64,000 nucleotides of DNA from an uncultured Microcaldota archaeon (GTDB lineage Archaea > Micrarchaeota > Micrarchaeia > Burarchaeales > Fermentimicrarchaeaceae). The translations under genes were made by a program, and so were the position numbers. The stretch spans positions 186,001-250,000 of the forward strand of contig CAISET010000002.1 of NCBI GenBank assembly GCA_903884505.1, given 5' to 3'. The notes under the pieces were generated by a model. That model was not told where the DNA came from. It worked only from the letters and a program-made list of their open reading frames with translations, and ran no database searches. Below are positions 1 to 64,000 of this stretch, in pieces. The stretch's first letter is position 1, and each line of letters starts with the position of its first letter.

Positions 1-1
1 C

Positions 2-2299
2 TCGTTCGAAACGGAGGTCGCTCCTGCGCACGCAACTGCCATCGCGGTCAGCCTGACGCCGGTGCGTGCCGCGTGTGTGAGAGCGCAGCCGGCAGTCGAG
101 ATCCTGCCCAGGGATCGGGCGGGCGAGGTGGGAACGCCCCTGTTTTACCAGGTGGTTGTAACCAACAACGACGGCAGGGAATGCCCTCCGACAGAATTCT
201 CAATGCTTGCGGCCGGGCTAAGGACGGGCTGGGGCTATTCGTTCTCATCCTCACGCCTCATCGTTTCGCCCGGCAAGTCGAACATCACTTTCGTTTCCGT
301 TGAGCCACCTCTCGGGGAGCAGCCCGGCAGCTATAACTTCAAGGTAGAGGTTGCAGACCCGGACGTGCATACCGGCCCGCAGTTCGGCGCGCCGCCGCAG
401 GCCGAGGCGGCCTACAACGTCACGTCGCCCAAGCTTTTCGCGGGACTCGAAGCGGGCCTTCTCGGCAACAGCACCATGCCCGCAGGCCCCCGGGCAGTCT
501 TCGAATTCTACGCACGATATTACGACATCACCAACAGCTCGATAGGTTCCTGCATCATAATAACCGACCTCATAGGCACAAAAGGCGTGCGCATGGCGCC
601 CGACGGTGCGCGCTTCACCCTCCCGCTTAACTTCTCCAGCCGCAGCCCAGGCACATACATGTACCTTATAGAATGCGAGGCGGCGGAGCACAAGCCCCTC
701 GCTTTCACGGGAAACATTACAATCGCTGCACATGCCACCCAGATGCGCTACCCGTCGCTCTCGCTAGCCCCTGCGGCACAGCACGCATCAGGCAACTCAA
801 CCCTGGCGTTTATCGCCCGCACCTCAAACAATGAGATTTGCAACGGGACAAGGCAATTCCTGCTGCGGGCCCAGCCGCCCGAAGGATGGGCTGTGGAATT
901 GGAGGGCAATGCCCCGCGCATCCAATGCGGCGCGGATGCCGACTCGCTCGCACGAATCACGCCGCCCGCAGGCCTCCCGCGCGGCCTCTACTTTATCCCA
1001 GTAACCGCATCCTACTCATCCGGCCCAGGCTTCACGGCAACCTCCTACGCGCTGGTCGCGTCCTCCCAATCGCAGCAGCGCGTCCTCTCATGCCTCTCGG
1101 GGGACGCGGAGGAATCCGCGCAGAACCTCGAGCTTGGCGGCGACCCATGCTCGAACTGGAACGCAGCCCACACTTACCCGCTAAACGCAACAAGCGGGGA
1201 AATCATTTTCGCAGGAAGGACGGCGCTGGAGAACTGCTCAAGCACGGTCGAAATCGAGGCGAGCACGGACAGCGCATCGTTCACAAAAGTCGCAGAGGTT
1301 AAGGCAAACTCCTCAGCCGACTTCAGCGTTGCGATAAACAACACGGGCTACGTGCGGGTGAGGATAGCTGATGACAAGTGCAGGCTCGCCCGCACAGCGC
1401 TCATGTATGGCCCGGATTCCAGCGGCTCGCCGGAGCTTTCGGTCGCAGGCGCGGACTTCCCGGTGCTCGTGCAGGGAAGCAGGGCGGTCGTCACGGCATC
1501 AATCAGGAACTCCGGCCAGTCAACCTATTCTTCCTACACCGCAGGCATTGCGCTGAGGTCGCCCGAAGGCGATACCACGCCTCTTGATTTCAAGACCCTG
1601 CACTCGCATGCTTCCGGCTCGGACCAGGTGGTCACCTTCGGCTTTACGCCGGCCTCCGCAGGCACGTTCGACCTCGTGATAACCGCGGACTACGCGAACG
1701 AGATAAACGAGTCCGACAAGTCGGATAATTCGCTCGTAATCCCCGTCGAGATACTTCCGGCCCCGCAAGCCATCCGCGCAAGCCTTTCGCCCGGCTGGAA
1801 CCTCGTCCCGTTCATCAACGGCATCTCCCCGGCAAATGGCTGCAACCTATCCGACGCCTACGCTTTCGACGCGTCCTCGGCGCGCGCAATCCCGCTCAAC
1901 TCCAGCACGCTCGCATTCATTTCCGATGCAGATTTCAGCAATTTCACAGCCGCCCACGGGGTATCCTCCAGCCCGCGGGATGCAGGCGCATTCGGAGGCG
2001 CCTGGGCCTATTCAGAGGGCGCGTGCGATATCACCTACCCGCTCGAAAACGCATCATCCCAGTCAAGGCAGGCCTTCTCACAACTCGAAGTCCCGCAGGG
2101 CGACAGCCTCATCACAATTCTTCCCTGGATGGCCGGCAACACGCCCCAGAATGTGATGGGCGCCTGCGGCAGCAACACCTGGGAATGGGATGCCACACAG
2201 CAGCGCTGGGCAAAACACGACGCAGATGCCCCATTCTCGGCTGATGATGTGGGCAAGGTCGTCCTCGTCAGGGCAGCCGCCGCGTGCCATCTAGGCTGA
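2..2299 (+). CDS. Large secreted/surface protein (5'-truncated by window edge), CARDB/NEW3-like repeats and C-terminal GWNLxP domain
   Basis: Frame is open from base 2 (SFETEVAPAHATAIAVSLTP...) through the listed ORF start at 62 to TGA at 2299; many N-x-S/T sites; 'VRPELSVAGADFPVLVQGSRAVVTASIRNSGQSTYSSY' style CARDB segment. Confidence 0.8.
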   Translation, partial: SFETEVAPAHATAIAVSLTPVRAACVRAQPAVEILPRDRAGEVGTPLFYQVVVTNNDGRECPPTEFSMLAAGLRTGWGYSFSSSRLIVSPGKSNITFVSVEPPLGEQPGSYNFKVEVADPDVHTGPQFGAPPQAEAAYNVTSPKLFAGLEAGLLGNSTMPAGPRAVFEFYARYYDITNSSIGSCIIITDLIGTKGVRMAPDGARFTLPLNFSSRSPGTYMYLIECEAAEHKPLAFTGNITIAAHATQMRYPSLSLAPAAQHASGNSTLAFIARTSNNEICNGTRQFLLRAQPPEGWAVELEGNAPRIQCGADADSLARITPPAGLPRGLYFIPVTASYSSGPGFTATSYALVASSQSQQRVLSCLSGDAEESAQNLELGGDPCSNWNAAHTYPLNATSGEIIFAGRTALENCSSTVEIEASTDSASFTKVAEVKANSSADFSVAINNTGYVRVRIADDKCRLARTALMYGPDSSGSPELSVAGADFPVLVQGSRAVVTASIRNSGQSTYSSYTAGIALRSPEGDTTPLDFKTLHSHASGSDQVVTFGFTPASAGTFDLVITADYANEINESDKSDNSLVIPVEILPAPQAIRASLSPGWNLVPFINGISPANGCNLSDAYAFDASSARAIPLNSSTLAFISDADFSNFTAAHGVSSSPRDAGAFGGAWAYSEGACDITYPLENASSQSRQAFSQLEVPQGDSLITILPWMAGNTPQNVMGACGSNTWEWDATQQRWAKHDADAPFSADDVGKVVLVRAAAACHLG

Positions 2300-2346
2300 G
2301 TATGCAAGCAATCCTCCACGCCTGCCATGCTGTCGTCTCGGCTGAA

Positions 2347-3657
2347 CTAGAATTTCTCGAGCACCTTCTCAATAGTCAGAGGCCCCTTCTCCTTCAGGTC
2401 ATACTTCACGCGCACAACGGGCTTGTTTATCTGGAGCAGCTTCCCCAGGTCAATCGGCGTCCCGACAATGACCGAGTCGCAGTCGGCAGCATTGATTGTC
2501 GCCTCAAGCTCCTTTATCTGCTTCAGGCTGTAGCCCATTGCAGGCAGGATTTTCTCGAGGTGCGGGTACTTCGCGTAAGTCCCCTTTATCGAGCCAATCG
2601 CCCATTTCCTGGCGTCAACAACCTCCTTCGCGCCAAACCTAACCGCAGCAACGGAGCCCGCCCCGTATTTCATCCCCCCATGAGTGAGCGTCGGCCCGTC
2701 TTCGACCACCAGCACCCTCTTCCCCTTAATCATCGATGGGTTCGCCACGCTTATTTCCGAGTCCGCGAGCAGGATTTTCGCCCGCGGGTTCATCCTCGCA
2801 ATATTGTTCTTTACGGTTTCCACATCCTCCGGCTTCGCGGAATCGACCTTGTTTATCACGACAACATCGGCCATCCTCACGTTCGTCTCCCCGGGGTAAT
2901 ACTTCATCTCGTGCCCTGCCCTGTGCGGGTCAGCGACAACAATGAGCAGGTCGGGCTTGTAGAAAGAAGTGTCGTTGTTCCCGCCGTCCCATACAACCAC
3001 GTCAGCCTCCTTCTCCGCCTCGCGCAGGATAGCGCCATAATCCACTCCAGCGTAAAGCACGGTCCCGCTCGCTATGTGCAGCTCGTACTCCTCCCTCTCC
3101 TCAATCGTGCACTTGTACTTGTCCATGTCCTTCAGCGCAGCGAACCTCTCAACCGCCTGCTCAGCGAGGTCGCCGTAGGGCATCGGGTGCCTCACAACGA
3201 CCGGCTTCAGCCCCTTCTTCTTCAAAACCTCCACAACCTTCCGAGTGGTCTGACTTTTTCCGGAGCCCGTGCGCACGGCGCAGACGGCAATCACCGGCTT
3301 CGTCGACTTCAGCATTGTCTGCCCCACGCCCATGAGCCAGAAGTCCGCCCCAGCAGCATTGCAGATGCTCGCCTTGTGCATCACTTCCTCATGCGGCAGG
3401 TCGCTGTAAGCCATCACGCATACGTCCGCCTTCAGCCTCGCAATCAAGGCGGGCAGTTCGGCCTCGTCATAAATCGCAATGCCCCCTGGATACTGCTTCC
3501 CCGCGAGCACGGCGGGGTATTTCCTTCCTGCAATATCCGGAATCTGTGCCGCTGTGAAGGCAACAACCCTGTACTCGCTGTTCTCCCTGAAAAAAAGGTT
3601 GAAGTTGTGGAAGTCCCTCCCAGCTGCGCCGATTATAATTACATCTCGTTTTGCCAT
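2347..3657 (-). CDS. Cyclic 2,3-diphosphoglycerate synthetase-like P-loop protein
   Basis: Protein starting MAKRDVIIIGAAGRDFHNFNLFFREN; Walker-like VRTGSGKSQTTRKV, NKVDSAKPEDVE; matches my recollection of the cPGS family. Start trimmed to 3657. Confidence 0.75.
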   Translation of the reverse strand: MAKRDVIIIGAAGRDFHNFNLFFRENSEYRVVAFTAAQIPDIAGRKYPAVLAGKQYPGGIAIYDEAELPALIARLKADVCVMAYSDLPHEEVMHKASICNAAGADFWLMGVGQTMLKSTKPVIAVCAVRTGSGKSQTTRKVVEVLKKKGLKPVVVRHPMPYGDLAEQAVERFAALKDMDKYKCTIEEREEYELHIASGTVLYAGVDYGAILREAEKEADVVVWDGGNNDTSFYKPDLLIVVADPHRAGHEMKYYPGETNVRMADVVVINKVDSAKPEDVETVKNNIARMNPRAKILLADSEISVANPSMIKGKRVLVVEDGPTLTHGGMKYGAGSVAAVRFGAKEVVDARKWAIGSIKGTYAKYPHLEKILPAMGYSLKQIKELEATINAADCDSVIVGTPIDLGKLLQINKPVVRVKYDLKEKGPLTIEKVLEKF

Positions 3658-3708
3658 GCTAAAAGTTTTCCCGCAATGCTTTAAATCTAGAACGCCCAAT
3701 CCACTTCC

Positions 3709-4779
3709 ATGCGCCTGCAAACCGCGTTCATACTCCTCCTGCTGGCATCCATATTCGCCTACGCAGACCCGATGCCGCCAGTCCTTCCGGAGAATTCAGT
3801 CAGCTACGATTTCATCGCATATGAGTCATCGCAGGGAGCCCCAATCTCAAACGCAGTCATCCTGCTGAAATCATCCAGCGGCGATTTTCTCGCAGTCACG
3901 GATGAGGCGGGCGCATTCTCAGCAAGCCTTCCTTCAGCGATTTCAACTGTTGACATAGGCGCTGACTACGACTCAACCCCCGGCTATGATCTCATGGCTT
4001 CCAATATCCGCCTCTCCAATGCTTCAGCCCAGCGCGTTAGCTTCATCCCGGCAGGAACTATCTCAGGCAGCATCAGGGACGCAAATGGCGTTCCGGTTCC
4101 TGGGGCCCTGGTCTCCATAGCATGCCAAGGCTACTCGGAATCCACCTCATCCGATTCCGCTGGCATTTTCGGGTTCGACTTTGCGCCTGCCGGGGATTGC
4201 GAAGTCTCATCCCAGCCAGTGGGCAGAACCGCAGCAATCCGCGTAATCCAGGGCCAAATTTCATCCATTGAGCTCACGCCGCCCATTCCAGCACCACCTG
4301 CAGCAACGCCTGCCCCGCAGCAGAGCAGCACATGGCTGGTAATAGGCGCATTGTTCGCGGGCATCATAGTTGCGGTAATCATCATAATCGGACTCGTCCT
4401 CGCCGCATTCTGGCTCCTCCGCAATTCCATGGGCCAGATGGAAGAAACCGCGGCAAAAGAGGTGGAGGAACTGCCGTTCGTCCCCGCAGAAAAGCCGAGG
4501 CCCGCAGCACGGGCCCACGCCGCTCCGGCGGCAACGGAACCAACGCCAGGCCAGCTCGACATAATGCAGACCCTTTCAAAGCGCGAGTACGACATTACAA
4601 GCCTGCTGATTAAGAGCGGCGGGAGGATGCGCGCATCCAAGATACGCTACTCCCTATTAATCCCGAAGACCTCCTTCTTCCGCATCCTAAATTCCCTTCA
4701 GGCAAAGATGATAATAGAGAAAGAAAAATACGAAAATAGCCCTGAAATCCGGCTTACCAGTTGGTTCATGTCCAAATAG
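3709..4779 (+). CDS. Membrane protein: signal peptide, carboxypeptidase-regulatory-like domain, TM helix, cytoplasmic winged-helix domain
   Basis: GTISGSIRDANGVPVPGALVSIACQG; TM LVIGALFAGIIVAVIIIIGLVLAAFWLL; C-term LDIMQTLSKREYDITSLLIKSGGRMRASKIRYSLLIPKTSFFRILNSLQAKMIIEKEK. Confidence 0.75.
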   Translation: MRLQTAFILLLLASIFAYADPMPPVLPENSVSYDFIAYESSQGAPISNAVILLKSSSGDFLAVTDEAGAFSASLPSAISTVDIGADYDSTPGYDLMASNIRLSNASAQRVSFIPAGTISGSIRDANGVPVPGALVSIACQGYSESTSSDSAGIFGFDFAPAGDCEVSSQPVGRTAAIRVIQGQISSIELTPPIPAPPAATPAPQQSSTWLVIGALFAGIIVAVIIIIGLVLAAFWLLRNSMGQMEETAAKEVEELPFVPAEKPRPAARAHAAPAATEPTPGQLDIMQTLSKREYDITSLLIKSGGRMRASKIRYSLLIPKTSFFRILNSLQAKMIIEKEKYENSPEIRLTSWFMSK

Positions 4780-4840
4780 CCAATTGGAACGATTTTCTTC
4801 CGATTTAAGCCAAACCAAGCCAACTGGAACGTTTTCTTCC
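4778..4840 (+). repeat. Two imperfect direct repeats AGCCAAYTGGAACGWTTTTCTTCC (operator-like)
   Basis: AGCCAATTGGAACGATTTTCTTCC at 4778-4801 and AGCCAACTGGAACGTTTTCTTCC at 4818-4840, directly upstream of a TATA-like element. Confidence 0.6.
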
Positions 4841-4856
4841 CACTTTTCCCACCCAA

Positions 4857-4866
4857 ACTATAAGTA
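4857..4866 (+). promoter_or_regulatory. Archaeal TATA-like element ACTATAAGTA
   Basis: ACCCAAACTATAAGTAGGAG in the 570-bp gap upstream of the putative S-layer gene. Confidence 0.5.
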
Positions 4867-4884
4867 GGAGTTTCGGCACAATAT

Positions 4885-5348
4885 AGCTGGAAGTGCGCAA
4901 AGCACAGGGCTTCTGCGCATGAAATAAATTGTCTGGAACGTGTGCGCGAGCAACATGCGCAAAGCGCATGTTTGGAAATGAACGCACAAACCAGCCAGGC
5001 AAAAACCGCAACAATCATGTGCAGGCAAACAAAATCTGAGCATGCAAGCAGACAGCAAAAAACACACAACAAGCATGCGCAGGCAAACAGCAAAAAATGC
5101 GCAACCAGGCAAGCATGCCTGGGATGAACGCACGAAACAAAAACATTTGCGCGAACAGGCATGCAAACTTTGCGCAAGAACTTGCAGCCAAAAAACCGCA
5201 AGCAAAAGACTTGCACAAAAAATGTGCGCGGCCCTGTGATAAAAGCCGCAAGCGCAAACCGCGCATGGCTGCACATAATCGTGGTCCCGGAATGCGAGTG
5301 CAAAGCCCCCGGGTCCGCGCAATCGCGCAGTAATAGGATATTAGAAAC
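4885..5348 (+). ncRNA. Candidate structured leader or independent ncRNA (start estimated from TATA spacing)
   Basis: T-depleted, with hairpins AACATGCGC-AAA-GCGCATGTT (4952-4972), CCAGGCA-AGCA-TGCCTGG (5105-5122), GCACA-AAAAA-TGTGC (5213-5227) and recurring GCAGGCAAAC / CAGCAAAAAA motifs; no credible CDS. Confidence 0.4.
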
Positions 5349-8300
5349 GTGGTGGTGAAAATGGCAGGAAAAAATGCAGTCGTATGTCTCGTAGCCCTGG
5401 TAGCATTAGCCGGGCTCGTTTTCGCTACAAGCGACGGCTCGCCGCTTCAGTTCTCGCAGGCCGTGAAGAAGTTCACCGCCAGCGACTTCCCTACGCTAGC
5501 GACCGGCGCCATCACGGACACTTATGCGAACGTCGCCTACACCGAGGAGCAGTCTCTTTGGGTCAGGGCGCTAACGAAGTACGATAGCAATGTAAAGCGT
5601 GTTATCAGCAATAATGCCGACCTCGCCTACCAGCTGAAGTTCACCCAAGACCAGTATGGCATTCCGGTCGCAACCTGCAATCCGAGCAACGGCGCTATCC
5701 GCGGGGACGACCCGCTTTATGATTCGGCCAGCTGCTCCGAATCCGACAGGACCGACAGGCACCGCGTCCAGATAAAGTTCCTGAGCGGTCTGCTTGACAA
5801 CTATATAATCTCGGAGATGAGCCCGCCGTTTTCGACTGTGACGACCGCGAATGATGACAGCAGCGGCATGGCAACCGGAGGCTCGGTGCAGCTGGCTAAG
5901 GAGTCGGCATACGGTGTCGTCCATGTTAACGAGAGCCTTTCAACCGGCTCCTACTATGTGGAGCTAGCAGACATTACGGTTCCGACTACGACAATCCCGG
6001 ACGGCCTGGCTTCAATCCAGATATACGATATGAGCAACAACCTGCTAAAAGAGGACCACGTCGCAGAAGGTCAGACCTATGTCTGGACCGCGCCAGACGG
6101 CTCAAAGGTTTACGTCCATGTATACAAAAACAATCCAGGCATCTATCCGATCGCCAGGTGGTCTGAGATGGCAATCTTCTCCAAAGTCTTCAATCTTATA
6201 GACGGGCAATCCGTTTCGGATGACTGCTCGACTTGGAAGGTCTCGCTGGCATGGAAGAACAAAGACCCATCTAAGAATTCGAAGTACGTAGACTCGCTCA
6301 GGCAAATCATCCTTAGGAGCGAGGGCAACAACCAGAACACGAACATGGTCGACGGAGACACGCTGAACATAATCTGCAGCCCGGTCGTTTGGCAGCTCCA
6401 GTACAACGGCCTGACGTGCAGTGACCCAGGCGACTACGATGCACTCGGGTTTAGCATCGTGCAAAGAAGCTTCCATCTGAGCAAGAGCCCGGGCGTTTCG
6501 GACTGCGCCGGCAACACCAGGCTGTTTAACGCCACCGTGCTGCGCGTAACGAGCGGACTGAGCCAGCCATTTACCCTAACAGGCCCGCAGAGCGACCAGG
6601 TCTCGACCTTCTATGTGAATCTCGGAAGCAACCTCCTCAACACATCCTACGGAGGCAGCATCAACGTGGGCGGCGCACAGTCAGTGGCCCTAACGCCAAT
6701 CGGCACATGGGGCTCGCAGACAAAGTTCACAGTTGTTGGCCTCGACCAGAACGGCGACCTTGTCTACAGCACTGAAACGGCATCAACAACCGGCTCCGAC
6801 CCGGTGATTCTACTTCCGTCAGAACAGGGCAAGAGCTTCGCATCCGTCACTTCGCTCACTGCAACCGGCGGAACGGGCGGGACGAATTTCATCCTGAACT
6901 GGAGCGGCGGCACCAATAGGATGAGAATAGGTGCGTACAATGATGCCGGCGAGGTCATCTGGGTGCAGATGGGCCAGGCGGACTGTGACTTCCGCATGCA
7001 GCCCACCGGCATAGAGTATGACTCCGGTGACGGCTATGGGCAGCCGTTCGGTTTCGGCTCAGGTGCAGCCGGCTCCAGCCTCGGCTGGTGCAGCGCGGGT
7101 GCGGGCTGCCAGACCGGCAACCATAACGGCGTGCAGAATGGACGGCAGCTCGCCCTCCGGGAGAGCGCAGACAACGACCTCGCCCACTACGACTACCTGA
7201 GGCTTGGCATTAGCGAGACTGACGCTGCGAACCCGTCCTACCAATTCACAAATCCCAATTCAATAAGCTACGCCGACACGGGCGTGGGCCCGGGCCAATA
7301 CGACGGCCAGCAAACAACGGGGTTCATAACCGAGAGAGGCACCAAATTCACCTCAATCTCTACGACGTCTGCTACTCTGAAATCAGCAAAAAAAGTCTGC
7401 GAAGCGCAGTACTTCGTCAAGACCTCCGGGACGCAGATAAATGAGCCGGTGCAGGTCGGCCCGCTCGGGGAAGGCGAGTCAAGCGCAGGCCTTACCGGCG
7501 GCACCGCCATACAGGTGACCCAAATCGCCGAGGACGTTGGCACCTGTACAGCCTGCGCAGGAGGGGCCTTTGGGACATGTGCAATCAGCAACGAGAAGGT
7601 ATGGCTCAACGTCCAAGAATCCGGGTCTGCGCCCTTCTCCGTAGGCCCGCTTGCCGAGGGCGAAAGCACTGTAGGCCTTCCGGACGGCGTAGTAATAAAA
7701 GTCACGCAAATCAGCGAGGACGTCGGCACCTGCACCGCTTCAGGCAATTGCGGCGAAGGGGGCAGTGCAGGAACATGCGCAATCACCAACGAGAAGGTGT
7801 GGCTGAACGTCACCCTGCCCGGGCAGTTCCCGGGCGCAGTCGAGTTCAGGACCCTTATCAACGATTGGGTTGACCGAAAGCTCGAGAACAGGGACCAGGC
7901 GGGCTCGGTGGATATATACCCATGGTCGTACAGCCCGTATCCTACCCCGACTCCGACACCACGCCCGTCACCAACGCCAACCCCCACACCAACACCACGT
8001 CCCTCACCAACGGCAACGCCCACGGTGACGCCCTTGCCAACAACCCCACCCATCGCGAACGAATTCGCGATCGGCAGCTATATCCACCTGCTTTCCGGTG
8101 ACATCAACGGGCAGAGTGTCCAGATGGGAATACACGTTGCACCTGGCCAGCATCTTTCCGGGTCCTTCACAGTGGATGTGCAGAACAACGCCGGTGGAAA
8201 CGCCGTTTTCCTCACTGAGGCTACCCCGAACTGGGGCAACCCCGCGACTTCCTATTGGCAGCTGAACGGTCCTGACCAAGGCGTCAATACCGTGACCGTG

Positions 8301-9182
8301 GGGCTGGACGCGCCGCAAGAGGAAGGAACATACTACATCATAGTTGTTGGCGGCTGGGAGCTCGGAAGCGGAAGGGTCGCCTCAGGCACCAACTGGGACT
8401 ATGGCGAGAACGTGTGGGGAGACGGGAACGACATCGCAGCCTGGAGCCAGAGCCAAATAGACACGGCGCTGTCGAGCAGCCTCGTGCTCTCGCCGAAGCT
8501 CGAGAAGACTGGATACTTCTGGCATTATTATCCGGCGACGGCGGTGAAGGTGGTTGTAGAAACGAATTCCGAGCCGACTCCAACTCCGACACCAGGGCCA
8601 ACGTCTACCCCCTACCCGACCGTGACCCCGACCCCGGAATACCCGCCAACGCCCCCACAGCCGGAGATAAGGATGTCCGTCCAGTTGAACCGGGGCTGGA
8701 ACCTCATACCATACCTCTCCGGGATTGTGCCGCAGTCAAGCTGCGGGTACATACGGCAGGCGTGGATATACTCGCCAACTGAGAGGAGGTTCATCTCCGC
8801 GAACACAGGAACTCTCGTCCCATCCTCATCACAGGACGAGGCAGCCTACTCAGCCGCTTACGGGATATTCTCATCACCAAGCAATGCAGCCGCATTTGGC
8901 GGGATGTGGGCGTTCTCCCTGCGCCCATGTGCAGTCACCTACGTCCTTGCGAACCAGACTTCGCCAAGCGCCCCAGCGTCAGCAGGCTGGAACTTCATAA
9001 CCGTGCTTCCAGGGCAGGGAGGGAGCACGCTGCAGGTGCTGGAAGGGACCTGCGCGGCCTCCAAAGCTTATCTCTGGGACGCGCAGAGTCAGAAGTGGAA
9101 CGTGCTGGCTAATTCAGCAACGCTTAATGAAGGAAGCGTCGTAGCGGTAAAGCTGGCCGGAAGCTGCCAGTGGGGAGGATAG
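5349..9182 (+). CDS. Very large secreted surface protein (putative S-layer-type), duplicated domain, Thr-Pro linkers, C-terminal GWNLIPY domain
   Basis: Signal peptide MAGKNAVVCLVALVALAGLVFA (ATG 5361 is the likelier start); PTPTPTPRPSPTPTP linkers; 1277 aa. Confidence 0.8.
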   Translation: MVVKMAGKNAVVCLVALVALAGLVFATSDGSPLQFSQAVKKFTASDFPTLATGAITDTYANVAYTEEQSLWVRALTKYDSNVKRVISNNADLAYQLKFTQDQYGIPVATCNPSNGAIRGDDPLYDSASCSESDRTDRHRVQIKFLSGLLDNYIISEMSPPFSTVTTANDDSSGMATGGSVQLAKESAYGVVHVNESLSTGSYYVELADITVPTTTIPDGLASIQIYDMSNNLLKEDHVAEGQTYVWTAPDGSKVYVHVYKNNPGIYPIARWSEMAIFSKVFNLIDGQSVSDDCSTWKVSLAWKNKDPSKNSKYVDSLRQIILRSEGNNQNTNMVDGDTLNIICSPVVWQLQYNGLTCSDPGDYDALGFSIVQRSFHLSKSPGVSDCAGNTRLFNATVLRVTSGLSQPFTLTGPQSDQVSTFYVNLGSNLLNTSYGGSINVGGAQSVALTPIGTWGSQTKFTVVGLDQNGDLVYSTETASTTGSDPVILLPSEQGKSFASVTSLTATGGTGGTNFILNWSGGTNRMRIGAYNDAGEVIWVQMGQADCDFRMQPTGIEYDSGDGYGQPFGFGSGAAGSSLGWCSAGAGCQTGNHNGVQNGRQLALRESADNDLAHYDYLRLGISETDAANPSYQFTNPNSISYADTGVGPGQYDGQQTTGFITERGTKFTSISTTSATLKSAKKVCEAQYFVKTSGTQINEPVQVGPLGEGESSAGLTGGTAIQVTQIAEDVGTCTACAGGAFGTCAISNEKVWLNVQESGSAPFSVGPLAEGESTVGLPDGVVIKVTQISEDVGTCTASGNCGEGGSAGTCAITNEKVWLNVTLPGQFPGAVEFRTLINDWVDRKLENRDQAGSVDIYPWSYSPYPTPTPTPRPSPTPTPTPTPRPSPTATPTVTPLPTTPPIANEFAIGSYIHLLSGDINGQSVQMGIHVAPGQHLSGSFTVDVQNNAGGNAVFLTEATPNWGNPATSYWQLNGPDQGVNTVTVGLDAPQEEGTYYIIVVGGWELGSGRVASGTNWDYGENVWGDGNDIAAWSQSQIDTALSSSLVLSPKLEKTGYFWHYYPATAVKVVVETNSEPTPTPTPGPTSTPYPTVTPTPEYPPTPPQPEIRMSVQLNRGWNLIPYLSGIVPQSSCGYIRQAWIYSPTERRFISANTGTLVPSSSQDEAAYSAAYGIFSSPSNAAAFGGMWAFSLRPCAVTYVLANQTSPSAPASAGWNFITVLPGQGGSTLQVLEGTCAASKAYLWDAQSQKWNVLANSATLNEGSVVAVKLAGSCQWGG

Positions 9183-9183
9183 G

Positions 9184-9633
9184 GTGGGAAACGGGCTTGC
9201 AGCAACGGCATACGCGGCGAACATACTCCCGTTCGGGTTCCTGGGCTTCGCCAGCGGGCTTATCGTGATGCTCTTCGCGAGGAATGACAAGATTGCGAGG
9301 TTCCACGGGGCACAGGCGATGCTCCTTGGCGTCACGGCGATGATAACGGGGTTCGCCCTAGCTTTCGTGACCATCATCCTTGAATCCCTGATATTCCCGT
9401 TCATCTTGCTACCGGCTATGTTCACCGTGTTCGCAGGAGGCGGCAGCTTCTGGATGATGCTTTCAGGAATGCTGCTCTCCTGGCTGCTTATGCTGCTCCC
9501 GTTCATCCCGATGCTGCTGTTCCTGCTCCTGAACTTTGCAATCTCAGCTTGGCTGGCGGTCGAGGCGTCGAGAAGCAGGACGCCGCGCCTGCCAGTGCTC
9601 GGGCGCGCGGCAGAACTATGCGTGGGTTGCTAA
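9184..9633 (+). CDS. Small integral membrane protein, DUF4870-like
   Basis: GLIVMLFARNDKIARFHGAQAMLLG motif, four hydrophobic segments; GTG start. Confidence 0.65.
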   Translation: MGNGLAATAYAANILPFGFLGFASGLIVMLFARNDKIARFHGAQAMLLGVTAMITGFALAFVTIILESLIFPFILLPAMFTVFAGGGSFWMMLSGMLLSWLLMLLPFIPMLLFLLLNFAISAWLAVEASRSRTPRLPVLGRAAELCVGC

Positions 9634-9635
9634 TT

Positions 9636-10253
9636 ATGAAAGTTCATGCGACAATCGCAATCGCTGCTGCGCTGCTTGTGCTTTCAGGCTGCTGCGGGCT
9701 GGAGGGGCTCGCAAACATAGCCCAGCCTCAAGTCCAGGTGTTCAGCAAGCCTGCGCCGCAAGCCGATGCAAACTCCATGGACATGCTCCCGGCCAGTCCC
9801 GCAGGCCTCAGCCTCGGTCGTGTCACCATCATGGATGGCTATTACGTCATCGATGGTGACGAGTCGCGGGGCGTGATGGGAGACTACGGGCGGGCGCGAA
9901 TCATAATCGTGCAATTCCGAAGCAACGAGTCCGCGAGGAAGATGGTGCGGTTCTACACGGACAAGATAGGGAGCTTCACGGGAAACATGAAATACATCGG
10001 CTCTCTCAGCGCAGAAAGGCCGTGGATGGAGTATTCCGTGCTCCTGGTCTCGCTCATTGACTGGCCTGAGGTGCAATCCAGCCTGCCAAGCGATGACGAG
10101 CCGCCAACGCCATTCAGCCTGAACGACACATCCACCCTGTTTGGGGGCTCAGCGGGCATGGCATGGGCGAGAGGCAACTGGTTCTTCATGGTCGAGGCGG
10201 AAGGGGCTGACGAAGCGCTGCGCAACCAGGTGGTTGACGCAGTGGGGCATTAG
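9636..10253 (+). CDS. Predicted lipoprotein of unknown function
   Basis: MKVHATIAIAAALLVLSGCCG lipobox; start trimmed to ATG 9636. Confidence 0.65.
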   Translation: MKVHATIAIAAALLVLSGCCGLEGLANIAQPQVQVFSKPAPQADANSMDMLPASPAGLSLGRVTIMDGYYVIDGDESRGVMGDYGRARIIIVQFRSNESARKMVRFYTDKIGSFTGNMKYIGSLSAERPWMEYSVLLVSLIDWPEVQSSLPSDDEPPTPFSLNDTSTLFGGSAGMAWARGNWFFMVEAEGADEALRNQVVDAVGH

Positions 10254-10262
10254 GGTGTTTGC

Positions 10263-10594
10263 ATGAGATTCCGCATAATCGCAGCAATCCTCTTCTCCGT
10301 TCTGCTCTTCGGCTGCACGGTCAAGACGTGGCCCCGGCCTACGTAGGGATGTGCGAGCAGTTCGGGGACAGGGCTTCGGGAACCAACGGTGCTGACACGC
10401 ACACGAAATCAGAATGCTATTCCTATTTCGCGGTGATGAACAGTGACGTCTCACTCTGCGGAAAGGTTGACAACACTTACCAGTGGCAATACTGCATCTC
10501 CGGAGTAGCGGTGAAAATGAAGAATCCGTCCCTCTGCGCGCAGGTGATTGAGGGGCGTGCTAGGGAGACGTGTGTAAACGCCTCTGCGCCCTAA
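10263..10594 (+). pseudogene. Frameshifted small Cys-containing lipoprotein
   Basis: Frame 10263: MRFRIIAAILFSVLLFGCTVKTWPRPT*; body in the 10259 frame: APAYVGMCEQFGDRASG...ETCVNASAP*; one extra C in the CCCC run would join them. Confidence 0.65.
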
Positions 10595-10705
10595 GGCGGC
10601 GTAGGAGCCAAGGCCATCCCGGGCTTTTTCTGGCAACAAACCAGCGCATCAGGCAATGCTCCGCTAAGCCCGAAAATTAAAAGAAAACGAAAGGAAATGG
10701 CCGGC

Positions 10706-11080
10706 TTAAGCCGACCACTTCTCTGCGAGCCCGCCGATGAACGGCAGCTTGAACATCCTGTCGTTGTATGCCTGCCACATGGTCCAGAGCCACACGAGGA
10801 ATATCAGGACCATGACGAGCAGCAGCAGAGCCCATGGGATGAACACAAGCAGCGCCCCTATCGCGCCGAGGTTCAGCGCAGCAGCGACAATCCCGAGCAC
10901 TATAACAAGGATGAACGCCACTATCGCCAGGATGACGAAGATTATGAAGTACACGATAGTGAACAGTATCGACTGCAAGCCATGGAACCTCGCCACCTTG
11001 TCGTCCTTCGCGACTATGAACACGATGAGCCCGCTAACCCAGTTGAGCAGGTACGCGAACGCAGCCATTATGTTTCCCAT
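10706..11080 (-). CDS. Small integral membrane protein, DUF4870-like (paralogue of 9184-9633)
   Basis: SGLIVFIVAKDDKVARFHGLQSILF; shared KxARFHGxQ motif. Confidence 0.7.
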   Translation of the reverse strand: MGNIMAAFAYLLNWVSGLIVFIVAKDDKVARFHGLQSILFTIVYFIIFVILAIVAFILVIVLGIVAAALNLGAIGALLVFIPWALLLLVMVLIFLVWLWTMWQAYNDRMFKLPFIGGLAEKWSA

Positions 11081-11138
11081 GGAAAATCACCTGTTTGGAT
11101 TTGCGCGGCGGGTATTTATTCCTTTGCTGCAGCCCCCT

Positions 11139-11164
11139 CGCGCGCGCACGCGCGCACGCGCGCG
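11139..11164. repeat. Alternating Y-R tract CGCGCGCGCACGCGCGCACGCGCGCG
   Basis: Read directly; 26 nt of uninterrupted alternation, three 8-mers CGCGCGCR. Confidence 0.95.
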
Positions 11165-11171
11165 TTCGAAA

Positions 11172-11181
11172 CCTTTTTAAA
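11172..11181 (+). promoter_or_regulatory. TATA-like element for gyrBA
   Basis: GAAACCTTTTTAAATGCGG about 50 nt before the gyrB ATG. Confidence 0.55.
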
Positions 11182-11215
11182 TGCGGGAAGGGAAAATTTA
11201 CTGCTAAACCTTTAG

Positions 11216-13144
<1,929 letters not shown>

Positions 13145-13212
13145 GGGAATGGAGTGAGAAACAGTGGCATCTAACGGCAGAGGAGCAGGACACGCGAAGG
13201 AAGTGTGAGAAC

Positions 13213-16200
13213 TTGGCATCTAACGGCAACTACCGCGACAGGGAAATCCGCGACGAGATGAAGGAGTCCTACCTGGGCTACGCGATGAGTGTAATCGTGG
13301 GCAGGGCCCTTCCCGACGTGAGGGACGGGCTGAAGCCGGTCCACAGGCGCGTGCTCCACACCATGAACGAATTGGGGAACGCGAGCGACAAGCCCTACAA
13401 GAAGAGCGCAAGGGTTGTCGGTGACTGCCTGGGCAAATACCACCCGCACGGCGATCTTGCGGTCTATGATACGATAGTTAGGATGGCGCAGGACTTCTCG
13501 CTCCGCTACCCACTCGTAGACGGGCAAGGAAATTTTGGTTCTGTCGACGGGGATTCTGCAGCGGCCATGAGGTACTGCGTAACCGGCGATTCACTTGTAA
13601 TAACTGAACTAGGCATGGAAGCCATAGGCAGTCTTTCAGCCAGTGAAGATATCAGCCGGCACGTCTTATCCGCGGGCAATAAGGTAAATTCCGCAAGCAA
13701 GTGGTTCGATTCCGGCGAACACCCTACCAAGACCGTGAGAACACATAGGGGCTTTGAGCTGACTGGTACGCCAAACCACCCAGTGCTCACCCTGCAGAAG
13801 GGTTCAGGCGGCTGTCCCAGGCTCAAATGGAAGCTGCTCTCAGAATTGAAGGCTGGAGAATATGCGGTCATAAGCCGCGCTCCGCTGCTTTTCCCGGAAA
13901 CCGAGCCGTCGTTGCTGGAATACCATCCACAGCTAAGCGGCAGAACGAAGCCGCATCACCTGCCTTTGTCGATGAGTCCGGAACTGGCATTCATCCTAGG
14001 GGCTCTTGTCGCTGAGGGTAGCATATCGAAAGAACAGATAGGCTTCTGCAATAGTGACGCCGAGTTTTTGGAAGAATTCAAGCGCTGTTTTAAAGAAGTC
14101 TTTCCGGACTGCCGCCTCCACGAGTATGCGCGCTTGCCAGTAGGCTTCACGAGAAAGCCATACATCTCGCTGGAAATCCATGCTAGGCACGTCATAATGT
14201 TTTTGCATAACGTCGGACTTGCTCCGGTAAGAGCCGCGCAAAAAGACATACCGGAAACAGTGCTTGCTTCTACAAAAAATAGCCTCGCCGCATTCGTAAG
14301 AGGCTATGCGGAAGGGGACGGCAGCGTTTACAGGTCAGGGGCACCGGAGATTGCCTTCGTCTCTGCCAGCGCCAGGCTGATGAAGAGGTTCCTGCCGCTG
14401 CTGCTGAGGTTCGGGATCGATTCTTCCTACCGCTGGCAGCCATCAAAACGGATATATAAGCTGCTAATCCGGGGCGTCGGAAATCTCAGCCTGTTCAAAA
14501 ACCAAATAGGCTTTGCAACAATAAGAAAAAGCACAAAACTGGGCGAGGTCTGTGCCCTTAACAATAACCAGCGCATAATGTCCAAGACTGATTTTGTGCC
14601 GTACCTGGCAGACCACATTCGGAACAATGGCTACGCGGCAAAGCCGAAAGAGTGGCTGAGAAGGCACAACATCGACAGGCTTCCGAAGGTGAAGGCATAC
14701 TGGAAAATAATGGCAGGACTGTTGAACGATGCGGACAGGGCCCTCTATGAGGATTTGCTCAGGAATAACTACCTCTTCGACAAAGTTATGGCGGTCGAAG
14801 ACTCAGGCAGGCAACGCGTGTATTCCATACGAGTTGACAGCGCCTGCCACTCATTCGTTTCGAACGGATTCATAAGCCACAATACGGAAGTGCGCATGGC
14901 AAAGACAGCGGAGGAAATGCTCGAGGACATCGACAAGGAGACGGTTGATTTCACCCCCAATTTCGACGGCTCGCTCAAGGAGCCCACCCTGCTTCCTGCT
15001 CGCCTTCCCAACCTCCTGATTAACGGCTCGAGCGGAATCGCGGTCGGAATGGCAACCAACATGCCCCCGCACAACCTCTCAGAAGTCTGCGACGCGATTG
15101 CGCATTTCATCGACAACCCGAACTCCACTGTGCAGGACCTGATGATGTACGTCCAGGGGCCGGACTTCCCGACTGCGGGGATAATCTGCGGGAAGAGTGG
15201 CATAACGCAGGCCTACGCCATGGGGAAAGGCGCGCTGAAAGTCCGTGCGAAGGCCGAGATTAAGGACGCGAAGGACCGCAAGCGCATAATCGTCACGGAG
15301 CTTCCCTACATGGTGAACAAGGCGAAGCTCGTCGAGCAGATGGCCGACCTCGTGAACGCGAAGAAGCTGGAGGGCATCTCCGACCTGCGCGACGAGTCGG
15401 ACCGCGAGGGAATAAGGGTCGTCATAGAGCTGAAGCGCGACGCGAATGCCGAGGTCGTGCTGAACCAGCTCTACGAGCACACCACGATGCAGACAACTTT
15501 CGGAGTGATAAACCTCGCCCTCGTTGACGGGCAGCCGCGCGTGCTCACGCTCCGCGATTTGGTGGAGCAGTTCGTGAAGCACAGGCAGGAGATAATAACG
15601 CGCAGGAGCAGGTTCGAGCTGCGGCAGGCCGAGGACAGGGCGCACCTCATCGAGGGGCTCAAGGTCGCGGTCGGGAACATAGACGCGGTCGTGCAGCTCG
15701 TGAAGAAATCCGAGGACCCGCAGGCGGCGAAGCAGGGCCTCATGTCAAGGTTCAATCTTTCGGAAAAGCAGGCGCAGGCAATACTCGAGATGCGGCTGCA
15801 GAGGCTCACCGGGCTCGAGCGGGGAAAGCTCGAGGCCGAGCATAAGGAACTCCTCGAGAAGATTACGTTCCTGAAGAATCTTCTTTCGGATGTCGCCCTC
15901 ATACTGAAGGTGGTGAAGGACGAGACGCTGCGCATCAAGCAGAAATACGGCGATGCGCGCAGGACGCAGATTTCCGAGGAGGTCGGCGAGATACTCGTCG
16001 AGGACCTCATACCCCACGAGAAGGTCGTGGTCACCATCACTAACAGCGGCTACATAAAGAGGATGCCCCTCGCGGAATACGAGATTCAGAAGCGCGGCGG
16101 GAGGGGAATAATCGGGGTCGAGGCCAAGGAGGAGGACTTCGCAACGGACATGCTCATCGCCGACACGCACGACTACCTCCTGTTCTTCACGGATAAGGGC

Positions 16201-17052
16201 CGCGTGCACTGGCTGAAGGTCTACCGCGTGCCGGAGGCAGGAAGATATGCCGCAGGGAAAGCCATCGTAAACCTTCTCGAGATACAGGAAGAGAAGGTGC
16301 GCGCCATCATACCCGTTTCAGAATTCGGCGAGAAGGACTACCTGATAATCGCGACGAAAAACGGCATCGTGAAGAAGACCTCCCTTGCCGAGTACTCGAA
16401 CCCGAGGCGCGGCGGGATAATCGCGGTCACGCTGCGCGAGGACGATGACCTCATAGACGTGAAGAGGACGACGGGCAACCAGGACGTGATACTCGCATCG
16501 CGCGAGGGAATGGCCATCCGCTTCAATGAGAATGACGCGCGCTCAATCGGCAGGACGGGGATGGGCGTAATCGGGATGAGGCTGCGCGACAAGGACGAAG
16601 TCGTCGGAATGGCAATCGCGGAGCCGGGCGAGACGCTCCTGACAATATGCGAGAACGGCCATGGGAAGAGGACTTCGATGGAGGAATACCGGCAGCAGTC
16701 GCGCGGAGGGCTCGGCGTAATCAACATCCAGGTGACCGAGCGCAACGGCAAGACCGTGGACGTCCGCTCGGTGAAGGACGATGACGAGCTGATGATAGTA
16801 AACTCCAGTGGCGTGATAATCCGCATACCCGTGCACGGCATCTCGGCGATAGGGAGGAACACGCAGGGGGTAAGGCTCATGAAGCTCGAGAAGGGGCAGA
16901 AGGTCGTCGCAGTCGCGCGGATTGCGCACGAGGCCCAGCCTCCGGCGCAGCCGCCAGGGCACCCGCTAGAGTCTATACCTATGATAAGCTCTGGCCATGA
17001 GCGAGAGCAGCCCAAGAACAAGCCGAACGTAGGGGACATCGAAATACTGTAA
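13213..17052 (+). CDS. gyrA: DNA gyrase subunit A, interrupted by an intein
   Basis: [37 protein letters not shown]...[10 protein letters not shown] | intein | [13 protein letters not shown]; GyrA box QKRGGRG; TTG start. Confidence 0.96.
13576..14883 (+). mobile_element. GyrA intein (436 aa) with LAGLIDADG endonuclease domain
   Basis: Starts [20 protein letters not shown] after AMRY, ends VSNGFISHN before [13 protein letters not shown] and [21 protein letters not shown]-type motifs. Confidence 0.93.
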
Positions 17053-17082
17053 TATTTAAATATCCGCGAACAAATTCTAGCC

Positions 17083-18279
17083 ATGGCGACCATGGGAAGG
17101 AAACTCATACTCTACTTGTCAGTCTGCGCAGCCGTTCTGCTGCTCGCGGGCTGCGTCCTGCCGCGCACGAGCGAGGCCCCGCTGATAAGCTCGGCGAACC
17201 CGACCAGGAATTTCAACATCTCGGAGGGCCAGACGGCGAGCTTCAGGATAGAGAAGAACGGGACGACGCCCGAATACTCGATTTACGCCGCGAGCGTCAT
17301 CAACCTCACCGCGCTGTTCATAATAAACCCCGGCGACATCGTCTTCGCGCTCGGCGAGGGGCAGGCAAAGGCCATCGATTTCGACAGGGACGGGGCGCCC
17401 GAAGCAGTGATAGTGCTCCAAAATACGACCGGAACTACGGCGTACCTCACAATCTCCCTCGCCGGCGCAGCGCAGGTATGCACCAACACCTGCCCAACCG
17501 GGCAGCTCCAATATGCCTACCCCAACTGCGCGTGCTACTCGCCGGTCCAGCAATGTGCAACCAATTGCTCGGGCAACCAGTCGCAGCACCCATACCCCGA
17601 CTGCACGTGTTTCACTCCGACCCAGTTCTGCTCGGACAACACCGCTTATGGCGCATGCTCGCTTACAAAGCCGAAATACTGCGACACCGGCACGCTCGTA
17701 AACAGGTGCGCCACGTGCGGATGCCCCTCCGGGATGAGCTGCAACCCCGTGAGCGGCGCGTGCAGCGTTCCAGCAAGCCCGACTCCCGGCGCAAGCCCGA
17801 CAGCAACCGCGACAGCACCTCCTGCCGACGCGGCTACGCAGGCAATCGCAGCCGCAAACGCGACAACCGAAGGGAGCATGGTCGCGCGCTACAGCGCCCT
17901 CTACCTGAAGAACTCCAACTGCGGCGAGAGCGAATTCAGCTCAATCTTCCAGTCGCGGAAGGGGAGGGCCCCGAACCCGACAGAGCTCGGCGGGTACCAC
18001 TCGACAAAGAACTATCTGCCGACGGGGGTTGCGGTAAACGCGACGCTGAACGGGACAAACTACGATGTGCTTTACAGGGCGACTGGCGGAAGCCTTCCTG
18101 GGCCGATGCTCAAGGTCATCATCGCGCCCCCGAGCAACGTCCTCTCGTCCACCTGGCAGGGCGTCTATTCCAGCGGGTGCGGGGGCGGGACTGCCACGGA
18201 ATGCAATACGGACCTCATTTCCGGAGCAGAAGCAATCTCGGGGAACTGCGGGCTCATCATCAAGCTGAACGGCTGGTAG
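17083..18279 (+). CDS. Cys-rich predicted lipoprotein
   Basis: ILYLSVCAAVLLLAGCVLP lipobox; repeated CxxxCxxxQ...YPxCxC units. Confidence 0.7.
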   Translation: MATMGRKLILYLSVCAAVLLLAGCVLPRTSEAPLISSANPTRNFNISEGQTASFRIEKNGTTPEYSIYAASVINLTALFIINPGDIVFALGEGQAKAIDFDRDGAPEAVIVLQNTTGTTAYLTISLAGAAQVCTNTCPTGQLQYAYPNCACYSPVQQCATNCSGNQSQHPYPDCTCFTPTQFCSDNTAYGACSLTKPKYCDTGTLVNRCATCGCPSGMSCNPVSGACSVPASPTPGASPTATATAPPADAATQAIAAANATTEGSMVARYSALYLKNSNCGESEFSSIFQSRKGRAPNPTELGGYHSTKNYLPTGVAVNATLNGTNYDVLYRATGGSLPGPMLKVIIAPPSNVLSSTWQGVYSSGCGGGTATECNTDLISGAEAISGNCGLIIKLNGW

Positions 18280-18282
18280 TTC

Positions 18283-19548
18283 CTACCCTTTCTTCAATTC
18301 TTCCAAAATTTCCTTAGCCCTATCCACCCTGACCTTTTTTTCTTCCGCCATCTTTGCGGCAACCTTGTCAATAAGCTCGCCGGTGGCCCCGGCCATTATA
18401 GCGATGTTCCGCGCGTGAAGGCCCATGTGCCCCCGCTGTATCCCCTCGGTTGCCAGCGCCCTGAGCGCGGCGAAATTCTGCGCGAGCCCGACGCTCGCAA
18501 TAATCTCCGCCAGCTCGCCGGCAGTCTTCACGCCGAGCAGCTTCACGCACGCCCTTGCCGTAGGGTGAGTCTTAGTCGCCCCGCCGACAAGCCCGACAGC
18601 CATGGGCAGCTCAATCTCGCCTTCCAAGTCGCCGTCGGAATTTTTGCGGTAAGTTGTAAGTGGCCTGTACCTCCCGCTCCTCGCCGCATATGCGTGCGCG
18701 CCGGCCTCTATTGCGCGCCAGTCGTTCCCCGCAGCAACCACGACAGCATCGATGCCGTTCATCACTCCCTTGTTGTGCGTGGCCGCGCGATATGGGTCGT
18801 TAGCCGCAAACTCGTAGGCGGAGACAATAGCATCAACCGCCTCCTCTCCGCCAACCGCCTCTTTCGCGAACATGGCCTTCGCTTTCACGAGCCTCCTGTC
18901 CGCGAGGTTCGATATTATCCTGAGAAGGACTTTTCCGCCGCTAATTTCCCCAACGGGCCCTGCGAGCGCCTCGCACATCGTATTGACCGCGTTCGCGCCC
19001 ATGGCATCGCGCACGTCGACAAGAAGATGGATTATGAGCATCTTCCCCTTCGCAGTGGCAATCACCCTTGCCTCGACATCGCGCGCCCCGCCTCCGAATT
19101 TCACGAGCGTGGGGTCGCAGGCGTTTGCGAGCGCGAGGAGCCTGCCCTTCTCGGCAACCACCTTCTTCGCAGCACCTTCCGCATCAGCCAATCCTACTAC
19201 TTGCATCTGCCCAATCATAATCGGCTCGCCCGCTTTGGCAGTGAAGCCGCCCTTCATTCTCGCAACTTTCGCGGCGTTGCTCGCAGCAGCGACAACGCTC
19301 GGCTCCTCAATTGCCATCGGAACGAGGCGGTCAATGCCATTAATCCTGAAATTCACCGCAATTCCGAGCGGGAGCGGCAGTGTGCCGACAACGTTTTCTA
19401 TCATCCTGTCCGCAGTCGCCTTGTCAAGTGAGGAGAATGATGATAGCAGCGCGGCCTCCTCGTCCGTCAGCCCCCCGAACTCCTTGACCTCCGCTACACG
19501 TTTTTCAATTGGCAGTTTGTAGAACCCGGAAAACTCGCTCGTTTTCAT
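18283..19548 (-). CDS. hmgA: Hydroxymethylglutaryl-CoA reductase (class II-like)
   Basis: KTSEFSGFYKLPIEKRVAEVKEFGGL; LPLPLGIAVNFRINGIDRLVPMAIEEPSVVAAASNAAKVAR; VDVRDAMGANAVNTMCE; HNKGVMNGIDAV. Confidence 0.92.
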   Translation of the reverse strand: MKTSEFSGFYKLPIEKRVAEVKEFGGLTDEEAALLSSFSSLDKATADRMIENVVGTLPLPLGIAVNFRINGIDRLVPMAIEEPSVVAAASNAAKVARMKGGFTAKAGEPIMIGQMQVVGLADAEGAAKKVVAEKGRLLALANACDPTLVKFGGGARDVEARVIATAKGKMLIIHLLVDVRDAMGANAVNTMCEALAGPVGEISGGKVLLRIISNLADRRLVKAKAMFAKEAVGGEEAVDAIVSAYEFAANDPYRAATHNKGVMNGIDAVVVAAGNDWRAIEAGAHAYAARSGRYRPLTTYRKNSDGDLEGEIELPMAVGLVGGATKTHPTARACVKLLGVKTAGELAEIIASVGLAQNFAALRALATEGIQRGHMGLHARNIAIMAGATGELIDKVAAKMAEEKKVRVDRAKEILEELKKG

Positions 19549-19649
19549 GGATAAGTTATGCGTGCGAACATTTAACAGCGTTTCAATCATTCCGAACAAA
19601 ACCAATAGCCTTTAAATCAGCCGAGCACCCAGCACTATCCGGTGATGCG

Positions 19650-21077
19650 ATGAGGAAATATGTCATTCTGCTCGCGCTGGCACTGGTTGCCATTGCAGCA
19701 TCAGCAGCGAACGTTACCGTTTCCGCGCCGGTCACGAGCGCAGTCCTCTACTCGAACGGCTTCAGCTACATAACGCGCTCCGGGACAGCGCAGCTTGCCG
19801 GCGAAGACACCACGCTCCACATAATCAACCTCACCCGCAGCGCATTCACCTCATCAATCTCGGCAGCCGATTCCGCAGGCGCGGTCTCGGAGATATACGG
19901 CTACGATATGAGCTGGAACGAGACGAAGAACACCACCGAGCTCCTCTCCTTCGCGCAAATCCTCAACAAGAGCCTGGATTCCGAAATCCAATTCACGGTG
20001 GGCACCGCGGCGAAGACAGGGAAGCTCGTCTGGTACGACACGGAGAGGATAGGCGTTCTTGCGAACAACGCCTTCTCAATATACTCGATATCCTCAATCA
20101 CAAACCTCGATTCGCCTGTTGCGCAGTTCAATGAAACACACGAGGAGAACGAGACGAAATCGGAATATGGCCTCGCGGTCCGCGAGAAGAACGCAACCGC
20201 AGGCGAGCACAGCCTCAGGCTAAACTACCTGGTCTCAGGCGCGACCTGGTCGCCGAACTACAAGTACTACATCACGAGCGAGGCAGCGTCCGGAAACGGC
20301 ACGCTCCAGGGCTGGGCCGAGGTGCTGAACAATGCCGGCGAGGACTGGAACGGGATAAACCTGACTCTTGTCGTCGGCTACCCCCGCATCGCGAGGTACA
20401 CGTCTTATTACGACACCTACAAGTCATACGCCGGAGCTGCGGAAAGCGCCGCAGTCCCAACCCCGAACGCGGCGCCCGAATTCACATACTCGCCTTTCAG
20501 CGCCTACGTAATCTACCGCCTCTCATCGCCAGCAACAATAAAGGATGGCGAAACCAGGGAGCTTCCGCTATTCGAGAGGCAGGGGCAGGAATACAAGCGC
20601 GAATACTTCTGGGACACCTCCAACAGCGCGCCCGAGAAAATCTTCATCCTTAACAACACGAGCACCACCCCGAGGGCGGCTGGCATAGTCTCGGTCTACC
20701 TGAACGGCGAGCTGCTCGGCGAGGAATCGATAGGCTACACGCCAAGGAACCAAGAGATGCGCGTGACTGTCGCGGACCTGCCGGACATCCACGTGAAGAA
20801 GGAGTCGCTGAACCAGACCACTAGCCAGGACGGGAATACGCGCGTGACGCGCTACGAGTACCGCCTGACGGTCGAGAACACGATGAACGAGGACGTGGAC
20901 CTGAGGATAAACGACCAGATGTATTACGGCGACAGGGTGCGGCTCGTAAGCTCAACGCTTCCTGCAACAATAAAGCCGAACAGCATCCTGGAGTGGAATG
21001 CGCACATCGCGAAGGGGCAAAAACTGGAAATAGGCTATATCTACGAGGTAACGAACTATATCTCCCCACCCTACTAG
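19650..21077 (+). CDS. Secreted DUF4139-type protein
   Basis: Signal MRKYVILLALALVAIAASA; ...YLVSGATWSPNYKYYI...; LPATIKPNSILEWNAHIAKGQKLEIGYIYEV. Start trimmed to ATG 19650. Confidence 0.65.
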   Translation: MRKYVILLALALVAIAASAANVTVSAPVTSAVLYSNGFSYITRSGTAQLAGEDTTLHIINLTRSAFTSSISAADSAGAVSEIYGYDMSWNETKNTTELLSFAQILNKSLDSEIQFTVGTAAKTGKLVWYDTERIGVLANNAFSIYSISSITNLDSPVAQFNETHEENETKSEYGLAVREKNATAGEHSLRLNYLVSGATWSPNYKYYITSEAASGNGTLQGWAEVLNNAGEDWNGINLTLVVGYPRIARYTSYYDTYKSYAGAAESAAVPTPNAAPEFTYSPFSAYVIYRLSSPATIKDGETRELPLFERQGQEYKREYFWDTSNSAPEKIFILNNTSTTPRAAGIVSVYLNGELLGEESIGYTPRNQEMRVTVADLPDIHVKKESLNQTTSQDGNTRVTRYEYRLTVENTMNEDVDLRINDQMYYGDRVRLVSSTLPATIKPNSILEWNAHIAKGQKLEIGYIYEVTNYISPPY

Positions 21078-21174
21078 GGCTCCGGCTCGTCCCCTTCTTC
21101 TTTCCTTTTTCTCCAACCCCTAACCTTAGCGCCAGCTGACATACCGTTCCCCCCAATTGTTATTAGTTATGGGA

Positions 21175-21223
21175 TAAGTAATATAAATACTTATGCTTTT
21201 ATGCGTCTAAATAATTATTTAGA
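21175..21223. repeat. AT-rich palindromes between convergent genes
   Basis: TAAGTA-N7-TACTTA (21175-21193) and perfect 18-nt palindrome TCTAAATAATTATTTAGA (21206-21223). Confidence 0.85.
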
Positions 21224-21283
21224 TATGGAAGGCGCGCTAATAGGCAAAAAAGTATAAAAATCGCCCTTCCCAAGCCGAAATCG

Positions 21284-22369
21284 TTAAATTGGCGTTCCGG
21301 GCGGCGTAAAATGCACGTCGAAGAGCTGCTCAAGGAAGTAGGGGGTATATTCCGTAGAAAGGTGCGCGCATGGCACGACCTTGAAATTGAAGCTCTTTAT
21401 GTTGTCCCCGAAAATCTCAAGGAGCTTCAGGTGCGATGTTTCGGCCTTCTCAAGGGAATGGAAGTAGCAGTTCATTAGCGCGAACGTCTTCGTGTAGTAA
21501 AGCTTGAAGACCTGTGGCGTAGTGTCGACCAGCGTCTCCATGAGCTTTGCGCCCTGCTCACCGAGCATGGGCTGGGTCAGGTCTATCCACGCAAACGTGG
21601 CAACCTCCAGCCCAGGGAGCTTGGTCGGGTCTATCGTCCGCACGTAGTTTATCACGCCCTTCTTCTGCAGCTGCCCGAATACCTCAGAAAGAGAGCTCTG
21701 CTTTATCCCGACTTTCACCGCAATCTCGCTCTTCCTAAGGCTCGGGAACCGCCGCATCGCGACAAGGACCTTCTTTTCAGTTGAATTCAGGGAAGGGATG
21801 TTTCCAGGAGATTCGGGAAGCTCGCACTCGCCGCCAGTGCTGGCAGGCGCCATCTCGGCCTTGCTGACCTGGCGCATGAGCGCGTGCTCGACGAGCCTTC
21901 CCATGAACGTGCAGGTTACAAGGTGTGACATCGGCAGCGTCTTCCACGTGTAGGCTGAGATGTCTGCGGCAAAATCCTGCAGCTGCTCGGCGAGGTGCAG
22001 CCGCGAGTTCTCCGCATCTTCGAAAGATGAGAAGTAGTCCACGTTCAGGCTCCAGTCCGAAGTGCCGAACGTGTACGCAACAGGCATGCCGCTCCTTATC
22101 CTCGACATCTTCTCCCTGAGCGCGGCTCTTACGGCACGGTTGTATTCAAGCCAGATGAAGGCAGCGACCTGGGCCTGCCCTACCCTCTGCATGTTAACCC
22201 GTATCTGCTCGAGCAGCACACCCTTCTCGATGAGCCTCCGCTTCACGACCGCGAAGTTGCTCGGCGCCATCCCGAGCCTCTCAGCTATGCTCTTGTCGCT
22301 CTCTCTCTGTCGTCTCACCAACTCTAGGAGAACGTTCGACTCAGTGCCAGTGAGCTTCTCTCCTCCCAT
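21284..22369 (-). CDS. Double winged-helix transcriptional regulator (Lrp/MarR-like), paralogue 1
   Basis: LTGTESNVLLELVRRQRESDKSIAERLGMAPSNFAVVKRRLIEKGVL and LNSTEKKVLVAMRRFPSLRKSEIAVKVGIKQSSLSEVFGQLQKKGVI. Confidence 0.8.
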   Translation of the reverse strand: MGGEKLTGTESNVLLELVRRQRESDKSIAERLGMAPSNFAVVKRRLIEKGVLLEQIRVNMQRVGQAQVAAFIWLEYNRAVRAALREKMSRIRSGMPVAYTFGTSDWSLNVDYFSSFEDAENSRLHLAEQLQDFAADISAYTWKTLPMSHLVTCTFMGRLVEHALMRQVSKAEMAPASTGGECELPESPGNIPSLNSTEKKVLVAMRRFPSLRKSEIAVKVGIKQSSLSEVFGQLQKKGVINYVRTIDPTKLPGLEVATFAWIDLTQPMLGEQGAKLMETLVDTTPQVFKLYYTKTFALMNCYFHSLEKAETSHLKLLEIFGDNIKSFNFKVVPCAHLSTEYTPYFLEQLFDVHFTPPGTPI

Positions 22370-22384
22370 CGAACCACACCGACC

Positions 22385-23449
22385 TCAGCCCTTCTGCTCG
22401 AAAAGCTGCTCAAGGAAATAAGAATGGTATTCCGTAGAAAGGTGCGCGCACGGGACTATCTTGAAGTTTAGGGCCTTCACATTGTCGCCGAGGATTCCAA
22501 GCAGGGCGAGGTGCGCGCTCTCGGCCTTGTCGAGCGAGCTGAAGAGGCTCTCGACGAGCATGAACGTCCGCGTATAGTATATGCGGTAAAGCTGGGGTAT
22601 CTTCATGGCAAGCTGCCCGACGCTTTCCTCCATATCCTCTACGATGGGCCGCTTCATCTCGACCCAGGTGATGGTTGCTATCTCGCTGCCGGGCAGCATC
22701 TTCGGGTCTATGGTCCTTACGTGGCTTATCACTCCCTTCCTCTGGAGCGTCTTGAATATCTCGGAAAGCGTGCTCTGCTGTATGCCGACCTTCGCCGCAA
22801 TCTCGCTCTTCTTCAGCTGCGGGTGCTTCCTCAGCGCTATTAGCACGCGCTTCTCCGTATCGTTGAGCCTTGCGACCTGCTCCGGCGCGACAGGATACTG
22901 GCAGTTCGCGAACAGGACCTTATGGTCGAAGTGCTTCTCGTGCCCGACCGCCTGCGCCACGAACCTGCCCATGAAGTCGCACCTTGCGAGGTGCGCGATG
23001 GGAACGGTCTTCCAGACGTGGCTGCTGATGAGGGGCCTGAACACTTCTGAAGTGAAGAGCTTCTCAGCCATCCTCAGCCTCGCGCTCTCGGACGCCTCGA
23101 ACGAGCTATAGTAAGAGACATTCAGGCTCCAGTCGAGCGAGCCGTGCGTGTAGGCGTGCGGATAGGTTTCCCTTATCTTCGTCAGGTTGGCGGCAAAGGC
23201 TTTCCTTATGGGCTTGTTATACTCAATCCAGACGAAGGCGGCCACCTTTATGTCCGGGATGCGGTGGGGGTTCATCCTTATGTGCTCGAGCAGGACCCCC
23301 TTGTCCTGAAGCCTCCGCTTCACGACCGCGAAGTTGCTCGGCGCCATCCCCAGCCTCGTCGCTATGGCCTTGTCGCTGTCCTTCTGGCTGCTTACGAGCT
23401 CAAGCAGCGCCTTTGCCTCAGTTGCAGTTAGGGCCTTTCCTTCAGGCAT
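22385..23449 (-). CDS. Double winged-helix transcriptional regulator (Lrp/MarR-like), paralogue 2
   Basis: LTATEAKALLELVSSQKDSDKAIATRLGMAPSNFAVVKRRLQDKGVL and LNDTEKRVLIALRKHPQLKKSEIAAKVGIQQSTLSEIFKTLQRKGVI. Confidence 0.8.
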   Translation of the reverse strand: MPEGKALTATEAKALLELVSSQKDSDKAIATRLGMAPSNFAVVKRRLQDKGVLLEHIRMNPHRIPDIKVAAFVWIEYNKPIRKAFAANLTKIRETYPHAYTHGSLDWSLNVSYYSSFEASESARLRMAEKLFTSEVFRPLISSHVWKTVPIAHLARCDFMGRFVAQAVGHEKHFDHKVLFANCQYPVAPEQVARLNDTEKRVLIALRKHPQLKKSEIAAKVGIQQSTLSEIFKTLQRKGVISHVRTIDPKMLPGSEIATITWVEMKRPIVEDMEESVGQLAMKIPQLYRIYYTRTFMLVESLFSSLDKAESAHLALLGILGDNVKALNFKIVPCAHLSTEYHSYFLEQLFEQKG

Positions 23450-23570
23450 CCAAGCACCATAATTTTTTAATCAGCGCAGAGAATTCGCCATAACAAGTAT
23501 TTAAACCATGGCCCTTATTCAGCAAATCATTAAAACTACGCTTTTATACTTGAAACGGGATAATCGGCGC

Positions 23571-25247
23571 ATGGCAGCCAGAGCGGAGAAGGTAGCGGAG
23601 CGTACCGCCCCACTGGTGGTCCTCACGCCGCCGAAGGTTGAAAAGGACTATATCGTCCCACTAGGCAAATTTGACTTCGAAGAGGCCTTCTCCCGTGCCC
23701 AGACGAAAGAGGGATACTGGTTCAGGGCGCAGTCCGACGACATGTTCGTGCTTTTTGTCGGAATGGACAGGAAAGGCGGGACAGATGTGCAGGAGAGAGT
23801 ATCAGCCTCGCTCTACATGGTCACCCATGATTTCAAGCTGAGGCTCGTCGGCTTCCTTGATGTGCAGCACATTTCCGGGCAGGAAGGGCTCAAGGCAGCC
23901 TGCTTCGAGCCGGCGCTCGCCACAGCCAGCGGAAATCCTTACATCGAGGCCGCGGACCCCGTAAGGGAGACAAAGGTAAGCACCAAGGTCGGATACTGGA
24001 TTGATGAGGAGCTTTCAAAGACCCGGGGTCCTGGCAAATACGGCGGAATGGGGAGGTTCCTTCTGACCGTGCATGGCCTCCACGCGCAGAGAAGCGGCAT
24101 TAGGAAATTCGAGATGAAGACCCCGACAATCGAGGAATTCGAGACGCTTCGTGACTTCTACTGCAGCAAGGGGGCCAAGGCGCTAACAGTCACCGCGCCG
24201 GAGAAGAAGGGCGAGCCCTACAGCCTCGGCGTCGATTTGGATGAAGTAAAATTCAGCGGGGCGCCCGCGATAGGGAAGAACGGCTTCACATTCGGCCCAA
24301 CCGAACTTCCCCCGTCCATCGAGGCCTTTAAGGTCCAGGGCGGGGGGACGGATTCCGAGAAGATAGTCATCCCGTTCCGTGACTTCCGCGTGGATAACGT
24401 GACCATCTCCCTCGCGAAATCAAAGGAAGGCCTCCGCATCAGGATGAGCAGCGGGGACGTCTTCGCCGTGTTCATCCGCGAGAACGAGCTGGACCTGGGC
24501 CTTGAGTCGAACAAGCCCCTTAAGTCGGAGTACAGCCGCTTCAGGGAGGTGACAGTGAACATCTTCCACGAGCAGCACGGCGAGCTCGTGCCTGCCGCGT
24601 TCTGCGACCGCACGCTCTTCAATATCGACGAGGAGCTGTTCACCGTGCCAAGCGCCGCCGAGATGCTGGAGGAGTTCAAGGAAAGGCAGATAGAGCTGAT
24701 AGGCGAGAAGAAGTCAAGCGAGTCATGGGAGCTAAAGGATGCGAACGGGAAGGAATACTATGGCTTAATCAGCAGCAGGAACGGCACTATCACAATATTC
24801 CGCAAGGGCGTGACGCATGCGGAGACCAGCGGCCCGCCGCTGGTCGGGAGTGACCTGGAAAGCCCAGCCATCAGGGACATGGACGCGCAGCTCAGGGAAA
24901 AGATGCCCGTGGAGCCGGGCATCGGTCGCCTCGGCTACGGGGCAGCCGCCAACTATTCGAGCCACTCGAAAGGGAGGTTCAGCGGGGCAAGGCGCTTCGC
25001 GCTGGTGCTCCAGGACCTGGTGTCAAAGCATCTGGGCGTTGAAACAGTGGAGGTCTACGTACCTGAGAGGAAGGGCGAGGAGGGCTCGGCCCTGCGCTGG
25101 GCCCAGGGAGTTTACGGGGACGCAGTCACATCCCATCCGAGCGGGCAGAGGAAGGGGTTCTACGGGGCGAACCTTCTTGCGGCAAACCTGGTCCTGCGCG
25201 AGATAACGCGCACCGGCAAGCAGAAAACCCTGAAGGAGCTGCAGTAG
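23571..25247 (+). CDS. Uncharacterised protein with apparent internal duplication
   Basis: Open frame 23508-25247; likely ATG 23571 (MAARAEKVAERT) about 25-30 nt after TATA-like CGCTTTTATACTTG. Confidence 0.7.
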   Translation: MAARAEKVAERTAPLVVLTPPKVEKDYIVPLGKFDFEEAFSRAQTKEGYWFRAQSDDMFVLFVGMDRKGGTDVQERVSASLYMVTHDFKLRLVGFLDVQHISGQEGLKAACFEPALATASGNPYIEAADPVRETKVSTKVGYWIDEELSKTRGPGKYGGMGRFLLTVHGLHAQRSGIRKFEMKTPTIEEFETLRDFYCSKGAKALTVTAPEKKGEPYSLGVDLDEVKFSGAPAIGKNGFTFGPTELPPSIEAFKVQGGGTDSEKIVIPFRDFRVDNVTISLAKSKEGLRIRMSSGDVFAVFIRENELDLGLESNKPLKSEYSRFREVTVNIFHEQHGELVPAAFCDRTLFNIDEELFTVPSAAEMLEEFKERQIELIGEKKSSESWELKDANGKEYYGLISSRNGTITIFRKGVTHAETSGPPLVGSDLESPAIRDMDAQLREKMPVEPGIGRLGYGAAANYSSHSKGRFSGARRFALVLQDLVSKHLGVETVEVYVPERKGEEGSALRWAQGVYGDAVTSHPSGQRKGFYGANLLAANLVLREITRTGKQKTLKELQ

Positions 25248-25281
25248 GCTGCCGACGGGCCGCACGCTTTTATAGTGAAGA

Positions 25282-27861
25282 ATGCAAAATTTACCTGTGG
25301 CAGAAACGAAGCACCTGAAAGGCCCAGCTGTCAGCAGGGACGAGGTAGGGCAGGCGCTGAGTCTGCTCCAGAGCCCGAAAACGCGCCCCCTCGCAGTGGA
25401 GAGGCTCAAGTCCCTGACGAAGGACACGGAACAGTTCATAGAGGCGCTCTGGCAGCACTCGAAGCAGCGCACGAGGGTTTTTTCACAGAGCCTGGATTTC
25501 ATAAAGCGGAAGATGGCGACAGCACCACCAAACACCTCGATATCAGAGACCGCCTCGCTCATCCTCGAGCGGCTGGATGGGGTTGAGCAGTCCATCAGTT
25601 CCAGAATACGGGCGGAGAAGGCATTCCTGGCCCTGAGCAGCGGAAGGGAGTGCGCGAATCCAGCGGTGCTGCGCGCCAAGGTGCGCGAAGCAGTCGACTC
25701 GGGGAAGCCGCTCGAGATAGTGGCCTTATGGGAGCCTGCCGAGGCTGCTGCTGAGCAGCAGGGCAAGAGGGACCCTCTCATCCTTTTCATGCAGATGCTG
25801 GCCAGGGCAGGCTGCAAGTTCAACGCCCGTTTCATACTCAACGACATGGGCGCCGCATCGCCTGAGGCCAGCCAAAAGTCCTACGAGCGCCTGCGGCAGT
25901 TCATCGAAAGCAAGCACAACGAATCATTCTCACTCGAGAAGGCCAGCGAGATGACACAAGACATGCTCCTCTACGACGCAGCCCTCCGGGGCTACACGGG
26001 ATTAACCTCATTCCTTCAGGGCGCGGGCGCGCTCAAGCTGCAGGGCGAAGAGCCAGTGCTTGTAACCAACATATCGCTGAGGGCAGATGCTGTGCCCATC
26101 GCGGTCCCGGCACTGTTCCTGCAGAGCAGGGCAGCGTCCATCTCAGAAACAAGGCGCAAGATAGCCGGCTGCGCAAGGCTGATACAGAATCCGCGTTCGC
26201 GCAAGAATGGCATAAACGCGATACTTAACCTCGCGCTTTCGGACCAGGGGCATTTCCAGGAGGCGTGGGCATCCACCAGGGACAGCGCTGTGAGGCGCAA
26301 CAGGCTGGAATTGGTCAGAGGTGCGGCAAGAAGCTTCTTGGACGGCTCGCGGGCGCGCGCCACAGCCGACAAGCTCATTGAAGTGCTCACAGCCGCAGAA
26401 AAGGCCGCTGCGGAAGTGGATGCGCGCAGGATATGCGCAGCCCTCGCGAAGAGGAACTTCCGCAGCGCCTGGCCAGCGAACCTTGAGGAGATGCGGGCGA
26501 GGGTCCGCGCTGCAGTCGAGGCAGGCAACCCGATTACGCTCGCCATCCGCTGGGGAGGGTACAAGGAAACCCGAGGGGGAAGGGCGGATGCATTCGACAT
26601 GAAGGCGCTCCGGCGCATCCAGGAATGGGCGGGCTCCATCGGATATCCAGTCAGGCTCCTAATAGTATTCTGCGACATGCATGCAACCATCCTGAACGGG
26701 AAGTCAGTGAAGGCAACGCAGCTCTACCGTGCGGACCTGGAGGACGTGCTGCGCACGTCCATCGTGCGCACAGACAGGCCAGCGTTTGAGATCACTAACC
26801 TATCAGCACTCTACAAATCATGGCGCTCAAATCCAGCAAACGCACAAACTGTCCAGCAGGTGCAGGAAAAAGCCAAGGAGTTCGCGGCCGGAACTGACCT
26901 TAAGCCCCTGCGCATCATGGCTAAAAAGCATTCGGACCTTGTGCGGAGCAAAAAGAAGACCATCGATGAGGTCGTGGCAAGGTATTCTGAAATGCAGTAT
27001 ACTGATGATGTGGTGTTTGATGCAATGCTTCCAGGCTCGATCTCCGTCATTCTTGGCGGCAGCCTTGCGAGGAAGACATACGCCTCCAAGCGCCCCGCCG
27101 TCTTTATTGCATCGAGCGCAAGGGGCTTTGCAGATGTGCCATGGTACCTCGACGCTAACGCAGCAGTAGCAGTTGAAGGGAAGCCAATCTACGACAGGAA
27201 TGTGCTGGACGCGGAGAAGCGTCTCCGAGCAGTCTACCTGGACTATGCAGCCGCCCAGCCAGGCGCTTCCAGAATCATGACTGATGTGCGCACGCAGGAG
27301 GCAATCACGATGCTGGAGCAGGCAGGGATGCCAATGGCAGCATCGTGGAGCGTCGCATTCCTCTACGTACTTGGCGACCTGGCCTACGTGAAAGCAGTGC
27401 AAGACGTCTTCAAGGTGCTTGAAGCAGAGCGTCCGGAAGACCTTGCAACTGCAATGCAGCTGGCGGACGCAGCCATGGTCCGGATTTTCGAGGCCGCGGT
27501 TGATGGGGCCCCGCTTTTCATAACTGCCGATGTGCTTTCAGCTGCGCTGGAAGCGCCTCTCAAGCCAGGCGACAACAAGAGCATAGCAAGCCTGCTGGAT
27601 TCCGAAGTGGTGAATCCGCTCAGGCGCGCCGTGCGCGCCAGGCTTGCCCAAAAGCTCCAGGATAGCGTTCCGCTGCCGGACTATGAAGCGATGGAAGTGG
27701 AGATGCTAACAGAGGCAACCTACCTGTCGTTTGAAAGGTGCCTTAGCACGGCCGCGCAGCGCAAGGTTCTTGCGGAACTCCTTATAATGTACGGCAAGGA
27801 TTTCCTCCCTACGTTCTCGGCCCTGTATGGCACCGAGCGAAAACCTGAAGTGGCACAATGA
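25282..27861 (+). CDS. Large uncharacterised, mostly helical protein (859 aa)
   Basis: Long ORF, TATA-like CGCTTTTATAGTG just upstream of the ATG (leaderless-looking). Confidence 0.75.
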   Translation: MQNLPVAETKHLKGPAVSRDEVGQALSLLQSPKTRPLAVERLKSLTKDTEQFIEALWQHSKQRTRVFSQSLDFIKRKMATAPPNTSISETASLILERLDGVEQSISSRIRAEKAFLALSSGRECANPAVLRAKVREAVDSGKPLEIVALWEPAEAAAEQQGKRDPLILFMQMLARAGCKFNARFILNDMGAASPEASQKSYERLRQFIESKHNESFSLEKASEMTQDMLLYDAALRGYTGLTSFLQGAGALKLQGEEPVLVTNISLRADAVPIAVPALFLQSRAASISETRRKIAGCARLIQNPRSRKNGINAILNLALSDQGHFQEAWASTRDSAVRRNRLELVRGAARSFLDGSRARATADKLIEVLTAAEKAAAEVDARRICAALAKRNFRSAWPANLEEMRARVRAAVEAGNPITLAIRWGGYKETRGGRADAFDMKALRRIQEWAGSIGYPVRLLIVFCDMHATILNGKSVKATQLYRADLEDVLRTSIVRTDRPAFEITNLSALYKSWRSNPANAQTVQQVQEKAKEFAAGTDLKPLRIMAKKHSDLVRSKKKTIDEVVARYSEMQYTDDVVFDAMLPGSISVILGGSLARKTYASKRPAVFIASSARGFADVPWYLDANAAVAVEGKPIYDRNVLDAEKRLRAVYLDYAAAQPGASRIMTDVRTQEAITMLEQAGMPMAASWSVAFLYVLGDLAYVKAVQDVFKVLEAERPEDLATAMQLADAAMVRIFEAAVDGAPLFITADVLSAALEAPLKPGDNKSIASLLDSEVVNPLRRAVRARLAQKLQDSVPLPDYEAMEVEMLTEATYLSFERCLSTAAQRKVLAELLIMYGKDFLPTFSALYGTERKPEVAQ

Positions 27862-28328
27862 TGGAATTGGAAGAGGCATTGAAGTTCCTGCGGAGCAAAA
27901 ATTCCGGCGAGAGGATAGAGGCCATCCTGGAGCTCGGGAGGATAAGCAATGCAGGCGCAGTGCCCGCTCTCCTAAAGGCGGTTTCAGATGACGAGACCGG
28001 CGCCCTTGCCTGCTGGGCGCTGGGAAAAATAGGTGACAAAGCAGCTGTCCCGAAGCTCCTCGAATGCCTCGCATCGAGCGACCCTCAAATCAGGCACGAG
28101 GCAGCGCTCGCGCTCGGGCGGATTGGGGACAGCCGCGCGCTGAAGCCGCTGATGAAGCTGATGAAGACCGACGACGTAGCAAAGGTGCGCGAGGAGTGCG
28201 CGGAAGCGCTCGCGTATTTTGATTCACCCGAATCTCTCCACGCCCTCAAATCTGCCGCGGCCGAGGATAAGAGCAAGGCGGTGCGCGAGCAGGCAACAAA
28301 ATCAGTACTCATTCTTCTGTCGAAGTAA
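27858..28328 (+). CDS. HEAT-repeat protein
   Basis: RIEAILELGRISNAGAVPALLKAVSDDETGALACWALGKIGDKAAVPKLLECLASSDPQIRHEAALALGRIGDSRALKPL; ATGA overlap with upstream stop. Confidence 0.88.
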   Translation: MMELEEALKFLRSKNSGERIEAILELGRISNAGAVPALLKAVSDDETGALACWALGKIGDKAAVPKLLECLASSDPQIRHEAALALGRIGDSRALKPLMKLMKTDDVAKVREECAEALAYFDSPESLHALKSAAAEDKSKAVREQATKSVLILLSK

Positions 28329-28362
28329 GATTATGCTATCGCGGGTCCATCCTGCCCGCCGC

Positions 28363-28572
28363 TCACTTCCCCTTTTTCGTCGGCTTTTTCTCCTTCTCCG
28401 CATCAATTCCTTCTACCCTACTGTCAGCATCGCGCTCCGCAGTCCATCCGGAGCTCGCGCTCTCTGCCTCAACAAGCGTCTCCTCAAGCTCCTCCTTGTA
28501 AAGGTTAACATCCTTCTCAGCGGTCTCGACACGGCTGATGCCCTTGCCTTCGGGTTTTTTCGCTTTCGCCAT
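28363..28572 (-). CDS. Small charged protein of unknown function
   Basis: MAKAKKPEGKGISRVETAEKDVNLYKEELEETLVEAESAS...KKPTKKGK. Confidence 0.5.
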   Translation of the reverse strand: MAKAKKPEGKGISRVETAEKDVNLYKEELEETLVEAESASSGWTAERDADSRVEGIDAEKEKKPTKKGK

Positions 28573-28639
28573 TAAACCACCACTTGCAGCAAAACTTTTG
28601 CGCCAGCCTATTATATTACTATCCCGCCAACCCAACTTC

Positions 28640-29263
28640 ATGAAGCGGGCAGCATTGGCATTCATTTCGGCCTCTCTCCTGCTCCTCGCCCGTTATTACT
28701 TTTTCCCATACTTCCTCTCGCAAATCCCCCTTGCCCGCGATTTCACCTTTCTCTTCGCGCTCCCGCTTCTCATCCTGCTGCTCCTCAGGGTGCGCCTCTC
28801 AGATTTCGGGCTGCAGTTCGGGGAGGCGAAGAAGCAGATGCCATTCGTCACGCTCGCCCTCCTAATCGCAACGCCTTTCATGTTCGTCGCGGCCACGCTC
28901 CCGGTCTTCAACAACTACTACCCAATTTTCGGCTGGGCAAGGTTTGGCGTGGCTAATTTCGTCGCCTATGAATCCCTCATCCTCCTCTTCATGTTCGCAA
29001 CCGAATTCTTCTTCCGCGGCTACCTACTGATGGGCATGAAAGGGCTCGGCGGGCCCGCGGCAATCCTGCTGCAAAACATACCCTACACGCTCGTGCATCT
29101 CGGGAAGCCGCCCCTTGAAATTCCCGCAAGCTTCTTCGCAGGCCTTTTCTTCGGCTGGGCTGACTGGCGGGCAAAAAGCATACTTCCCAGCGTCATCCTC
29201 CACTGGTGCATCAACATCCTGATGGACGTGTTCTGCATCTACTTCTACTTCAGAGCTTCTTGA
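28640..29263 (+). CDS. CPBP-type intramembrane metalloprotease
   Basis: LLFMFATEFFFRGYLLMGMKGLGGPAAILLQNIPYTLVHLGKPPLE...ILHWCINILMD. Confidence 0.75.
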   Translation: MKRAALAFISASLLLLARYYFFPYFLSQIPLARDFTFLFALPLLILLLLRVRLSDFGLQFGEAKKQMPFVTLALLIATPFMFVAATLPVFNNYYPIFGWARFGVANFVAYESLILLFMFATEFFFRGYLLMGMKGLGGPAAILLQNIPYTLVHLGKPPLEIPASFFAGLFFGWADWRAKSILPSVILHWCINILMDVFCIYFYFRAS

Positions 29264-29762
29264 GCCAAGTGTCATCATCCTGCGCGAAATCCCTCGACCT
29301 GAGGAGCTCTGCCATCCTGGGTCTTGGGGAGAAGAACATTGCCCAGTCGAACTTCTCAGACAGCTTCTCAAGGAGGAGGTCTAGCGCCTTACCCCCCATC
29401 CCGTGCTCCCAGAACTCCGTCTCGACCTCCTCGAGAGGGTAGAAAAAGTTCACATCCGCGACACGGTCATCGTCGCCAGCGCCCATCTTCTTCAGCCAGG
29501 CGCCCTTGTCGCCAACGAGATCCTTCACACTGCCCGCCTCGACCGTAATATCGCCGAGATATTTCGGGGACGGGCCCGGCTCGCCAAAAAGTTCAGGTGA
29601 TCTGGAGTAGACATAAAAGCGCACTCCTTCGTCACTGCCCCCGCTAAGGTTCTTGAATCCCGTCCCGCCAGGAAGGGGCTTTTCCGAGACTATAACGCTG
29701 CTCTTGAACTTCTCGCGGACCTCCGGAGGCACCATCATTCTGGCTTTTACCTGCATCGTCAT
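29250..29762 (-). CDS. Hypothetical protein, possibly GNAT-like
   Basis: EVETEFWEHGMGGKALDLLLEKLSEKFDWAMFFSPRPRMAELLRSRDF. Confidence 0.5.
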   Translation of the reverse strand: MTMQVKARMMVPPEVREKFKSSVIVSEKPLPGGTGFKNLSGGSDEGVRFYVYSRSPELFGEPGPSPKYLGDITVEAGSVKDLVGDKGAWLKKMGAGDDDRVADVNFFYPLEEVETEFWEHGMGGKALDLLLEKLSEKFDWAMFFSPRPRMAELLRSRDFAQDDDTWLKKL

Positions 29763-29768
29763 CGCCTC

Positions 29769-30155
29769 CTATCCAGAAAGCTTGGCAGAAAGGGCGACAA
29801 CATTCTCTCCCTTCTTATTCTTCTTCGTCACCCCGATGCGCTCGAGCAGCGCAACAAGCTTATCAACGGTCCCCGTGCTGTCGCTGCCTTCCGCAGCATA
29901 CGCGTGAATCGCCCTCACAGCTTCATCAACGCCATTCTTGTTCTCCTTGTATTTCTTCATCCACGCACCCAGGTAAATCCGGTCAGCCTCGCTTTCGCTG
30001 CCGGTTTCCTTCTGGACGTCCTCATAGGCAAAGTAGAATGCCTTCGCAGAGCCGACCGGGTTTGGCCCACAGCGCAAATCCTCCATGTGGCGCCCCAGCT
30101 TCTGCACCACGACCCTGGGCAGCTCCTTCTCGTTATTCACCCTGATCCTGCGCAT
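29769..30155 (-). CDS. Hypothetical small protein, paralogue A
   Basis: AFYFAYEDVQKETGSESEADRIYLGAWMKKYKENKNGVDEAVRAIHAYAAEG. Confidence 0.6.
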   Translation of the reverse strand: MRRIRVNNEKELPRVVVQKLGRHMEDLRCGPNPVGSAKAFYFAYEDVQKETGSESEADRIYLGAWMKKYKENKNGVDEAVRAIHAYAAEGSDSTGTVDKLVALLERIGVTKKNKKGENVVALSAKLSG

Positions 30156-30562
30156 AATGCCGCCTCGCCGCTTTTGTCGAGCATCTTGCCGATTTCCTCC
30201 TTGATGCCGCCGCCTTCCAGCGCCTTGAGCACCCCCGTGCGCTCAAGCACATCCAGCACCTTCTCCGCCATCGGGCTGTAGAACGTCCCCTCGTTGGCGA
30301 TGGTGCGCATTTTGGCGACTGCGCGCTCAACCCCCGTCCTATCCTCCCCGCCCTTCTCCAGGCGTTTCATAAAGCTCTTCTTGAAGAGCTCATCCGCCTT
30401 CTTCGTGCCGAATTTCTTGCAGAGGTCATCGTAGATGAAGTAGAGGTTCCTCGTGGGCATGGACGCGCCTCCGATATGCTGCATCCCGCTTAGGCAGGTT
30501 CCGACCGTCTTGCCGACGGTCCAGAGCAGTTCGTCCCTCTTCTTGCCGGCAAACCTGTTCAT
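30137..30562 (-). CDS. Hypothetical small protein, paralogue B
   Basis: LYFIYDDLCKKFGTKKADELFKKSFMKRLEKGGEDRTGVERAVAKMRTIANEG; overlaps next gene by 19 nt. Confidence 0.6.
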   Translation of the reverse strand: MNRFAGKKRDELLWTVGKTVGTCLSGMQHIGGASMPTRNLYFIYDDLCKKFGTKKADELFKKSFMKRLEKGGEDRTGVERAVAKMRTIANEGTFYSPMAEKVLDVLERTGVLKALEGGGIKEEIGKMLDKSGEAALCAGSG

Positions 30563-30678
30563 GCAGAAGATTGCTCGCCCAGAGTATATAAGATTAAATT
30601 AACTCCCCCAAACCGCCGTAGGTGGCAAGGTGCGCCCTCGCCGCAAATTCCGCATCTAGGTATAAAAGCGATTTTCCC

Positions 30679-31344
30679 TCAGCCCGCCTCGGCTGCATCC
30701 GCGAGCACGGCAAGCGCGTCCGCGATTTTCTGCATCTCGGCCGGGCCAACGCCACTCGCTTCCCTCTCCACGTAAACCTTGTTGTCCCCGATGGAGAGCC
30801 CGTACCTGAGCTCGGTGACGAGCACGTCAACTGCTTTTCGCGCCTCCGGCTGAAGCAGCCTCTTCGTCCTCGCGGCGTCCTCGGAATTTATCACATACCT
30901 GGAGTCGAAGTCCGGCACCCCAATCTCTACCTCCTTCGTGATGCCGACGGCCTTGCCAAGCCCGCTCCAAATCCCCTCTTTCGAAATCCCAAGCCTGTAC
31001 GCGCCTATCTTCGGCGCGAGAATGTGCGCATAGAAGAAGAGCTTCGTGCGCGTGCGCTGGAAGCCCTGGCGGTCCCTCCCATGCGAATATTCCCGTGAGA
31101 AATATCCCATCTCAGCCTCGTGCCCGTTGTAGTTGCCGGTCACGGTCCCCCGGAAGCTCTTGTTCTCGTTGAAAGTGAGCCCGGTCATCGCGCAAAAGGC
31201 CTTCATCTTGTCGTTGCAGTCATTCACGGCCCTGTTCCTGAAGAAAAAGCCGATAACGGCAATAACGGCGAAAAACGCCACTATGCCAAAACATATCGCA
31301 GGGCACATGAGCGCCCCGATAAGATCCGCGACAGCGTCTGCCAT
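30679..31344 (-). CDS. Membrane-anchored protein, DUF3137-like
   Basis: N-terminal TM; CAMTGLTFNENKSFRGTVTGNYNGHEAEMGYF; start trimmed to 31344. Confidence 0.55.
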   Translation of the reverse strand: MADAVADLIGALMCPAICFGIVAFFAVIAVIGFFFRNRAVNDCNDKMKAFCAMTGLTFNENKSFRGTVTGNYNGHEAEMGYFSREYSHGRDRQGFQRTRTKLFFYAHILAPKIGAYRLGISKEGIWSGLGKAVGITKEVEIGVPDFDSRYVINSEDAARTKRLLQPEARKAVDVLVTELRYGLSIGDNKVYVEREASGVGPAEMQKIADALAVLADAAEAG

Positions 31345-31396
31345 GCCATAAATTTGCGCCAAGGCATTAAAATAGTGCCGGCCCAAGAGCAGAGCG

Positions 31397-33124
31397 ATGG
31401 CGAAGAACGCCCTGTGCGCGAAAATCTTCTACGAGATTGCCGACATCCTGGAGATACAGGACGTCCAGTGGAAGCCAATCGCATACAGGAAAGCGGCGAG
31501 AACCATCGAAGGCCTGAGCGAGGATGTGGAGGAAATCTACGCGCGCGGGGGAGCCAAGGCGCTGATGGAGCTCCCGGGGATAGGCGAGGCGCTTGCGAAA
31601 AAAATCGAGGAGCTAATCAAGACCGGAACGCTGCGCTATTACGAAGAGCTGAAGAAAGAGGCGCCCTTCGATTTGGAGGCAATCACCGCGATTCCAGGGA
31701 TGGGGCCGAAGAAGGCGAAGAGGCTCTACGATGGATTGGGAATCAAGACGCTTGATGACCTGAAGAAGGCGGCTGAGAAGCACGGGATTGCGGGCATCCC
31801 AGGCTTCGACGAGAAGAGCGAGGGGAACATTTTGAAGGGAATCGCGCTCCTTGAGAAGACGAAGGGCCGCGCGCTGCTCGGCAATGCCCTTCCCGAGGCG
31901 GAGAAGCTCGTTGAGGCGCTGGGGAAGAGCGGCGCAGTGAAGAGAATCGCATACGCGGGCTCGCTGCGCAGGATGAAGGAGACGATAGGCGACATAGACA
32001 TCCTCGTCACTTCGAGCAAGCCCGCGAAGGTCGCGGATTTCTTCACCAAACTCCCGCAGGTCGATGAGGTTGTAGCGAAAGGGGAGACGAAAAGCGCTGT
32101 CCGGCTGAAGGGCGGGATGAGCTGCGACCTGCGCGTGGTCGAGGACGATTCCTTCGGTGCGGCGTTGCAGTACTTCACCGGCAACAAGGAGCACAACATC
32201 GAGCTGCGGAGGATAGCGATTGCCAAGGGCTGGAAGCTGAACGAGTACGGAATTTTCAAGGGGGCGAAGAGGATTGCGGGAAAGGAAGAGGAGGAGGTTT
32301 ATGCGAAGCTTGGGCTTGGATGGATTCCGCCCGAATTGCGTGAGAACACTGGCGAAGTGGAGGCCGCGCAGATGAGGAAGCTGCCGAAGCTCGTTGAGAT
32401 GAAGGACATCAAGGGCGACTTCCACGCGCACACCAAATGGAGCGACGGGAACTATTCGATTGGAGAGATGGCAATTGCGGCGGAGAAGCTGGGCTACGAG
32501 TATCTCGCCATAACCGACCACGCGAGCCCGATGAAGGTTGCCAACGGCATGGATGCGAAGAGGAAGGAGAAGCACTCGAAGGAAATCTCAGGCGTGCAGA
32601 AGAAGCTGGAAAAGGAAGGGCGCAAGATACGGCTGCTGGACGGTTGCGAGCTGGACATACTGAAGGACGGGACCCTCGCCCTGCCCGCGCCCTCGCTGAA
32701 AAAGCTTGACGTCGTTGTCGGCGCGGTCCATTCGAACTTCAACATGGGAAGGGACGAGATGACGAAGAGGGTTGTAACTGCCCTGGGCAGCGGCCTAATC
32801 ACCATCCTCGCGCACCCGAGCGGGAGGCTCATAGGTGAGCGCGACGCGTACCAGCTCGACTACGACAAAATCTATGATGCGGCCGAGAGGAACGGGGTTG
32901 CGATGGAGATAAACGCATTCCCAGAGCGGCTTGACCTCGTTGATACGGAAGTGAAGAGGGCGGCAGGAAGGGGGCTGAAGCTTGCAATAGGCACGGATTC
33001 GCACTCGACCGAGCACCTGAGGTTCATGCGCTATGGTGTCGCGGTCGCGAGAAGGGGATGGTGCGAGAAGAAGGACCTGCTAAATAGCTTCGGTATCCGC
33101 GCCCTGGAGAAATTCCTGGAGTAG
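31397..33124 (+). CDS. polX: Family X DNA polymerase with C-terminal PHP domain
   Basis: IQDVQWKPIAYRKAARTIEGL; HhH motifs; GSLRRMKETIGDIDILV; PHP DFHAHTKWSDGNYSIGEMAIAAEKLGYEYLAITDH. Confidence 0.95.
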   Translation: MAKNALCAKIFYEIADILEIQDVQWKPIAYRKAARTIEGLSEDVEEIYARGGAKALMELPGIGEALAKKIEELIKTGTLRYYEELKKEAPFDLEAITAIPGMGPKKAKRLYDGLGIKTLDDLKKAAEKHGIAGIPGFDEKSEGNILKGIALLEKTKGRALLGNALPEAEKLVEALGKSGAVKRIAYAGSLRRMKETIGDIDILVTSSKPAKVADFFTKLPQVDEVVAKGETKSAVRLKGGMSCDLRVVEDDSFGAALQYFTGNKEHNIELRRIAIAKGWKLNEYGIFKGAKRIAGKEEEEVYAKLGLGWIPPELRENTGEVEAAQMRKLPKLVEMKDIKGDFHAHTKWSDGNYSIGEMAIAAEKLGYEYLAITDHASPMKVANGMDAKRKEKHSKEISGVQKKLEKEGRKIRLLDGCELDILKDGTLALPAPSLKKLDVVVGAVHSNFNMGRDEMTKRVVTALGSGLITILAHPSGRLIGERDAYQLDYDKIYDAAERNGVAMEINAFPERLDLVDTEVKRAAGRGLKLAIGTDSHSTEHLRFMRYGVAVARRGWCEKKDLLNSFGIRALEKFLE

Positions 33125-33127
33125 CGC

Positions 33128-33551
<424 letters not shown>

Positions 33552-33555
33552 ATCA

Positions 33556-34590
33556 TCACTCCGGCGCAAGTAGCCAGATGAGCCGCTCCCCGCCGCCCAT
33601 GTCCACCACTACCCTCTTAGCCGCCTGTATGACCGTCAGCCCCCCGGGATAATAGTATATGAGCCCGGTGCGCTCCTCACCTGGGGCGTAATCCGCATTA
33701 ACAAGGAAGAAGTCGGAATCGCGCAGGTAGCAGTCCGTACCTGTCGGGTTCGAAGCAGTGTATGTCCTCCCCGACTCCATATCCACAATCGTGACATTCT
33801 GCGGTGTGAAATGGATGCTGGCGTTCCCGTTATTCTGGAGCGTCAGCCTGAGCGCGAGCCACTCCTTTTCACTGCCGGTTGTCGGGATGCAGCCGCGCCT
33901 ATAGAGCGCATCCGCGGAAACCGTGAACCCGTTCTTCGCCCTGGCCGGCTGCCCTTTGCTCTGCGCCGGGCAGTCGTTGTCTGTCATATAGTCGCAGCCG
34001 GACGGGCAGCACCCGTCGTCGTTGAAGCAGGTCTTCTGGATATGCTGGCACGTCGCAGAACAGGTCCCGTTGCTCACGCACACATCCCGAGTGCACGCGT
34101 TGTTGTCATTGCACTGCGCGTCATTCCTGCAGGTGGGCGCGACGCAATGGTTCTCGCAGCAGCTCAGCCCTCCCCCGCACGGGCAATCAAGCGCGCACGT
34201 CCCGCATCCCTCCCCGCTTTCGCATACGGCATTTCCGCAGCAGGGGACCTTCGGCCTGGTGCCGCACGTCCCGTTCAGGCACGTCATCTCGGTGCAGTTT
34301 CCAGCATCTCCGCTGCAGCCCGTCTGCGGCCCTGTAAGCGGCATGTGCTCGCACTGGAAGTCCGTCCTCGCGGCGCAGTCATCAGAGGTGCACGGGTTGC
34401 CGTCGCTGCAGTTCGCAGGGCACTGCATTTCAGGCGTGGGGGTGGCCGTGGGGGCCGGAGTCGCAGTGGGTGTCGCGGTCGGCGCCGGAGTAGGCGTGGG
34501 TGTCGGATTTGAAATCACGCAGCCTACCAGGAGCCATGCCCCGATTATGAGCACTACTATAGTGATGAGGTCATTCTTCGAGATTGCCAT
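33556..34590 (-). CDS. Cys-rich lipoprotein with (T/A-P) linker and C-terminal beta-rich domain
   Basis: IIGAWLLVGCVISN lipobox; PTPTPTPAPTATPTATPAPTATPTPE; multiple CxxxxxC repeats. Confidence 0.75.
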   Translation of the reverse strand: MAISKNDLITIVVLIIGAWLLVGCVISNPTPTPTPAPTATPTATPAPTATPTPEMQCPANCSDGNPCTSDDCAARTDFQCEHMPLTGPQTGCSGDAGNCTEMTCLNGTCGTRPKVPCCGNAVCESGEGCGTCALDCPCGGGLSCCENHCVAPTCRNDAQCNDNNACTRDVCVSNGTCSATCQHIQKTCFNDDGCCPSGCDYMTDNDCPAQSKGQPARAKNGFTVSADALYRRGCIPTTGSEKEWLALRLTLQNNGNASIHFTPQNVTIVDMESGRTYTASNPTGTDCYLRDSDFFLVNADYAPGEERTGLIYYYPGGLTVIQAAKRVVVDMGGGERLIWLLAPE

Positions 34591-34633
34591 GGGGCTAAAT
34601 GAAGCGCCCGCTCTTTAAAAACCCTACCAACTT

Positions 34634-35863
34634 TCAGAAAAGGCCCAGCCCGAAAACGCGGTCGAAGTCCCGCATCGCGGAAAGGACGAGCGCCGCCTCG
34701 CTTTTCCTCAGCCCATCCCGCCCGTTCGCAAACTTGACGAGCGCGCACGCGGTGTCGTGCGCCTTCTGGGTCTGGAAGTCGTCGTCCATCGCCTTTTCAA
34801 AACTCCTTCTCGCCTTCTCAACAGCCGCCCGGGCCTCCTTCCCGGCTTCCCCGGATTCCTTCGCAGCCTTCAGCTTCCCCACGCACTTTCGGCACTCGCC
34901 GAAACGCTCCTGCGCCTTCTTAGCCTTCTCCCAGGTGAAGCTTATCCTCCTGCGGTAGTGCGCGGTAAGGTAAAACAGCCTGAGGGCGCCGGGTTCGATG
35001 CCGCGCCTCCCCAAATCATCAAGGTAAATGGCGTTTCCGAGCGACTTGCTCATCTTCCTGCCGTTTATGAGCAGGTGCTTCACGTGGATGAAATACTTCG
35101 CGAAAATCCTTCCGCTCGCGCCCCATCCCTGGGCAATCTCGTTCTCGTGGTGGCAGAAGATGTTGTCAACACCGCCCATCTTCACATCGAACCTGTCCCC
35201 CAAAAACTTCCTGCCCATGGCAGTGCACTCTATGCTCCAGCCCGGCCTCCCCTTCCCGAGCCGCGTGTTCCAGAAGGCCTTCCCATCCGCCTCTCTCCAT
35301 CTCCTCCAGAGGATGAAGTCGCCCGCCTGCCACTTGTAGTAATCGTCGAAGGAAATCCGCCTTCCCTTCCCAATTTTGTGCCCAAGCCCAGAGAGCATCC
35401 CGTATCTCCTGAACTTGGAGATGTCGAAATACCAGTCCCCGCCAACCTCATACGCATACCCCTTTTTCGCAAGGAGCGCGACAAGGCCAGCAATCTCCGG
35501 AATCGTCCCGCTCGCGCGCGGGTAAAAGTCCGCAGGAAGGATGTCCAGTTTCTTAATATCGGAAAAGAAGATGCGGGAATAGTGCGAAGTCAGCTCCTTC
35601 AAGCTTTTTCCCTGCCTCCTCGCCTCGGCAATCGCCTTGTTCTCCACATCCGTAAGGTTCATCACGTGCCTGGCGTGATAGCCCTTCCAAATGAGGTAAC
35701 GCTTGAAAACGTCCTCGAAAACATAAGTGCGGTAGTTGCCGATGTGGGGCCGCTGGTATACTGAAGGGCCGCAGGTGTAAATCCCGACCGCCTTTCCCCT
35801 GAGCGGCCTGAACTCCTCCTTGCGCCGCGAGAGCGTATTGAAGACTCTCATCATCTCTCCCAC
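34634..35863 (-). CDS. cysS: Cysteinyl-tRNA synthetase (short form)
   Basis: YTCGPSVYQRPHIGNYRTYVFEDVFKRYL; PGWSIECTAM; HHENEIAQ; GRKMSKSLGN. Confidence 0.93.
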   Translation of the reverse strand: MGEMMRVFNTLSRRKEEFRPLRGKAVGIYTCGPSVYQRPHIGNYRTYVFEDVFKRYLIWKGYHARHVMNLTDVENKAIAEARRQGKSLKELTSHYSRIFFSDIKKLDILPADFYPRASGTIPEIAGLVALLAKKGYAYEVGGDWYFDISKFRRYGMLSGLGHKIGKGRRISFDDYYKWQAGDFILWRRWREADGKAFWNTRLGKGRPGWSIECTAMGRKFLGDRFDVKMGGVDNIFCHHENEIAQGWGASGRIFAKYFIHVKHLLINGRKMSKSLGNAIYLDDLGRRGIEPGALRLFYLTAHYRRRISFTWEKAKKAQERFGECRKCVGKLKAAKESGEAGKEARAAVEKARRSFEKAMDDDFQTQKAHDTACALVKFANGRDGLRKSEAALVLSAMRDFDRVFGLGLF

Positions 35864-36249
35864 CCTCTAATTTCCGGATGAAAATCAATTTGATGCTCTG
35901 GAATACCTAGAGCGAGCCCGTATTCCTTAGCTTCATCATATTGATTCTGGCTAGTCCTATCAATGAAGAAGATTTTGTTTCTGAATATGATGTACGCGTG
36001 AGTTTTATTTTTGAAGTCGGCATACCACGCATGTTTTCCATCTAATGAGTTACTTATCTCTTCTGCGATCTCATTTGCTCTCCTTTTTGGCACTTCAACG
36101 GTATGTATAGTCCATTGTGACAGCCAAGGAGTTTGATGTTTCTTGGTAACCTTTTCTATTTTTGTTGAAACAAGTTTTACTTTCCTTAGAACAGACTTAT
36201 CCTCAAGGCTTTCTTCGATTATTACACCTACGAAATTGCCATTTGGCAT
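35851..36249 (-). CDS. Hypothetical protein in low-GC patch
   Basis: Complete 132-aa ORF, distinct base composition. Confidence 0.5.
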   Translation of the reverse strand: MPNGNFVGVIIEESLEDKSVLRKVKLVSTKIEKVTKKHQTPWLSQWTIHTVEVPKRRANEIAEEISNSLDGKHAWYADFKNKTHAYIIFRNKIFFIDRTSQNQYDEAKEYGLALGIPEHQIDFHPEIRGWER

Positions 36250-36359
36250 GCATCTCGATTATAAGCAGAACTTTATAAGGCTCAGAGGTGCAGAGCCGGG
36301 GGTAGTTGTGCCTACAGTTTTTAGAAATGTTTAAATATAAGTAGGCACAACAATAGTAC

Positions 36360-37283
36360 GTGGCGTATATCCGGGCTAAAGTGAAGGGCAATGCAGTATT
36401 TTACGAGCTAGTGGAGGGAAGACGCGTTGGTGGGAAAGTGAGGCAGAAGGTGATTAGGTATTTGGGCGCGCTCGAGCAAGCCAATCGATATGCGCGTGGG
36501 CATGGGATTGAACCTGTACCGACTCCGGGGTTATTGGACCCTAACCTGGCAAAGCTCATAAACCGCAAGCTGCGCGAACTTGATGCGCTACGCCCACTCC
36601 AACCCGAAACGCTTGCAAGCCTCAGGGAGAAGCTCACTGTTGATCTGGCTTACAATTCAAACGCGATTGAAGGGAATACGCTGACCTTGGGGGAAACTAA
36701 ACTTGTCGTGCTTGATGGAATAACTGTCGGGGGCCACCCGATAAGGGAGATCTTCGAGGCACGCAACCATAAAGAGGCATTGGATCTCGTGTATAAGATA
36801 GCCGAGCGTAAGAATCTGATACGTGAACGTGATGTATTGGCGCTCCATGGTGCGATAACGCACGACACCCTACCTGAGGAGCGGAGCGGAGTCTACAGGC
36901 TCGGGAATGTGATGATTACTGGATCCAAACATAAGCCGCCTGATTGGAAAGACGCTCCCGAAATGATGCAAAAGATAGTTTACCCTGAGCTAAACTCGCA
37001 AACTAAGGGGGCTGCCGCAGTTGAATCTGCCGCGAAGATCCACTATTGGACTGTGAATATCCACCCTTTCGCGGATGGTAATGGGCGCCTTGCAAGGCTG
37101 CTTATGAACTTCCGGTTGATACGGGGGGGCCTGCCGCCCGCGGTAACTTTGGTTAGGGAAAGAGCCAAGTATTATGGGGTTTTGGAGCATGGACACCTAA
37201 AAAAGGACCTTTCGCCTTTTGCCAATTTCGTAGGCAGGGATGTGCTGCGCGCCCTAGACTTGTGGCTGAGTGTCGCAAGATAG
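36360..37283 (+). CDS. Fic-domain protein (AMPylation-type) with inhibitory motif
   Basis: HPFADGNGRLARLL (Fic core) and SNAIEGN (inhibitory S/TxxxE(G/N)); GTG start after TATA-like TTTAAATATAAG. Confidence 0.92.
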   Translation: MAYIRAKVKGNAVFYELVEGRRVGGKVRQKVIRYLGALEQANRYARGHGIEPVPTPGLLDPNLAKLINRKLRELDALRPLQPETLASLREKLTVDLAYNSNAIEGNTLTLGETKLVVLDGITVGGHPIREIFEARNHKEALDLVYKIAERKNLIRERDVLALHGAITHDTLPEERSGVYRLGNVMITGSKHKPPDWKDAPEMMQKIVYPELNSQTKGAAAVESAAKIHYWTVNIHPFADGNGRLARLLMNFRLIRGGLPPAVTLVRERAKYYGVLEHGHLKKDLSPFANFVGRDVLRALDLWLSVAR

Positions 37284-37425
37284 TTGCACCCAGCCTTTGA
37301 TTTCGCGAAGTAAGCTATAATCCAGCACCTGGTATGCCACGTTGTCGGCGGCGCGGAGCTACAACTCCCGCGTCCCTCCCTTTTTGAGCATCAGGTCATC
37401 CGCCCGTGCATTTGGCATTAATCGC

Positions 37426-38178
37426 TCAGATTTTGCCCATCCTCTCGAACGCGCTCGCGCCCATCCATATCGTCACGAGCGTGAAGATGCCGAGCACGAG
37501 CAGGTCTATCTCGAGCGGCATCTTGCCCATCCCCAGCATCACGCCGCGCATCGCATCCACGCCGTAGGTGAGCGGGTCGAAGTAGGTCAGCGAGGCAAGC
37601 CAGCCAGGCAGGTTATCGAGCGGAAACAGCGCGCCCGAAAAGAAGAACAGGGGCCAGAGCACGAACTGCATCACCAGCTGGAAGCTCTCGAAGCTGGAGA
37701 AGACTGCGCCGAAGAAAAGCCCGATGCTCGTCATGCACACCGTGATGAGCAGCATCGCAGGAAGCGCCATGAGCGCCCCGTACGGGGTCACCGGTATTCC
37801 GAGCACCCCGGCGAGTATGAGAAGCACCACCACCTGTATCATCGCGTCCGTAACTCCGCCGAGCATCTTCCCTATGAAAACATTCCGCCTTGAGATCGGG
37901 GCGACGAGCACCTCCTTCAGGAAGTCGAGCTTCCTGTCCCAGATGACATACATCCCGTAGAATATCGAGGTGAACATAAGCGTCATCGCGACTATGCCCG
38001 GAAAGATGAAGAGCTGGTAGTTCACCCCCGCAATCGCAACGCTCGCACCGAGCCCCGTGCCGAATGCGAACAGCCAGAGCAGGGGCGACACTATGGATGA
38101 GATGGCGCGCTCCTTCTCCCTCAGGTAGACGCGGAACTCGCGCAACCATATCGCGTAAATCCCTTCAAGCTCGCTCAT
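37426..38178 (-). CDS. ABC-2 type transporter permease, copy 1
   Basis: Six-TM ABC-2 pattern; RNVFIGKMLGGVTDAMIQ. Confidence 0.85.
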   Translation of the reverse strand: MSELEGIYAIWLREFRVYLREKERAISSIVSPLLWLFAFGTGLGASVAIAGVNYQLFIFPGIVAMTLMFTSIFYGMYVIWDRKLDFLKEVLVAPISRRNVFIGKMLGGVTDAMIQVVVLLILAGVLGIPVTPYGALMALPAMLLITVCMTSIGLFFGAVFSSFESFQLVMQFVLWPLFFFSGALFPLDNLPGWLASLTYFDPLTYGVDAMRGVMLGMGKMPLEIDLLVLGIFTLVTIWMGASAFERMGKI

Positions 38179-38229
38179 GGCTCAATCCCTCTCCGCAGCG
38201 CACAGCCCGTTCTTCCCGCCTCATCATCC

Positions 38230-39225
38230 TCAATCCCTCTGCGACTCGGCATGCATGGTCCTTTCGGCCCAGCCGCCCTCGGCACCTTCCTCTTCCTCCC
38301 TGTACTTCCTTCCGGTGTATTTCAGGAACACGTCGTTGAGCGAGGCCTCCCTCACCTCAACGGACTTCACCTTCCCGACGGCCGCGAGCAGCCTCTGGAG
38401 GTTCTCGTGCGCGTGCTCCACAGTAAGGAACACCTCGTCCCCTTCAACTTTCACTTTCTTCACGAGCTTGAGGCCTTTGAGGCAGGACCTGTCGAACCCA
38501 TCCTGCCTAATGATTACCACGTCCCCGCCCACCTCATGCTTCAGCTTTTTCGGAGTGCCCAGCGCCACAATCTTCCCGCGGTCCATTATCCCTATCCTGC
38601 TGCAGAGCAGGTCCGCCTCTTCCATGTAATGCGTAGTGAGCACCACGGTCATGTTTTCTTCCTTCGCGAGCCTCGCGATGTACTTCCAGATATGCTGCCT
38701 TGTCTGTGGGTCAAGCCCCAAGGTCGGCTCATCGAGGAACAGCACCTTCGGGTGGTGCATCAGCCCCCTCGCAAGCTCAAGCCTCCTCCGCATGCCGCCG
38801 GAATAAGTCTTAACCCAGTCATCCTTGCGGTCCGTGAGCTCCACAAGCTCCAGCACCTCCTCAACGCGCTTCCTCCTCAGCTCGCCCGGCATGCTGTAAA
38901 GCATGGCATGCATCTCCAGGTTCTCCTTCCCGCTAAGCAGGTCATCTACGCTGGGCTCCTGGAAAACGACGCCTATATTCTTCCTCACTTGCGCGGGATT
39001 CTTCACTACGTCAATTCCATTCACGGTCGCGGTCCCGGAGGTAGGCTTCAGCAAAGTGATGAGCAGGTTTATGGTGGTGGTTTTCCCCGCGCCGTTCGGC
39101 CCGAGCAGCCCGAAGACCTCGCCCTCCTCTATATTGAGGTTCAGGTTATCCACTGCCGCGAGCTTGTCGAACCTCTTCGTTAGGTGGGAGGTGGTTATCA
39201 TTTGAGCATTGTTGCCGGCCAGCAT
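38230..39225 (-). CDS. ABC-2 type transporter ATPase, copy 1
   Basis: GLLGPNGAGKTTTINLL; YSGGMRRRLELARGL; VLFLDEPTLGLDP (M at 39201 is the likelier start). Confidence 0.93.
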   Translation of the reverse strand: MLAGNNAQMITTSHLTKRFDKLAAVDNLNLNIEEGEVFGLLGPNGAGKTTTINLLITLLKPTSGTATVNGIDVVKNPAQVRKNIGVVFQEPSVDDLLSGKENLEMHAMLYSMPGELRRKRVEEVLELVELTDRKDDWVKTYSGGMRRRLELARGLMHHPKVLFLDEPTLGLDPQTRQHIWKYIARLAKEENMTVVLTTHYMEEADLLCSRIGIMDRGKIVALGTPKKLKHEVGGDVVIIRQDGFDRSCLKGLKLVKKVKVEGDEVFLTVEHAHENLQRLLAAVGKVKSVEVREASLNDVFLKYTGRKYREEEEGAEGGWAERTMHAESQRD

Positions 39226-39293
39226 TTAATAAAACCGCTGCCGCAGGCGAATTCCTCTGCAGCATTAATATATGCGAATCACGTAATTTTCAT

Positions 39294-39632
39294 ATGTCGC
39301 CTAAAACTGCAGTTAAGTCACGCATCAGCACTCTGGCAATCGATGAAGTATTTACCCCAGAGGTAGCTGACCTCGTGAAAGGATTTGCGAATGGCAAAGA
39401 GGGCACGACAAGGTTCCAAGTCGGCAATGATGGCACCGTCACCTGCAGCAGGGTGGCCGAGAACAAGACCCTGGAAGTAAAATGCCAGCTCAAGATGTAC
39501 GAAGAAATATCCCACTTCGTATTTGATGAGAATCTCAAGCTGAAAGAGGTAAAAGGGGACTTCGGCCACTTATTGGCAGCTGGCTGGATTAACATGGATA
39601 ATTTATCTGAGATAATCGATTTATCCTCTTAA
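39294..39632 (+). CDS. Hypothetical 112-aa protein between the two ABC operons
   Basis: Complete ORF, lower GC, no overlap with neighbours. Confidence 0.5.
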   Translation: MSPKTAVKSRISTLAIDEVFTPEVADLVKGFANGKEGTTRFQVGNDGTVTCSRVAENKTLEVKCQLKMYEEISHFVFDENLKLKEVKGDFGHLLAAGWINMDNLSEIIDLSS

Positions 39633-39729
39633 GGCCCGACATGGGGAGCTGCTACGTCCGTGCATCTCATTCCATAAACTGACGTCTTTTTGAAACGCAG
39701 CCGGTGAATGCAAAGCCTGCCTCGCCGGG

Positions 39730-40471
39730 CTAAATTGACGTCTTGTTGAAGAAGTAGGAGGCAGCGAGGAAGGCGACCAGCAGGACGGCGAGGGACACGC
39801 CGAAGTCGTAGGCGATGGTGAAAGTGCTCGTGCCGATTAGCATCCCGCGCATGCCGTCAACCGCGTAGCTCACCGGGTTCAGGCCGCTTATGTCCTGGAG
39901 CCATGAAGGCATCTGGTTGATGGGAAAGAGCGCGCTGGAAAGGAAGAACAGGGGCATCACTAGGAAGTTCATCAGGAGTTGGAACGTCTCCACCTCCTGC
40001 ACGACGGATGCGATGGCTATGCCCGCAGCCACCAAGTAGCAGGAGAATATAGTCATAAGTACGAAGATGCCGATGATGCCCATAAGCGGGGGAATCGGGA
40101 CTCCGGTGAAGAGCATGCCGAGGATGAACATGACCGTGCCCTGGAAGACTGCCGTGGTGGCCCCGCCCAGGATGCGGCCCAGGACGATGGTTTCGCGGCT
40201 CGTTGGCGCGGCAAGCATCTCCTTCAGGAAGCCGAACTCCCTGTCCCAGATAATCGAGACGCCGGAGAAGATGGACGTGAACATGACCGTCATCGCCATT
40301 ATTCCCGGCAGTATGAACGCCAGGTAGTTGAATCCCGGCAGCATGGCTGAGAGGCCTCCGCCGAGCGCCACCAGGAAGAGGATGGGCTGGCCCAAGCTGC
40401 TCACTATGCGCGCCTTGGAATTCGTGAAGCGCTTGACCTCGCGCAGCCACACTGCGTAAATCTTCCCGGGT

Positions 40472-40482
<11 letters not shown>
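39730..40482 (-). CDS. ABC-2 type transporter permease, copy 2
   Basis: Same architecture as 37426-38178; ETIVLGRILGGATTAVFQ. Confidence 0.85.
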
Positions 40483-41452
<970 letters not shown>

Positions 41453-41455
41453 AAG

Positions 41456-42529
41456 CTAAAACTCTTCCAATTTCTTTTGCCCCTTCTCTCTCTTTAAATC
41501 CGCCAGTCTTACACCTACCAGCCTCACCGGTCTCCCCTCTTCCAAGAACGGCATCGCAAGCTCGTGCACGACCTTCTTCAATTCCTCCAAACTTCCGCAC
41601 GGCTTCCGCAGCTCCCTTGCTTTCGTGTGCGTCTCAAAACCGGTGAATCGGATGACGATACCGATGTTCTTGAATGCCACATCCTCCTCGCCAGCCCTGC
41701 CCCAAACCTCATCGCTCAGCTCGTCCAATTTCGCAAAAATCTCTTTCTCATCACTAGTATCGTTCTCAAAAGTCCTCTGGTTGCCGATTGATTTAGCCTC
41801 CCATGTCTCAATAAGCGGCGATTCATCAATCCCCTGCGCCATGAGCCTGAGCTGCGGGCCCATCTTCCCGAATTCCTCGAACAGGACGGTCGGGTCAGCC
41901 TCCGCAAGCTCACCCACCCGTTCGATTCCAATGGCCTTCAGCGCCTCAGCCGTCTTCGGCCCAATCCAAAGAAGCTTGCGGACCGGCATGGGGGAGAGGA
42001 ACTGGCGGACTTCAGTAGGTTTCACAACCGTAATGCCATCAGGCTTCCTGAAGTCGCTCGCAACTTTTGCAACCAGCTTGTTCGGCCCAACGCCAATAGA
42101 GCAGCTCAATCCAGTCTTCGCTTTCACCGCCTTTTTTATTTCCTTTGCAAGCTTTTCCGCCCCAGTAAAATCGTCTACCTTTCCAGTAACCTCGAGAAAT
42201 GCCTCATCAATTCCCCAGATTTCAAACTTCACTGCAAATTTACGCAGGACTTCCATCACTTCATTCGAAAGTTTCACATACAGCTCAAAATTCAAAGGCA
42301 GATAAACGCACTGCGGGCACAGCTTCCACGCCTGCGAGATTGGCATCCCTGATTTCACTCCGAATTTCCGCGCAGGATAGCTCGCGGTGCTGACCACCCC
42401 GCGCCCCTTCCCGCCCTTCGGGTCCGCGCCGACAACTATGGGCTTCCCCTTCAGCTCAGGCCGTTCCCTCTCCTCGCAGGCCGCGAAGAACTGGTCCATG
42501 TCAACGTGAATGACTATGCGCTGTGCCAT
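41456..42529 (-). CDS. dinB: DNA polymerase IV (Y-family)
   Basis: IVIHVDMDQFFAACEERERPELKGKPIVVGADPKGGKGRGVVSTASYPARKFGVKSGMPISQA; SIGVGPNKLVAKVAS. Confidence 0.96.
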   Translation of the reverse strand: MAQRIVIHVDMDQFFAACEERERPELKGKPIVVGADPKGGKGRGVVSTASYPARKFGVKSGMPISQAWKLCPQCVYLPLNFELYVKLSNEVMEVLRKFAVKFEIWGIDEAFLEVTGKVDDFTGAEKLAKEIKKAVKAKTGLSCSIGVGPNKLVAKVASDFRKPDGITVVKPTEVRQFLSPMPVRKLLWIGPKTAEALKAIGIERVGELAEADPTVLFEEFGKMGPQLRLMAQGIDESPLIETWEAKSIGNQRTFENDTSDEKEIFAKLDELSDEVWGRAGEEDVAFKNIGIVIRFTGFETHTKARELRKPCGSLEELKKVVHELAMPFLEEGRPVRLVGVRLADLKREKGQKKLEEF

Positions 42530-42586
42530 CGGAAGAAAGTGGCGCCGACCTTAATTATATATTCACCAGAGGGCGAAGTTTCTAGT

Positions 42587-43087
42587 ATGGCAGAATTTGC
42601 CGCAAGGCTCGCGTCCGCCAAGGGGCTTCCGGAGATTTTCGAGCTCGTGAAGGACGGGGCAAGGGTCGCGGCCGGAAAGCACCGCGCAGGCCTGATGCTC
42701 GGGCTCGCGGAAATGGGCGTGGGAAACGGCTACTGGATAGGCGCGTTCTACACCGTGGGCACGAACATGATTGTGATGAACGAGACGCCCTGGAGGGTAG
42801 TCCAGAAGACCAGGCCGAAGCTCGCGAACGCCTATGCCTTCATGGTGCTGCTGCACGAATACCTCCATAGCCTGGGCAACCTGGATGAGGCGAACGACCG
42901 CGCAGAGACGGTCGAGGTCTGCGAGGCGCTGTTCGGCCATGAGTCAGTGGTAACCGAGATGGCCTACGATGTCACCAAGTTCTTCCCGGAGCTGCACTTC
43001 GCGAGCATCTACATGTCGCCCAAGCCGAACATGGAGATTAAGCTGGTGAAAGGATTCGATGAGGGTAGCGTGGATTACATCGCTTAG
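42587..43087 (+). CDS. Zincin-like hypothetical protein (HExxH)
   Basis: AYAFMVLLHEYLHSLGNLDEANDRAETVEVCEALFGHES; start trimmed to ATG 42587. Confidence 0.65.
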   Translation: MAEFAARLASAKGLPEIFELVKDGARVAAGKHRAGLMLGLAEMGVGNGYWIGAFYTVGTNMIVMNETPWRVVQKTRPKLANAYAFMVLLHEYLHSLGNLDEANDRAETVEVCEALFGHESVVTEMAYDVTKFFPELHFASIYMSPKPNMEIKLVKGFDEGSVDYIA

Positions 43088-43122
43088 TTAAGCTAATATG
43101 CAGGGAATGAGGAAGAACAAGC

Positions 43123-43461
43123 ATGGTCACGAAACAAAGGAAGCACATTCCTGCAGACGAGCCGAGGTCCAGTCCTATCCAACATCCAGTAGTGCCAGGC
43201 AGCATCCTAAGAAATATCGGCATTTCAAATACTCGTATACTGTCCAAAGAACGCGAACTGGACAGAAATTCCGGCATACCGAAAGGGGGCCTCGGTATCC
43301 GTGACCTGCAAAATCCTCCAGAAAAAAAGAGGGCAAGCGTATCCAGGGAATTCGGCAAGGATGTATTAACGAACGTGGGCAGCCCGATTACGGGCGAGGA
43401 CCTGCGGCGTGCCGAGCAAGAGGCCCACAAAGATAAAAAGGGAAAAGAAAAACGGGGATAA
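43123..43461 (+). CDS. Small basic hypothetical protein
   Basis: Complete ORF in a coding gap; weak. Confidence 0.35.
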   Translation: MVTKQRKHIPADEPRSSPIQHPVVPGSILRNIGISNTRILSKERELDRNSGIPKGGLGIRDLQNPPEKKRASVSREFGKDVLTNVGSPITGEDLRRAEQEAHKDKKGKEKRG

Positions 43462-43463
43462 CC

Positions 43464-44666
43464 TCATTTCTTCGGCTTGGAGATGTTGATGCTCACATTA
43501 TCCGGCGTCGCCCTCACAGTCAAATCAATGTTCGAGCTGCCGAGCATGTCCTGCAACTCGGAAAGAGTGTAGGAGCCGATGTCCGGCTTGGGCTTCTTCT
43601 CCTGGATTTCCTCCCTCTTCCCCATCAGCTTGTCAGCAGGGATTGAGCTCGCAAGGAGCTTCAGCCTCTTCGGGTCCGCGAGCTTCCCTTCCCCGAAAAT
43701 GTCCTCGAGCTCGAGCGGCCCTGCCTGGGCAGCGCGCTGTGCCTTGGTCTGGTAGATGAACGGCAAAACCCTCTCGAATTCGGCGATGGCCTCGGTGACT
43801 ATCATGTCCGTCTCGTTCTTCCCGCCGCCGACAACGAACTCGCCCTCCCCGATGTAGCCGACGAACCCCTTCCTCGAGTCCCATTCGCCCACCTTGTCCT
43901 GCAGAATCTGGGAGACGAGACGGATTGCGCCGGCTGCGGACTCCTTCCCGTAGGATGACGTGAAGTCGCCGAGGTGCAGCAGGTGGAGGTTGCTTATCTC
44001 AAAGTCGCCGTCAGCAATCACGTGCTCGACCTCGCGCGACAGGCGCGCGGCATCGGGCAGGTCTGTGAGCGGGTCGAACTTCCTCCCGCGCTTCCTCAAG
44101 AATATGTTCGTGAGCGAGCGGAGGACCTTCGGCTCGAACGGCTTCTTCACGTAATAATCCGCGCCGTATTTCAGCCCCTGGAACCGGTTGCGCCTCTCAT
44201 CGGCAGCGGAAACGATTATGACCACGGCATTCCTGAGCTCCGGGTCCGCCTTGACTGCCTGGCATATCTCGAGGCCGTTTATCCCCGGCATCATCAGGTC
44301 GAGAAGAATCAGGTCGGGCCTGAACTCCCGCACAAGCCTCATCCCTTCAGTGCCATCGAAAGCCTGCCTCACATCATAGCCTGAGCCGAGGCTCGCCTTC
44401 ATCAGCCTGTTGATGTTCGCGTCATCCTCGACTATGAGAACCTTCCTGACCGCATCCTTGTCGAGCGGATAGAGCGTGGCCATGTTGCCAACGCGCTTCT
44501 CGCCTATGATCCCTGTCTCGAGCATCGCGCGCAGGCCTGCCTCGAACTCGTCCTTGTCCTCAGCCCCTAGCTTCGCTGCAAGCTCTTTCCTTGTAATCCC
44601 ATCAGCATTCTCCTCAATGAGCTGGAGCAGCCTCGCACCAGTGCTCAGTGCGTCGTGTTCGTCCAT
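43464..44666 (-). CDS. Response regulator: wHTH + REC + degenerate GGDEF-like domain
   Basis: KVLIVEDDANINRLMKASLG...DLILLDLMMPGINGLEI...YYVKKPFEP; FDPLTDLPDAARL...LGDFTSSYGKESA...YIGEGEFVV. Confidence 0.8.
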   Translation of the reverse strand: MDEHDALSTGARLLQLIEENADGITRKELAAKLGAEDKDEFEAGLRAMLETGIIGEKRVGNMATLYPLDKDAVRKVLIVEDDANINRLMKASLGSGYDVRQAFDGTEGMRLVREFRPDLILLDLMMPGINGLEICQAVKADPELRNAVVIIVSAADERRNRFQGLKYGADYYVKKPFEPKVLRSLTNIFLRKRGRKFDPLTDLPDAARLSREVEHVIADGDFEISNLHLLHLGDFTSSYGKESAAGAIRLVSQILQDKVGEWDSRKGFVGYIGEGEFVVGGGKNETDMIVTEAIAEFERVLPFIYQTKAQRAAQAGPLELEDIFGEGKLADPKRLKLLASSIPADKLMGKREEIQEKKPKPDIGSYTLSELQDMLGSSNIDLTVRATPDNVSINISKPKK

Positions 44667-44702
44667 TCTGGTCGCCTCCGTTCGAAATCCAAACTTATAT
44701 TA

Positions 44703-47354
44703 ATGGGGCGATATAATAGCCTTTCGGCGAGCCAGTTGAGTCCAATGAAGGCAGAAGCGAGGAGCGCGAGCAGTTTCCCGCCCTCGGAGCCTGCGAAGCC
44801 TGCATCAGGCGAGCGGAGCGCAAAAGGGCAACCCTTTCCTGCGGAGCTTGCGGAGGCAATTTCCAACGAGCGGAGCGCCGAGGGCCTGCTCGCAAAGCTC
44901 GCAACATTCAAGGAGCAGCTCGGCTGCGGCACGGTATCATTGGCGCTGTTCAATGGCTCGGCCGCGCGCCTATTCTCGCCTGGCGAAGGCGGTAAGGTCC
45001 TGGAATCGGAGGGCGCGCTCTCGGGAAGCTCGCTTTCGGCTGTCGCGGCCTCGGGCGAGGCCTATGTTGAGAACAGAATCGGAAAATACTCGGACTTCTT
45101 CGACGAGCGGCAGCTAGCCGAGCAGGGCTACAGGCACTACATGTGCGTCCCAATCAGGTTCAACGGAAAGGTTGCCGGCGCCATCTCTTTCGCAAGCAGG
45201 GAGGAGTCGTTCGGGCAGCAGAGGCTGCAGCAGGCAAGGCTCATCTCAACCCTTGCCGCGCTCGCCCTCAATTCCGCATCGGCAACCGAGAAGGCCGCGA
45301 GCAGCGAGGCGGTCTCGCGCGCTCTTTTCGAGAACGCCGCAGAGGTAATCCTGCTCGCGGATGCGGATAGCGGGAGGCTCATTGCAGCGAACAGCGGCGC
45401 GGAGATAGCGACAGGCTACGGGCAGGATGAGCTTCTGCGGCTTTCCCTTTCGAACCTTTTCGGGGAGAAGGAGGCGGGGCAGATTTCATCGGGCGGCGGC
45501 GAGGCGGCTTTCAGGCTGAAGAGGAAGAACGGGGAGGAGCGCCTGCTGCAGGCGAAGCACGCCGCAGTCGAGGACAATGGGCGATGGCTCCTCGTTGTCA
45601 CTGGCGCGGACGTGACCGAGAAGGTCGCCTCAGAAAGCAACTACCGCGACGTTGTCGAGAGCATATCCGACATAGTCTTCTCGCTGAATGGCTACGGCGA
45701 AATAGCGGCAATCAACGACGAGGTCGAGAATGTCCTGGGAAGAAGGAGGGACTCGCTTACAGGCGCGCCTTTCGGAAGCATTGTCTATGACCAGGACTAC
45801 AAGAGGCTCAGCTCCGTGCTGCAGGACATACGCGCAGGAAGCCGCACAATCAGGGGCCTGGAGCTGAGGCTGCTCACGAGCACGGGCGAGCCGCGCTGGT
45901 TCGAGATGAACGGCAGGGGCTACTACGACGCAGCGGGCGAGCTGCTGAAGATAACCGGCGTGCTGAGGGACGTCGATGAGCGCAAGGAATCCTTCGAGTC
46001 CGACCAGCTCTCGGCCAACCTTTTCGCCAACTCATCGGATGCGTTTATTGCCATCGACACTATGGGCCTGGTCAAGGTCTGGAACCGCTCGGCGGAGTCC
46101 ATGCTCGGTTTCAAGCGCGACGAGGTTCGCGGCAGGGACGTGCGCATAATTTACCCGGATGACCGGCGCGGCGAGCTCGACGCGCTTGTCAAGAAGCTCA
46201 ACGATTCGGGCAGCGTGCTCGACTTTCCCACCGCGCGCATGAGGAAGGACGGGCAGCAGGTCTTCGTCCGCATCTCGGCATTCGCAATCAAGGACGAGGA
46301 GGGGCGCGTCATCGGCTATGCGGAGATGCTGAAGGACATGACCGAGCAGCACAACGCGGAGGAGGCCGAGCGCGCAAGGAAGAAGCTCGAGGAGAGGAAC
46401 CGCTACCTGCAGGAGCTGAACGAGATGAAGTCAGTCTTCGTCTCGAACGTCTCCCATGAATTGCGCACGCCGCTCACGAACATACACGGCTATTCCTCGC
46501 TCCTGCTCGACGGCACCGCTGGCAGGCTCGCGGACGAGCAGAAGGAGTTCGTGGAGATAATACATTCCGAGACAGACAGGCTCACCAGGCTGATAAACGA
46601 CCTTCTCGACCTCTCGCGCATGGAGCGCGGCAAGTTCAGGCTCAGCCCCAGGCTCTTCGATTTGCGCGACCTCGCGGAGAAATGCTCGTGCCAGGCAATG
46701 GCGGACGCGAAAGGCCTTCCGGTCCAGTGGAACTTCGAGCCGGGCCTTCCGCAGATTTACGGTGACCCGGCGCGCATCTCGCAGGTGCTGATAAACCTCA
46801 TTTCGAATGCGGTGAAATTCACGGACAGGGGAGGCATAACCGTGACCGTCGCCAGGAAGGGAAGGAATTTCGTGCAGGTCGATGTGGCGGACACGGGGCA
46901 CGGGATTTCCGAAGAGGACCAGCGCAGCCTGTTCAAGCGCTTCTACCAGGTCCCCAGGCCCGACGGGCAGAAGCGCGAGGGCACGGGGCTCGGCCTCGCA
47001 ATCACAAAAGAAATAGTGAAGCTTCACGGCGGGAAGATATGGGTGGAGTCGAAATTGGGCGAAGGCTCCAGGTTCTCGTTCACAATCCGCACGGTCCCGA
47101 AGAGGCAGCGCGGGGCCGCGGAGGAGCAGGCGCAGCCTGCCGCACAGCCTGATGGCGCACAGGACGGCGCGCAGCCAACAGGGGCCCGGCAGCAGCCGGT
47201 CGCGCAAGGCGAATCCTCGCCAGCCGGAACTCAGCAGCAGCCGGGCGCGCAAGGCGAATCCTCGCCAGCAGGGGCCATGCAGCAGGTTCCTTCCGAAGAG
47301 CAGCCGGGCGAGGATAATACGCCGGACAGCCAAACTCCGGATGTGGTCCGATGA
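44703..47354 (+). CDS. Hybrid-input sensor histidine kinase (GAF + multiple PAS + HisKA + HATPase)
   Basis: SNVSHELRTPLTNIHGYSSLLLDG; NLISNAVKFTDRGG; DTGHGISEEDQ; GTGLGLAITKEIVKLHGGKIWVES. Confidence 0.93.
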   Translation: MGRYNSLSASQLSPMKAEARSASSFPPSEPAKPASGERSAKGQPFPAELAEAISNERSAEGLLAKLATFKEQLGCGTVSLALFNGSAARLFSPGEGGKVLESEGALSGSSLSAVAASGEAYVENRIGKYSDFFDERQLAEQGYRHYMCVPIRFNGKVAGAISFASREESFGQQRLQQARLISTLAALALNSASATEKAASSEAVSRALFENAAEVILLADADSGRLIAANSGAEIATGYGQDELLRLSLSNLFGEKEAGQISSGGGEAAFRLKRKNGEERLLQAKHAAVEDNGRWLLVVTGADVTEKVASESNYRDVVESISDIVFSLNGYGEIAAINDEVENVLGRRRDSLTGAPFGSIVYDQDYKRLSSVLQDIRAGSRTIRGLELRLLTSTGEPRWFEMNGRGYYDAAGELLKITGVLRDVDERKESFESDQLSANLFANSSDAFIAIDTMGLVKVWNRSAESMLGFKRDEVRGRDVRIIYPDDRRGELDALVKKLNDSGSVLDFPTARMRKDGQQVFVRISAFAIKDEEGRVIGYAEMLKDMTEQHNAEEAERARKKLEERNRYLQELNEMKSVFVSNVSHELRTPLTNIHGYSSLLLDGTAGRLADEQKEFVEIIHSETDRLTRLINDLLDLSRMERGKFRLSPRLFDLRDLAEKCSCQAMADAKGLPVQWNFEPGLPQIYGDPARISQVLINLISNAVKFTDRGGITVTVARKGRNFVQVDVADTGHGISEEDQRSLFKRFYQVPRPDGQKREGTGLGLAITKEIVKLHGGKIWVESKLGEGSRFSFTIRTVPKRQRGAAEEQAQPAAQPDGAQDGAQPTGARQQPVAQGESSPAGTQQQPGAQGESSPAGAMQQVPSEEQPGEDNTPDSQTPDVVR
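47191..47280 (+). repeat. 45-nt tandem repeat (2 copies) in kinase C-terminal tail
   Basis: AGCAGCCGGKCGCGCAAGGCGAATCCTCGCCAGC at 47191 and 47236; peptide QQPxAQGESSPAG x2. Confidence 0.85.
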
Positions 47355-48547
47355 GGCGCGCAATCCTGCTCATCATCTTTTTGGCATTCGCGCAATTCGC
47401 ATCCGCGCAGGGCATCGAACAGATGCAGGAGGCAGTCGCGTTAGCGCAGGAGCTGAACCTCACAAACGAGTCGATAATGGTGGTGGGCTCGAACCTTGAT
47501 GCCCCGGAAACGGCGATGCTCGAGCTCGCAAAGTCGCGCATACCCCCAGCCCTCGCACCCGAATACCTAGATGATTCAAACGCAACCCTCGCGCTGCTCG
47601 AGAACGAAACGCACAGGAACATAATCCTCGTGGGCGGGCCGAGCCAGAACAGCGTAAGTGAGGTGTACTACCAACGGGGCTGGATTTCAAATGAGACCAA
47701 GCGGTCCTACATGGGCTTCGACCTCAAGGTCGGAAGGACCGCCAACGGGGCGCCGCTCCTGCTGGTCAGCGACGCGCGCGGGTTCCTGGACATAAAGAAG
47801 GAGGGGGTCAGCGCCTCGCCGCTGAGATTCGTTATAGATGAGAAGTATGTGCCTGCAGCAGCGACCGGGGTCACTCTCTCGCTGATGGCGCTCCTCTCCC
47901 TTGTGCGGACCGTACTGGAGCGCTTCTTCCTCGGGCTCGGGAGGCGCGAGAAGAAAATCAAGGAGCAGGCGGTGAAAATCTTCGGGATAAAGGTGCGCGA
48001 GGCTGCATCACTTCTCCTTGCCGCAGTAGTCCTCGCAGCCTCGATAACCTGGGTATTCACGGGCCCCACGGCCGCCTTCTTCCCGCTCCTGCTCGTAAAC
48101 ATACTGGTCGCGCTGATAACCGTCGTCGGCCACGAGCTCGTCCACCTGGTCTTCGGAAGGATGTTCGGGATAAAGATGGAGTACGTGTTCTGGCCGGCAG
48201 GCTCTCTCTTCACCCTGCTCTCGGGCTACCTGGGCAACCCGTTCGGCATGGCTGGCTTCCTCGTCGAGGAAGGGGATGCCGGGATGCGGAGGAAGATAGG
48301 GCTGATGAAGCTTGCCGGGCCCCTCGCGTCCAGCCTTTTCGCGCTCATCTTCGCCGCGATAAACGTGTTCGCGCCCTGGGAGATATTCCAGATGGTCTAT
48401 ACCATGGCATCCACGCTGGCGCTCGTGGAGCTCCTGCCGTTCGAGCCATTCGATGGGGTGTCCATAAGGAAGTGGAACGTGTTCACCTGGTTCTTCGTAT
48501 TCTGCGCAGTGGCGCTGCTGTACATCATAATCAACTTTATTTTCTGA
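47351..48547 (+). CDS. M50/site-2-protease-like membrane metalloprotease with extracytoplasmic N-domain
   Basis: VVGHELVHLVFGRMFGIKMEYVFWPAG; signal peptide MRRAILLIIFLAFAQFASA; ATG overlaps kinase TGA. Confidence 0.75.
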   Translation: MRRAILLIIFLAFAQFASAQGIEQMQEAVALAQELNLTNESIMVVGSNLDAPETAMLELAKSRIPPALAPEYLDDSNATLALLENETHRNIILVGGPSQNSVSEVYYQRGWISNETKRSYMGFDLKVGRTANGAPLLLVSDARGFLDIKKEGVSASPLRFVIDEKYVPAAATGVTLSLMALLSLVRTVLERFFLGLGRREKKIKEQAVKIFGIKVREAASLLLAAVVLAASITWVFTGPTAAFFPLLLVNILVALITVVGHELVHLVFGRMFGIKMEYVFWPAGSLFTLLSGYLGNPFGMAGFLVEEGDAGMRRKIGLMKLAGPLASSLFALIFAAINVFAPWEIFQMVYTMASTLALVELLPFEPFDGVSIRKWNVFTWFFVFCAVALLYIIINFIF

Positions 48548-48550
48548 AAA

Positions 48551-49228
48551 TCAGAGCGGCTTCCACTCCAAATCCGCTTCCGCGCCGGGCAGCTTCTTTA
48601 TCCTCACGAACTCCCCGTCCTCGGTCTTCAGCTCTACCACGCAGTCGGCGAGGGGCTCTATCGAGGTTATGTTCGCCTTCGCGGTCGCATCGGGGTCTAT
48701 CGTGAAAAGCAGGTATGCGCCTTTCTTCCTCGTCTTCTCGGAGTTGAACCTGACGAACTCCATTATGTTCTCCAGCTTCTCGTTCACGAGCAGGACCGAA
48801 AGTGCGGGGATATAGACCGCCCCCGCCCCCCAGCTCAGCGCATCGGAAACGAGGACGCCCATCTCCGTCAGGTTGCGCGCAGCCTCGACTACCTCCACGT
48901 TCTCGAGCAGCTCCTTCTTCAAATTCTTCTCGAACCAGGGCATGTGCTCGGAAGGGGTCGCGGAGATTATCGCGCCCTTTCCCCCCGCCTCAATGACGCC
49001 CTTCAAAAAGCCGCTGCAGACAATCCCCTTCCTGCTGTCGAGCGGCCCCTCGACGAGTATGAGCGAGCCCGGGGGCAGTTTCGGAAGCGCGAACCCCCTC
49101 CTCACGCGCGAGGTGTAGAGGAAATAGACTGCCCCGAGGATGGCGATAAGCACCACCACGGCAGCCAGAAGTATGAAGGCATACCTATCCTGCACCCACC
49201 CCTCGCTTCCCACCTGCAGTAGCATCAT
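48551..49228 (-). CDS. Membrane-anchored degenerate RecA/KaiC-like protein
   Basis: TM then LPPGSLILVEGPLDSRKGIVCSGFLKG...KGAYLLFTIDPDA; Walker A eroded. Confidence 0.5.
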   Translation of the reverse strand: MMLLQVGSEGWVQDRYAFILLAAVVVLIAILGAVYFLYTSRVRRGFALPKLPPGSLILVEGPLDSRKGIVCSGFLKGVIEAGGKGAIISATPSEHMPWFEKNLKKELLENVEVVEAARNLTEMGVLVSDALSWGAGAVYIPALSVLLVNEKLENIMEFVRFNSEKTRKKGAYLLFTIDPDATAKANITSIEPLADCVVELKTEDGEFVRIKKLPGAEADLEWKPL

Positions 49229-49282
49229 CGCTACTTTTCAGCCTGGAAGGGTTATTAAGCCTTCAAGAAAAAACGGTTTCCC

Positions 49283-50353
49283 ATGGCTTGCGCGAAGCTG
49301 GCATTCCTCCTGCTGCTCATTCCGATAGCTTCCGCCGGCTTCGCGGACATGATTCTCACATCTCCGCAGGACGGGCAGGCAGTCCGCCAGGGAGGCAACA
49401 TCACGCTCGCACTGGTAATCAGGAACGCGGGGCTTTCGGACGGGAACGCGGTCTATGTCACGGGCGTCACGCTCATCCCGAGCTCGTGCATAAACAACGG
49501 CACACCCGTCACCTGGCGCGGCGCGGTTATAGCCTGCCCCGAGGGCACGAGCGATGCGACCTGCGCATTCCGTTTCAGGAACGCGACAGTGAACGACACG
49601 TTCGCGTTCGAGAACATACCCACGATGGAGACCTGCGACAACGGCGGATACTCCTACTCGTTCTACGTAGAAGGAAACTCGGAGGTCGGGAGCGGCGCCT
49701 CCTTCTCGCGCACCCCGAAGAACGCCACAACGGCCTTCAGCGTCCGGTTCACCGGGCCTTTCTACTGCGGTGATGGGATATGCACGGCATGGAAGGGCGA
49801 GAACTGCTCGGGCTGCCCGCGCGACTGCGGAAGGTGCCCGGAATGCACCCCGGAGAAGATAGCGTGCGTGAACGATTCGGTGGCAACCTGCAACTCGGCC
49901 GGCTTCTGGGAGACCACGCAGTTCTGCGAGGCGGGATGCCAGCTCGACAGGAGGGGCGACCCGGCCTGCACAGCGCCCTGCCCAGAGAGCGACCGCGAGT
50001 GCGTGGGGCTCAACACCGCGTCTGTCTGCGTGAACAAGAGGTGGAAGAACGAGACCTGCATGTTCGGCTGCCTGCTCGGGGAGTGCAAGGGGAATTGTGA
50101 CACGGAGGGATGCAACAGCAGCTGTTCGGAAAATGTCCGTTACTACAACGGCACCTGCGACCACGTGACCGGAAGGTGCTCATACTCGAAGGAGAACTGC
50201 TCGCTCGGCTGCGCGGGCGCCGGGTGCGCAGGCCCCGGAGGGAACGTGGGCGGCGGAATAAGCACCGTAACTATTGTCGCAGCCATCGCGCTAATCGCAG
50301 CCGCCGCGCTCGCCATCTACTTCAAATTCGTAAAAAAGAAACCGGCCTACTAA
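49283..50353 (+). CDS. Secreted Cys-rich surface protein with C-terminal TM anchor
   Basis: Signal MACAKLAFLLLLIPIASA; CGDGICTAWKGENCSGCPRDCGRCPEC; C-term TIVAAIALIAAAALAIYFKFVKKK. Confidence 0.75.
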   Translation: MACAKLAFLLLLIPIASAGFADMILTSPQDGQAVRQGGNITLALVIRNAGLSDGNAVYVTGVTLIPSSCINNGTPVTWRGAVIACPEGTSDATCAFRFRNATVNDTFAFENIPTMETCDNGGYSYSFYVEGNSEVGSGASFSRTPKNATTAFSVRFTGPFYCGDGICTAWKGENCSGCPRDCGRCPECTPEKIACVNDSVATCNSAGFWETTQFCEAGCQLDRRGDPACTAPCPESDRECVGLNTASVCVNKRWKNETCMFGCLLGECKGNCDTEGCNSSCSENVRYYNGTCDHVTGRCSYSKENCSLGCAGAGCAGPGGNVGGGISTVTIVAAIALIAAAALAIYFKFVKKKPAY

Positions 50354-50381
50354 TTGCCTAGAACCGCCTAGGCACTCCGCC

Positions 50382-52052
50382 TTACCCTGGGCATGAGCCG
50401 CAGTCGATGCCGCAACTGTTGCTGCTGCAGATGTTACCTCCCAAATCGGTCTGGCCTCCGCCGCAGTGCCACAGGTCCGAACTGGCGCCTGAGCATACGA
50501 CGTTGTCAGCAAAACTGTTCGGGCCACCCCAGAAATAGAATCCGTTCAGGTTTCCGTTCGCAGTGTTGCCCAAGAAGCTGTTGCCACTGTTCCCGCTACC
50601 TAAGATTCCCACCCACCAGTTAGTCACGTCGCAGTTCTCCACCGTGACGCCCGTCTTGCCATCGAGGATGTCCACGCCATGGATGTAGTTTCCCGTGCCG
50701 GGCCCGGTGAGGGTGTGGTGCTGGCAGTCGAGGGTCACGCTGCTCGCACCTATCACTATACCCGCCGTTATGCTGGTGCAGCCGTCGCAGTTGATGTCGC
50801 CGTTAATCACCCAGGTGCCGCCGCTGCTGATGGTTCCTCCGCAGCCGTCACAGACGCCGTCCACGCATGCGCCGGCGCAGTTCGGCGTCGGAGTCGGGCT
50901 CGGCGATGGGCTAGGGGATGGTGAAGGGGTCGGAGACGGCGGCGGCGCATACTCGTGGCTTCCCGGCGACTCCTCGATGCACACATGCGTCGACGTATCG
51001 CAAACCATCCCCCATTGGTCAGCGCTGTTGCAGTCCGAGGTTGCGTCGCAGGGGTAGCACCACTCGCACGTGTCACTGGTGCTCTCCGATATGCACATAA
51101 GGTCCGGATGTGCCGTCTGGTTCAGGAAAGACCAGCAATTGCGCGTATTGCAGTCATCTCCTATGGTGCATACGCCGCCAACCGCAGTCCCGTCAGGCCA
51201 TGTCTCGTACACGTCCCAGGTCATGTCGGTCATTGGACCGGTAATCTCGAACCACTGGTCTGTTATCAGCGCGTCATATCCGCTCTTCGCTATCCGCAGC
51301 GTGTAGTTGCCTGCAGGCACCTCAAGGCTGAACAGCCCTCCGCCTGAAGTCGTGTCCGTGTAGGTGCCACCCCCATATCGCCGCAGCGTAACGGTCGCGC
51401 CATCAAGTGTCGGTACATCGAGCGAAACCTCGCGCCCGGACTGTCCGGTGCTGAACAGCAGCTCCCGGGTTCCCCTGTCGCTCAACTCCACAGGATACTG
51501 ATAGAGCGTCCCGCTATACATGTAAAGCGGCCCGGGCGGCGCAGTCGGGCTTGCCCCCGGCCCCTCTCCGCCGTATCCTTCGAGCTGCGCAGCGATTTCA
51601 CCTGTTATGGTATGCGGCAGCCCGGTATCGACCTCGATATAACTTATCACAAGGTTCCCCTTGTAATACTGGGAGGAGGTCGCGGGAGTCACGTCATCGG
51701 TCTCGAGGCAGGTGATATCGCCTCCGGTAACCTCCTTGTGCGTGCCTGACCTTATCTCGACCGGAGAAGGAAGCGAAACCGGGGCCGGCGAGCCTGCCTT
51801 CGAGCACGCAATGCCCGTCACCCGTATCTTCTTGCCGGTTGCCTGGCCGATGTCGAGGGTTAAGGTCGCATTGCCGTCAATCTTGTAGGTGTAGCAGGAG
51901 ATGCCGGAAGGCAGGGTGCAGACGTTCGGCGCAACGCCCTGCGGGTTGAATACGCCCATGTAGAACAGGACGCCCAGGGTCACGGTCAGAACCAGTATCG
52001 CCCAGCCATACGTCATCAGGAATTCCAGCGCACTTTGCCCACGCATTTTCAT
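50382..52052 (-). CDS. Surface protein with pilin-like class III signal, carboxypeptidase-regulatory-like and Cys-rich/beta-helix regions
   Basis: MKMRGQSALEFLMTYGWAILVLTVTLGVLFYMGVF; PSPTPSPSPSPSPSPTPTP; HGVDILDGKTGVTVENCDVTNWWVGILGSGNSGNSF. Confidence 0.8.
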   Translation of the reverse strand: MKMRGQSALEFLMTYGWAILVLTVTLGVLFYMGVFNPQGVAPNVCTLPSGISCYTYKIDGNATLTLDIGQATGKKIRVTGIACSKAGSPAPVSLPSPVEIRSGTHKEVTGGDITCLETDDVTPATSSQYYKGNLVISYIEVDTGLPHTITGEIAAQLEGYGGEGPGASPTAPPGPLYMYSGTLYQYPVELSDRGTRELLFSTGQSGREVSLDVPTLDGATVTLRRYGGGTYTDTTSGGGLFSLEVPAGNYTLRIAKSGYDALITDQWFEITGPMTDMTWDVYETWPDGTAVGGVCTIGDDCNTRNCWSFLNQTAHPDLMCISESTSDTCEWCYPCDATSDCNSADQWGMVCDTSTHVCIEESPGSHEYAPPPSPTPSPSPSPSPSPTPTPNCAGACVDGVCDGCGGTISSGGTWVINGDINCDGCTSITAGIVIGASSVTLDCQHHTLTGPGTGNYIHGVDILDGKTGVTVENCDVTNWWVGILGSGNSGNSFLGNTANGNLNGFYFWGGPNSFADNVVCSGASSDLWHCGGGQTDLGGNICSSNSCGIDCGSCPG

Positions 52053-52129
52053 CCCAAACCACCAATGCTACCTTACTATATGGGACGGTTTAATATTATT
52101 TCCCTCCGAAGCAACTTCCGCGTGATACT

Positions 52130-53842
52130 ATGGAGTTCGAGAGAAACCAGCTAATTGCCGCAGCGGTTGCTGCAGTCGTAATCATCCTGGCCGCCGCGTA
52201 CTACGGCGGATTCATCGGTGCCCGCAGCCCGCCGGACCTGGCGCTCACGGCGTCGGTCTCGCCGCAGCCCCATTACGCCGGGGACGTTGTGGAGTTCTCG
52301 GTCCTGGTGACGAATGACGGGGGCGTGCCCATCAGCGACGCGGTCGTGAGCCTGTCCCTCGACGGGCAGCCGATGGCGCAGAAGTCGGTCACTCTCGAGC
52401 CCGGCGCCGCGGAGAACATAAGCATGCGCTGGCTCGCGGCGGAAGGAAGCCACGACGTGCGGATTGCTGCGGACTCCGGGAACCTCATCGCGGAATCGGA
52501 TGAAAGCAACAATGCCTTCTCGGCAAACGTAACCGTGCTTTCCGCAGAAGAGCCGGACCCATTCTCGCACCTTCCCGACGCGGGCATGGTGCGCGCCTAC
52601 TACTTCAACGCTACGCGGGGCGGCATGGACCAGCTCATCGGCATCTTCGCGAGCGGCAACCAATCAAATACGGCCTTCTATTCAGGCCTGACGGACAAGC
52701 TTTACGACGGCAGGCTCGCGATTCTCAACTACGCGAACGGCTCCGAGTCCGCAATGATGTACGTTGGGGCGGAGCTGGGAACAGATGAGTTCACCTCCGC
52801 GGTCGGCACAATGCTGGGGAGCAGCTACGTTGCCTCGCGCGAGCAGGCCGCAGGGATGGACGTGTCGTTCTTCTCGGAGCAGGGCGGCAATATCACGACC
52901 ATCTGTGCCTGGCACGAGAAGGGCTGGAACCGCGTCCTGATGTACAAGCAGAGCATGCCCGCGATAACCATCTTCAACAACACCGTCGGGGAGAGGACGA
53001 CCTGCCTCGACCTGGTCGCAGCGCAGTACAACGCCTCGAAGGCGAAGGAGTTCATGCTGCCGGTCGAGCCACTGGCAGCGCAGGTCAGCCTGAACGACTC
53101 GACGCTTCTCGAGGCGCTCGCGCGCTCAGGGGACGAGCTGCTCTATGCGCGTGGGTTCGAGGACAGCAACAGCGCATTCCTCCTGCTTGTCACGAGCAGC
53201 TCCGCCCTGATGCCGGAACGCTGCCTGGGAACCGTGCTGAACGGGACCGGCAACAGGAGCATCTGCAAGCTCGACCAGGCCGCGCTCATGGGCAAGGTGA
53301 ACATGGAGGCGTTCGAGAGGAAGCAGGGGACTTTCACGATAATGACGTTCATCGCGCCTTTCGGCAGCACCAATACCGCGCTCGCGGAGCAGACGGCGAA
53401 GAACGTCACGTCGGGCATCGTGTTCCCCGGAGTCCCGGAGTACAACTGGTCCTCGCAGCAGCAGCTCCAGCTCTCGCAGTGCAGGTTCCCGTCGGCATTC
53501 TGGTGCTCCAACTTCTCCTATACGAACGCGACGCTCTCCCTGAGCCTCACGCAGCTCACCGGGAACGGAATCCGCGTGAACGGGTTCAAGTGCACGCAGG
53601 AGGAGTCCGCCCCGAACGCGTCATTCTTCTTCCAGGCCCCGCTGCGGATGGGGGCGAACGAGACCATCGCGCTGAGCCAGCCATGCTACATGGATGCGAA
53701 CAACACGTTCTCCGGGGGCATCCTGTACCTGCAGGCGAACCTATACCTGAACTACACGGACCTTGCGACGAATGAGACGAAGCTCGTGAAAGGCTCGCTG
53801 CTCGTGAACAACATGGGCGGTGCGGCCCCGTCTGGCGGCTAG
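52130..53842 (+). CDS. N-terminally anchored surface protein with CARDB domain
   Basis: TM LIAAAVAAVVIILAAAYYGGF; DLALTASVSPQPHYAGDVVEFSVLVTNDGGVPISDAVVSLSLDG. Confidence 0.75.
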   Translation: MEFERNQLIAAAVAAVVIILAAAYYGGFIGARSPPDLALTASVSPQPHYAGDVVEFSVLVTNDGGVPISDAVVSLSLDGQPMAQKSVTLEPGAAENISMRWLAAEGSHDVRIAADSGNLIAESDESNNAFSANVTVLSAEEPDPFSHLPDAGMVRAYYFNATRGGMDQLIGIFASGNQSNTAFYSGLTDKLYDGRLAILNYANGSESAMMYVGAELGTDEFTSAVGTMLGSSYVASREQAAGMDVSFFSEQGGNITTICAWHEKGWNRVLMYKQSMPAITIFNNTVGERTTCLDLVAAQYNASKAKEFMLPVEPLAAQVSLNDSTLLEALARSGDELLYARGFEDSNSAFLLLVTSSSALMPERCLGTVLNGTGNRSICKLDQAALMGKVNMEAFERKQGTFTIMTFIAPFGSTNTALAEQTAKNVTSGIVFPGVPEYNWSSQQQLQLSQCRFPSAFWCSNFSYTNATLSLSLTQLTGNGIRVNGFKCTQEESAPNASFFFQAPLRMGANETIALSQPCYMDANNTFSGGILYLQANLYLNYTDLATNETKLVKGSLLVNNMGGAAPSGG

Positions 53843-53916
53843 CATCCAGCCTTAAATAGAGGAAATGCAAAAAATACTCATCTCGTTTCAGCGAGCTAAT
53901 ACTGGAGGGGATTTCA

Positions 53917-56136
53917 GTGGGAGGACCAGCACCTAATACTGTTTTAACTCAAAAGCCAACAGAAGCGCAAAACACATTCACAAACCAATTCCACAAGCTC
54001 GGGCTCGGACACATCCGTTTTGATGCATTCAAACACTGGGCAGGAAAGTCGCTCCCAGTCATCGAAGTTCCGAAAAACGCCACAGAAGCCCAGAAGAAGG
54101 AAATCCGGGAAGCCCTGCTCCAAAGCATACGGGACAGGAATCCTGCCTTTATCATTGGCGAGGGCACGATTTGCAAATCAGGCTGGAGAGCGGAGGCGCC
54201 GATGAGGATGCTTCTGCACAACATCCACCCTGACGTTGCCAAGGACAGGGAGAATCTCGAGCCATACAGAACCGGCCATGCGGTTAGGAGCTGGGAGTGC
54301 TTGGAGCCGACAGTAAAATGCCTGCTTAACCTGGAGACGGACGAAACCCTACTGATGCAGTCCGGGGCCCCGGCAACTGTTTTCAAAACATTCAAGCACA
54401 GCCCAGCCGTCTTTATCACAAATTCCAACATTGTCCCAAAGTGGGCAACTTACGAGTATTTCAGAAAGCTCGAGGCAGAAGGCCTTATCACTTATGGCCA
54501 GATGACTGCAGGCAGCTGGATATACATAGGCACGCAGGGGATTCTCCAGGGAACGTACGGCACCATCATGGAATTCGCGAGGCAGAATGGGTGGGCGGAC
54601 CTAAAAGGCAAAGTGCTGCTAAGCGCGGGCCTTGGCGCAATGAGCGGCGCGCAGCCGCTCGCAGCGACCTTTGCCAACGGTGTCGGGATAATCGCAGAAG
54701 TGAGGGAGGATAGGATAGACCGGGCGATTGCCAAGGGCTATTGTGACGCCAAGGCGAAGAGCGTGGACGAGGCCATAAAGCTTGCGAAACAAGCGGCTGC
54801 GGAAGGGCGCCCGCTTTCAATAGGGTTGCTCGGAAATGCCGCAGACGTTTACCCGGAAATGCTTAAGCGCGTGAAGAAAAGCGAAATCCATATCGACATG
54901 GTGACTGAGCAGACCGCTGCCCACGATCCGCTCAGGGGCTATACCCCGGCTGGGATAACTGCGGCAGATGGCGACAGGCTCAGATGGATTACTTCGAGGA
55001 TGCGTTCTCTTGTAATGGAAGCCGAGAAGAAGCTCGGCAAGGAGGTTAAGACGGATGGCACACCCTTGGAGATTCTTGGGTCCGAGGCAGGAACAGCTTG
55101 CGACTGGCTTGTTAAGCGCCAGAACTCCGTTGTGCTCGCGCTGTTGGAGCCTGCCGATACCAACAATCCCAAAGTTGAGGCAGAATTAAAAACAGCGGGT
55201 TTTGATGTAGCCGAGTTGAAGCGTTTGGCAGCAAGTAAATACGCCCAACTCAGCGTTAGAGACCTTAGGGCGCCCGCGCTTCTGAAGAAGCTAAGCCAGA
55301 CGATAGAGCAAGACTACATCGAGCGGGCGAAGGCAAGCATGCGGGCCGAAGTTGAAGTGATGGCCGAGTTCAAGAAGATGGGAATAACTACGTTCGATTA
55401 TGGCAACTTCATCAGGGTGCGCGCAGAAGAGGCAGGCCTTGATGCTGCGATTGCGCAGTCATTCCCGGGTTTCGTCGCAGGCGCAATAAGGCCGATGTTC
55501 TGCGAGGGACTTGGCCCATTCAGATGGGTTGCCCTTTCAGGCAACGAAGAGGATATACGGAAAATTGACAGGAAGATTCTCAAAGTATTTACGGGGGACA
55601 AATACGCACAACTCAGGAACTGGATTGAAAAGGCAGGCAAAGGCGTCCAATTCCAGGGCTTGCCCTCCAGGATATGCTGGTTCGACGTGAAGGACCGGGC
55701 GAGAATGGGAAAAATAGTCAATGACATGGTTGCAAGTGGCGAGCTGAGCGGGCCAATCGCAATCGGAAGAGACCACCTGGATACCGGATCTGTTGCGTCA
55801 CCGCAGAGGGAGACAGAAGGGATGCTCGATGGAAGCGACGCAATTTCGGACTGGGTTTTCCTGAACCTCATGCTGAGCACTGCCGGAGGCGCAAACTGGG
55901 TTTCCCTCCATCACGGCGGAGGCGTAGGAATTGGCAATTCACAGCACGCCGGCTTGGTTATAGTCGCTGATGGAACCAAGGATGCTGCGAAGCGGATGGG
56001 AGTTGTCTTGAAGAACGATTCGGCCATAGGTGTGGTCAGGCACGCGAGCGCAGGGTATCCAATAGCCATAGAAGCTGCTCGCAAAAACGGGCTGCCACTG
56101 CCGATGGCAGGCATCAAGATAACACCGCTGCACTAA
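53917..56136 (+). CDS. hutU: Urocanate hydratase
   Basis: YRTGHAVRSWECLEPTVKCLLNLETDETLLMQSGAP; YGQMTAGSWIYIGTQGILQGTYGTIMEFAR; LSAGLGAMSGAQPLAATFANGVGI; HHGGGVGIGNSQHAG. Confidence 0.92.
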   Translation: MGGPAPNTVLTQKPTEAQNTFTNQFHKLGLGHIRFDAFKHWAGKSLPVIEVPKNATEAQKKEIREALLQSIRDRNPAFIIGEGTICKSGWRAEAPMRMLLHNIHPDVAKDRENLEPYRTGHAVRSWECLEPTVKCLLNLETDETLLMQSGAPATVFKTFKHSPAVFITNSNIVPKWATYEYFRKLEAEGLITYGQMTAGSWIYIGTQGILQGTYGTIMEFARQNGWADLKGKVLLSAGLGAMSGAQPLAATFANGVGIIAEVREDRIDRAIAKGYCDAKAKSVDEAIKLAKQAAAEGRPLSIGLLGNAADVYPEMLKRVKKSEIHIDMVTEQTAAHDPLRGYTPAGITAADGDRLRWITSRMRSLVMEAEKKLGKEVKTDGTPLEILGSEAGTACDWLVKRQNSVVLALLEPADTNNPKVEAELKTAGFDVAELKRLAASKYAQLSVRDLRAPALLKKLSQTIEQDYIERAKASMRAEVEVMAEFKKMGITTFDYGNFIRVRAEEAGLDAAIAQSFPGFVAGAIRPMFCEGLGPFRWVALSGNEEDIRKIDRKILKVFTGDKYAQLRNWIEKAGKGVQFQGLPSRICWFDVKDRARMGKIVNDMVASGELSGPIAIGRDHLDTGSVASPQRETEGMLDGSDAISDWVFLNLMLSTAGGANWVSLHHGGGVGIGNSQHAGLVIVADGTKDAAKRMGVVLKNDSAIGVVRHASAGYPIAIEAARKNGLPLPMAGIKITPLH

Positions 56137-56344
56137 GCCGGCAGCCTTCGTGATATCTTCTATTTTCCACCCTCTTTATTAAGGGGGAAATGCACAATAC
56201 AGTCAGTGAGAAAGATGGCAGGGAATTTGCTTCACGCAACGGAATCCTGGTTCTAGCGAGCGCAAGCCAATCCCACCGCCCAAGCCTGAAACGAAGAGGA
56301 AAAGGCGCCAGTGGATTTGCCGCCTGGACCGCAAAAGGCGCTTC

Positions 56345-56653
56345 GTGCTTCCGGAAGAAGCAAGGAGCGAGCTCGGGCTGGAAGAGTTCGTAGTCTTCGA
56401 AGTGCGAGGCAGCGAAATCATAATCAAAAAAGCGAACGGCGAGCGGAAGCAGGCTAGGGCGATTTCGAGGAATTTGTTCGAGGTAGTTGATGATTTGGAT
56501 GGCCTCCGTAGTGTAGTGGATTGCACGGCAGCTTGTGGAGCAACCCTTTTGCCTGCGGGCAAAAGCGTTGACGGAAAGCCGCAAAAAGCTGCAGGACCGG
56601 GTTCAATTCCCGGCGAAGGCCCTTTCCCGAAAGGGAGGAGGTTTTGGAAATGA
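56345..56653 (+). CDS. SpoVT/AbrB-like DNA-binding ORF whose 3' end runs through a tRNA gene
   Basis: Frame reads ...RLDRKRRFVLPEEARSELGLEEFVVFEVRGSEIIIKKANGE; GTG start; no stop before the tRNA. Confidence 0.45.
   Translation: MLPEEARSELGLEEFVVFEVRGSEIIIKKANGERKQARAISRNLFEVVDDLDGLRSVVDCTAACGATLLPAGKSVDGKPQKAAGPGSIPGEGPFPKGRRFWK
56501..56621 (+). tRNA. tRNA-His (GTG) with a 48-nt intron at 37/38 (intron 56539-56586)
   Basis: G-1 (56501), GCCTCCG-TA-GTGT..GCAC-G-GCAGC-TT-GTG-G | intron | A-GCTGC-AGGA-CCGGGTTCAATTCCCGG-CGAAGGC-C73; BHB-like 4-bp TTGT/GCAA helix with GGA and AAA bulges. Confidence 0.87.
56618..56634 (+). terminator. Hairpin immediately after tRNA-His (processing or termination)
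   Basis: CCCTTT-CCCG-AAAGGG directly following the tRNA. Confidence 0.35.
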
Positions 56654-56686
56654 ATAATGTGAAAACTGAGGTGAAAACGGGAAGGG

Positions 56687-57586
56687 ATGGGCTTCACTTC
56701 GCAGGAGCTTGAGGCAGCGCTTCGGCTAAGGGAGTTCAGCCTGCGCGAAGAGGCAGTAACCCGCGCTGGGTGGGGCGGGCAGGCCAAAGACGAGCGGATA
56801 TTTGCAATCGGAGGCGAGCGCGGCGCATACCTTAAGCGCCTGCCTTCGGGAATGGCCGAGAAGGCAAAATCTGCCAGTGAGGCGGATTTGGCGCGCGCAG
56901 AGTGGCGAGCCCTAAGCATCAAGACAACCTCGCAACTGGAAAGCCTTTCGCTCGGGGAAAGTGAACTGTTCGGGGAATGGTTTGCTGCGAGCAAGGAGAT
57001 GAAGCGGCTCAATGGTAGGTTCCTGCTGGAGCGCCTCGAGGGCAGCGGAAGGGCTTTTGATGGTGAAGGCGAGCTGGAGCGTGCTGCCGAGCGCTATGCC
57101 GAGCTGGATAAAAGATGCAGCACGATAAGGGGCGAGGCAAGCGACCTGCTGAAGAACATGATTGAGTCCGCGGAAAGCGACCTCCGCGTGACCAGGCCTC
57201 AGCCTACAAACGAGCAGCTCACCGCTGCGCTCAGCCGCGCCGCCGAGGAAATCCTCGCCAAAAGAGAATTTGCGCTGTCGTCCAGTGAGTGGCGCGCCGA
57301 GAGGGAAACACGGTTTTACCCGTTTGGGGTGGCTGACGGGGCCAAGCAGCGCGAGCTAAACAAGTTCAGGGATTCGGTCGACAAGCGCCTAACCCTGGAA
57401 AAGACCACGGTTGCACTGGAGATAGCAAGGGCGCAGCGCGAGATTGTGGACGAAATTTACGTCTCGCCGCGCTATAGCGGGAACCTCACTGATAGCGTGA
57501 AGAACGACTGCATCTACTTCCTGCTGGAGGCTGCGGAAAAGGGCCTGGAGGAGAAGATCGCCCAGCTGAAGGGGGTGAGCGGATGA
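56687..57586 (+). CDS. Coiled-coil hypothetical protein, family member 1
   Basis: MGFTSQELEAALRLREF..., long charged helices. Confidence 0.6.
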   Translation: MGFTSQELEAALRLREFSLREEAVTRAGWGGQAKDERIFAIGGERGAYLKRLPSGMAEKAKSASEADLARAEWRALSIKTTSQLESLSLGESELFGEWFAASKEMKRLNGRFLLERLEGSGRAFDGEGELERAAERYAELDKRCSTIRGEASDLLKNMIESAESDLRVTRPQPTNEQLTAALSRAAEEILAKREFALSSSEWRAERETRFYPFGVADGAKQRELNKFRDSVDKRLTLEKTTVALEIARAQREIVDEIYVSPRYSGNLTDSVKNDCIYFLLEAAEKGLEEKIAQLKGVSG

Positions 57587-57616
57587 ACAAGGTGAAAGAG
57601 GTGACAACGGGAAGGG

Positions 57617-58279
57617 TTGGGTTTCACCCCAGAAGAAATGAAGCAGTTTGAGGACTGGCTGCAGCTGCGCATGCAAATCCGCGCCTGGTCCCGGGATGTG
57701 CCCAAGCCCATCAACACACGAGTCGCATATGGGATAAACAAAGCCGGATTGATGCGCAAGGAACTGGATGACAGGTGCGACGAGATTGAGAAGAAGGCAA
57801 GCCCAAGCCTGAAGGCCAGGATTTCCGAGGCTAAACGAGAGCTCAACGAGGCTGCGGAATTCAAGCGCCTAATGGACAAGCTGTCATCCAGCGCCCAGAG
57901 CATCTTCGGTGAGAGCAAAGCCAGGCTGAATGAGGCGGAGTTGAAGTGCGAGCGGCGCTGTGACATTTCCGGCTTCCTAAACATGCCTGCCGAAGAGAAG
58001 GAGAAGGCGGCACAGGCTGTGCGGAACGACGCGAACGAGAAGCTGTTCGCGGAACGGCTGCGGGTGATAAAGGAGGTTCTTGACGCGCAGTGGAAACTTC
58101 TTGAGGAGGAGCTAGAGCTCCCGCGGCCGGTCTCAAGCGTGTTTGACGAGGCGGAGTTCTCATGCGTGAGGCTGATGGTCGCAATCGCACAGGATGCGGT
58201 TGCCCAGCGGCTGGAATCACTGAACAGCGAATCTGCAGCCAAGCTTTCCCGAGATGGAGAGGGATCTGTATGCAAATAA
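57617..58279 (+). CDS. Coiled-coil hypothetical protein, family member 2 (TTG start)
   Basis: MGFTPEEMKQFEDWLQLRMQ...; leader nearly identical to that of 56687. Confidence 0.6.
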   Translation: MGFTPEEMKQFEDWLQLRMQIRAWSRDVPKPINTRVAYGINKAGLMRKELDDRCDEIEKKASPSLKARISEAKRELNEAAEFKRLMDKLSSSAQSIFGESKARLNEAELKCERRCDISGFLNMPAEEKEKAAQAVRNDANEKLFAERLRVIKEVLDAQWKLLEEELELPRPVSSVFDEAEFSCVRLMVAIAQDAVAQRLESLNSESAAKLSRDGEGSVCK

Positions 58280-58399
58280 GGTGAAACAGGGAAGCTTAAT
58301 TAGCATCAACGCCGGAATACTCTTGCATATGGTTAGTGAGACATCACTGGAAACGCCGTGCTTGTTCTGCTTTTTAAGGCATGATTACTACGTTAAGCT

Positions 58400-59638
58400 A
58401 TGATTTCTCTTTTTGATTTTCCAGAACGGAATGTTTTCTTGGCGGTTAAAGATGATTTTCGTAAATTCGTGTTTCAGAGTGCGGAAGAGATTGTTGGCGG
58501 CCGTCGTGAACTTGCACGCCATCTCGGAGTCAGCTATTCCGCTGTTTCTGAATGGGAGAACGGCTACAAAATGCGAATTAGCGGGACTGAAGAGGTACAT
58601 CACTGCCCCATATGCGTGTACAACAACCTCCTGCGCTTGCTGTCCGACCCGCAGCTAAAGGACGACCTGCAGGCGAGTATTTACTGCTACAAAGGAAATG
58701 GGCCGTCTGCATGCATTCGGGACCCGATTTTGCCCATATGCGATACGCGCAGTGTGCTAAATATGGTGGCACATATCTTCTCGGACGGTTGCGTTCCATC
58801 GGATCGGAAAGGTCCGCCATTCTACTGCAACTCCTCAGAGGAGCTTATTGATGAGTTTGCTTCGGACCTGCGCTCGTTCGGCGATGTTGAAACTCGCAAA
58901 GGCTTTAACTCGGAAACTGGCGTCCACAAACTATTCTTCCCACTGGTGCTGGCTAAGATTCTCGAGCACATTTATCATATGAACTTTCCACAGCATCGCT
59001 TCTTTCAGCCGTCGCAGGTCTGGGCCCTTTCTAATGAAGAGAAAGGCGCCTTCCTCCGCGGTTTCTTTGATGATGAGGGATACGTTCACGATAGCAACGT
59101 GCAGATTTGCTCCCTTCATGAAGAGACGCTTGATATGCTTAAAGCACTTCTGAACGACTTTGGAATTTTGGCGAGCAGGCAGGGCAAGTACCGCGACTAT
59201 GTGCGGGCAGACGGCACCATAAGTTCAGTGAAATACTTCGATATTCCCAGCAAGTCACTTCCTGCATTCGCCCAGTCTATCGGCTTCACGCATCCGAAGA
59301 AGCGGGAGCACCTGGCGCACATACTGCTAAGGCAACCGCGAGGCTGGAAGCATCCGGATGCGGGCAAAGTACGCGAGATAATCCTCTACGAGCTGGCAAA
59401 CGGTCCGGCTACTGCGCGCACGTTATCACACAAAACGCTGATAACTATGCGGAATGTGCGGGAAAGCTACCTGAAAGTGCTTGAAGATGAGGGAGTCATA
59501 TTAAAATTCGCAAAGCAAAAGGGTAAGGGCGGCGCGGTTTTATGGGCCTTGAACAGAATGCCTTCCAGTTGTTGCATCCAAACGTCCGGGACCTTGCAGT
59601 CGGACGATTCGGCGAGCCAACAGAAGTCCAGCAGTTAG
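58400..59638 (+). CDS. Free-standing LAGLIDADG homing-endonuclease-like protein with N-terminal HTH
   Basis: GGRRELARHLGVSYSAVSEWENG (HTH); VAHIFSDGCV and FLRGFFDDEGYVHDSNVQI; C-terminal wHTH-like tail. Confidence 0.75.
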   Translation: MISLFDFPERNVFLAVKDDFRKFVFQSAEEIVGGRRELARHLGVSYSAVSEWENGYKMRISGTEEVHHCPICVYNNLLRLLSDPQLKDDLQASIYCYKGNGPSACIRDPILPICDTRSVLNMVAHIFSDGCVPSDRKGPPFYCNSSEELIDEFASDLRSFGDVETRKGFNSETGVHKLFFPLVLAKILEHIYHMNFPQHRFFQPSQVWALSNEEKGAFLRGFFDDEGYVHDSNVQICSLHEETLDMLKALLNDFGILASRQGKYRDYVRADGTISSVKYFDIPSKSLPAFAQSIGFTHPKKREHLAHILLRQPRGWKHPDAGKVREIILYELANGPATARTLSHKTLITMRNVRESYLKVLEDEGVILKFAKQKGKGGAVLWALNRMPSSCCIQTSGTLQSDDSASQQKSSS

Positions 59639-62373
59639 CTATTCCTAGTTTGCTTAAAGGTGAAAATGCGCTTATTCTCGCCCCTACCGGATATGGAAAG
59701 ACCGAAGCGGCACTTTTGCCCATCTTATCACTGCTTCTACAAACGAAGAAAACACAGGGCATACGGGCTTTGTACGTATCCCCTCTTCGTGCGCTTGGGC
59801 GCGACATCCAAGAAAGGGTATTGTGGTGGGGAAAGCAGCTCGGCATCAGCGTTGGAATCAGACATGGCGACGTGCCGGTTTCCGAACGCGTGAAACAGCT
59901 TAAGAATCCCCCCGACCTTCTTGTCTTGACACCCGAAACCTTACAGGCCATTCTACCAGCTCCAAAGATGGGGCTACACCTTAAAACTGTCGAATATGTT
60001 GTTGTGGATGAGGTTCACGAGCTCTATTCAGATAAGCGGGGGGCGCAGCTTTCAATAGCGCTGGAAAGGCTGCTTGAGAAAAGGGGAAACCGGCCGTTCC
60101 AGCGAATCGGGCTGAGCGCGACAGTCGGGCAGCCGGAAAAAGTCGCAGCGTTTCTATGTGGTGACAGGGAATGCAAAATCGTGAGGCTGCCGGTTGAGCG
60201 GGCGATGCACCTGACTGTTGAGTCGCCGCAGCCCGACGAAGCGGACTATCAGCTAGGAGAGAGGCTTTTCATCGACGGGCCGGCAGCGGCAAGGCTAAGA
60301 CGGTTGGATGACCTCATCAGGCAGCACAAGGCGACGCTTGCGTTCGTGAACACGAGGAGCATTGCGGAAACGCTCGGCTCGAGGCTGCTCAGGCTGAGGA
60401 AGGCAGAGGACGAACTCCACCAGATTGCGGTGCACCACGGCTCGCTTTCAAAGGAGGCAAGAATCCGTGCGGAGGAGCGGTTCAAGGGGAACGAATTGAA
60501 AGGCCTGATATGCACTTCGAGCCTCGAGCTGGGGATGGACATAGGGCAGGTCGATTTGGTTGTCCAATACTCTTCTCCAAGGCAGGTGCAGAGGCTCGTG
60601 CAGCGGGTCGGGAGGAGCGGGCACTCAATCTTAAGGACGCCGAAAGGCGTTGTTATCGCAACAGACGAGGACGACGTGGCCGAGGCTGCAGTCATAGCGC
60701 GGCGCGCGTCAAAAGGCCTGCTGGAGGGCGAGGAGGAGCAGGCAGGCGCCCTCGACGTGCTCGCGCACCAGATTGCGGGAATGCTCCTTGAGAAGGAAGA
60801 AAGGAAAGTGAGTGAGGTTCTGGAGCCGGTGAAGAGGGCCCACCCGTTTGCCGCGATGGCCGTATCGGATGTAACCATGGTTACAAAGCAGCTCCACTCC
60901 GAAGGCCTCGTGTATTTCGATGAGAAGGAAGGCCTCATCCGCAAAAACGGCAGGACGCGCGACTACTACTACGAGAACCTCAGCATGATCCCGGACCGGA
61001 GGAAATACTTCGTCAAAAGCGCCGTCACAAATTCCAACGTCGCGATGCTGGATGAGGGCTTCGTCGCCAATTTCGTGGAAGTCGGGGCGACAATAATAAC
61101 GCGCGGCGTCCCCTGGAAGGTTCTCGACATCGGGGAAAAGGAGATAATAGTCGAGCCGAGCGAGGATATCTCAGCAGCGGTCCCGGACTGGGTGGGAGAA
61201 GAAATTCCCGTCCCCTACGAGATTGCGCAGGGAGTCGGGGAATTAAGAAGGAAGGTGAGTGGGGGAGAAAGTCTCTCCGACTACCACCTTTCCGAAGGGG
61301 CGGCAGCAAAGCTTTCCGCACTAATAAAGAAGCAGGAACCCGTTTTCCTCCCCGATGAAAAGAACCTACTAATTGAGCAGACGCCTGACGCAATAGTCAT
61401 CCATTCCCTCCTCGGCTCAAAGGGAAATGAAACCCTCTCCCGTCTTCTCTCAGCCGTCCTCCAGCTCCACACCGGGCACCCTGTCCGCGCAGAGGCAGAC
61501 CCATATCGCATATTCCTGCTGGCCCCCGGCGCGGACGCACAGGCGGTCGCAAGGCTCCTCCGCGAGACCTCGCCAGAATACGCGGAGACTGCAGTCCGCT
61601 CCTCAATCCCGAAATCAAACCTCTTCAAGTACAAGTTCATCCACGTCGCGAAGGCCTTCGGCCTCATCGCAAAAGATGCAGACTACACGTCATTCAGCCT
61701 CAGGCGCATAATGGACACCCTGGCCGACTCCCCGATTCATTCGGAGACAATGCGGCAGTTCATCCACGATTACATGGACTTCGCAGCAGTCAAAGCATTC
61801 CTCTCAGCGCTCCAGCGCAATGAAATCAAAATCCACACGCGCCGCCTGCCCGACCCCTCGCCGCTCGCCCGCCTCGCGCTCTCAAAGCTCTCCGCGGCAA
61901 GCGAGCTCATCGCGCCGATCGAGCCGGCAAGCGAAATCCTCCGCTCATTCAAGCATGCAACCCTGGCGAAGCAGGCAAAGCTATTCTGCACCTACTGCAG
62001 TACAGTCCAGTACCGGAAAATCGCGGACATCGCACCGAACGAGAAGATGAAGTGCAGCAGCTGCAGCTCGCCCCTGCTCGTGCTGGTCGACCCCCGCGAA
62101 AAGGCCTTCCCCTCGCTGCAGAAGAAGCTGAAGGGAGGAAAGAAAAACTTCACCGCAGACGAGGTGAAGCTGCGGAAAGAGCTTCTGAGAGGCGCAGGCC
62201 TCGTGCAGGCATATGGCAGGCGGGCAATCTCCGCGCTCTCGGTTTACGGTGTAGGAGTAGAGACCGCCTCCCGCATCCTCCAGCGCCTTCACAGGAACGA
62301 GGACCTTCTTTTCGTCGACCTCCTCGAGGCGCAGAAGCAGTTCATCCGCACGAAGAGATACTGGCAAGCATAA
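59542..62373 (+). CDS. lhr: Lhr-type DEAD/DEAH-box superfamily 2 helicase
   Basis: ILAPTGYGKTEAALLPIL; VVVDEVHELYSDKRGAQLSIALERL; CTSSLELGMDIGQVDLVVQYSSPRQVQRLVQRVGRSGH; C-terminal CxxC zinc motif pair. Confidence 0.93.
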   Translation: MGLEQNAFQLLHPNVRDLAVGRFGEPTEVQQLAIPSLLKGENALILAPTGYGKTEAALLPILSLLLQTKKTQGIRALYVSPLRALGRDIQERVLWWGKQLGISVGIRHGDVPVSERVKQLKNPPDLLVLTPETLQAILPAPKMGLHLKTVEYVVVDEVHELYSDKRGAQLSIALERLLEKRGNRPFQRIGLSATVGQPEKVAAFLCGDRECKIVRLPVERAMHLTVESPQPDEADYQLGERLFIDGPAAARLRRLDDLIRQHKATLAFVNTRSIAETLGSRLLRLRKAEDELHQIAVHHGSLSKEARIRAEERFKGNELKGLICTSSLELGMDIGQVDLVVQYSSPRQVQRLVQRVGRSGHSILRTPKGVVIATDEDDVAEAAVIARRASKGLLEGEEEQAGALDVLAHQIAGMLLEKEERKVSEVLEPVKRAHPFAAMAVSDVTMVTKQLHSEGLVYFDEKEGLIRKNGRTRDYYYENLSMIPDRRKYFVKSAVTNSNVAMLDEGFVANFVEVGATIITRGVPWKVLDIGEKEIIVEPSEDISAAVPDWVGEEIPVPYEIAQGVGELRRKVSGGESLSDYHLSEGAAAKLSALIKKQEPVFLPDEKNLLIEQTPDAIVIHSLLGSKGNETLSRLLSAVLQLHTGHPVRAEADPYRIFLLAPGADAQAVARLLRETSPEYAETAVRSSIPKSNLFKYKFIHVAKAFGLIAKDADYTSFSLRRIMDTLADSPIHSETMRQFIHDYMDFAAVKAFLSALQRNEIKIHTRRLPDPSPLARLALSKLSAASELIAPIEPASEILRSFKHATLAKQAKLFCTYCSTVQYRKIADIAPNEKMKCSSCSSPLLVLVDPREKAFPSLQKKLKGGKKNFTADEVKLRKELLRGAGLVQAYGRRAISALSVYGVGVETASRILQRLHRNEDLLFVDLLEAQKQFIRTKRYWQA

Positions 62374-62398
62374 TAAAAACGCCTGTGAAATCCACCTT

Positions 62399-63202
62399 AT
62401 GCCCGCAATAGTCTATTCTTCGCTTGACCCCGCAGGATGCAACATCGCAGAACGCCTGCGCAAGCTCTACGGTTTCAAGCCAGCAGGCGACCCCGGCGGG
62501 AAATTCCCGTTTTGGAGGGACGAAAAAGGCGTCCTGCTCATCGAGATAGACACGCCAACCATCACCTCGGATTACGTTGATTCGCTGCTTAAAACAGACC
62601 TCATCGTCTTTGCAAGCAAGCACAAGAGCGAGAGCAAAACGCCAACGCTCACCGCCCACCCCTGCGGAAATTGGAGTGACAAGTCTGATTTTGGAGGGAA
62701 GCCGAGGACGCTGGCGCCTACCTCCGCGCTTGCGTTGAAGGCGGCGATGAAAGAGCTGGCAACGAACCCACTCCCTGGCTTCGAAGTTGTGATGGAATGC
62801 ACGCACCACGGCCCACTTCTAAAAACGCCCTTCATCTTCGTGGAAATAGGCAGCTCCGAAAAGGAGTGGGAAATTGCCGAGGCCGGGGAAATCGTCGCAA
62901 AGGCATGCTATGCCGCATGCGCCCAACAGTTGCCGCCGCAGAGAATCGCAATAGGCATAGGCGGAGTCCATTACCCCCATGAAATAACGAAGGAAATCCT
63001 GAGGACGGACATCGCGGTCGGCCACATCATCCCGAAGTACGCGATGGAATGGCTCGATGAGGAAATGGTGAAGCAGATGATTGGGAAAAGCGGGGGAAAA
63101 GTGGAGCTGGCGCTCATCGACTGGAAGAGCCTCAAGAAGGAGGAGCGGGAGAAGGCGCTCGCGCTGCTCAAGATATATAATATACCTTTCGCGAAGGTCT
63201 AA
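62399..63202 (+). CDS. dtdA: D-aminoacyl-tRNA deacylase (archaeal DtdA type)
   Basis: ECTHHGPLLKTPFIFVEIGSSEKEW; GIGGVHYPHEITKEIL; AVGHIIPKYAM. Confidence 0.92.
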   Translation: MPAIVYSSLDPAGCNIAERLRKLYGFKPAGDPGGKFPFWRDEKGVLLIEIDTPTITSDYVDSLLKTDLIVFASKHKSESKTPTLTAHPCGNWSDKSDFGGKPRTLAPTSALALKAAMKELATNPLPGFEVVMECTHHGPLLKTPFIFVEIGSSEKEWEIAEAGEIVAKACYAACAQQLPPQRIAIGIGGVHYPHEITKEILRTDIAVGHIIPKYAMEWLDEEMVKQMIGKSGGKVELALIDWKSLKKEEREKALALLKIYNIPFAKV

Positions 63203-63210
63203 CAGGTGGT

Positions 63211-63501
63211 TTGATGACAGGAGCAGGGTTGGATCCGACGCAGTTCGGCTTGCTGGTAAGGGCATTCACGGTGCTCTTCGCCACTGGGCTGGCATACATA
63301 GCCTTCGTGGCGTGGAGAACGCGCAAGCGCAGCATCATGTTCCTCATATGCATAGCCTTCCTCGCCTACCTTGCGCGCGACATACTTCGCCTCAGCGAGA
63401 TGCTCTACCCGCAGAGCACCTCCCCGATGCTTATCAGCATGGCGGACATACTCGACCTCGTGACGCTTGTGCTGATATTCTTCGCAGTGGTGAAGGAGTG
63501 A
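63211..63501 (+). CDS. Small membrane protein (three TM)
   Basis: Hydrophobic segments; 4 nt upstream of next gene. Confidence 0.6.
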   Translation: MMTGAGLDPTQFGLLVRAFTVLFATGLAYIAFVAWRTRKRSIMFLICIAFLAYLARDILRLSEMLYPQSTSPMLISMADILDLVTLVLIFFAVVKE

Positions 63502-63505
63502 TGGC

Positions 63506-64000
63506 GTGAACATCCAGGCGCTCGAGACAAGGCAGCAGGTCCTCGAGTTCATCCAGCGCTTCCCGGGCTTCCACTTCCGCGAGCTCCAGCGCAGGCTCGG
63601 GCTTGCGGTGGGCACCCTGCAGTACCACCTCGCCCAGCTCGAGCAGGACAAGCTCATCATCGGCAGGAAGGACGGCGAGTACACTCGCTATTACGCAGTC
63701 GGAGTGGTCACGGAGCGCGACAGGATTCTTCTCCAGTTCATGAGGCAGACCCCGGTGCGCCACATACTGCTCCACTTGCTCGAGGCAAAGACGGCCAACC
63801 ACAAGCAGCTGACCGCCCGCATAGGCCTCTCCCCAGCGACCGCCTCATGGTACCTCGGGAAGCTCCTCGAGGCGAAGCTTGTCGTGAAGAAGAAGTCCGG
63901 CCGCGAGGTCTTCTACTCCCTTGCCGACCATTCCGAGATAGCCCGGACCATCGTGGCGTACCGCGCCAGCTTCCTCGACAAGCTCGTTGACAAGTTCGCG
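63506..64000 (+). CDS. Two-winged-helix transcriptional regulator, truncated by window end
   Basis: GTG 63506: MNIQALETRQQVLEFIQRFPGFHFRELQRRLGLAVGTLQYHLAQLEQDKLIIGRKDGEYTRYYAV...; open to base 64000 and absent from the supplied ORF list. Confidence 0.8.
   Translation, partial: MNIQALETRQQVLEFIQRFPGFHFRELQRRLGLAVGTLQYHLAQLEQDKLIIGRKDGEYTRYYAVGVVTERDRILLQFMRQTPVRHILLHLLEAKTANHKQLTARIGLSPATASWYLGKLLEAKLVVKKKSGREVFYSLADHSEIARTIVAYRASFLDKLVDKFA

Follow-up and report, generated by a model that had tools for sequence, protein, structure and literature searches.

What does the stretch at 4885-5360 of the window, as we call the whole 64,000-nucleotide piece of archaeal DNA analyzed here, represent between the genes that flank it? 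The initial annotation had described it as a T-depleted, hairpin-rich leader or non-coding RNA upstream of a putative S-layer gene. We consider it fairly probable that it is a plus-strand 5' leader of the gene at 5361-9182, lineage-specific and built from repeated hairpin units.

We have compared its composition with a background of about 458 kb of stretches from the same genome, which served also for the repeat scans. Using the A-minus-T excess in 200-nt windows as a measure, it showed the strongest A-over-T skew among the gaps of at least 200 bp, with a maximum of 0.34 vs 0.22 in the runner-up gap, so the T-depleted, A-rich composition claimed before was borne out. On the plus strand the T fraction was 0.29 in the preceding 4780-4884 and 0.13 over 4885-5240; the region 4975-5225 had A 0.44 and T 0.10, and the full leader A 0.361 and T 0.134. 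Two other skewed gaps of the window (43088 and 53843) proved to be coding sequences overlooked by a simple gene caller. A coding sequence on either strand, which the initial annotation had set against its own reading, was also rejected here, the longest open frame (154 codons) being no longer than expected by chance in T-poor sequence (mean 133, P 0.33).

The short motifs and stems listed in the initial annotation are indeed present at their positions, among them a perfect stem of 9 bp with a loop of 3 (4952-4972) and another of 7 bp with a loop of 4 (5105-5122). The two perfect stems of at least 7 bp are a modest excess over dinucleotide shuffles (0.41, P about 0.05), and the folding energy of the whole region gave z values of -3.2 for the plus and -4.5 for the minus strand. 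Recurrence, however, does not reside in the short motifs: single 6-mers were not over-represented in the leader region, and the true repeats are longer and diverged, internal direct repeats with spacings of 58, 35 and 50 that scored above all 150 shuffles.

The signals surrounding the leader were compared with those of G003, one syntenic relative among the matches listed (L056, minus strand), in which the gene order around the leader is conserved. The gene upstream (3709-4779) has a carboxypeptidase-regulatory-like domain and is preceded by a cobW-like gene on the other strand; downstream of 5361-9182 are a DUF4870 gene and gyrB. The organism is a DPANN archaeon, as a relative from its family is listed as Candidatus ainarchaeum. 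The features are as follows:

4780..4846, plus strand: diverged pair of CCAAyTGGAACGwTTTTCTTCC copies with short T-tracts at the 3' end of the upstream gene (direct repeat D4, 27 nt, 74%)
4857..4866, plus strand: TATA-like box ACTATAAGTA, identified by sequence, which aligns with AAATATAATAG at the G003 locus
4885..5360, plus strand: T-poor stretch predicted to be the 5' leader of the gene at 5361-9182, from its composition and its homology to the 95-nt G003 leader
5351..5357, plus strand: Shine-Dalgarno-like GGTGGTG, identified by sequence and matched in position by GAGGTG in G003
5361..9182, plus strand: chimeric surface-protein gene with an S-layer core, a Pro/Thr-rich linker and a C-terminal RGWNLIPY domain

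The repeats at 4780-4846 are plausibly terminators of the upstream gene, and similar AACG-T-tract segments are also found in G003. The TATA-like element that had been proposed at 4857 was confirmed, and the promoter region is similar and alignable at both loci; the predicted transcription start lies near 4885. A sigma-70 promoter scan was applied too, with a model that is unsuited to archaea. The start codon is likely ATG 5361 rather than GTG 5349, because it follows GGTGGTG and the G003 gene starts alike (ATGGCAAGG after GAGGTG). The leader would then be long, as had been claimed, with about 476 nt instead of about 470.

The gene itself required a correction. Over 753 aa, 56% of the residues in the core of its product are identical to those of the S-layer protein encoded on contig C16 of the same genome (G000:C16), so that part of the S-layer assignment stands. 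On the other hand, the window protein has no match to the S-layer families TIGR01564 and PF05124 at their cut-offs and lacks the N-terminus that scores in them, while the C16 paralog reaches 35 bits vs a cut-off of 25 and 42.5 bits vs 23.9, respectively. Compared with the members of these families it also carries a different C-terminal domain, with 55% identity to that of the syntenic G003 protein and shared as well with its own neighbours; this domain is all that the G003 and window proteins have in common. The gene is S-layer-derived, yet it is not the S-layer gene of the genome, the true one being that of C16. The order of the core segments also differs, residues 798-859 of the window protein corresponding to the N-terminal 94-157 of the C16 protein, as would be seen in a permuted or rearranged copy.

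The G003 leader has 95 nt, a T fraction of 0.116, a strong fold (z -4.7) and one hairpin unit. A global MAFFT alignment with the leader of the window masked the homology of the units, which was revealed by local alignment. We identified three of them:

4943..5003, plus strand: hairpin unit U1, with outer stem TGTGCG/CGCACA and inner 9-bp stem AACATGCGC-AAA-GCGCATGTT, then GGAAATGA
5099..5139, plus strand: hairpin unit U2, with inner stem CCAGGCA-AGCA-TGCCTGG, then GATGA (fold z -3.5)
5149..5226, plus strand: hairpin unit U3, the most diverged copy, its inner stem lost

The local alignment scores against the G003 leader were 45 for U3, 44 for U1 and 41 for U2, in non-overlapping segments. Their sum, 130, was well above the shuffles (mean 77.5, maximum 104 in 400), and reversed and complemented controls fell far below it. 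The best of 3836 other windows of the own genome scored 43, and the four background alignments that we inspected were all within or overlapping predicted genes. The CCAGGCA/TGCCTGG stem of U2 is letter-identical to that of G003, while U1 has a different 9-bp stem at this place. Over the four unit copies (U1-U3 and that of G003) 75% of the cells were paired, vs at most 47.6% when the copies were slid, with no excess over shuffles. A family of repeats spread over the genome was discarded, there being no comparable copies of U1-U3 elsewhere in the 458 kb, and beyond G003 the leader itself had no strong match within the order. At the level of sequence these data show the homology to the G003 leader and the copy number of three against one. 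Since there is one unit in G003 and three diverged copies here, the leader was most likely enlarged by unit duplication; the copies would have been gained here by local duplication rather than lost in G003.

The main rival to the leader reading is a neutral spacer, in which local duplications enlarged untranslated DNA and the hairpins are by-products of a seed rich in GC palindromes, with nothing depending on them. The modest excess of stems over shuffles fits such an origin, as do the strong divergence of the copies, the absence of an inner stem in U3, the non-significant covariation among the copies and the lack of conservation beyond G003. Yet both genomes have remained T-poor despite the changed letters, the fold of the G003 unit is far better than that of its shuffles (z -4.7), and the letters of the 7-bp stem of U2 are the same in G003, so we regard the neutral spacer as possible but rather doubtful. 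The leader reading draws on synteny, the alignable promoter region, the T-poor folded leader of G003, the Shine-Dalgarno, the repeats above shuffles and the lack of a coding frame beyond chance. Against it count the better fold of the minus strand, the pair counts of the unit copies, within the range of shuffles, the single syntenic relative among the matches listed, and the fact that other structured leaders here are not generally U-poor.

The better minus-strand fold (z -4.5) would rather suit an antisense RNA, which together with a stand-alone small RNA, the alternative offered in the initial annotation, we consider unlikely. RNA from the minus strand would contain several U5-U6 tracts and terminator-like sites, and PMC8716108 and PMC7515710 describe archaeal termination as dependent on U-tracts (U-tracts are said to drive it in PMC8716108); the plus direction is favored for this reason. 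The plus strand, in turn, has no T-run longer than 3 in the leader region, and a pattern scan of 4700-5400 detected no terminator-like site on it that could end a separate RNA ahead of the gene. The Rfam comparison that had been proposed gave no family either: with Rfam 15 the sole match in the whole window was a tRNA at 56502-56621, and at E values up to 10 nothing in 4700-5450 came near the gathering score. These results lend the stand-alone alternative no support.

Another reading takes the units as an array of protein-binding hairpins, kink-turn-like sites for L7Ae or a similar protein whose copies would strengthen the control of the mRNA. L7Ae control through leader kink-turns is known in archaea (PMC5539422, PMC6298567), and the resemblance lies in a leader hairpin with GA opposite GA, found in the G003 unit by a 4-nt bulge (TGCGCGC-GA-CCAGGCA / TGCCTGG-AAAT-GA-GCGCGCA). 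However, the bulge has four nucleotides and not three, the window units show the GA/GA pattern only in part (it is clear in one of the four units), and the gene is a different one. A strict pattern scan of the 458 kb also missed the window units, its eight matches including seven within predicted genes and none in the leader. We thus find this reading very unlikely.

The 5' leader with repeated hairpin units is then the best reading, on account of the G003 promoter, the Shine-Dalgarno and the homologous T-poor hairpin leader, and the structured leader first proposed stands in this form, although not as the leader of the S-layer gene. Its history and action could have been the following. The ancestor would be a short U-poor leader of about 95 nt with one two-stem hairpin, as in G003, and local duplication of the hairpin unit in this lineage would have multiplied it to three or more diverged copies. 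Transcription would begin near 4885 and run on into 5361, giving a series of hairpins linked by A-rich, U-poor segments as far as the Shine-Dalgarno. The missing U-tracts might let the RNA polymerase cross this long untranslated stretch without terminating. As to the function of the enlarged leader, we infer that it is most likely an effect in cis on the stability or the translation of this single mRNA. This leader suggests that leaders may grow by copying of hairpin units, here in a lineage-specific way.

We also extracted the leaders of S-layer homologs and saw in them interleaved complementary segments, which form an H-type pseudoknot: the helices P1 (GGGC../..GCCC) and P2 (GUCGCC../..GGCGAC) are interleaved and a GNTAA segment follows the 5' strand of P2. 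In the own genome it is located as follows:

G000:C16:70235-70345 (L039:10236-10346), minus strand in L039: pseudoknot leader of the true S-layer gene, which is directly downstream, its Shine-Dalgarno about 7 nt past the pseudoknot

The pseudoknot loci are C16/L039, L024, L026, L040-L054 and L079-L128; it was not seen in the S-layer leaders of certain other families within the class (L025, L027, L029, L030, L034-L036). The computed best pseudoknot was present in 20 of 20 leaders, a set chosen for showing the complementary segments, scoring between 2.1 and 6.7 sd higher than dinucleotide shuffles; for each single leader 0-2 of 60 shuffles did as well, and in L051 and L053 the automatic search chose helices other than those assigned by eye. 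A covariance model made only of P2 and sequence (R1) matched 58 of 246 genomes of the class, and a second one (R2), built from 55 matches, was found in 70 of the phylum's 302 genomes and in all 16 of the order, always as one copy per genome except for two genomes with two each. C16 was the sole match of R1 in the own genome, and the window had none.

P2 pairs were formed in 97.1% of the cells in an alignment fitted to P2 (94.6% in an earlier MAFFT alignment of 16), and all seven pairs had changes on both sides; neither the pairing nor the covariation score was equalled by any of 500 shuffles. P1 lies outside the R1 model, and in 36 held-out matches, among which some relatives of training members are retained, its mean score was 9.14 vs 7.14 with swapped partners (sd 0.20, maximum 7.65). 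Anchoring P1 at GGG/CCC, with seven matches that lack the anchor excluded, the next pair was formed in 44 of 47, against a permutation mean of 24.9, the types including C-G (29), G-C (14) and U-A (1). P1 was less clear in a few matches, e.g., L097, L108 and L128. The geometry is also regular, with a TATA-like site at a median of 101 nt upstream of P2, a Shine-Dalgarno typically some 7-8 nt past P2 and the start codon at a median of 18 nt past it. An S-layer N-terminus was found downstream in 47 of 55 matches by an automatic test, and most of the remaining eight show a similar one by eye, the assignment being uncertain in L126 and L128. In L039, L040 and L102, the family of the window genome, the linker between the 5' strand of P2 and the 3' strand of P1 is enlarged to about 55-70 nt, with extra hairpins. 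By eye, an additional hairpin with varying stem letters appears upstream of the pseudoknot, past the TATA-like site, in, e.g., L044, L047 and L048.

That the window leader is a degenerate copy of this pseudoknot, inherited with the S-layer core, is hardly credible: 5323-5354 (CGCGCAGTAATAGGATAT) weakly resembles the GTCGCCGGTAAT segment, at 6.2 bits with R2 used without filters (9.4 bits being the best in 3700-6000), but E is 0.6 in 2.3 kb, neither helix has a partner, there is no GNTAA segment, and default filters give no match in the window. A general avoidance of U by structured leaders was also discarded: the C16 S-layer leader has a T fraction of 0.25 and several S-layer leaders of relatives contain long U-runs, so we claim no such rule.

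S-layer proteins usually rank with the most abundant proteins of such cells. The S-layer leader pseudoknot is of more importance than the window leader: both helices covary, it is tied to one gene across much of a DPANN class, and it has no Rfam match. We are nearly certain that it folds as described. Whether it acts as a regulatory switch is a more tentative matter, to which we give clearly less than even weight, and a doubtful extension would be that the switch gates translation in response to a ligand or to the S-layer protein, the window gene having escaped through an unrelated leader of amplified hairpin units. The pseudoknot is a testable candidate for post-transcriptional S-layer control in uncultured archaea.

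The two leaders are alike in providing a Shine-Dalgarno ahead of a gene with an S-layer core; unlike that of the window, the class-wide one is pseudoknotted, nearly always single in its genome and not T-poor. In bacteria, the SLH motif is likewise a structured RNA preceding S-layer-related genes, found in Synergistaceae, Firmicutes and metagenomes and about 60% upstream of SLH-domain genes (PMC6429828). In contrast to it, the leader and the S-layer loci scanned here lack any Rfam match: seven S-layer loci gave none at gathering, and a second set of seven had no match exceeding it. The SLH motif was the only related report in literature searches outside subscription journals, and the S-layer pseudoknot is apparently undescribed.

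Three other features of the window are worth recording. The frame 43123-43461 (plus strand) codes for 112 aa, is T-poor, has no family assigned and lies in a gap left empty by the gene caller. The GyrA frame at 13213-17052 (plus strand, 1279 aa) contains by eye an apparent in-frame intein-like insert, from near YCVTGDSLV to near FISHNT. Finally, the tRNA at 56502-56621 (plus strand) scored 43 bits in Rfam over 120 nt for a model of 71 positions and gave no match with ARAGORN, and therefore it is probably an intron-bearing tRNA gene.
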